This document shows positions 1 to 35,986 of a DNA stretch of 35,986 bases, in pieces. The notes under the pieces were generated by a model. It saw nothing but the letters and a program-made list of their open reading frames with translations, was not told the origin of the DNA and did not search any database. Position 1 is the first letter of the stretch; the number at the start of each line of letters is the position of its first letter. Position numbers and translations under genes: made by a program. This DNA comes from Syntrophus aciditrophicus (GTDB lineage: Bacteria > Desulfobacterota > Syntrophia > Syntrophales > UBA8958). Location of the stretch: NCBI GenBank assembly GCA_020718905.1, contig DYRD01000020.1:1-35986 (forward strand), in the 5' to 3' direction.

Positions 1-172
1 TTATAGAACAATCCTCCCACTTATGCACCTGTCCAGTTTTGCCATACCCGCTCTACTTTTGCCCCCCCACCATACTTCATATCTGGTGTGGGTGCTAAAA
101 TCGGAAAGTCAAAGAAGGTTAAAGACACGTTAAAGGAATATTCTCGATAAAAGTCGAAATTTGCTAATAAAA
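1..172. other. Non-coding left edge downstream of selC
   Basis: No convincing open reading frame is present. The stretch next to selC (about 110-172) is A/T-rich and contains T-rich runs on the minus strand just after the tRNA 3' end, but I see no strong stem that would make a clear intrinsic terminator. The only recognisable item is the selC-like fragment at 71-102, listed separately. The segment may be the edge of an old insertion next to the tRNA gene; that is inference. Confidence 0.5.
71..102 (+). repeat. Degenerate inverted partial copy of selC (anticodon and variable-arm region)
   Basis: Read on the plus strand, these 32 bases align with the sense sequence of the selC gene that lies on the minus strand at 209-241. 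I count 28 matches over 33 columns, with four mismatches and one gap. The region covered is the anticodon stem-loop, including the TTCA that contains the anticodon, and the start of the long variable arm. The copy is therefore inverted relative to selC and about 70 bases beyond its 3' end. It lacks acceptor and T arms, so it cannot be a tRNA. It could be a scar of integration or inversion at selC, a common target of genomic islands in enterobacteria. Confidence 0.6.
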
Positions 173-270
173 TGGCGGAAGTGCATGGGAATCGAACCCA
201 CCTGGGACGGTTTTAGCGCCCCACACCAGATTTGAAGTCTGGGAGGCCCACCAGTGACCTTGGCACTTCC
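173..270 (-). tRNA. selC: tRNA-Sec (anticodon TCA)
   Basis: The selenocysteine tRNA reads UGA codons under control of SelB and a SECIS element. The minus strand begins GGAAGTGCC and ends GCACTTCC followed by G and an encoded CCA, giving a long 8-bp acceptor stem. The anticodon loop carries TCA (plus-strand 233-235) between CCAGA and TCTGG stems, and a long paired variable arm follows. At 98 bases including CCA it is slightly longer than the 95-base E. coli selC and plainly similar to it. It lies 67 bases downstream of moeA on the same strand. The organism must therefore make selenoproteins, with selA/selB/selD elsewhere in the genome. Confidence 0.95.
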
Positions 271-337
271 GTGCTGAAGAACAATGTCTGGTTATACTTC
301 CGGCTCAATTTTAGGATGCATTAAGAGCCCTGATTTA

Positions 338-1579
338 CTACACATAATCGGGATGATCGTTCTGTTCCATCGATCTGCCCAGTACCTGGACCAGTACTTC
401 TTCGCCTTTCTGAAACGATGTCCCCTGTTCCGGAAGGACGATGAGCCCATTGGCCCGAACCATGGATTTCAGTATCCCCGACCCCTGTTCCCCCGTTGAA
501 CTGACATAATAGCGCCCGCCTTCCCAGCGGACCTGCCCGCGCATAAAATAGCGCAAACCCTCTCTTTTGGCAAGGGTCTCTTCCAGGGTGGCCCGGATCA
601 TTTTGCGGTAAAGGTTCTTATGTCCCATCATTTTAAGGATGGACGGACGGACGAACTGTTCAAAGGAGACCATGGAAGAGACGGGATTTCCCGGCAGCCC
701 GAAGACCGGAACGCCCTGAATGGACCCGAAGGCCAGGGGCTTGCCGGGACGCATCGCCACCTGCCAGAATTGCATGGCGTTCCCCACTTCCTTCATAATG
801 TCCTTGACGAGGTCATAGTCCCCGACGGAGACGCCCCCCGAGGAGATGATCAGATCCGCCCGGGTAGCCGCCCGGAATTTCTCGATCAGGTTTTCCCGCC
901 GGTCTTTGACGATTCCCAATTGAAGGACGTTGGCGCCGCTTTCCATGACCTGGGCGGCGGTGGCGTAGCTGTTGCTGCTGATAATCTTCCAGGAAGAGGG
1001 CCGTTCGTCGATATCGACGAGCTCGTCGCCCGTGGCGAGGACTGCCACCACCGGCCGCTGATAGACGGAGACGAAGGAGCGTCCCAGGGCGGCCAGCATC
1101 CCCACTTCCGCCGGACGGATAAGAGACCCGCTGCAGATAACCGTTTCGCCCTCCCGGACGTCCTCGCCGGCAAGGCGGATGTCCAGTCCCGGCCTGGCTG
1201 CGACATGGATATGGACCTGACGGCCATCCGGGTGGGTGTCTTCCATGCGGACAACGGCGTCGGCCCCTTCCGGAAGGGGAGCGCCGGTCATGATCCGGGC
1301 GGCCTGACCAGTGGCAAGGGCCTTTTGGGGGACCGACCCGGCCGGTATATCCTCAATGACGTTCAGAATTGCGGGGCTTGAGCTTTTTGCCCCTTTCGTA
1401 TCGCCGGAACGGACGGCGTAACCATCCATGGAGGAATTGTTCGTCGGCGGCAGGTGACGGGGGGCGACGATGTCCTCACCCAGAACCCGTCCCAGGGCCT
1501 CCAGAAGGTTCACTTTCTCTACGGGCAGCGGGGCGACGGCAGCGAGAATAGTCTTCAGGGCTTCATCAACACGAATCAT
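338..1579 (-). CDS. moeA: Molybdopterin molybdenumtransferase MoeA
   Basis: MoeA inserts molybdate into adenylylated molybdopterin, the last step of basic molybdenum-cofactor synthesis in the cytoplasm. The 413-residue protein has the family length (E. coli 411). It shows the N-terminal MoeA signature (RHLPPTNNSSMDGYAVR), the GxxIxxGAPLP-like stretch (RIMTGAPLPEGADAVVRME), the MoCF-type core with ATGDEL and SSGGVSVGDYD, and the RPGKPLAFG and FGLPGNPVS motifs. I place the start at the ATG of MIRVDEAL. A longer frame from TTG at 1615 exists, but that TTG is part of a TTGACA promoter box. The gene is followed by selC on the same strand, a sensible partner because many formate dehydrogenases need both Mo/W cofactor and selenocysteine. 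Confidence 0.93.
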   Translation of the reverse strand: MIRVDEALKTILAAVAPLPVEKVNLLEALGRVLGEDIVAPRHLPPTNNSSMDGYAVRSGDTKGAKSSSPAILNVIEDIPAGSVPQKALATGQAARIMTGAPLPEGADAVVRMEDTHPDGRQVHIHVAARPGLDIRLAGEDVREGETVICSGSLIRPAEVGMLAALGRSFVSVYQRPVVAVLATGDELVDIDERPSSWKIISSNSYATAAQVMESGANVLQLGIVKDRRENLIEKFRAATRADLIISSGGVSVGDYDLVKDIMKEVGNAMQFWQVAMRPGKPLAFGSIQGVPVFGLPGNPVSSMVSFEQFVRPSILKMMGHKNLYRKMIRATLEETLAKREGLRYFMRGQVRWEGGRYYVSSTGEQGSGILKSMVRANGLIVLPEQGTSFQKGEEVLVQVLGRSMEQNDHPDYV

Positions 1580-1588
1580 GTCGGTGAA

Positions 1589-1615
1589 ACTATATGAAAA
1601 GGGAGGTCTTGTCAA
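1589..1615 (-). promoter_or_regulatory. Candidate proximal promoter of moeA
   Basis: A perfect -35 TTGACA (1615-1610) and a TATAGT -10 (1594-1589) are separated by a short 15-bp spacer. Initiation about 7 bases downstream would fall within a few bases of the moeA ATG at 1579, so a transcript from here would be almost leaderless. No Shine-Dalgarno sequence precedes that ATG. Prediction from sequence only. Confidence 0.4.
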
Positions 1616-1627
1616 CCATTACCAATG

Positions 1628-1656
1628 TTTACCCTTGAAGAAAAGCCGTTTATATT
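1628..1656 (+). promoter_or_regulatory. Candidate promoter of the nadA-mfd-surA-uvrA run
   Basis: A weak TTTACC -35 (1628-1633) and a TATATT -10 (1651-1656) are spaced by 17 bp. Transcription would begin near 1663, giving a leader of about 40 bases before the nadA ATG at 1704. The -10 overlaps the minus-strand TATAAT assigned to moeA, so the two divergent promoters would compete for polymerase. Confidence 0.4.
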
Positions 1657-1681
1657 ATAGGTAGACCATCTTGGCAGACAA
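1654..1681 (-). promoter_or_regulatory. Candidate distal promoter of moeA
   Basis: Minus-strand TTGTCT (1681-1676), a 16-bp spacer and a perfect TATAAT (1659-1654). A transcript from here would have a leader of about 65-70 bases before moeA. It overlaps the plus-strand -10 proposed for nadA. Confidence 0.4.
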
Positions 1682-1703
1682 AACAATAATCGGGACCGTG
1701 CAT

Positions 1704-2591
1704 ATGGACAAAAAAGAGATCCAGGGTAAGATCCGCAAACTCCTCGCAGAAAAAAAGGCGATCCTCCTTGCCCATTATTATCAGCGGGAGGAAGTGCAGG
1801 AAATTGCCGATTATCTGGGAGATTCCCTGGGTTTGAGCATCGAGGCGGCCAAGACGGATGCCGCGGTGATTGTCTTTGCCGGGGTCCATTTCATGGCGGA
1901 GAGCGCTTCCATCCTTGCTCCGGAGAAAACGGTGCTCCTACCCAGGGCCGATGCCGGCTGTCCCCTTGCCGACACGATAACGGTGGAGCAGCTCCTGGCG
2001 GCAAAGGGGCGATACCCCGACGCCACGGTGGTCACGTACATCAATTCCTCGGCGGAGATCAAAGCCCACAGCGATATCTGCTGTACCTCCGCCAACGCCC
2101 TGAAAGCGGTGCAGTACCTGCCCGGAGAGGGACCGGTCCTGATGGTTCCCGACGGCAATCTGGCCCGCTATGTCGCAAAGCAGACAAAAAGGACGATCAT
2201 CCCCTGGGAAGGATTTTGCCCCATTCATCACCACCTGACGGCGGCGCAAGTCAGTCGTGCCAAGGCCGCCCATCCCGAATGCACCCTCGCGGTCCTCGCC
2301 CTGGCCGATTTTGTCGGCAGCACCACTGCCATGCTCGGTTACGCCGGGGAACCTTGGGTCCGTAAATTGATCGTCGGCACGGAGATGGGCATCCGCTGCC
2401 AACTCCAAAGCCGCTACCCGGAAAAGATCTTTATCCCCGCCTCGGAAGAGATGCGCTGTGAAGACATGAAACGTACGACCCTCACAGACATTCTGGCCTC
2501 GCTTACGGAGATGAGGCATGTCGTCAAGGTTCCGGAAGCAGTGAGGATGCCCGCAAAACGGTCCCTCGACAGAATGCTGGAGCTGTCTTGA
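1704..2591 (+). CDS. nadA: Quinolinate synthase NadA
   Basis: NadA condenses iminoaspartate with dihydroxyacetone phosphate to quinolinate in de novo NAD synthesis, using an oxygen-sensitive [4Fe-4S] cluster. The protein keeps the LLAHYYQ opening and the three conserved cysteine regions. Numbered from the ATG chosen, these are the SDICCTSANA stretch (C126/C127), GFCPIHHHL (C172) and MRCEDMKRTTL (C252). The family motif ADFVGSTTAMLGYA is also present. The start is taken at ATG 1704 (MDKKEIQGK), which fits the family N-terminus; an in-frame TTG at 1671 would add 11 residues. Neither has a strong ribosome binding site. No nadB or nadC is adjacent. The gene is 9 bases upstream of mfd and probably co-transcribed with it. 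Confidence 0.93.
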   Translation: MDKKEIQGKIRKLLAEKKAILLAHYYQREEVQEIADYLGDSLGLSIEAAKTDAAVIVFAGVHFMAESASILAPEKTVLLPRADAGCPLADTITVEQLLAAKGRYPDATVVTYINSSAEIKAHSDICCTSANALKAVQYLPGEGPVLMVPDGNLARYVAKQTKRTIIPWEGFCPIHHHLTAAQVSRAKAAHPECTLAVLALADFVGSTTAMLGYAGEPWVRKLIVGTEMGIRCQLQSRYPEKIFIPASEEMRCEDMKRTTLTDILASLTEMRHVVKVPEAVRMPAKRSLDRMLELS

Positions 2592-2600
2592 TTTCCTGAA

Positions 2601-5600
2601 ATGAAAAAGATTATACGGCAGGCGATAAAGAGTCCCGATCCGGCCTGGGCAGATTTGCAGGAACGGATCGGTCGGGGGGAGAGGTCCATTCGGGTCCATG
2701 GCGTGGAAGGGGCGGCGAAGCCTCTTTTGATAGCCCTGCTGCACCAGCAAACCCCCCGGCCGCTGTTGATCATTACCCCTACGGAGAAGGAGGCGAAGCA
2801 GTGCTGCCGCGATCTTTCCTTTTTTGCCGGGGCCGGGAAGGTATTTCTCTACGCTCCCTGGGAGGTTGTCTCGACGGACCTTTTCGCCTGGCAACGGGAG
2901 GTGGAATTGTCGCGAAGCGAGGTTCTCTGCCGCCTTCTGGCCGAAGAACCCGTTCTGGCCGTTGCCCCCGTGAAGGCCCTACTCCAGAAAATACCTCCTA
3001 AAAAGACGGTTGCCGCTTATATCCGCCCCGTTGCCATGGGAGATTTCATCGACCGGGACGAATGGATTCTCCACTTGCTCCAAGGCGGATACCACCGCGT
3101 TTCCCTTGTGGAAGGGAAGGGGGAATTCGCCGTTCGCGGCCATGTCGTCGATCTCTTTCCCCCGACGGCAGCGCATCCCTTGCGCCTGGAGTTTATCGGC
3201 GACGAAATCGAATCCATCCGGCAATTCGACCCCGTATCTCAGCGATCAAAAATAGAGGTGGTCGAATTTCTATTGACGCCGGCAAGAGAAATCATCATGA
3301 CCGCGGAACGTCAAAGCCTCGGCATCCAGCACATCAAAGCCCGGGCCAACGACCTGGGACTGCCGCGCTTGATGAAGGACCGGCTGGTGGAGCGGCTGGC
3401 CAACGGCCTGACCATGTCCATCAACCCCCTGCTCCTCCCGCTCTTCTACGATGACGGGGAGCACCCCGGATTGCTCCTGGATTACTTTTCCTCCACGGGA
3501 TTGCTGATCTTTGACGATACCATGGCGATCGGATCTTCCCGGGAGAGTCTCGAGAACGAGATTGACCGGCTCCTCATGAAGGCCCACCAGGAGGAAAGGT
3601 TTTATCTGGAAAGGGAGGCCCACTACTGGACGGGCGACGTTCTCCCCGATTCCCCGGCGGGCTTCCAGAGCCTTCATTTCGACAATCTGGCCCTCGGTAT
3701 TCACCCCGATGGCGTGGCCTTTCATATATCGAACGATACGGGAGTCAAATCGGGACTTCAGGTGCAGGATGAGGCCGGAGAGATCCTTTTCCCCCTGGCC
3801 GAGCGGATCAGGGAATGGGTCGGGAATGCCTATCAGGTGTTTTTCCTCTGCAGCGGGTCCGAGGGCCGGCAACGCATGGTACAACTCTGCGCATCATATC
3901 GGCTCCCCTGTAATGTCCTCCCCGGGGATCATCCTTTTTTGGAGTTTTTTTCTCCGTCGGCGGGTCAGGGCTCCCTCGGCATTTGTGAAGGCAGGATCTC
4001 CGTCGGGTTTGTTTACGAGGCCCTGCGCCTCGTCCTGATTTCCGACGAAGAGATCTATGGGCAGAAGATCGCCATCCGGCGGGCGCGGCCCGTGCGGGAT
4101 GGATATTTCCTCAAATCTTTCGGGGAACTCAAGGAAGGGAACTACGTCGTCCACAAGGAACACGGCATCGGTCTGTACCGCGGCCTTCAGAAGCTTGCCG
4201 TGGAAAGCATGGAGAATGATTTTCTCCTCATTGAATATCTCGATGGGGACAAGCTTTATATCCCCGTGGATCGTCTGGATCAGATCCAGCGCTATTTGGG
4301 CCCCGAGGGGGCGGCGCCGAGAATAGACAAGCTCGGCGGGTCTTCCTGGGAGACGGTCAAGGAACGGGTGAAAAAGTCCATTCGCGATGTGGCGGAGGAA
4401 CTGATGGCCGTTTATACCGCCCGGGAGGTTATGGACCGCCAGTCCTTTTCACCGCCGGACCGGCTTTATAATGAATTCTGCGCCGCCTTCGAATACGAGG
4501 AAACCCCCGACCAGGCGCGGGCGATTGAAGACATCCATCTCGACATGAGCCGGACCAAACCCATGGATCGGCTGATTTGCGGCGACGCCGGCTTCGGGAA
4601 GACGGAAGTGGCGCTCCGGGCCTCGTTCCGGGCCGTGATGGAGGCCAAGCAGGTCGTGATCCTCGTGCCGACGACGATCCTGGCGGAGCAGCACTATCAG
4701 ACCTTTTCCCGGCGTTTCCGCGATTATCACGTCCGGGTGGAGGTCCTCAACCGCTTCCGGACCAAGGCCGAGCAGGTGAAGATCGTGGAAGGAATCAACA
4801 GGGGAACCGTGGACATCGTCGTCGGAACCCACCGTCTCCTCCAGAAGGATATTCGGTTCAAGGACCTCGGATTGGTCGTTATCGATGAGGAGCAGCGCTT
4901 TGGCGTGACTCACAAGGAAAAACTGAAGAAGCTCCGGACCCTCGTCGACGTCCTGACCCTGACGGCGACGCCGATTCCCCGGACCCTCCATCTCTCCCTC
5001 GTCGGCATTCGCGATTTGTCCATCATCAACACCCCGCCGGAAGACCGCCAGCCGATCAAAACTTATGTCCTCGAGTTCAACGAGGATATTATCAAAGAGG
5101 CGATCCACGGGGAACTGGACCGGCAGGGCCAGGTCTTCTTTCTCCATGACCGGGTCCGCTCCATTTACTCGATGGCCAGATTCATTGAAAAGCTCGTCCC
5201 CCGGGCCCGGGTGGGGGTGCTCCACGGGCAGATGAAGTCCGCCGAGATCGAAGCGACGATGGTGCGCTTTATCCAGAAAGAGGTCAATGTCCTGGTCTGT
5301 ACGACCATCATCGGCTCGGGAGTTGATATCCCCGCGGCCAACACCATGATCGTCAATCGCGCCGCCCGCTTCGGCCTTGCCCAGCTCTACCAGATCCGGG
5401 GCCGGGTGGGCCGGGCGAAGGAGGAAGCCCGGGCCTATCTCCTCGTTCCCAAAGGGGCCATGCTTTCCCGGGACGCCCAGAAACGCCTGCAGGTGATTAT
5501 GGAATTCTCGGACCCGGGATCGGGCTTTCGGATCGCCTCCAACGATCTCGAAATTCGTGGGGGCGGCAGCCTGCTCGGCATTTCCCAATCCGGCCATGTC

Positions 5601-6146
5601 TCGGCAGTGGGTTATGAGCTTTACACGGAACTTATGGAGAAAACGGTCCGAGAGCTAAAAGGCGAGCCCGTCAGCAGCGAGGAAGTCAAGCCGGAGATCA
5701 ATCTGGGGATACCGGCCATGATCCCCTCCGGTTATATGCCCGATGAACAGCGGCGACTGGTGACCTATAAACGGGTGTCCCTGGCCGCCGGCGAAGAGGA
5801 TCTTGCCGAGATCCGCGGGGAACTCCTGGATTGTTACGGTTACGTTCCGAAAGAGATCGACTACCTTTTGGAAGTGATCCGGGTCCGGAATCTCCTTAAA
5901 GAAATGAAGGGCAAAAAAATGGGTTACGATGGGAAACAACTGGTCGTTGTTTTTCAGCCGGACAGCTCCATCGATCCAGCCAGGATCCTCGTACTGTCCC
6001 GGACCGTCGCCAAAGGGGTGAAACTTACCCCCGACTTCAAGCTCATTGTCCCCCTGCCGGGTTTGACGGGGATGAAGATTACGGCGACCATCAAGGACCT
6101 GCTGCTGTCCTTGCAAGGCGATGATTCCCGAAGCCGTCGCTTATAG
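2601..6146 (+). CDS. mfd: Transcription-repair coupling factor Mfd
   Basis: Mfd removes RNA polymerase stalled at DNA lesions and recruits UvrA. The 1181-residue length matches the family. Visible modules are an N-terminal UvrB-like part (about 20-350) that includes the [19 protein letters not shown] stretch, and the polymerase-interacting domain beginning near residue 510 ([17 protein letters not shown]). The RecG-like translocase follows, with Walker A GDAGFGKT (661-668), DEEQ box (762-765), [13 protein letters not shown] and the QIRGRVGR helicase motif VI. A TRCF C-terminal domain lies after about 1000. All translocase motifs are intact. Its partner gene uvrA lies two genes downstream in the same direction, so the run groups transcription-coupled repair functions. 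Confidence 0.97.
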
Positions 6147-6323
6147 CCATCTATTCGACTTTTCGGGTTCGTCAAACTTCACAATGGCAATGATAAAATA
6201 TGTTTGATGATAATGGCGTGTCAAACTAATTCCGTGACATATCCTTAAGTTATGGTAAAAAAGGTATGATCGTGATAGACGGATGAGGCTGAAAAGCGAG
6301 TCCATTTCTATATGGGGGATGTT
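6147..6323. other. Intergenic region between mfd and the SurA-like gene
   Basis: This stretch of 177 bases is A/T-rich and has no open frame of note. A TATGAT near 6266 could be a -10 box, but no good -35 stands at the right distance, so I do not call a promoter. I see no strong intrinsic terminator after mfd either. The leader ends in a GGGGGA ribosome binding site just before the ATG at 6324. Confidence 0.4.
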
Positions 6324-7292
6324 ATGAAAAAGATTTGCCTGGCCATGGCCATGGGGATGCTGATGATAGCGGCGGTTGTCCCGGTTTCCGGAGAAGTTGT
6401 CGAGCGGATCGTTGCCATCGTAAACGATGATGTCATCACCCTCTCGGAACTGAACGTCGCCTTCGAGCCCTATCTGAAGAGGATTGAAGCACAACTCGCG
6501 GGCAAAGATAAGGAAAAGGTTGTCGCCGAGGGGAAAACGGCGATCCTGAATAGGATGATTGATAACAAACTCATTGAACAGGAGGCAAAAAAATCAGGCA
6601 TTGTCGTCAAGGACGATGAAATCATGGGCGTCATCAGGGATATGCTGAAGAACAGAAATATGCAGATGCCGGACCTCCTGCAAGCGCTTAATAAAGACGG
6701 GATGACCTTCGACGGTTATAAGCAGGAACTCAAGGAACAACTTCAGCGACAACAACTTCTTCGCCGGGAAATTCGGGCTAAACTTGTCGTTACGGATGAC
6801 GAAATCGGCGATTATTACCGTCAGCACCGTGAGGAATATGAGGGCAAAGAGGCGATACGGATCAAGCAGATCCTCCTCCCCGTCCCCGCAGGGACGGACC
6901 CGGCAATCCGTGCACGGGCAAGGGACCTTGCCGAAAGTATTCTTAAAAGAATCAAGAACGGCGAGCCCTTTGAAGCCATGGCGTCCCAATTTTCCCAGGG
7001 TCCGGCAACTGCCGCCGGGGGCGACATCGGCTTTGTGGAAAAGGGACACATGCTGCCGGAGGTGGAAATGGTTGCCCAGAAACTGGGCGGCGGCGATGTC
7101 AGCCCCGTCATCGAATCTTCCCAGGGATTCTATATTATTCAGGTTGTCGACAAGCGCGGGGCCGGCTTGAAACCAATCATCGAGGTCCGTCAGGAAATCC
7201 AGCGGAAACTGGAAGATGAAAAGGCGGCCAAGAAATTTGACCAATGGGTTGCCGATCTGCGCAGCAAGTCCCTCATTGATATCAAGCTCTGA
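6324..7292 (+). CDS. SurA-like periplasmic peptidylprolyl isomerase / chaperone
   Basis: This is a periplasmic parvulin-type chaperone expected to help outer-membrane proteins fold. A classical signal peptide opens the protein ([11 protein letters not shown], hydrophobic core, cleavage after about PVSG) with no lipobox cysteine. A SurA N-terminal domain follows ([18 protein letters not shown]), then one PpiC rotamase domain at about 165-275 with the [10 protein letters not shown] and [18 protein letters not shown] stretches typical of the fold. E. coli SurA has two parvulin domains; this one has one, as is common in deltaproteobacteria. The start at 6324 is preferred because GGGGGA lies about 6 bases upstream; the frame could begin at ATG 6312. 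It lies 5 bases before uvrA. Confidence 0.88.
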
Positions 7293-7297
7293 GATAT

Positions 7298-10114
7298 ATG
7301 GACTTTATTCGGATTAAGGCCGCTTCCCAGCATAACCTCAAACATATAAATATCGACATCCCCCGGGATCAACTGGTGGTGATTACCGGCGTCAGCGGGT
7401 CCGGGAAATCCTCCCTGGCCTTTGATACCATCTACGCCGAGGGACAGCGGCGCTATGTTGAATCCCTTTCCGCCTATGCCCGTCAATTTATCGGTCAAAT
7501 GGACAAGCCCGAGGTGGAATCCATCGAAGGGCTCTCCCCGGCGATTGCCATCGAGCAGCGGACCGCGAGCCACAACCCCCGTTCCACCGTCGGCACGGTC
7601 ACGGAAATTTATGACTATCTGCGCCTGCTCTATGCCCGGATCGGGATTCCTCATTGCTATCAGTGCGGCCGGGAAATCCGCTCCCAGACCATCGATATGA
7701 TGGTCGAGGCCATCCTCGCTTTTCCGGAGAAAACAAAGTTTAATATCCTGGCCCCCATCGTGAGGGGAAAAAAGGGCGAATTCCATAAGGAATTAAAGAA
7801 ACTTGTGAAGGACGGGTTCGTTCGCATCCGCGTAGACGGGGAAGTCAGAGAATTAACCGATGACATCGTTTTAGACAAGCAGAAGCGGCATGACATCGAG
7901 GTGCTCGTAGATCGCCTCCTCCTCAGGGATGGCATCAGAAAACGCCTGCGCGATTCGCTGGAGACGGCGTCCCGCCTCTCCGAAGGTCTGGTGTGCGTCC
8001 AGGCGGCGGGGAGAGACGACCTGCTCTTCAGCGAAAAATACGCCTGCCCCAATTGCGGCATCAGCGTTCCCGATCTCGCCCCGCGGATGTTCTCCTTTAA
8101 CAGTCCTTACGGGGCCTGTGCGGAGTGCGACGGACTGGGAAGCAAGATGTTTTTTGACGAAAGCCTCGTTGTTCCCGATCCGGGTCTGTCGATCCGGGAA
8201 GGGGCCATCGTCCCCTGGGCAGGTCGCAACTCCTTGAATTATCATCAGATGCTTGATGTTCTTGCCGAGCATTATGGTTTCGACCTCAATACCCCTTTTG
8301 CCGAACTGACCCCGCAGGTCCGGAAGGCGCTGCTCTACGGATCGGGGAAAGAAAAGATCCGGTTTTACACCGACCGGGGAGGTCGCCGGTACTTCTATTC
8401 CCGGACTTTCGAGGGCGTCCTCAACGAACTGAACCGGCGCTATCTGGAAACGCAGTCCAATGCCGTCCGGATGGATCTTTCCCATTATATCAACATGCGG
8501 GAATGTCCCGTCTGTCATGGGGCGAGACTGAAAAAAGAAACCCTGGCCGTTACCGTCGCGGGTAAAAATATTGACGATGTCTGCCGGTTTTCCATTCGGG
8601 AGGCCTTTGACTTTTTTCATGCTCTTCCCCTCAGCGAAAAGGAGACCCAGATTGCCGCACGGATCCTCAAGGAGATTCGGGAGCGGCTCCACTTTCTTCT
8701 CGATGTGGGCATGGATTATCTGAGTCTGGACCGCTCCTCGGGGACTCTTTCCGGGGGCGAGGGACAACGTATTCGCCTGGCCGCCCTGATCGGCTCCGGA
8801 CTGGTCGGCGTCCTGTACGTTCTCGATGAACCGACGGTGGGTCTGCATCAGCGGGACAACGTCCGGCTGATTGCCACCCTGAAGAAACTGCGGGAGTTGG
8901 GCAACACGGTCCTCGTCGTCGAACATGACGCGGATATGATGATGGCCTCCGATCAAATCATCGATATGGGTCCGGGAGCGGGCTTTGACGGTGGCGAGGT
9001 AGTGTTTCAGGGGAGCCCGCAGGAGATTTGCCGGGACAGCCGTTCGCTTACCGGCCAGTATCTCTCCGGCCGGAAATCGATTCCCCTTCCGGAGCGGCGA
9101 AGGACGCCGAATAGCCGGTATATCGTCATCGAAGGGGCTCACGAACATAACCTGAAAGACATCGATATCCGGATGCCCGTCGGCGTTTTTACCGCTGTAA
9201 CCGGCGTATCAGGTTCGGGGAAAAGCACGATGATCATCGAAACCCTCTACAAGGCCATTGCCCACCGTATCAACCGGCAACGAGGCAACATCGGCAAGAT
9301 CAGACAAATAGTGGATCTTGGCGGCATCGAGCGGGTCATCCTGATGAATCAGCAGCCCATCGGCCGGACGCCCCGGTCCAATCCCGTTACCTATACCGGG
9401 GTGTTTGTCCATATCCGGGACCTCTTTGCCGGTCTTCCCGATTCCCGGATCCGCGGCTACCGGCCCGGCCGCTTCAGTTTCAATGTCAAGGGCGGACGGT
9501 GTGAGGCCTGCGAGGGCAACGGTCTCATCAAAATCGAGATGCATTTTCTGCCCGACGTCTATGTGACGTGCGATGTCTGTCATGGGCGCCGTTTCAACCA
9601 GGATACCCTCGACATCTACTACAAGGAGAAGAATGTCTCCGATGTCTTGAACATGACGGTCCAGCAGGGACTGCTCTTCTTTGAAAACATCCCGTCGATT
9701 CGCCAGAAGCTGAAGCTCCTGGCGGATGTCGGCCTGGGCTACATTCGCCTCGGTCAATCGGCGACCACCCTTTCCGGAGGCGAGGCCCAGCGGATCAAGC
9801 TGTCGCGGGAACTCGGGAAAAGGGCGAATAGCAACACCCTCTATATCCTTGACGAACCGACCATCGGCCTGCACTTTGAGGACATCCAGAAACTCCTGAC
9901 CGTGCTGATGCGCCTCGTGGACATGGGGAACACCGTTATCGTCATCGAGCACAATCTCGATGTCATCAAGTCTGCCGACCACATCATTGATCTGGGCCCC
10001 GAAGGCGGTCCCGGCGGGGGCATGATCGTCGCTTCCGGTACGCCGGAGGCAGTGGCCCGTGCAGAAGCATCCCTGACCGGGCAATTTCTGCGCCAGGTCA
10101 TGCCCCCGTCCTAA
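7298..10114 (+). CDS. uvrA: Excinuclease ABC subunit A
   Basis: UvrA is the damage-sensing ATPase of nucleotide-excision repair; it loads UvrB at lesions and is recruited by Mfd. The 938 residues contain two ABC modules, with Walker [10 protein letters not shown] at about 31-39 and GVSGSGKST near 637. The signature motifs are [12 protein letters not shown] and [12 protein letters not shown], and both Walker B/DEPT elements are present ([22 protein letters not shown]). Zinc-binding cysteine pairs are visible (CPNCG...CAECDG, CEACEG...CDVCHG). The length is normal for the family. It starts 5 bases after the SurA-like gene with no strong ribosome binding site, so translation is probably coupled. 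It ends facing the convergent tRNA-Ala. Confidence 0.98.
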
Positions 10115-10127
10115 GTGTGCGGCGCCG

Positions 10128-10144
10128 AAGGGCAAAATGCCCTT
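10128..10144 (+). terminator. Weak hairpin after uvrA
   Basis: A 6-bp perfect stem (AAGGGC / GCCCTT) with a 5-base loop sits 13 bases after the uvrA stop. It is not followed by a clear T-run, so it may only slow or protect the transcript rather than terminate it. Confidence 0.3.
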
Positions 10145-10280
10145 GGTTCCGTTGATTATTTAGCAATATTAATGTATTTAGGCGTGTCAGACATCGACAT
10201 CCGTGCATTCGCCCGTCGGGAAGAGAGGTTGTTCCTTATCCTGGCAAGCGGGGAGAGGATGGGAAAAAGATTTGCCGTAC

Positions 10281-10318
10281 AAAGAAAAAAGGACTTAAGC
10301 TTTGTCGCCTAAGTCCTT
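10281..10318 (-). terminator. Intrinsic terminator of tRNA-Ala
   Basis: On the minus strand, just beyond the tRNA-Ala 3' end, a perfect 9-bp stem (AAGGACTTA 10289-10297 with TAAGTCCTT 10310-10318, 12-base loop) runs straight into TTTTTTCTTT. This is a standard Rho-independent terminator layout. It also separates the tRNA from the convergent uvrA. Confidence 0.75.
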
Positions 10319-10326
10319 GGATTTTC

Positions 10327-10402
<76 letters not shown>

Positions 10403-10424
10403 GCTGTTTCGATTGGAGCCACCC

Positions 10425-10452
10425 AATATCATAGGCGTTAAAATATTGTCAA
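10425..10452 (-). promoter_or_regulatory. Promoter of tRNA-Ala, overlapping the stop of the radical SAM gene
   Basis: A perfect -35 TTGACA (10452-10447) and a GATATT -10 (10430-10425) are spaced by 16 bp, with initiation expected some 15 bases before the tRNA. The TGA stop of the upstream radical SAM gene (10451-10449) lies inside the TTGACA box. Confidence 0.55.
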
Positions 10453-12161
10453 CAGTTTTTCTCGGGAGAAAACTGTTGTGCCGCCTGAAATTCGCGGATG
10501 AGCACAGCCTTTGGTACGCCGGTGTCGATAAAATCCCAGGGAAGGGTTTCCGCTGTATCACGGCGGCGATAAACAAAGAAATCTGGGGGTATAGGGTCTT
10601 TCTTCAGGGCCTTGGACCAGACGCCCCGCTGGCGATGAAGGGCGAGGAGAAGCGCGCCGACGCGCCGGTCTCCCATGGCGAGCATCGCCTGGAGGTAGTT
10701 TCTTTTCGGCGGGTCCGCAATGATTTTAATGTTTCCCCGGCCTCGGAAGGCGTCCCCGATCTTCCTGATCTTCTTCTTGACGGTTTGGATGCTCTCGAGG
10801 GGGTGCCACTGAAAGGGGGTTCCCGCTTTGGGGATAAACTGATTGATGCTGACGGTGATCCTGCGGAAGCGTATCTCCCGCGGGCCCGTCGCCGGCAGGG
10901 AAAGCTGGGCAAGGCGCGTGATTAATTCGATTATGGCCTCGATATCCGCTGTTGTTTCCGTCGGCAGGCCGACCATGAAATAGAGGCGGACATGGAAGAA
11001 GCCGTTCTCCAGAAGATTTATCGCTCCCCGGATGATGTCTTCGTCCTGGATGCCTTTCCGGATGAGATCCCTCAGTCGTTGGGAGCCCGCTTCCGGGGCC
11101 AGGGCCAGGGTTTCTATGCCTCCTGCTTTGAGAAGGGCGAGAAGCGTCGGGGTAAGCTGGTCCAGCCGGAAAGAGCCCGCGCCGATCTTGCCTTGCCGGG
11201 AAAGGATATACCGGCAGATGTCGATCAGTTCGGGGTGATCCGAGACGGCCGTCCCGAGGAGACCGATTTTTTTCCCCGTTGTGAGGCCGCGGGTGATCGA
11301 TTTTTCCAGGTTTCCCCGTTTACGGAACCGGCTGGGGCGGTAGAGATACCCGGCGGCACAGAAGCGGCAGCCGCGCGCGCAGCCACGGCTGATCTCGGTC
11401 AGAAACATGGTACCGAAATCCGTGTCCGGCGACGAGATCACCGTCTCTGTCGCGAATGCCTGGATGTCGCGCGCCCATTGCTTGCTGATTTTGCGGGGAA
11501 GGGAAGGGTCGTGAGGGACCACCTCCCGAATTGGTCCGTCGGTCCTGTACCTGACACTGTATAAGGACGGGACATAGGCCCCCGGGACGTGCATTTGCAG
11601 CCTGAGAAGCTTGTCTTGCTTGGTTTCTTCAGCGTTTCCGGTACGGAGAAGGGTGGACAGAAATTCCGGCAGCATCGCCTCGGCCTCGCCGATGAGGAAA
11701 AGATCGAAAAAGTCCGCCAAGGGCTCCGGATTCATGGTGATGCAGATGCCGCCGCCGATGATGACGGGGTCCGACTCGTCGCGTTCATGGGCAAGGAGCT
11801 TGATGCCTGCCATGTCCAGCATTTTGAGAATGTGGGGATAATCGTTTTCAAAGGAGATGGAAAAGGCGATGATATCGAAATCCCGGAGCGGTTTCTGGGA
11901 TTCGAGGCTGAAAAGGGAGAGGGGCCCCGGGGCGAAGTAACCTTCGTCCCCGGGTTCGGGAAGGAAAACACGTTCACACAGAACGGACGGATGTTGATTC
12001 AAGAGGGAGTATACGGTCTGAAAACCCAAGTTGTCCATGCCCGTCCGGTATTGATTCGGATAGGCTAAACAGATGCTTAAAGAGTTTCCCCATAACTTTT
12101 TCTCATAACCGTCTTCGCGGGTTAATAAGTCCTTGTATTTTTTCTTGACTGCCCAGGACAT
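10449..12161 (-). CDS. Radical SAM protein (TIGR03960-like), function unknown
   Basis: The 570-residue protein carries the radical SAM cluster motif CARGCRFCAAG (C261, C265, C268), which binds a [4Fe-4S] cluster and S-adenosylmethionine. The N-terminal 200 residues resemble the B12-binding-like fold seen in this family (DIIAFSISFENDYPHILKML, PVIIGGGICITMNPEPLADFF). After the barrel come a GLPTET motif and a C-terminal helical part. From memory it fits the rSAM group often found near ribonuclease G and a DUF2344 partner; neither is present here, and the substrate is not known. It starts 9 bases after ftsZ and so is the last gene of the division operon. The stop overlaps the tRNA-Ala promoter. 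Confidence 0.82.
   Translation of the reverse strand: MSWAVKKKYKDLLTREDGYEKKLWGNSLSICLAYPNQYRTGMDNLGFQTVYSLLNQHPSVLCERVFLPEPGDEGYFAPGPLSLFSLESQKPLRDFDIIAFSISFENDYPHILKMLDMAGIKLLAHERDESDPVIIGGGICITMNPEPLADFFDLFLIGEAEAMLPEFLSTLLRTGNAEETKQDKLLRLQMHVPGAYVPSLYSVRYRTDGPIREVVPHDPSLPRKISKQWARDIQAFATETVISSPDTDFGTMFLTEISRGCARGCRFCAAGYLYRPSRFRKRGNLEKSITRGLTTGKKIGLLGTAVSDHPELIDICRYILSRQGKIGAGSFRLDQLTPTLLALLKAGGIETLALAPEAGSQRLRDLIRKGIQDEDIIRGAINLLENGFFHVRLYFMVGLPTETTADIEAIIELITRLAQLSLPATGPREIRFRRITVSINQFIPKAGTPFQWHPLESIQTVKKKIRKIGDAFRGRGNIKIIADPPKRNYLQAMLAMGDRRVGALLLALHRQRGVWSKALKKDPIPPDFFVYRRRDTAETLPWDFIDTGVPKAVLIREFQAAQQFSPEKNC
10451..10477. repeat. Palindrome at the 3' end of the radical SAM gene
   Basis: A 12-bp inverted repeat with one bulged base (AACAGTTTT-T-CTC against GAGAAAACTGTT) covers the last codons and stop of the gene and touches the -35 box of tRNA-Ala. 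No T-run follows on the minus strand. It may be a transcript-end structure or a protein site, and either role is inference. Confidence 0.5.
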
Positions 12162-12170
12162 TCGGCCCCG

Positions 12171-13325
12171 TCAGTCGGCCTGCCTTCTCAGGAAAGTCGG
12201 AATTTCGAGATCGGGGTCGTCGTTGTCCTCGATCATGCCCATCTTTACCGTGGGCAACTGGTCGATAGGCCTGTTGTCTTTACGAAGATAAGCGGGCTTG
12301 GAGATGTCTTCCCTTTTGTGCCCGTTCATGCCAGGCATATTCACGAGGTTGTTCTTCCGGCGGTTCAGATCTTCGAAGCCCGTGGCAATAACGGTAATTC
12401 TGATTTCATCACCCATAGTTTCGTCGATGACGGTGCCGAAGATAATATTGGCGTCTTCATGGGCTTCCGCCTGGATCAGCGAGGAGGCTTCATTGACTTC
12501 GAAAAGGCTCATATTCGGACCGCCGGTGATATTGAGCAGTACTCCATGGGCCCCCTGAATACTGTTGTCTTCCAGCAACGGAGAAGAGATTGCCCGCTGT
12601 GCGGCTTCGACGGCGCGGTTTTCGCCGCTTGCCGTTCCGGTTCCCATCATGGCCAGGCCCATGCTCGACATGGTGTTCTTCACATCGGCGAAATCCAGGT
12701 TGATCAAACCCGGGATGATGATAAGATCGGAGATGCCTTTAACGGCGTGATAAAGGATGTCGTCGGCTTTTTTGAAGGCTTCGAGAAGGGACAGGTTGCG
12801 TCCCCCCAAACTCAGCAGCCGCTGGTTGGGAACGACAATGAGGGTATCGACGATTCTCCGCAGTTCGTCGACCCCTTCTTCGGCCTGACAATTCCGGCGT
12901 TTCCCTTCAAACTGGAAAGGTTTCGTCACCACCGCCACCGTCAGGGCATCGAGTTCCTTGCATATCTCGGCGATGACCGGGGCGGCTCCCGTTCCCGTAC
13001 CCCCGCCGAGGCCGGCGGTAATGAACACCATGTCGGCCCCTTCCAGGTGTTCTCGAAGTCTGTCTTTTGCTTCCATGGCGGCCTGTTTCCCCACATCGGG
13101 ATTGGCCCCGGCGCCGAGACCCCTTGTCGCCTCGGCCCCGAGCTGGATCTTGGTGGGAGAAACCGACGCCCCGAGGGCCTGCGTATCGGTGTTGGCAACG
13201 ATAAAATCGACGCCCTTGAGATCGTAGGCGATCATCGTGTTTACCGCATTGCCGCCGCCGCCGCCGATCCCGATCACCTTGATCCTTGCGGTGCTTGCTG
13301 TAGTTAATTCCGTTAGTTCAAACAT
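12171..13325 (-). CDS. ftsZ: Cell division protein FtsZ
   Basis: FtsZ is the tubulin-like GTPase that forms the Z ring. The 384 residues show the GTP-binding signature GGGTGTG at 107-113, the [12 protein letters not shown] phosphate loop near 17-28, and the T7 synergy loop region INLDFADVK. The conserved C-terminal peptide [16 protein letters not shown] binds FtsA and other partners. The start is supported by AGGGAAGG a few bases upstream. It follows ftsA by 14 bases and precedes the radical SAM gene by 9. Nothing is missing or unusual in the core. Confidence 0.98.
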
Positions 13326-13339
13326 GTCCTTCCCTCCCC

Positions 13340-14566
13340 TTAAAAGAATTCAATAAACCATTTTTTTATTCTGCGAAACCAATCTCCAAAGGAACCGCTC
13401 TCCCCTCTCCGCAGGGTTTCTTTGGAAATGTTTTTGCTGCCATAAACAATAAGCCCCACCCCGGTTGCGTAAATGGGACTGTTGACGACATCGGTCAGAC
13501 CGCCGATTCCCATGGGACACCCTCTGCGTACGGGCATATTGAATACCTGCTCGGCAAGTTCCGTCATGCCCTCCATGATGGATGCCCCGCCGGTGAGGAC
13601 GACGCCCGCGGCCATAAGATCCTCATAACCGGAGCGGATGAGTTCCTTATAGGACAGACCGAGGATTTCTTCCATGCGGGGTTCGATAATGCGACCAAGG
13701 ATCTGGCGGGACACCTCTCGCGGTTCCCGTCCGCCGACGCTGGGGACCTCTATGGTTTCATCCTTGGGAATCAGGGATGAATAAGCGCAGCCGTATTTGA
13801 TCTTGAGCTTTTCCGCCTCGGTGACGGGGGTACGGAGACCCGTGGCAATGTCACTGGTTACATAATTTCCCCCGACGGGCAGAACGGCCGTATGTTTTAT
13901 GCTGCCCTCTGCAAAAACGGCGATGTCCGTTGTCCCTCCTCCGACATCAAGCATGATCACGCCGAGATCTTTTTCATCATTGCTCAGGACCGCCTCGCTG
14001 GAGGCCAGTTGCTCAAGGACGATCTCATCGATGTCCAGCCCGACGCGACTGACCGATTTAGCGATATTCTGAATGGATGCCGAGGCCCCCGTGACAATAT
14101 GAACTTTCGCTTCCAGGCGGACGCCGGACATACCGATAGGATCACGAATGCCATCCTGTTCATCAACGATATAGGACTGGGGCAGCGTATGGAGGATTTC
14201 CCGATCCATGGGGATGGCAATGGCCTTCGATGCTTCGACGGCCCGCTGGACATCTTCGTCATCCACTTCCCGGCCTTTAACGGCGACGATGCCCAGGCTG
14301 TTCTGACTCTTGATATGTCCGCCGGCGATGCCGACGTAGACGGAGTGGATTTCACACCCCGACTGGTGTTCGGCTTCTTCAATCGCCTTCTTGATTGCCT
14401 CTACGGTGCTGTCGATGTTGACTACTACCCCTTTCCGCAATCCTTCGGAAGGGGTGGAACCGATGCCGATGATATCGATGCCCTGATCGGTGATCTCACC
14501 GATGATGGTACAGGTCTTCGTGGTTCCGATATCCAGACCAACGATCACATTTGATTTTTTAGCCAT
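13340..14566 (-). CDS. ftsA: Cell division protein FtsA
   Basis: FtsA is the actin-like ATPase that tethers FtsZ to the inner membrane. Recognisable parts are the phosphate 1 motif [15 protein letters not shown] and the 1C insertion ([20 protein letters not shown]). The phosphate 2 motif [13 protein letters not shown] and the adenosine motif [12 protein letters not shown] are also present, with a C-terminal amphipathic helix ([15 protein letters not shown]) for membrane binding. The start at MAKKSNV is preferred because AGGGAGA lies about 7 bases upstream. An in-frame start at 14596 would overlap the end of ftsQ. About 408 residues, normal for the family. Confidence 0.97.
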
Positions 14567-14592
14567 GAACGTCTCCCTTTTTCCTTTTCTTC

Positions 14593-15459
14593 TCATGTCT
14601 TGAATTCTTTCCTGGTCCCCGAGGTAACGGCAGGCGGCAGGATATCCCGACGCTGCACCGTTATCTTTACGGGATCGCTCAGGTCAATATACAAGTGTTC
14701 CTTTTTCTGATACCTGCGTTCCAGATCGACCATTACGGGAGGGAGACGCCTGAATTTATTCTCATAGTTGTCGAATCCCAAATGTAGGCACAAACCGGTG
14801 TTAGTAAAGACGGACAGTCCAAAGCGCCCGTTGCCGTTGATTTCAGATATATTTTTAATATTTGGGAAATCCGTGGCTGTGGAGAGATACCTAAGCAGGC
14901 CCAGGGTCCTCCCCATGAGTACTTGGGTGTCCTTGTCCGTTCCCTGATAGCCCGTTAAAATGGGCAGATCCATCTCATCGTTCATTTCGAGTTTTTTAAA
15001 GGTAACGCCATTGATATCCATAAGATAAAAACTATTGTCCTTTTTCACCAAAGATACGGCCGTTCTCTCCCGCAGGTCGATAATGAGCCGGTTGGGGAGT
15101 TCCCTGCCTACATAAGCATCCTTGATCCAGGGGTTGACCATGATCTTTTTCTGCACATCCCTGAGGCTTATGGCAAAAATATTCTGGCGGGTCTTGACGG
15201 CGGCCAGGGAGAGGATCTCTTGCTCCGTCAATTCCTTGCAGCCCCGGACGGTGATTTCACGGATGGCGAAGTAGGGATGAAAGATCAGATACAGGTAGCC
15301 CATAATCAGCAGCACCGCCATTATGCCTATCCCCGATAAGGCCAGCGATGCCGTCAGGACCTCCTTGATAGTTGCCTTTGCCCGCCGGCGCAGGCGATGT
15401 TTCCGTACCTCGTAGCGGTAGGTGTTACCTTTTCCCCGGCGCTTAGACCAGCCCTTCAC
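14593..15459 (-). CDS. ftsQ: Cell division protein FtsQ
   Basis: FtsQ is a single-pass inner-membrane protein that links early and late divisome proteins through its POTRA domain. A basic cytoplasmic tail (about 1-33) precedes one membrane segment at about 35-60. The POTRA domain follows (FAIREITVRGCKELTEQEIL) and then the FtsQ beta domain, ending near LYIDLSDPVKITVQ. The start is GTG, overlapping the murB stop as GTGA, with GGAGAAG upstream. Translation is therefore coupled to murB. No ddl gene stands before it, unlike in E. coli. Confidence 0.93.
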   Translation of the reverse strand: MKGWSKRRGKGNTYRYEVRKHRLRRRAKATIKEVLTASLALSGIGIMAVLLIMGYLYLIFHPYFAIREITVRGCKELTEQEILSLAAVKTRQNIFAISLRDVQKKIMVNPWIKDAYVGRELPNRLIIDLRERTAVSLVKKDNSFYLMDINGVTFKKLEMNDEMDLPILTGYQGTDKDTQVLMGRTLGLLRYLSTATDFPNIKNISEINGNGRFGLSVFTNTGLCLHLGFDNYENKFRRLPPVMVDLERRYQKKEHLYIDLSDPVKITVQRRDILPPAVTSGTRKEFKT

Positions 15460-16379
15460 AGCTCTTCTCCGATGGTTATTACTTCCGTCTCCAGGTGGAT
15501 ACCTCTTTCCCGGAGGACTTTTTCCTGGATGTTCCGGATGAGATCAAGGACATCCCTTGCTTTTGCCTCTCCCGTATTTACAATAAAATTACCGTGTTTT
15601 TCCGATACCTTTACCCCGCCGATCCGTAAACCCTTCAGCCCCAGTTCGTCGATGATCTTACCTGCCGGCTGCCCCTGGGGATTCTTGAAGACAGATCCGG
15701 CGCTCCGGTATTCCAGCGGATGTTTTTCTTTGCGCATGCTCCTGATGGCGGCGATTCCTTCTCTGACCATTTCTTTGTCGCCCCGGGAGAGACGGAAGGT
15801 TGCCGCCAGAATGACGGCGCCTTTTTCCGGCAAGATAAAGCGTCGATATTCAAATTGAAGCTGCCCATGCGGCCAGTTACGCACTTTCCCCCGGGCATCC
15901 ATGAGCATCAGTTCTGCGAGGGCGTCCTTGATCTCTCGGCCATAGGCCCCGGCGTTCATGATCACGGCGCCGCCGACGCTCCCCGGAATGCCGGCACAGA
16001 ATTCCAGCCCTGTCATTCCTGCCGCTGCGGACAGATTGACCAGAGCGGAAAGGGACGCTCCGGCGTCGGCCTGCAAGAAATACTCACCGGCGGGATCCCG
16101 GAAAAGTTTGCAATCATGCAGATGCTTGAGGCCAATGATGACCCCCCGGAAACCGCCGTCCCGTACGATCAGATTTGTCCAGTTGCCGACGGGAACGTAG
16201 GGAATGTTTTGTCTTCCGAGCAAGGATAACAGGTCGCGCAACTGCTCCCTGTTCCCGGGAAAAGCGAGGGCCTGGGCGGCACCGCCGACACCCATGGAGG
16301 TATGGCGGCTCAATGGCTCATCAAAGAGGATATCTCCTCCCATCAATCTCTGCAGTTCCTCGCGCAATGCTTCGTTCAT
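15456..16379 (-). CDS. murB: UDP-N-acetylenolpyruvoylglucosamine reductase MurB
   Basis: MurB reduces the enolpyruvyl group to lactate with NADPH and FAD, giving UDP-MurNAc. The FAD-binding domain is clear (YVPVGNWTNLIVRDGGFRG; GLEFCAGIPGSVGGAVIMNAGAYG). The catalytic serine lies in RSAGSVFKNPQG and the late glutamate region in HLETEVITIG, as in the shorter type II MurB enzymes. I start it at the ATG overlapping the murC stop as ATGA (307 residues). A start at 16421 would need a 46-base overlap with murC. It overlaps ftsQ by 4 bases at the other end. Confidence 0.96.
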   Translation of the reverse strand: MNEALREELQRLMGGDILFDEPLSRHTSMGVGGAAQALAFPGNREQLRDLLSLLGRQNIPYVPVGNWTNLIVRDGGFRGVIIGLKHLHDCKLFRDPAGEYFLQADAGASLSALVNLSAAAGMTGLEFCAGIPGSVGGAVIMNAGAYGREIKDALAELMLMDARGKVRNWPHGQLQFEYRRFILPEKGAVILAATFRLSRGDKEMVREGIAAIRSMRKEKHPLEYRSAGSVFKNPQGQPAGKIIDELGLKGLRIGGVKVSEKHGNFIVNTGEAKARDVLDLIRNIQEKVLRERGIHLETEVITIGEEL

Positions 16380-17776
16380 CCCTGGGCTGCCCTCTGCAAA
16401 TACTCCTCGCCTATCTTCCATACCGTCCCCGCCCCCTGGGTGATTATGGCATCTCCGGGGCCGGCGATGACGAGCAGCTTGTCAATAATGTCTTTAAAAT
16501 CGGCGATATACAAAACTTCCTGGGAACCACGTTCCCGGATTGCGGCGGCGAGTAGCTCCGCATGGACCCCCGGGATAGGTTGTTCGCTTGCCGCATAAAT
16601 ATCCGTAATGATCAGGATGTCGGCGTCGGGAAAAGCTTCGATGAATTCCTGGAACAGCGCCTTGGTCCGGGTATAGCGGTGGGGTTGGAAGATTATGATC
16701 ATTTTGCCCTTCCAGACGTGTCTTGCCGCCGCCAGAGTCGCCCTGATTTCCGTCGGGTGATGACCGTAATCGTCAATAACGGTCACTTCCCGGGCCGTTC
16801 CTTTAACTTCAAGCCGCCGGTGCACTCCCGTATAGGTTTTGAGCCCAGCGGCGATGGTCTTAAAATCCATATCAATTTCCCTCGCCACGGCGATGGTGGC
16901 CAAGGCATTGTAGACATTGAATATTCCGGGAACATTAAGGCTGGCGATACCGAGACGCTGTTCCCGTTGCCATACGGTGAAGGTTGTCGATGCCCCGCGA
17001 ATGTCGATATCCGTAGCCCGGTAGTCTGCGGGGGTGGTTATCCCGTAGGTGATAGTTTTTCTCTTGATTTGCGGGAGAATCTCTTGGACGTGTCCGTCAT
17101 CGAGGCAGAGCACCGTAGATCCGTAAAAGGGCACGATATTGGCGAATTGCCGGAAGGCGTCTTTGATTTCATCAATATCCCGGTAATAGTCGAGATGTTC
17201 CCGGTCAATGTTGGTGATTACGGCGATGCAGGGGGCCAGTTTGAGAAAGGACCCGTCGCTTTCGTCCGCTTCGGCCACAATGATTTCACCGTCTCCCATC
17301 TTGGCGTTGCTGCCGATACTGGCCAATTTTCCCCCGATGACCATGGTCGGGTCCAGACAGCCATAGGCCATTACCGTAGCAAGCATGGATGTTGTTGATG
17401 TTTTGCCGTGACTTCCTGAAACGGCGATGGAAAACTTCATCTTGAGAAGCTCCGCCAACATCTCCGCCCGGGGAATTACCGGTATATTGCGCCGGTGGGC
17501 CTCGGTAACCTCCGGGTTATCCTTCTTGACCGCCGTAGAGGTTACGACGACATCGGCGTCGCCGACATGGGATTCATGGTGGCCCTTGTAGATGACGGCG
17601 CCGAGGGAGGTCAGGCGCTGGGTAATCTCCGTCTGCCCGAGATCCGAGCCGGTAATCCCATAGCCAAGGTTCAGGAGCACCTCGGCGATGCCGCTCATGC
17701 CGACGCCGCCGATGCCGACGAAATGGACCGTTCTGATCTTGTGACGCATGCTGTCGATTCTTCTTGTATCTATCAT
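16376..17776 (-). CDS. murC: UDP-N-acetylmuramate--L-alanine ligase MurC
   Basis: MurC adds L-Ala to UDP-MurNAc with ATP, the first amino-acid step of peptidoglycan precursor synthesis. The protein has the N-terminal Rossmann motif HFVGIGGVGMSGIAEVL and the P-loop SGSHGKTSTTSM. It also has the EADESDGSF and HLDYY motifs and the DDYGHHPTEI stretch of the C-terminal domain. 466 residues is typical. AGGTGA lies about 7 bases before the ATG at 17776; an alternative ATG at 17749 starts just before HKIRTVHFVG. A 15-bp inverted repeat fills the 62-base gap from murG. Confidence 0.97.
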   Translation of the reverse strand: MIDTRRIDSMRHKIRTVHFVGIGGVGMSGIAEVLLNLGYGITGSDLGQTEITQRLTSLGAVIYKGHHESHVGDADVVVTSTAVKKDNPEVTEAHRRNIPVIPRAEMLAELLKMKFSIAVSGSHGKTSTTSMLATVMAYGCLDPTMVIGGKLASIGSNAKMGDGEIIVAEADESDGSFLKLAPCIAVITNIDREHLDYYRDIDEIKDAFRQFANIVPFYGSTVLCLDDGHVQEILPQIKRKTITYGITTPADYRATDIDIRGASTTFTVWQREQRLGIASLNVPGIFNVYNALATIAVAREIDMDFKTIAAGLKTYTGVHRRLEVKGTAREVTVIDDYGHHPTEIRATLAAARHVWKGKMIIIFQPHRYTRTKALFQEFIEAFPDADILIITDIYAASEQPIPGVHAELLAAAIRERGSQEVLYIADFKDIIDKLLVIAGPGDAIITQGAGTVWKIGEEYLQRAAQG

Positions 17777-17796
17777 AAATATTCACCTGTCTTGGA

Positions 17797-17856
17797 TGGG
17801 GCCAGACTCACTAATTGACATTTAGCACTGAACGTCCATTAGTGAGTCTGGCTCCG
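17797..17856. repeat. Long perfect inverted repeat between murG and murC
   Basis: Arms of 15 bases, GCCAGACTCACTAAT at 17801-17815 and its exact complement at 17838-17852, are extended to about 19 bp by GG/CC pairs and two G-T pairs. Inside the loop a further short stem can form (GACGTT with AATGTC), so the whole 60 bases would fold into one long hairpin. The right arm encodes the last residues and stop of murG. The shape, and the GGGGCCAGACTCACTAA arm, recall the palindromic units associated with Y1/RAYT transposases in deltaproteobacteria; that link is from memory and not verified here. Confidence 0.8.
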
Positions 17857-18936
17857 GATAATTTTTATGCAGGCCGCCGCCACGTCGTCGGCGGCGCGAA
17901 AGTTTCCTAACGCTTTGGATTTAAGGCTCATATCCTCAATTAATGCGGGGTTGTCGATCAGTCTGGCAATCGTATCCGCCAGATGACGTCCGGAGAGCTC
18001 CTTTTCCGGGATCATGATTGCGGCCTGGGCATGGACGAGGATCTCGGCGTTCTTAGTCTGATGGTCGTGAATGGCGAAAGGAAAGGGAACGAAAATCGCC
18101 GCCTTGCCCAGAGCGGTTATCTCGGCGACGGAGGTGGCGCCGGCCCGGCAGATGATCAGATCCGCCTCCCCGTAAGCCTTGGCCATATCCATGATAAAGG
18201 GGTGCACTTCGGCGTTCATATTAAGCCTTTTATAGGCGTCCCTGGTTTCCCGGACATCCTTTTCTCCCGTCTGATGAACGAATTTAAGCTTCTCCCTTGC
18301 CCCCGCCAATTCGGCGGCGGCGGCCAGAACGGCCATATTGATGGCATGGGCGCCCTGGCTGCCGCCGAAAATGAGCATCTGAAAGGGTTTCCCCGCTGCC
18401 TTTTCAACCATTTCCGGGACGGCGGCAATGGCCGCGCGGATCGGATTGCCTGTGACCACGCTCTTCGCGGCAGGAAACCACTGCCCCCGGTCCGGAAAGG
18501 ACAGGAATATTTTGTCGGCGAACTTGCTCAAAATGCGATTTGTCACTCCGGGCAAGGCATTCTGCTCGGCGACGGCCGTATTTATTCCCATAAGATGGGC
18601 CGCCAGAACCGCCGGTCCCGACGCATACCCGCCTACGCCAATGACGATATGGGGAGAATATTTTTTTATTATCTTATATGCCTGCATCATGCTTCCCGGT
18701 ATCTTGCACGCGGCCTGGATGGATCTTTTCAAGGAACGTCCCTTGATTCCCTCAATATCCAGGGTTGCCAGGGGATATCCCAGTTCTTTAAGAACGCGTT
18801 TTTCCAAACCCCGGTCGGTGCCCACGAAGAGGATCTCATTTCCCCTGTCCCTTCTCAGAAAGGCCTCGGCGATGGCAATCCCGGGGAAAAGATGCCCTCC
18901 CGTACCCCCTCCTGCGATCATGATCTTCACCGTCAC
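17839..18936 (-). CDS. murG: UDP-GlcNAc:lipid I transferase MurG
   Basis: MurG adds GlcNAc to lipid I at the inner face of the membrane, making lipid II. The GT-B fold motifs are visible: GGGTGGHLFPGIAIAE near the N-terminus, GVGGYASGPAVLAA, AVAEQNALPGVTNR, LIFGGSQGAHAIN and the donor-site stretch ICRAGATSVAEI. The start is a GTG (MTVKIMIAGGG); a second GTG two codons later has better ribosome-binding-site spacing (AGGGGGT). The final codons for SQTH and the TAA stop lie inside an inverted repeat, so the natural end of the gene was probably replaced there. The catalytic core is complete. Confidence 0.96.
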   Translation of the reverse strand: MTVKIMIAGGGTGGHLFPGIAIAEAFLRRDRGNEILFVGTDRGLEKRVLKELGYPLATLDIEGIKGRSLKRSIQAACKIPGSMMQAYKIIKKYSPHIVIGVGGYASGPAVLAAHLMGINTAVAEQNALPGVTNRILSKFADKIFLSFPDRGQWFPAAKSVVTGNPIRAAIAAVPEMVEKAAGKPFQMLIFGGSQGAHAINMAVLAAAAELAGAREKLKFVHQTGEKDVRETRDAYKRLNMNAEVHPFIMDMAKAYGEADLIICRAGATSVAEITALGKAAIFVPFPFAIHDHQTKNAEILVHAQAAIMIPEKELSGRHLADTIARLIDNPALIEDMSLKSKALGNFRAADDVAAACIKIIRSQTH

Positions 18937-19005
18937 CCCCTGAATCCAGCTCCACCCCGGCCCTTCTCTTGAAGAGGAGGCGAGACAATTCTTATTGCGT
19001 AGCCG

Positions 19006-20112
19006 TCACTTTTCATGGGCCGATATATTAAGCAGCATGCCCACCATCGTGAGGCTCATAATCAGAGACGTCCCGCCATAACTCAGAAAGGGCAGGGCAA
19101 GCCCTTTCAGGGGAATGAGTCCCATAACGCCGGCGATATTTATAAACGCCTCCAGGGCGATGATCATGGTCAGGCCGGACGCCAGGAGAGTGCTGAACAT
19201 GTCGGGGGCCTTGAAAGAGATAAAAAAGCCCCTGATTACAAAAACAACGAACAGGAAGATGATGATGGCCACGCCGATGAAACCGCTTTCCTCGGCGATT
19301 ATGGAAAGGATGAAATCCGTATGAGGTTCGGGCAGGTAAAAGAGCTTCTGCCTGCCGTCTCCAATGCCGATCCCGCCGATCCCTCCGGACCCGAAAGAGA
19401 TGAGGGACTGGATGATCTGAAATCCGGAATGGAGGGGATCTTTCCAGGGATCCATAAATGTCATGAGCCGCTCCACCCGGTAGCTCTTGTAGAAAAGGAG
19501 AAACAGCCCGACGGGGATGAGCATGGCCACGAGACCGGCAAGGTATCTGATCCTGCTGCCGGACAGGTAGAGCATGAGCATCAGGATAACGGTGATTATT
19601 ACGGCGGTGCCGAAATCGGGCTCGATCACGATCAGTCCCACCATGAGCATGGTTATTGCGAGGGGGATGACGACCCCGCGCATCAATTCCTTGAGATGAT
19701 CGGCTTTGCGAGTCAGAAAGTGAGCGAGGAAAAGTACGGCGGCAATTTTCACCATCTCAGATACCTGGAAGGAAAAAAATCCCAACTTCAACCACCTTGA
19801 AGCGCCGCCGACCCGCACGCCCACCTTGGGGATCAGCACCAGGGTGAGGAGGACAAGGGAGATAAGGACGCCGGGATAGGCGAATTTCCTCAATTCCTCG
19901 TAAGGTATTCTTGTCATCAGGATCATTGTCCCCAGACCGATGAGGACGAACAACATCTGTTTCTTGAGGAAATACTGCCCGTCCTTGAAGCGTTCCATGG
20001 CCATAATGGAACTGGAGCTATAGATCATGACTGTTCCGACGGTCACCAGAATGAGAGTGACGATGAGGAGAATGATGTCCGGACTTTTGCCGGTGGTATC
20101 GAACTTAATCAT
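19006..20112 (-). CDS. ftsW: Lipid II polymerase FtsW (SEDS family)
   Basis: FtsW is the septal SEDS glycosyltransferase that works with FtsI. The 368 residues form about ten membrane segments. Family motifs include VGTVMIYSSSS in the first segment, GVRVGGASRWLKLG, VIEPDFGTAVI, and the long periplasmic loop with PEPHTDFILSIIAEE. The C-terminal stretch LPFLSYGGTSLIMSL is also typical. It sits between murD and murG as expected for this cluster, so FtsW is more likely than RodA or SpoVE. Confidence 0.95.
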   Translation of the reverse strand: MIKFDTTGKSPDIILLIVTLILVTVGTVMIYSSSSIMAMERFKDGQYFLKKQMLFVLIGLGTMILMTRIPYEELRKFAYPGVLISLVLLTLVLIPKVGVRVGGASRWLKLGFFSFQVSEMVKIAAVLFLAHFLTRKADHLKELMRGVVIPLAITMLMVGLIVIEPDFGTAVIITVILMLMLYLSGSRIRYLAGLVAMLIPVGLFLLFYKSYRVERLMTFMDPWKDPLHSGFQIIQSLISFGSGGIGGIGIGDGRQKLFYLPEPHTDFILSIIAEESGFIGVAIIIFLFVVFVIRGFFISFKAPDMFSTLLASGLTMIIALEAFINIAGVMGLIPLKGLALPFLSYGGTSLIMSLTMVGMLLNISAHEK

Positions 20113-20121
20113 GATGAGCTC

Positions 20122-21456
20122 TTAAAAGTTTAATAATGCCTTTACCGTATCCTTAAAAAACTGCCCCCGGGCCTTATAATCCCGGAACTCGTCAAAGCTG
20201 GCACAGCCCGGGGAGAGGAGAATCACATCTCCCGGCCGGGCGGCGGCCATAGCGGTCTCAATGCCTGTTTGCAGGGTGGGGCAATAATCCGTCCCGACGA
20301 TCCCGCCGATAATGGAACCGATGGTATCCCTCGCCTCGCCGAAAAGGACCAGACGCTTCACCTTCCCTTTGAGGACGGGAAGCAGGGCCTTGAAATCCCC
20401 TTCCTTGTCCCGCCCGCCCATAAGCAGGATGACGGGTCTGGAAAAGGTGTCGAGGGCACGGTAAACGGCATCGACATTGGTCCCCTTGGAGTCGTCATAG
20501 AAAGATAACCAGCGATATTCCCCCACGAATTCGATGCGGTGGGCAATGCCGGGAAAGGTTTCGACGGCGGCAATGATCCCCAGGGGGTCGCAACCGCAGT
20601 TTCTGACGGCCATGAGGGCGGCCATGACATTTTCGACGTTATGCCGCCCAGGTATCTTAATCATGTCGAGGGGATAGGTTTCTCTCTCCAGAGGAGAAGG
20701 GGCATACACGAGCCAGCATTCGTCGCTGAAAATGCCCGGGGCGACCGCATGGGTGCTGCTGAAAAGGAGCGTTCTTGCGGCTATTCGCCTCTGAAGGGCT
20801 TCCGTTCCCGGGTCATCGGCGTTAAGAATCGCCGTGTCGTTTGCCGACTGGTTGACAAAGAGACCTTCTTTTGCGAGGCGATACGCGGCAAAAGAACCAT
20901 GATAATCGAGATGATCGCTGGTTACGTTCAAAAGGATGGCCACGGCGGGATGGAAGCTTTCAATCCATTGCAACTGGAAACTGCTTACCTCGACAACGGC
21001 GTAATCATCCTCCTGCGGTCCATTGACATAGCCGATCAGGGGGGCGCCGATATTCCCTCCGACAAAGGCTTTTTTCCCGCTTTTGGCCAGGATATGACCG
21101 ATGAGGGCGGTAGTCGTTGTCTTGCCGTTGGTGCCTGTGATGGCAATCATCGGTGGTTTGAGAAAACGGCTCGCCAACTCGATCTCACTCCAGACGGGGA
21201 TCCCCTGCCGGAGGGCTTCCATGAGAATGGGGTTGGTCGGCGGCACCCCGGGAGAGGGGATGACGAGTTCCACCCCCTGGAGGATGTCGGGATCATGAGG
21301 AACAATCCTTGCCGCGCCCAGGTCGCCGGTCAATGGGGAGACGGGTCGTTCGTCCGTGGCGACCACCCGCGCCCCGCGCTGGATGAGGAACTCCGCCGTG
21401 GCCAAGCCGGTTTTGGCTAACCCGATGACAGCGATGTTTTTTTCTCTTAGGTCCAT
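20122..21456 (-). CDS. murD: UDP-N-acetylmuramoylalanine--D-glutamate ligase MurD
   Basis: MurD adds D-Glu to UDP-MurNAc-L-Ala. The N-terminal Rossmann part (NIAVIGLAKTGLATAEFL) is followed by the P-loop ITGTNGKTTTTALIG and the EVSSFQL motif. NVTSDHLDYHG and the C-terminal DDSKGTNVDA and LLSPGCASFDEF motifs complete the ligase. All of these are diagnostic for MurD, and the 444-residue length is normal. It is 9 bases from both mraY and ftsW, consistent with one transcript. Confidence 0.97.
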   Translation of the reverse strand: MDLREKNIAVIGLAKTGLATAEFLIQRGARVVATDERPVSPLTGDLGAARIVPHDPDILQGVELVIPSPGVPPTNPILMEALRQGIPVWSEIELASRFLKPPMIAITGTNGKTTTTALIGHILAKSGKKAFVGGNIGAPLIGYVNGPQEDDYAVVEVSSFQLQWIESFHPAVAILLNVTSDHLDYHGSFAAYRLAKEGLFVNQSANDTAILNADDPGTEALQRRIAARTLLFSSTHAVAPGIFSDECWLVYAPSPLERETYPLDMIKIPGRHNVENVMAALMAVRNCGCDPLGIIAAVETFPGIAHRIEFVGEYRWLSFYDDSKGTNVDAVYRALDTFSRPVILLMGGRDKEGDFKALLPVLKGKVKRLVLFGEARDTIGSIIGGIVGTDYCPTLQTGIETAMAAARPGDVILLSPGCASFDEFRDYKARGQFFKDTVKALLNF

Positions 21457-21465
21457 GAAGCTTAT

Positions 21466-22545
21466 CTACCTCAGTTTCAGGGTGCTCAGGGCCACTAGGG
21501 CGAGGAGGATGGAAATGATCCAGAAACGGACAATTACCTTCGGTTCCGCCCATCCCTTGAGTTCAAAATGATGATGCAGGGGGGCCATCCGGAAAATCCG
21601 TTTGCCTTTGGAGATCTTGAACCAGCCCACCTGAAAGATGACGGAAAAGGTTTCCAGGACAAAGATTCCGCCCACGATGGCCAGAAGAATCTCCTGTTTG
21701 GTCAGGAGGGCCAGGGTTCCCAAGGCGCCGCCCAGGGACAGGGCCCCCACATCCCCCATGAACACCTGGGCGGGGTAGGTGTTATACCAGAGAAAGCCGA
21801 GGCCGGCCCCGACCATAGCACCGCAGAAAATCGCCAGTTCTCCTGTTCCCGACACGTAGGGAATTTGAAGATAGGTGGCGATTTTGATGTTTCCGGCAAA
21901 GTAGGCAAAGAATAGATAGGTCATGAAGCAGATGATGATCGGCCCGATGGCGAGGCCGTCCAGGCCGTCCGTAAGGTTGACGGCATTGGCGGCCCCGACG
22001 ATGATAAAGGTGGCAAGGAGGATGTAGGCCCAGCCCAGGTTGGGCAGGACGGTCTTGAAAAAGGGAATGGTGATGTTGGATGTGAACCCCGGCTTCATGT
22101 ACAGGACGATGCTGACGAACAGGGCAATGAATATTTCCGCCCCCAGCCTTACTTTTCCCGAGATGCCGCCGCTGCTTTTCCCCGTGATCTTCCGGTAATC
22201 GTCCACGAAGCCGATCAATCCGAAACTGACGGTGACCATAATTACCAGCCAGATGTACCAGACGGTGAGATTGGCCCACATAAGGGTAGAAATTACCACC
22301 GTAAAGATGATCAGGAGCCCCCCCATGGTAGGGGTCCCCTGCTTTGCAAGATGGCTTTCCGGACCGTCTTCCCTTATCGACTGGCCGATCTGGAGATCCT
22401 GGAGCCTGCGGATAAGCCGGGGACCGAAGATAAAGCAGATAACGAGCGCCGTTATGGCCGCATAAATCGTTCTAAACGTAATATAGCGAAATACATTGAA
22501 CGAGGAGAAGGTCGTATGCAGGGGATACAGAAGATGATAGATCAT
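21466..22545 (-). CDS. mraY: Phospho-N-acetylmuramoyl-pentapeptide transferase MraY
   Basis: MraY moves phospho-MurNAc-pentapeptide onto undecaprenyl phosphate, giving lipid I. The protein is about ten membrane segments long (359 residues). It carries [10 protein letters not shown], the catalytic aspartate pair in [29 protein letters not shown], the [13 protein letters not shown] loop, and the terminal [15 protein letters not shown]. The start ATG overlaps the murF stop as ATGA. Confidence 0.98.
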
Positions 22546-23957
22546 CGGCGCGCCCTCCCGACCTGAGTGACGATCATTTCCACGATGGCTTCCATATTCG
22601 TCATTCGCGATCCCTTGACGAGGATCCAGTCGCCATCTTTGGCATAGGAGAGCAGGTCCTTCGTTATCTCTTCCGGATCCTCCCGGAGGATGACCGCTGC
22701 CGCCGGCAAACCATGTTGCGAGGCCCCTGCTGCCGTCGCTCCGGCAAGCCTTCCCCGGAGATAGACCCTGTCCACGCCGGTGTCTGCCAGAAGGCCCCCG
22801 ATTTTCCGATGCCAGATCTCCTCTTGATCCCCCAGTTCGAGCATGTCCCCCAGGACAACGACACTGCGACCCTTGCCCCGGAGGTTATTCAGGGTCTTGA
22901 TCGCTTCCCCCACGGAAGCAGGATTGGCGTTGTAAGTGTCATTGATCACAAAGGTCCCGTTGCTCAGGGGGAGGACTTCCATCCGTCCCGAAACGGGAGA
23001 AAAATTGGCAAGTCCCCGGCTAATGTCCGCGATGGTAGCGCCGGCCGCCCAGGCGGATGCGGCGGCAGCAAGGGCATTCATGAGCTGATGTTCGCCCGCG
23101 ATGGGCATGACGACTTCCTGATGATCTTCCCCGACGTGCAGGGTAAAACCGGTTCCCCGCTCCCGGCGATAGGCGATTCTTTCAGCGCGGACATCGGCGC
23201 GTTCTTTTAATCCGAAGGAGACGCGGCGCCCGCTCCAGGCATCTCCGAACCGGCGGAGGAACGGGTCGTCATGGTTGATAATAATGGTGCCGTCAGGGGG
23301 CATATTTAAAAACAGGTCCATTTTTTCTTCGGCAACCCCCGCGATGTTTGCGAAACCCTCCAGGTGGGCAGGGCCGATATTGGTGATCAAACCGATTTCC
23401 GGCGCCGCGATCCCTGTCAGCCGGGCGATTTCACCGCGCCGATTTGTCCCCAGCTCGACAATGGCTGCGGTATGATCTTTGTTCAAGTTAAAGATGGTCA
23501 GGGGAAGGCCGATAAGATTGTTAAAATTACCTTCTGTTTTCAAGATGTTTTTGCTGCTCCCCAGAATAGCCGCCGCCATTTCTTTGGTCGTTGTTTTTCC
23601 CGATGATCCCGTGACGGCAATCAGGGTGGGTGAAAATCGCCGGCGCCAGAAGCGGGCCAGATCTCCCAGGGCCCATAAGGTATCAGGCACGAGAATCACG
23701 GGAATACCTTGCGGTGTCTTTTCCGTCCGGCGGTGGATGAGCAAACCGGCAGCGCCCTTTTGAATGGCCTGATCGAGGTAATGGTGTCCGTCGAAGGTTT
23801 CCCCCTGGAGGGCAACAAAGAGATTGCCCGGAGCGCACTGCCGGGAGTCGGTGGTAACCCCTTCAAACAGGATCTCATCGGGGGTGAGACCCTCCGGGAG
23901 AGTGCCTCCCGTTGCGGCAAGGACGTCATGTATGGTGAACATGGGAGTGGTCTTCAT
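22542..23957 (-). CDS. murF: UDP-MurNAc-tripeptide:D-Ala-D-Ala ligase MurF
   Basis: MurF adds the D-Ala-D-Ala dipeptide to the tripeptide precursor. An N-terminal substrate domain (about 1-105, with [23 protein letters not shown]) is followed by the P-loop [19 protein letters not shown]-type stretch, [24 protein letters not shown] and [11 protein letters not shown]. The dipeptide must come from a ddl gene located elsewhere, since none lies in this cluster. Start and stop overlap murE and mraY by 4 bases each. Confidence 0.97.
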
Positions 23958-25495
23958 GGTTGATCACCCTGCTCGCCCCTGATCCTGCCCAGGGTCTCCC
24001 TTGCCACCAGGCGATCGTCAAAAAACAGGCGTTCCTTGCCGACGAGCTGGTAATCTTCATGTCCCTTGCCGGCGATGAGGACGATGTCGCCTTGTTTGGC
24101 GATCGCGATAGCCTTTTCTATGGCCTTTCTCCGGTCCGGGATAACGGCGTAGCCCTTCTCGGGGAGCTTGCCGTACACTTCTTCCGCCGCATATTTTCTG
24201 ATCCCTTCCTCCGTGATCCCCGCTTCTATTTCTCTAATAATATCCATGGGATCTTCCGATCTTGGATTGTCGGAAGTGAGGAGGGCTAGATCACTCAAGG
24301 TCGCCGCCGCCCTGCCCATGAGAGGTCTCTTACTCCGGTCCCGGTCACCGCCGCAGCCGAAGACGGTAATGATACGATTGCTCTGAAAGGACGAGAGATT
24401 CTGAAGGACCTTTTCTAGGGCGTCTTCCGTGTGGGCGTAATCCACAAAGACATCCGGGTCTCCGGGCAGATTCACCCTTTCGAGACGTCCGGGAACATTC
24501 TGAAGCTTGGCGATTCCGGTGATGACATCCTTTTCCGGGATGCCGAGAGCAAGAGCCCCTGCCGCTGACGCCAGGATGTTGTAGAGGTTGTGCCGTCCGA
24601 TGAGGGGAGAAGATATCCGGAAGGTGCCGCCGGGCCGGCAAACGAGGGCTTCCGTTTCCTGGGGCGTAAGGGTGAAGCTGCCGGCGTGGATTTCGCCTGG
24701 CGTTTCGATGCCAAAGCTCCAGGCAGGTACAGGAACCTCGCCGAGCAATCTTTTTCCCCAGGGATCATCCCCGTTGATAATCATCCGGAGGGGGCGATCC
24801 TTTTGCGACCGGGGAAGAACCTCGGCAAAAAAGCGTTTCTTTGCCGAAAAATAGCTTTCCATATTTCCGTGATAGTCCAGATGATCCTGGGAGAGATTGG
24901 TGAAAATTCCGAGGTCAAAATCACATTCGTCGACCCGCTGCAGATCGACGGCATGGGAAGAAACTTCGGCGATTACGTGGCTGATCCCGGCATCGGCCAT
25001 TAGCCGCAGGATGCGCTGCATGTCAAATGATTCCGGCGTCGTGTTCGGGGCCGGCATAACCGTGCCGTTATACCGGTAATTCACCGTTCCGAGCACTCCC
25101 GGGTTGAAACCGGCGGCCTTGATAATGGATTCCAGGATGTAGGTAATTGTCGTTTTTCCATTGGTCCCCGTAACGGCGATCAGGCACAGATCCGCGGAAG
25201 GATGGCTAAAAAAATTCTTCCCCAGCACGCCGAGAATACGGCGGCTGTCCCTGACCTGAATCGCCGTAATTCCTTTGGGAGGGGTGAAATCATGTTCATG
25301 AAGTATGAAGCGCGCGCCCCTGTCCAAGGCTTCGGGAATGAAATGATGCCCGTCTGCCTTCAATCCGGATATGGCCACAAAGAGGCTGTTCTCTTCACAT
25401 TCTCGTGAATCATAGCAGATCGAAGCCACCTGCCCGGGGGCATTGCCCTGCCACCGATCTATCTCTATGCCCTGAAGAATGTTTGAGAGTTCCAC
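23954..25495 (-). CDS. murE: UDP-MurNAc-L-Ala-D-Glu:meso-DAP ligase MurE
   Basis: MurE adds the third stem residue. The SDNPRSEDP stretch carries the DNPR motif that marks meso-diaminopimelate (rather than lysine) enzymes. Other family motifs are YDSRECEENSLFVAI, the P-loop VTGTNGKTTITYIL, TTPESFDMQR, EVSSHAVDLQRV, LSQDHLDYHGNM and FGCGGDRDRSKRP. The 513-residue length is usual. The start codon is GTG, 9 bases after ftsI. It predicts Gram-negative-type A1-gamma peptidoglycan, in line with the rest of the window. Confidence 0.97.
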   Translation of the reverse strand: MELSNILQGIEIDRWQGNAPGQVASICYDSRECEENSLFVAISGLKADGHHFIPEALDRGARFILHEHDFTPPKGITAIQVRDSRRILGVLGKNFFSHPSADLCLIAVTGTNGKTTITYILESIIKAAGFNPGVLGTVNYRYNGTVMPAPNTTPESFDMQRILRLMADAGISHVIAEVSSHAVDLQRVDECDFDLGIFTNLSQDHLDYHGNMESYFSAKKRFFAEVLPRSQKDRPLRMIINGDDPWGKRLLGEVPVPAWSFGIETPGEIHAGSFTLTPQETEALVCRPGGTFRISSPLIGRHNLYNILASAAGALALGIPEKDVITGIAKLQNVPGRLERVNLPGDPDVFVDYAHTEDALEKVLQNLSSFQSNRIITVFGCGGDRDRSKRPLMGRAAATLSDLALLTSDNPRSEDPMDIIREIEAGITEEGIRKYAAEEVYGKLPEKGYAVIPDRRKAIEKAIAIAKQGDIVLIAGKGHEDYQLVGKERLFFDDRLVARETLGRIRGEQGDQP

Positions 25496-25504
25496 GCTGA
25501 CCCC

Positions 25505-27496
25505 TTATTGCCCCGTTTGAAACGTAATTGTACAGGATCGGAAAGTGCTCAGAGGAACCCCCGGCATAGGTTCTTGGGCTACGGCCCATCCGTTGCCCAA
25601 GACTTTTATTTCGATGCTCTTCCCTTTTGCTTTTCTCAGGGCGTCCCGGATCGTCAATCCGCGGAAATCGGGCATCATCGCTTCCTGCGGTTCGTTTTCC
25701 ATGCCCCCCTGCCAGGGAAGCGCGGGGGGAGTGGATACAAGCTGCAAGATTTCTTTCTTGGGAACTATGCCCTTTTCCTCGATCTGATGCTGATCACGGA
25801 TGTTGGTCTTGAAGCTATTCAGGATCTGTTCGCCGATGTTTTTGAAAACCGGTGCCGAAGCGACTCCCCCCCACTTGTCCCGCTGGGGTTCATCGAGAAC
25901 TACGATGATGGCGATCTGAGGCGCTTCCGACGGGAAGAAGCCCATAAAAGAGGTCCGCACCCGTTCCGATGAATAGACATGACGGGCGAAGTCGAATTTT
26001 TGGGACGTCCCCGTCTTGCCGGCGACATTGACATTCTCGATACGGGCCCTTTTCCCGGTGCCGTCTTCCGCTCCCACAACATCCGTCATAATGGAAGCGA
26101 TACGCTTTGCCGTGGCCGGCGATACGACCTTTCTGACCATCGTCGGCCGGAACTCCTTGATGATCTGCCCTTTACGATCAACGATTCCCTTTATGACGTA
26201 GGGCTTCATCAGCACGCCGTCATTGGCGAGGGCGGAAAGGGCCGTGATGAGCTGGATGGGGGTAATGGATATCCCCTGCCCGAAGGCGATTCTCGTGAGA
26301 TCCACCCGCGTCCAGCTTTGATGGGGGCGGAGCAGACCCGCCGCCTCGCCGTTCAGGTCTATCCCGGTTTTACTGCCGAAACCGAACTTGGTGATATAGG
26401 AGTAGAATTTTCCCCCTCCCACACGTTCGGCAATCTTCGCAGATCCGATATTGCTGGAATATTTGATAATTTCACGAACCGTCAGATAGCCGTGGCGTTT
26501 CCTCTGGGCTTCATGGATGACCTTGTTGGCGATGACGTAATTGCCCTTTTCGCAGAAAATGCGATCCGTTTCCTTCACGGTTTTCTCTTCGAGGGCGGCG
26601 GCGACCAGAAACGGCTTGAACGTCGAGCCCGGATCATAGTTGTCAGTTATTGCTTTATTTTTCCCCGTCGCGGGACCGCCGCTGGTGAAAAAATTGGGAT
26701 CAAAACTCGGCTGATTTGCCAGGGCGAGAATTTCGCCCGTTTTCGGATCCATAACGATGGCGTAACCGCCTTTTGCTCCCTTATCGGTTACGGCTTCCTT
26801 CAATTGTGTTTCCACCAGGTGCTGAATACGGCTGTCGATGGTCAGGATCAAGTGATAGCTGGAGGCCTGTTCCGCCGCCTTATCGATCTGAGGCTGGAGT
26901 TTTTTCCCTTTCGCATCGCGAACCCAGGCCAGCGTTTCCGGAACGCCCTTGAGATAATTTTCGTATTTTAGTTCGAGCCCTTCCAGTCCTGTGGAATCAA
27001 GTCCGACAAAGCCAAGAAGATGGCCGGCAAGTTCTCCGTTGGGATAGAAACGTTTTGGTTCTTTGATCAGGAATACCCCCTCCACATTCAAATCTTCCAC
27101 TCTTCTGGCCTGTTCTGGGGAAATTCTTCTGGCCAACCAGCAGAAATTCTTGGTGTTGGATATTTTCTTGATCATGGTTTGTCGGTCAAGCCCGAGCAGG
27201 GGGGCTACTTTGTCAGCCGCGTCCTGGGGATTTCTTATTTTTGAAGGATCGGCACAGACCGAATCGGCCATCACGCTGGCGGCGAGTTTCTCACCATTGC
27301 GATCGAAGATGATCCCTCGCTCCGGCTGGATCTGCAGGGTCTTGACGTGCTGTTTGGTTGCCAGCGTCTTTAATGTTTGGCCTGAAAGGACCTGTAACTG
27401 AAAGGCGCGGGTGATCAGGGCGATGAAAAGGACCAGAAAAAAAACCAATAAGGTCACAATTCGAAATTTAAGCCATTTTTTTTCTTCCCGCATCAT
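25505..27496 (-). CDS. ftsI: Septal transpeptidase FtsI (PBP3) with a C-terminal PASTA domain
   Basis: FtsI cross-links septal peptidoglycan together with FtsW. A membrane anchor lies at about 13-33. The PBP dimerisation domain (about 50-205) precedes the transpeptidase, which has the active-site motifs STFK (S291), SSN (347-349) and KTG (494-496). Residues about 608-662 form a PASTA domain (MPDFRGLTIRDALRKA, then VPLSTFRSCTITF). E. coli FtsI lacks such a tail; it is known in SpoVD-type and deltaproteobacterial proteins. Either of two adjacent ATG codons could be the start, and neither has a clear ribosome binding site. Confidence 0.96.
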   Translation of the reverse strand: MMREEKKWLKFRIVTLLVFFLVLFIALITRAFQLQVLSGQTLKTLATKQHVKTLQIQPERGIIFDRNGEKLAASVMADSVCADPSKIRNPQDAADKVAPLLGLDRQTMIKKISNTKNFCWLARRISPEQARRVEDLNVEGVFLIKEPKRFYPNGELAGHLLGFVGLDSTGLEGLELKYENYLKGVPETLAWVRDAKGKKLQPQIDKAAEQASSYHLILTIDSRIQHLVETQLKEAVTDKGAKGGYAIVMDPKTGEILALANQPSFDPNFFTSGGPATGKNKAITDNYDPGSTFKPFLVAAALEEKTVKETDRIFCEKGNYVIANKVIHEAQRKRHGYLTVREIIKYSSNIGSAKIAERVGGGKFYSYITKFGFGSKTGIDLNGEAAGLLRPHQSWTRVDLTRIAFGQGISITPIQLITALSALANDGVLMKPYVIKGIVDRKGQIIKEFRPTMVRKVVSPATAKRIASIMTDVVGAEDGTGKRARIENVNVAGKTGTSQKFDFARHVYSSERVRTSFMGFFPSEAPQIAIIVVLDEPQRDKWGGVASAPVFKNIGEQILNSFKTNIRDQHQIEEKGIVPKKEILQLVSTPPALPWQGGMENEPQEAMMPDFRGLTIRDALRKAKGKSIEIKVLGNGWAVAQEPMPGVPLSTFRSCTITFQTGQ

Positions 27497-27521
27497 TTAT
27501 ACCAACATACCACGCCAAAAA

Positions 27522-27842
27522 TTATTTGATCATGATGACCTGGTCCTTGTCAGGATGGGTCATCTGTAGCTTCTCCCTGGCAATCGCCGCGATGCGTTGT
27601 GGAGATTTTAAGGTGGCAACCTCGACTTTCAGTTTTTTCTGTTCGTCCACTAGCCGCTCTTTGCGGCTGATTTCTTCGGCAATCTGGTATTCGAGCTTCG
27701 TCATCTGGATATGAGAAGCGACGTAACAAAGGAGCACCGACATGAGCGCCAGAGCAGTGACGATGTAGATGGAATATTTGATTTCCCCGGCTTTCTTGTG
27801 CTCCTCTTGGACAGTTCCCTGCAGGGCGTCACTGACGGCCAT
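27522..27842 (-). CDS. ftsL: Cell division protein FtsL
   Basis: A 106-residue bitopic protein with a short cytoplasmic tail, one membrane segment (about 24-44), and a periplasmic heptad-rich helix (MTKLEYQIAEEISRKERLVDEQ) ends in the RIAAIAREKLQM stretch typical of the FtsL/DivIC family. It is assigned from this architecture and from its position between rsmH and ftsI. FtsL forms the FtsQLB complex that activates FtsWI. AAAGGATAT repeats at the end of rsmH provide its ribosome binding site. Confidence 0.9.
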   Translation of the reverse strand: MAVSDALQGTVQEEHKKAGEIKYSIYIVTALALMSVLLCYVASHIQMTKLEYQIAEEISRKERLVDEQKKLKVEVATLKSPQRIAAIAREKLQMTHPDKDQVIMIK

Positions 27843-27854
27843 CTTGTATATCCT

Positions 27855-28790
27855 TTATATCCTTTCGGCGGTGCGAAGTTTGGCGCTTCTTGCCCTTGGA
27901 TTATCAGCGATTTCTTCCTCGGACGGCGTAACCGGCCGGCGGTACACAATTCTGGCCTTTGCCTGTCTCTGACAATTGCAGACAGGCATGTCGTGAGGGC
28001 AGATGCAGGCGCTTTCATAGGAACGAAAAGAGGTTTTCACGATCCTGTCCTCCAGGGAATGGTAGGAAATGACGGAAAACCTGCCTCCTTGGTGGAGCCG
28101 CTCGATTCCGTCAGTGAGGGCGCCCTGGAGGCTGGATAATTCGTTATTCACGGCAATGCGCAGGGCCTGGAACGTTTTTGTGGCCGGGTGCAATCGGTGT
28201 CCGTGCATTTTCTTCGGGATTACCGCCAAAATTATGTTCGCCAATTCCGTAGTGGTTTCGATTTCCTTTAACTTTCTTTCCGCAACTATGGCCCTCGCGA
28301 TTCTCCTCGCCATAGGCTCTTCACCGTATTCCCGGATGATCTTTCCTAACGAGGACTCGGGAAGGTTGTTGACGAGGGTATAAGCGCTCGTTTGTTGACG
28401 AAAGTCCATGCGCATATCTAAAAGGGCCCCCTTAGAGAAACTGAATCCCCTCTCCGCCGCATCCAATTGATGAGACGACACCCCTAAATCGAGGAGGATG
28501 CCGTCAACATGGGAAATATTCAGGCTGAGTAAGATCTTGCCGATATTGGCAAAGTTTCCCCTTGCCAGGGTAACCCTGTAACGGAAGGGGGTTAATCGCT
28601 TTTCCGCTTCATGGAGCGCGTCTTCATCGGCGTCGATGCCGATCAACAAGCCATTCGGTGCGCTTTCTTCAAGAATTTTAAATGCATGCCCCGCGCTGCC
28701 CACGGTCCCGTCGACATAGACCCCCCCTGCTCTGCAGCCGAGGGAGGCGATGACTTCTCTGAGCAGGACCGGTTTGTGAAAAAACGGCAT
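27855..28790 (-). CDS. rsmH: 16S rRNA (cytosine1402-N4)-methyltransferase RsmH
   Basis: RsmH (MraW) methylates N4 of C1402 in the ribosomal P site. The SAM-binding loop reads YVDGTVGSAGHAFKIL (usual form GTxGxGGH). LLDLGVSSHQLDAAERGFSF, the FQALRIAVNNEL motif and SYHSLEDRIVK are all diagnostic. I place the start at ATG 28790 (MPFFHKPVLL), with AAAGGA about 9 bases upstream. A TTG at 28808 overlapping the mraZ stop would add six residues. About 311 residues, normal for the family. Confidence 0.96.
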   Translation of the reverse strand: MPFFHKPVLLREVIASLGCRAGGVYVDGTVGSAGHAFKILEESAPNGLLIGIDADEDALHEAEKRLTPFRYRVTLARGNFANIGKILLSLNISHVDGILLDLGVSSHQLDAAERGFSFSKGALLDMRMDFRQQTSAYTLVNNLPESSLGKIIREYGEEPMARRIARAIVAERKLKEIETTTELANIILAVIPKKMHGHRLHPATKTFQALRIAVNNELSSLQGALTDGIERLHQGGRFSVISYHSLEDRIVKTSFRSYESACICPHDMPVCNCQRQAKARIVYRRPVTPSEEEIADNPRARSAKLRTAERI

Positions 28791-28804
28791 TTCATGGTAT
28801 CCTT

Positions 28805-29251
28805 TCAAATTCCAAGGTTTGCCATGTAGTCCCCTGCATCATCGCTCTGATCGCCCATTCTCTTCATTTCGCCCTCGAAACGCTCCCGGCTCCAGATTTC
28901 AACATTCCGAAGCATTCCGACCAGCACGATATCCTTCTCCAGCTTCGCGTACTCGCGAAGATTGGGCGGGACGAGAACGCGTCCTTGGCTGTCGATAGTG
29001 CAATCTACAGCGCTCGACATAAAAAAACGTTGGAAATCACGGACCTGTCTGCGAAGGATGGATTGGTGCCAGACCTTTTCCTCGATGATCTCCCATTCAT
29101 TGTGGGGAAAAACCATTAGATAGTCATTCATTTTGGTAATGACTATCTGGCCGTTGCTTTTTTCCGCAAAGACCTCTCTTAGCTTCGAGGGGAAAATGAC
29201 CCTTCCCTTGTCGTCTATGGTGTGGTAATATTGTCCCCTAAATACAGACAT
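28805..29251 (-). CDS. mraZ: Transcriptional regulator MraZ
   Basis: MraZ is an AbrB-like ring-forming DNA-binding protein that represses its own dcw operon by binding repeated boxes near the promoter. The 148 residues contain two MraZ/AbrB repeats, each with the DxKGR-type motif ([17 protein letters not shown] and [17 protein letters not shown]). The start at MSVFRGQY is chosen because GGAGGAAG lies about 6 bases upstream; an in-frame start at 29266 would lie within the operator repeats. First gene of the division operon. Confidence 0.97.
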
Positions 29252-29260
29252 TGACGCTTC

Positions 29261-29286
29261 CTCCACAATACTCCCCTTTGCTCCAC
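29261..29286 (-). promoter_or_regulatory. MraZ operator: three 10-bp-spaced boxes
   Basis: On the minus strand three hexamers GTGGAG (29286-29281), GGGGAG (29276-29271) and GTGGAG (29266-29261) are spaced exactly 10 bp apart. They lie between the -10 of the mraZ promoter and the mraZ start. This matches the known MraZ site layout (repeated TGGG-type boxes with 5-base spacers). The third box runs into the ribosome binding site, so bound MraZ could block both transcription and translation. Confidence 0.8.
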
Positions 29287-29295
29287 GTGGTGCAC

Positions 29296-29324
29296 TATAT
29301 AATGAGGCAACTCAGGTTTGTCAA
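29296..29324 (-). promoter_or_regulatory. Promoter of the mraZ/dcw operon
   Basis: A perfect TTGACA -35 (29324-29319), a 17-bp spacer and a TATATA -10 (29301-29296). Initiation is expected near 29289, just upstream of the three MraZ boxes. It begins 10 bases after the mltG stop. This is probably the main promoter for the whole cluster down to ftsZ. Confidence 0.75.
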
Positions 29325-29334
29325 GGAAATTTTA

Positions 29335-30348
29335 TTATTTTTTTCTTAGGGTTTGGTACTTGGAAACGGCTTGGTGGTGGCCAATCAGGGTTGAGGAAAA
29401 CTGGTGGGACCCATTGTTGTTTGCCACAAAATACAGATAACCTACCTTTGCCGGATAAAGAGCCGCCCTGAGTGATTCTGTATCGGGGTTGGCAATAGGT
29501 CCCGGTGGTAGTCCGCTAATACGATAAGTATTATGGGGGGCGTCTCTTAAAAGATGACTTTTTCTGATTTTTCCATCAAAATCATCGAGATCATAGACCG
29601 CGGTAGGATCGCTTTGCAGCCTCATTCCTTTTTTCAAACGATTGTGGAATACTGCTGAAATCAGAGGCTTTTCATCCTTAAACCCCGTTTCCTTCCCAAT
29701 GAGAGAGGCAAGGGTGACGACTTCCGCGATGGTCAATCCCATTGCTGCCGCCCGCTGGCGCATTTCCGGGGTAAATCTTTTCCAGAACTGCTGGTTCATG
29801 ATCTGAATGATTTCCTTGGATCCCATGGAGCGGTCAAGTTTATATGTCTCCGGATAGAGATATCCCTCCATGGTTTTCCCAGGTACATTAAGGGTTTGTA
29901 CGAAATTCTGATCAAAGGCCAGCTTCAGGAATGCCTTTTCAGGGACCAATTTATTTGCCGCCAGACGGGCGGCAATTTCTCTAACAGTGAAATCCTCCGG
30001 GATAGTTACAAGATAGGCCTTAATGTCTCCTTTGACCAATTTATCGATTATATCGATCGGTGACATTGCGTAAGAAAGTTCATATTCTTCAGCTCTGATC
30101 TGCCTGGCCGCACCTTTGATAATCGCCAAAACGTAAAAGAACGGCTTGTTGGCAACGATTCCGGCCTTGTCAAGGATATCAATGCTTTGCAGGAATCCTG
30201 TCCCGCGGGGAATATCAATCAGGATCGTCTCGGAGGATGGTCCGACGGGTCGACTGGCGAAGTGGAAAAACACCAGACTGCTCAAAATGAAGAGGGCGAG
30301 AAAGAATAATGCCAGCGGTTTTTTGTATGCAATACGTAACAATTTCAT
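29335..30348 (-). CDS. mltG: Endolytic murein transglycosylase MltG
   Basis: MltG cuts newly made glycan strands at the outer face of the inner membrane and so sets strand length. A single membrane anchor lies at about 12-31, followed by a LysM-like part (about 40-110) and the YceG domain. The catalytic glutamate is E220 in TLASLIGKETG, aligned by me to E218 of E. coli. The preceding glutamate of the usual EKE triplet is a glycine here. MRLQSDPTAVYDL, NTYRISGLPPGPIANP and YLYFVANNNGSHQF are typical. It follows ruvX by 12 bases; that pairing is common. Confidence 0.95.
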   Translation of the reverse strand: MKLLRIAYKKPLALFFLALFILSSLVFFHFASRPVGPSSETILIDIPRGTGFLQSIDILDKAGIVANKPFFYVLAIIKGAARQIRAEEYELSYAMSPIDIIDKLVKGDIKAYLVTIPEDFTVREIAARLAANKLVPEKAFLKLAFDQNFVQTLNVPGKTMEGYLYPETYKLDRSMGSKEIIQIMNQQFWKRFTPEMRQRAAAMGLTIAEVVTLASLIGKETGFKDEKPLISAVFHNRLKKGMRLQSDPTAVYDLDDFDGKIRKSHLLRDAPHNTYRISGLPPGPIANPDTESLRAALYPAKVGYLYFVANNNGSHQFSSTLIGHHQAVSKYQTLRKK

Positions 30349-30360
30349 AGCGAATACAAG

Positions 30361-30786
30361 TTAAGCGGTTTGCCGGGAAGGGAGTGCTCTCAGGTAATCC
30401 TGAAGGATAATGCTCGCAGCGAGTTTATCGACGACTTCTTTTCTTTTTTCTCGTTTCATATGAGAATGCCTGAGGATTTCCTCCGCCTCTTTTGTTGAAA
30501 ATGTTTCGTCCCAGCGGATGACGGGTAACTGGAGGTGCGATGCAAGGATTGCGGCAAAACGGTTAACTTTTTGGCATTGAATTCCCTCGGCGCCGTCCAG
30601 CCGGACCGGGTAGCCAATAACAATCTTTTCCGGGCGATACTTTCTCACAAGCGCGGTTATCGACTCCAAATCTTTTTTCCTGTTCTGCCGCACGACCACG
30701 GCGACAGGCTGTGAGATCAATCCCATTTCATCCGAAACGGCAACCCCAATCCTTTTCTCGCCATAATCGAGCCCCATAATTCTCAT
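30361..30786 (-). CDS. ruvX: Holliday junction resolvase-like / pre-16S rRNA nuclease RuvX (YqgF)
   Basis: A 141-residue RNase H-fold protein. Conserved acidic positions are visible in MGLDYGEKRIGVAVSD, in RWDETFSTKEAEE, and near the C-terminus (EVVDKLAASIILQDYL). The E. coli homologue is needed for 16S rRNA 5' maturation; a role in recombination was the earlier proposal. ATG 30786 is preferred over the GTG one codon upstream because GGAG lies about 8 bases before it. Start of a two-gene unit with mltG. Confidence 0.93.
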   Translation of the reverse strand: MRIMGLDYGEKRIGVAVSDEMGLISQPVAVVVRQNRKKDLESITALVRKYRPEKIVIGYPVRLDGAEGIQCQKVNRFAAILASHLQLPVIRWDETFSTKEAEEILRHSHMKREKRKEVVDKLAASIILQDYLRALPSRQTA

Positions 30787-30812
30787 CACATGACTCCATC
30801 AAAGCCAGGTCT

Positions 30813-30839
30813 ACTATATGGTCAAACTGTTTTTTTCAA
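30813..30839 (-). promoter_or_regulatory. Candidate promoter of ruvX-mltG
   Basis: TTGAAA (30839-30834) and TATAGT (30818-30813) with a 15-bp spacer, the same -10 hexamer and spacer length as the proximal moeA candidate. Expected start near 30806, about 20 bases before ruvX. Confidence 0.4.
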
Positions 30840-30866
30840 GATAAATTATCGATTCATCATTTCTTC

Positions 30867-30894
30867 TTGACATTTCTACCTCCCCTTATATAAT
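30867..30894 (+). promoter_or_regulatory. Near-consensus promoter of tRNA-Leu
   Basis: Perfect TTGACA (30867-30872) and perfect TATAAT (30889-30894) with a 16-bp spacer. Initiation would fall within a few bases of the tRNA 5' end at 30905. This is the strongest promoter match in the window. Confidence 0.75.
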
Positions 30895-30904
30895 CCCTCG
30901 CCAA

Positions 30905-30991
30905 GCCGGAGTGGTGAAATTGGTAGACGCAGGGGACTCAAAATCCCCCGCTCGCAAGGGCATGTCGGTTCGATTCCGACCTCCGGTACCA
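30905..30991 (+). tRNA. tRNA-Leu (anticodon CAA)
   Basis: An 87-base class II tRNA with acceptor GCCGGAG/CTCCGGT, discriminator A and encoded CCA. The anticodon stem GGGGA/TCCCC has CAA at 30939-30941. A long variable arm (CGCTCGCAAGGGCATG region) and a T arm GGTTCGATTCC follow. It reads UUG codons. The 3' end abuts the remains of an integrase gene, a usual sign that the tRNA served as an integration site. Confidence 0.95.
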
Positions 30992-31012
30992 TGTTTTCAA
31001 TAGGTTACGAGC

Positions 31013-31330
31013 TTAAGGTCTGGCGTGTAACCTTCTTCTTTTGGGAGGTTGTGCTGAAATTGTGATTATTTTTTCCTGCAATCTGTCCATGACCTCTATC
31101 CCGGCCCGCAAACTTTCAGGATAATGATGCGCATACCTCATGACCATGGATGTGTTCTTCCATCGTCCAAGCTTCTGAACAGTATAAAGATCAACCCCGT
31201 TCTGAACCAGCCGGGTCGCGAAAGTGTGACGTAGATCATGGAACCGTAACTTCGCAATCCCGGATTTTCGAACCACAATTTTGAAAGATTTGAAAAGCAC
31301 TGGGTTTGTCCGCCTGGTGTTATCTTTGTG
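31013..31330 (-). pseudogene. C-terminal fragment of a tyrosine recombinase (integrase)
   Basis: About 105 residues of a phage/island-type integrase remain. The C-terminal catalytic block has HDLRHTFATRLVQ (H-x-x-R), the LGRWKNTSMVMRYAH stretch with the tryptophan at the second histidine position, and the nucleophile tyrosine in MRYAHH. Everything N-terminal is missing: the first catalytic arginine, the core-binding domain and the arm-binding domain. The frame continues to 31441, but beyond about 31330 it reads the htpX fragment out of phase. The stop lies 21 bases from the tRNA-Leu 3' end, so this is the attachment-site end of a decayed island. It cannot be active. Confidence 0.85.
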
Positions 31331-31629
31331 CTTATTCCGGAGCGTTCGGCCTGACGCTTTACGGTATTTACAAGCCAGGCTTCGCCAAGATCGCGTGGCG
31401 TTGAGATGACTCGGGCACCTGTGATCCGTTTGGCGGTCCATTTCGACATCGCCAAGGATGTAAAGAACCCGCCAAAGCCGAAAACAACCACGAACACCAG
31501 CATGTTAGCCATATCCAGACCAAGCCCCTGTGCGTCCAGAATCCGATCTACCCCCATAATATTGAGAACAATGCTCAAAATCAGGATAACAGCCAGGTTG
31601 GTAAAGAGAAACAACACGATTCGCTTCAT
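31331..31629 (-). pseudogene. htpX: N-terminal fragment of heat-shock protease HtpX
   Basis: The first roughly 99 codons of htpX remain, with the usual opening of two membrane segments (about 5-25 and 40-60), FGFGGFFTSLAMSKW and EAWLVNTVKRQAERSGI, closely matching E. coli HtpX up to that point. Homology stops at the junction with the integrase fragment near 31330, before the HEXXH zinc protease site. The open frame runs on to 31138 in unrelated sequence. AGGAAGGAA lies just upstream of the ATG, so a short membrane peptide of about 163 residues might still be made. The protease itself is lost at this locus. Confidence 0.85.
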
Positions 31630-31773
31630 GGTTCCTTCCTTTCATTTCATTCGGTCAGCCTTTTGATAGCGCCTGACACATTAATGCCCAACAGCCCCAG
31701 GCGCATCGGTCGGATTTGCGCAATGATGGTGCTGTAAATTCCAAAGGCAGTTTATCTTTTCACGCCGATGGCC
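31630..31773. other. Spacer between the GH65 gene and the htpX fragment
   Basis: A stretch of 144 bases without a gene. It holds a 7-bp inverted repeat (GCGCCTG 31669-31675, CAGGCGC 31698-31704) with a 22-base loop and no T-run. A weak minus-strand TTGGGC-17-TATCAA pair could drive the htpX remnant. I see nothing stronger. Confidence 0.35.
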
Positions 31774-34182
31774 CTATTTCAATGGCCTGCCTGTAAAATC
31801 CAATGCCAGTGTTCTCCCTGGATCGAGATGGTGAAATCGGTCACCGCAGCATACGATCACCGGCGGCGCCTCGCACTGCCTCGATGCAACCATTAGAAAG
31901 TTTTGCGTCAGTGTAATATCGAGCCAGTTGCCTCTGTATTGAACAGCCATGGTGAGTCGCTTGAGTTCTTCAGGCATAACGGGATTGAAACAAATCTCAT
32001 CCTTTCTAAATTCAAGTCCTGTATAGCATCTCTGAATGATGTCCACGGTGCCGGCCATGGCTCCGGCATGAATGCCTTCGTGCGTTGTGTCGGCCTGAAT
32101 ATCCGATATATCGCTCTCCAGTGCTTCCCGGAAAATAGCCCAGGATCGGTGCCGATCCGATCTTGCGAGAACCCACGAATGGATCACGTTGCTTAATGTT
32201 GAGCCGTTTGATGTGCGATACAGGTAGTAATCGATGATATCAGGAATCGTGTCGGGTGAAAAATCGTATCCCATAGCAGTGAAGAGGTCGACCAATTCTT
32301 CAGCTGAAAAAAGATAAAATAACATCAGAACATCCGCCTGTTTGGATAATTTATACCGGTTAGGCGAGATTCCCTCCGCCTCCAGGATGCGATCGAGACG
32401 GCGGATGTCGCCGTATTTGGCGCGGTAAGCTTCCCAGTCGAATTCTTCCAACCTTTCATAACCTTCAAACTGGCTGATGATAATGTCATTATGGAAAGGC
32501 ACATACATCTTGCTTACAATGGACTGCCAATGTTCCACCTCGCTTTCAGCAAGATCCAGCATTTCCATGATCTCGTGCCGTCTTTGGGTTGTAATGATAT
32601 CCAGGCTCCTTGCAGCCGCCTGTAGAACCCAAGCTGCCATGACATTGGTGTAAGCGTTGTTATTCAATCCCGGTTCGGCAACGCCTGGATACCCGTCGTG
32701 ATATTCGTCCGGACCCATGACGCCGTGGATTTCAAAACGCCTTCGTTTATCGTTGTAACTCGTTAGGCTGGCAAATAACCTTGCGGTTTCAAGCATCATT
32801 TCAACCCCGTGTGACGATAGGAAGGCAACGTCATGGGTCGTCTTGAAATACTTCCATACGTTAAAAGCAATGGCCGCGCTTACATGGCGCTGCAAGTGGG
32901 TGTGGTCAGGATTCCATCTTCCCGATTTAGGGTTGAGGTGAAGTTCTTGGGTTTCTTCTCGGCCATTGCTGCCGCTTTGCCAGGGGAAAAGGGCGCCCTG
33001 AAGTCCCTGGCGGTTTGCCGCCAAACGTGCCTGGTACAGGCGGCGATATCGGTAGGGGAGCATTGATCGGTTCAATTCCGGGGCCCTAATGGCAAAAATT
33101 GGAAAAATAAACATTTCATCCCAAAAAATATGGCCGCGGTAGGCCTCCCCGTGCCATCCGCGGGCAGGAATGCCGATATCGCCGTCCATGGAATTCATAC
33201 TGACGGTCTGAAGGAGATGAAAGAGGTGCAGCCGCAGGATCATTTGGGTCCGTGTTTCGTTCTCCACAACTATATCGAAACGGGTCCAGAGATGTTTCCA
33301 GGCAACTCGATGGCTCTTTAGAGTATCTTCAAAACCGGCCGCATGTTTTACAGCATCGCATGCCTCCTGGCCGGCCTCTGAAACAGCCATATCTCGCGAT
33401 GAATAAAGCACCGCAATCTTCTCTATAACAACCGGTCGGCCCTCCTCCACATCGAATCCAAGGTCGTCGGCAATGAAGCCTTCGTCTGCTACAAGCCTTC
33501 GCTCGGCCATTTGCGCCTCGCCGTTAACAAGAACCCTGGTTCTTACCGCTTCGGCAATTCGCAGATGAGACTGACGGGTTTTACAGATCATGTAAAGCCC
33601 TTCCACGCCTGTACGGCCCGTCTCCAGCGGTTCGAGATGCCGGCTGTTGAGTTGCCTGTAGCGCTTAACCCCAGCGTTGATGACCATCCCATCGATGGCA
33701 CTACGGCATTGAAGCCGTCCGGACCAGTTCTGCGGTATGATGGTCATTCTCATGGCTGCGATATGCTTTTCGGCCATGCTGACCAACCGCTTTTGGACGA
33801 TTTTCGTTTCCCTTCCCTGCCGATCCCGGGACAGGATCTCCCGGCTCAGGAGACCATCCCGGAGATTGAGTTCCTGTCGGTAAGACAAGATGTCTGTATG
33901 TGCTGTATTGAACCATTCGCCGCCTTCCGGTCTCCACATCAGTAAGAGATAGTTGGGAATATTGACCAGGTCTTCATTTTCGACAACACGGTCGGCGATC
34001 TCCGTTTTCAGTCTGTTGTAACCGCCCGCCAGATAAGTCCCGGGATAGTGAATTGCATCTGCCTGAGACTCTATGGCCGCGCCCCGCGTGGCGAAATATC
34101 CGTTGCCCAAGGTGCATAAAGCCTCCCGAAGGCCTTCTCCGGCAGGGTCGAAATGTTCGTAAACGAGCGACCATTTATTCAT
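31774..34182 (-). CDS. Glycoside hydrolase family 65 protein (likely trehalose/alpha-glucoside phosphorylase)
   Basis: GH65 enzymes mostly split trehalose, maltose or kojibiose with phosphate, giving beta-glucose-1-phosphate. The 802-residue protein has an N-terminal beta-sandwich (about 10-265), a linker, an (alpha/alpha)6 barrel (about 315-690) and a small C-terminal domain. The general acid is E493 in HGVMGPDEYHDGY; GHIFWDEMFIFP and NNNAYTNVMAAWVL are family stretches. The loop that usually reads H-G/D/E-S-S-L-S is NGSTLS here (N659). ATG 34182 has AGGAGG five bases upstream and overlaps the previous stop by 8 bases. Together with that gene, a trehalose substrate is likely but not shown; hydrolase activity is possible. 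Confidence 0.85.
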   Translation of the reverse strand: MNKWSLVYEHFDPAGEGLREALCTLGNGYFATRGAAIESQADAIHYPGTYLAGGYNRLKTEIADRVVENEDLVNIPNYLLLMWRPEGGEWFNTAHTDILSYRQELNLRDGLLSREILSRDRQGRETKIVQKRLVSMAEKHIAAMRMTIIPQNWSGRLQCRSAIDGMVINAGVKRYRQLNSRHLEPLETGRTGVEGLYMICKTRQSHLRIAEAVRTRVLVNGEAQMAERRLVADEGFIADDLGFDVEEGRPVVIEKIAVLYSSRDMAVSEAGQEACDAVKHAAGFEDTLKSHRVAWKHLWTRFDIVVENETRTQMILRLHLFHLLQTVSMNSMDGDIGIPARGWHGEAYRGHIFWDEMFIFPIFAIRAPELNRSMLPYRYRRLYQARLAANRQGLQGALFPWQSGSNGREETQELHLNPKSGRWNPDHTHLQRHVSAAIAFNVWKYFKTTHDVAFLSSHGVEMMLETARLFASLTSYNDKRRRFEIHGVMGPDEYHDGYPGVAEPGLNNNAYTNVMAAWVLQAAARSLDIITTQRRHEIMEMLDLAESEVEHWQSIVSKMYVPFHNDIIISQFEGYERLEEFDWEAYRAKYGDIRRLDRILEAEGISPNRYKLSKQADVLMLFYLFSAEELVDLFTAMGYDFSPDTIPDIIDYYLYRTSNGSTLSNVIHSWVLARSDRHRSWAIFREALESDISDIQADTTHEGIHAGAMAGTVDIIQRCYTGLEFRKDEICFNPVMPEELKRLTMAVQYRGNWLDITLTQNFLMVASRQCEAPPVIVCCGDRFHHLDPGRTLALDFTGRPLK

Positions 34183-35791
34183 GGACACCTCCTACATGCT
34201 CAGCAAGTAACAGGATAAATCGGCGTACTTCTTCGCAACTTTTCAGACAATACCTCGCCGCCGTCGGAAAAGGACGATCCCAAACGACAATCCCGCAACC
34301 CTTATTTATGAGTGCCCGGAAAGCATCTTCATCCGTCACATCATCGCCGATATAAAACGGCAAGATCTCGTCGTCGTCCAACTTCATCGCTTTCAGCACA
34401 AACTGGAGCGCTTTTCCCTTGTGCCAGTCCATAGCCGGCTGCAGTTCAAAGACTTTATTGCCGTATGCCTTGCGAAGTTCGCCGTATTTTGACGCGACCT
34501 CGTCCACGGCAGCTTCAACCGCCGGCACCCGGCCAGGATCGACCAGCCGATAGTGGATCGCGATGCCGAATTTCTTTCGCTCCACCAGACTCCCTTCTAT
34601 CGGTGAAATTTTGTCCCGAATTTCCTGTTCCGCTTTATCGATAATGGGCAGAAACGCCAAAGCCTCGCTGTTTTCAGGTTGTAAATGAACAGGTCCCGCA
34701 ATCTCGAAACCGTTACTTCCCGCATAAATAAGGCCCTCGATGCCCACCAGGCAGCGGATATCGGCAAGACCTCGGCCACTGATGATTCCGACCACACAGC
34801 TCCGGTTCAGGGCCAACAGGGCCGACCGCATACTTTCTCCCAAAACCGCTTTATCGGGGGTTTCAACAATCGGGGTTAAGGTCCCGTCATAGTCGAGAAA
34901 GACCGCCGGACGCCTCCCGTTTAAGCCCTTTTCTATCTGCATGAAGTTATCGATAGCCGATGGCAGTTCTTTCGGCCTCACCACTGCATTGGTGTCGTTA
35001 ATCTTTATTTCGATCTCAGAGAGATCATCAACGGCCACATGTGCGCCGTGGCTCAGGAGCACCTGTTTTTCCCCTTTCCTCGAAACGCCGACCACCAAAG
35101 CAAAACCACCCGCCCTGGCCGCCGCAATGCCTGCCACAGCATCCTCAACAACGATGGTGCGCGACGGATCAACACCGAGCTGACGGTTGGCTTCCAGAAA
35201 GATATCCGGGGCAGGTTTGCCCGAAAGACCCAATTTAGCCGCATCAACGCCATCTACGCGAACATCAAATAATTCCGGAATTCCGGCCCGTTCGAGAATC
35301 AACGCACAATTCCTGCTCGCTGAGATAACTGCGGTTTTGATGCCCAACGTCTTTACTTGACGGACAAAATCCAGTGTCGTCGGATAAGGTTCTACACCGT
35401 CCTCACTCAGAATCTGAAGGAAGAGACGGTTTTTCATGTTCCCGATGGCGTGTATGGAATCCAGACCCGGCCTCTCATCCGGGTTCCCCTCGGGCAGGCT
35501 CATCCCCCTTGACTGCAAAAAACTTCTGATCCCATCTTCGCGGGTTTTTCCGTCTACGTACAACTTGTAGTCCCGAACGATATCAAATAATCTGATGGTA
35601 GCGGTCTTTTCTCCCGCCTTCCTGGTTAAAAACCTGTCAAAGGTATTTTTCCATACCGCCGCATGAACGCTTGCCGTTTTCGTGATGACGCCGTCGAGAT
35701 CGAAAATCACCGCATCGATATTTTTAACTTCAATTCCTATTTTGTTTCCCTGTGATTCCGCATCGTTATAGCTTTTTTCCTTTCCCGCCAC
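34175..35791 (-). CDS. Beta-phosphoglucomutase-like HAD domain fused to trehalose-6-phosphate phosphatase
   Basis: Two HAD phosphotransferases are joined in 538 residues. Residues about 24-265 are of beta-phosphoglucomutase type: nucleophile D31 and acid D33 in FDLDGVI, VISASRN, the lysine in GKPAPDIF, and VVEDAVAGIAAA. Residues about 290-535 are an OtsB-type phosphatase: D300/D302 in FLDYDGTLTPI, IISGRG, and YIGDDVTDEDAF. Both active sites look intact. The start is a GTG with no good ribosome binding site; the frame stays open upstream without any ATG, so the 5' end is uncertain. The domain order HAD-OtsB followed by GH65 equals mycobacterial OtsB1 split in two. Confidence 0.88.
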   Translation of the reverse strand: MAGKEKSYNDAESQGNKIGIEVKNIDAVIFDLDGVITKTASVHAAVWKNTFDRFLTRKAGEKTATIRLFDIVRDYKLYVDGKTREDGIRSFLQSRGMSLPEGNPDERPGLDSIHAIGNMKNRLFLQILSEDGVEPYPTTLDFVRQVKTLGIKTAVISASRNCALILERAGIPELFDVRVDGVDAAKLGLSGKPAPDIFLEANRQLGVDPSRTIVVEDAVAGIAAARAGGFALVVGVSRKGEKQVLLSHGAHVAVDDLSEIEIKINDTNAVVRPKELPSAIDNFMQIEKGLNGRRPAVFLDYDGTLTPIVETPDKAVLGESMRSALLALNRSCVVGIISGRGLADIRCLVGIEGLIYAGSNGFEIAGPVHLQPENSEALAFLPIIDKAEQEIRDKISPIEGSLVERKKFGIAIHYRLVDPGRVPAVEAAVDEVASKYGELRKAYGNKVFELQPAMDWHKGKALQFVLKAMKLDDDEILPFYIGDDVTDEDAFRALINKGCGIVVWDRPFPTAARYCLKSCEEVRRFILLLAEHVGGVHE

Positions 35792-35869
35792 AAAACGGCC
35801 GATGCTGTCATCGCCGACCGAAGCGACGCCGGTATCCGATAACGTAAAATATTTTTCACTTTTTTGAGT

Positions 35870-35946
35870 AGCACGGCAGTGCTTTTTCGAGATAAGAACT
35901 TAGTTGGCCAACATAGTTCAAATTTTGAAAGGAGGACACTGCCGTG
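35870..35946. repeat. Nested 76-base inverted repeat containing a gene start
   Basis: Outer arms CACGGCAGTG (35872-35881) and CACTGCCGTG (35937-35946) are perfect complements. Between them lies a 24-base dyad with GAACT/AGTTC ends and a GTTGGCCAAC core (35896-35919), sharing nearly the same centre. The left arm alone also forms AGCAC-GGCA-GTGCT followed by TTTT, a small terminator-like hairpin on the plus strand. The right arm includes the GTG start of the next gene, and its AAAGGAGG ribosome binding site lies between the arms. The layout resembles the end of an insertion sequence or an autoregulated operator. Confidence 0.7.
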
Positions 35947-35986
35947 GAGAGAGATTGTACACAGGAACGGGAAAAAGTCATCCAAA
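35944..35986 (+). CDS. Start of an unidentified rightward gene (truncated by window edge)
   Basis: Only 14 codons are inside the window, beginning GTG with the peptide VERDCTQEREKVIQ. The call rests on a strong ribosome binding site, AAAGGAGG at 35928-35935, placed 8 bases before GTG. The start codon sits in the arm of an inverted repeat. A charged N-terminus of this kind is compatible with a small DNA-binding or transposase protein, but the visible part is too short to name. Confidence 0.5.
   Translation, partial: MERDCTQEREKVIQ

Follow-up and report, generated by a model that had tools for sequence, protein, structure and literature searches.

By its sequence, the end of the window (the whole stretch of DNA analysed, 35,986 nucleotides) is the left end of an IS256-family (Mutator-type) insertion sequence, and the leader of its transposase gene forms a predicted hairpin over the start codon. 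The hairpin is real and conserved, and the mobile element that carries it is of an ordinary kind. What the analysis demonstrates is the sequence itself, the existence of copies of the element, arms that are conserved and co-vary, and a predicted fold. It is considered rather probable that the hairpin of the transposase mRNA leader is a translational lock on sense transcripts that start at or outside the left end. An arm just inside the terminal repeat would pair with the start codon and the bases preceding it, with the Shine-Dalgarno (SD) sequence held in the same stem. Transcripts from at or outside the left end, including read-through from neighbouring genes, would carry both arms and would be poorly translated; a transcript begun between the arms would escape the fold. 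Folding in the cell, repression of translation and the escape route are the parts of this lock that we infer.

The element and its leader hairpin

The transposase frame of the window (35944-35986, forward strand) is cut by the contig end at 35986 after its first 14 codons, 13 of which are identical to those of a copy on contig C200 of the same genome. The C200 copy (L005) has 87% DNA identity to the window stretch, and its protein belongs to the IS256 family (Pfam Transposase_mut, 1.8e-96; NCBIfam IS256, 2.3e-94). It is the most complete copy in the genome, with a transposase that is broken by an internal TAA stop at 2852. Further pieces are a truncated 5' piece on C221 and a solo left end at C200:4648; right ends are present on C200, C117 and C76, and transposase sequence on C200 and C117. 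The transposase gene proposed in the earlier note is thus borne out, as the frame encodes a mobile-element protein with related copies or fragments elsewhere in the genome.

Many relatives have 8-bp target duplications directly outside their ends, which fix their boundaries. Alignment with these ends places the left terminal inverted repeat (bp 1-22, GATAACGTAAAATATTTTTCAC) at 35838-35859 on the forward strand. The right end of the window copy lies beyond the contig. The right ends on C117, C76 and C200 were considered as candidates for it and rejected, being without its flank: the 8 bp before 35838 are not matched by the sequences flanking the right ends on C117 and C76. Positions 1-650 of C117 (L013), at the contig start, hold the 3' half of a transposase copy, which may belong to another copy since its right flank mismatches the 8 bp before the left end in the window. 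On C221 (L006), an almost perfect palindrome (about 4207-4252; each arm some 23 bp long) lies just left of the truncated copy, and positions 4308-4345 form a hybrid terminus, right-end-like in its outer end and left-end-like in its inner part. In the window, the left end sits 46 bp upstream of the start of an open reading frame on the reverse strand (34175-35791), which we assume resembles a HAD phosphatase/trehalose-phosphatase fusion. The end of another reverse-strand frame (31013-31441) presumably resembles, by its motif, the C-terminus of a tyrosine recombinase.

The left arm of the hairpin, CACGGCAGTG (35872-35881, forward strand), and its right arm, CACTGCCGTG (35937-35946, forward strand), are 100% complementary over 10 bp and are spaced by 55 nt, as the earlier note had reported. 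The enclosed part (35882-35936, forward strand) is largely paired in the predicted RNA fold. Its inner 24-base dyad (35885-35908/35907-35930), also described in that note, is real but imperfect, with a complementarity of only 75%. The final three bases of the right arm (35944-35946) are the GTG start codon. The SD sequence AGGAGG (35930-35935, forward strand) is enclosed by the arms, 8 nt 5' of the GTG, with most of its bases paired in the predicted fold. The start codon is therefore in the stem and the ribosome-binding site (RBS) in the enclosed part, as had been claimed.

The folding proposed earlier was carried out with the RNA from 35860 to 35955. A free energy of -34.2 kcal/mol was predicted, versus -18.2 kcal/mol (s.d. 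3.0) for 200 dinucleotide shuffles (z=-5.3), none of which matched it. When the RNA was begun at 35898, past the left arm, only -5.8 kcal/mol remained, weaker than the average shuffle. A small terminator-like hairpin at the left arm had also been proposed to block transcription from outside. It had to be given up: its energy is only -6.1 kcal/mol and is equalled by 18 of 200 shuffles, it was not flagged in a terminator scan, and its T-run is not kept in relatives. A gathering-score search of Rfam with 14 IS-bearing loci (the window not among them) matched only three tRNAs.

Conservation and co-variation of the arms

The leader sample consisted of 80 loci of 60-89% identity, the C200 copy, one further relative and the window. 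Five loci without a start codon were dropped, and 72 unique leaders were folded. A similarity cut at 85%, by which the window and its near-copies fell out, left 52 representative leaders, 38 of them long and 14 compact; the transposase tree was built from 51 proteins.

An inverted repeat over the RBS or the start codon is kept in relatives of many phyla despite sequence change. Better folding than in 95% of shuffles of the loop part was found for 50 of the 72 unique leaders, against 2 of 25 control genes flanking the elements. The pairing of the SD and start codon alone proved a poor measure and was discarded (16 of 72 leaders beat their shuffles; mean 0.69 versus 0.58). Arms were then swapped between the 52 dissimilar leaders. 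With their own arms the leaders reached -21.6 kcal/mol, versus -13.8 kcal/mol with permuted arms, and none of 20,000 permutations was as low, in a comparison that, like the shuffles, treats related elements as exchangeable. Divided by class, the long leaders (n=38) gave z=-15.6; no element-specific pairing was detected in the compact ones (n=14, z=-1.2), many of which have a similar anti-SD arm. Cutting the leader 48 nt before the start made the SD and start codon more accessible in 34 of the 38 long leaders. The arms are thus conserved between homologous copies, where the earlier note had named their divergence as a ground for dropping its model.

The same design, with a different sequence, is found in leaders of distant IS256-family members. 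A copy in a staphylococcal phage record, which we take from its ends to be IS256 itself, has a similar predicted leader fold. Among 16 further IS256-family leaders from a family search, 10 fold similarly and 6 are not significant. The fold was not significant in the distant members L101, L105 and L120, and none was found in the leader of Lactobacillus phage JNU_P1 (L133, p=0.96); some of the non-significant distant leaders probably reflect a wrong start codon.

In 27 of the 52 representative leaders, every base of the start codon pairs with the left part. Among the long leaders the count is 21 of 38, versus 12.3 expected from chimeras. GTG starts pair through CAC and ATG starts through CAT, in separate lineages. 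GTG occurs in several separate places of the transposase tree, namely the window's clade, the L041/L063 pair, L035, L042 and L047; it is not fully paired in L042 and weakly paired in L047. In a clostridial-type clade of 15 leaders, which was chosen visually and which the tree then bore out as one side of a branch, the helix AGACATAG/CTATGTCT covers the start codon and the second codon. Its positions are 92.5% paired, versus 21-46% in slid registers, and 13 cells are changed on both sides, a number reached by none of 500 shuffles. This putative start-codon helix has compensatory changes. Pairing of the outer helix reaches 95% in the window's clade, where the one compensatory pair is a change from C-G to U-A that affects the first start-codon base of an ATG-starting relative. 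A single such pair was reached by 51 of 500 shuffles; the pair count is uninformative in this (delta) clade because the sequences are too conserved.

The arms could instead form a DNA operator, an alternative already named in the earlier note, the transposase binding the inner ends of the element and a third copy of the site, at the start codon, shutting its gene. That the arms remain Watson-Crick, with no excess of wobbles, is consistent with such a site, and GGCAGTG recurs in the right end of the element in the window's clade. Four members of this clade have a right end: in L005 and L017 its pairing with the start region equals that of the left end, and in L018 and L019 it is weaker. Because the right end shares GGCAGTG there, the operator reading is strongest in the window's own clade. 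Across 44 elements, however, the start region is matched far more closely by the left end, which is the better partner in 37; the right end is the better one in 5. When the right-end sequence was substituted for the left arm in the swap test, z fell from -15.6 to -3.9. In the clostridial-type clade, the arm segment pairing with the start codon is missing from the right end; in every clade, the right arm is placed over the SD or the start codon. The operator is considered unlikely.

The arms might also match without having a function, as by-products of template switching that homogenises terminal repeats and quasi-palindromes. The two ends of the element do share inner sequence, and the absence of a wobble excess would fit here too. 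Such a process is very improbable as the explanation, given that the position of the right arm, over the RBS or start codon, is constant across phyla and that the flanking genes do not show the effect.

Predicted promoters inside, outside and opposite the hairpin

Promoters of the sigma-70 type were scored with weights that are E. coli frequencies, and on this scale no such promoter was found between the arms of the window copy (p=0.975). A significant one, with its -35 at the left arm, is carried by 10 of 12 leaders of the clostridial-type clade. There the -35 box occupies the same bases as the pairing with the start codon, and transcription would begin between the arms, some 30-37 nt ahead of the codon. 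Among the long leaders outside this clade, an internal promoter of this kind was found in 5 of 26 only. Escape from the fold by a transcript begun within the repeat, as suggested earlier, is thus supported for the clostridial-type clade and not for the window copy. The fold-back model as a whole gains support from the co-variation of the arms across phyla, and in the window it is without the internal promoter that would go with it.

On the opposite strand, a promoter-like site was found near the start codon. With antisense starts from -3 to +7, the score exceeds that of synonymous-codon controls in 17 of the 52 representative leaders (p<=0.05), and at other offsets in 1-4 of 52. In the window, the predicted site (ATGACT, 16 nt, TACAAT; 35954-35981, reverse strand) would give an RNA that begins about the start codon and runs through the hairpin. 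For IS256, an antisense RNA at the first start site has experimental support (PMC10266640). The dyad could then mainly serve this antisense RNA, which would start at the start codon, cross the dyad, fold into an RNA-OUT-like hairpin and pair with the transposase mRNA. The dyad shows no strand preference. Wobbles were of the sense type in 34 cases and of the antisense type in 37, and among 38 leaders the sense fold was the more stable in 18 and the antisense fold in 18. Both tests being neutral, they give no support to the sense-RNA reading over its rivals. In the window, on the other hand, the sense fold is the stronger (-34.2 versus -25.7 kcal/mol), the pairing of the left arm with the start codon would be unneeded for an antisense RNA, and no terminator for it was seen. 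An antisense RNA as the main purpose of the dyad is considered unlikely, though an antisense stem and an operator might also coexist, and the translational lock is retained as the preferred reading.

The lock has to be reconciled with transcription from the circular form of the element. In ISCth4, a -10 hexamer in the left end and a -35 hexamer in the right end form a promoter at the circle junction, as described in the accessible text (PMC7780238). TTGACA, or a hexamer one mismatch from it, is present at bp 11-6 of the right end in 41 of 44 elements, and five or six positions of TATAAT are matched at bp 8-13 of the left end in 23 of 44. In the window this hexamer is TAAAAT (35845-35850, forward strand), in the same position as the -10 half in ISCth4 as given in the excerpt (PMC7780238). 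By their sequence, the end hexamers of the IS256-family relatives are the circle-junction promoter as outlined for ISCth4 (PMC7780238). Transcription from it would begin before the left arm is reached, at around bp 20 of the left end, and by geometry its transcript would also carry the lock. This counts against the lock, as it would be odd if that promoter were meant to raise the transposase. A wider scheme is put forward tentatively, with some doubt: a lock on outside transcripts and on the strong circle-junction ones might be used throughout the IS256 family, the transposase being made mainly from the internal promoter and the antisense RNA completing the switch.

Relation to known systems

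The transposases of IS10 and IS50 are subject to fold-back inhibition, in which the translation start of outside transcripts is concealed by an inverted repeat close to the left end. The element in the window resembles them in this hiding of the start, here on the basis of the predicted fold and its conservation. It differs in that its transposase is of another family, the start codon itself is in the stem, the window copy has no visible internal promoter, and the junction promoter lies outside the hairpin. The layout of IS10 is matched by the clostridial-type clade, where the start of the internal promoter falls between the arms.

Other elements also occlude the RBS. In the IS200 leader this is done by a stem-loop, and a terminator hairpin acts on impinging transcripts, according to the portion of the report available (PMC3196728). 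The occlusion is alike; the transposase is unrelated, and the window has no strong terminator. In ISPpu9, the RBS is buried by the fold of the leader, expression rose 26-fold with mutations weakening this fold, and an antisense RNA opens it (PMC8450116). That leader buries the RBS as the one in the window would, but it belongs to a different element and is antisense-opened, and it is likened here by its description only (PMC8450116). The closest relatives in the literature, IS256 and ISCth4, share with the window the transposase family, the 8-bp target duplications (in relatives) and the split circle-junction promoter (PMC7780238, PMC10266640). IS256 itself is alike in its predicted leader fold and in the antisense RNA at its first start site, the latter as reported in the part available (PMC10266640). 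They differ in that the published descriptions, in the portions accessible, give no leader hairpin at the start codon (PMC7780238, PMC10266640).

A search of the open-access literature found nothing on a leader hairpin in the IS256 family. Other families are known to hide the start on the same principle. Within the literature that could be searched, what looks new is the use of this principle throughout the IS256-type elements, the locking of the start codon itself and the clash with the circle-junction promoter. Elements of the IS256 type occur widely, and IS256 itself is of clinical importance. That the predicted fold is kept across phyla despite sequence change suggests a built-in brake on jumping. 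It raises the question of how the circle-junction promoter yields transposase when its transcript would bear the lock. If the lock is true, it would explain how IS256-type elements can sit in transcribed DNA without being switched on.
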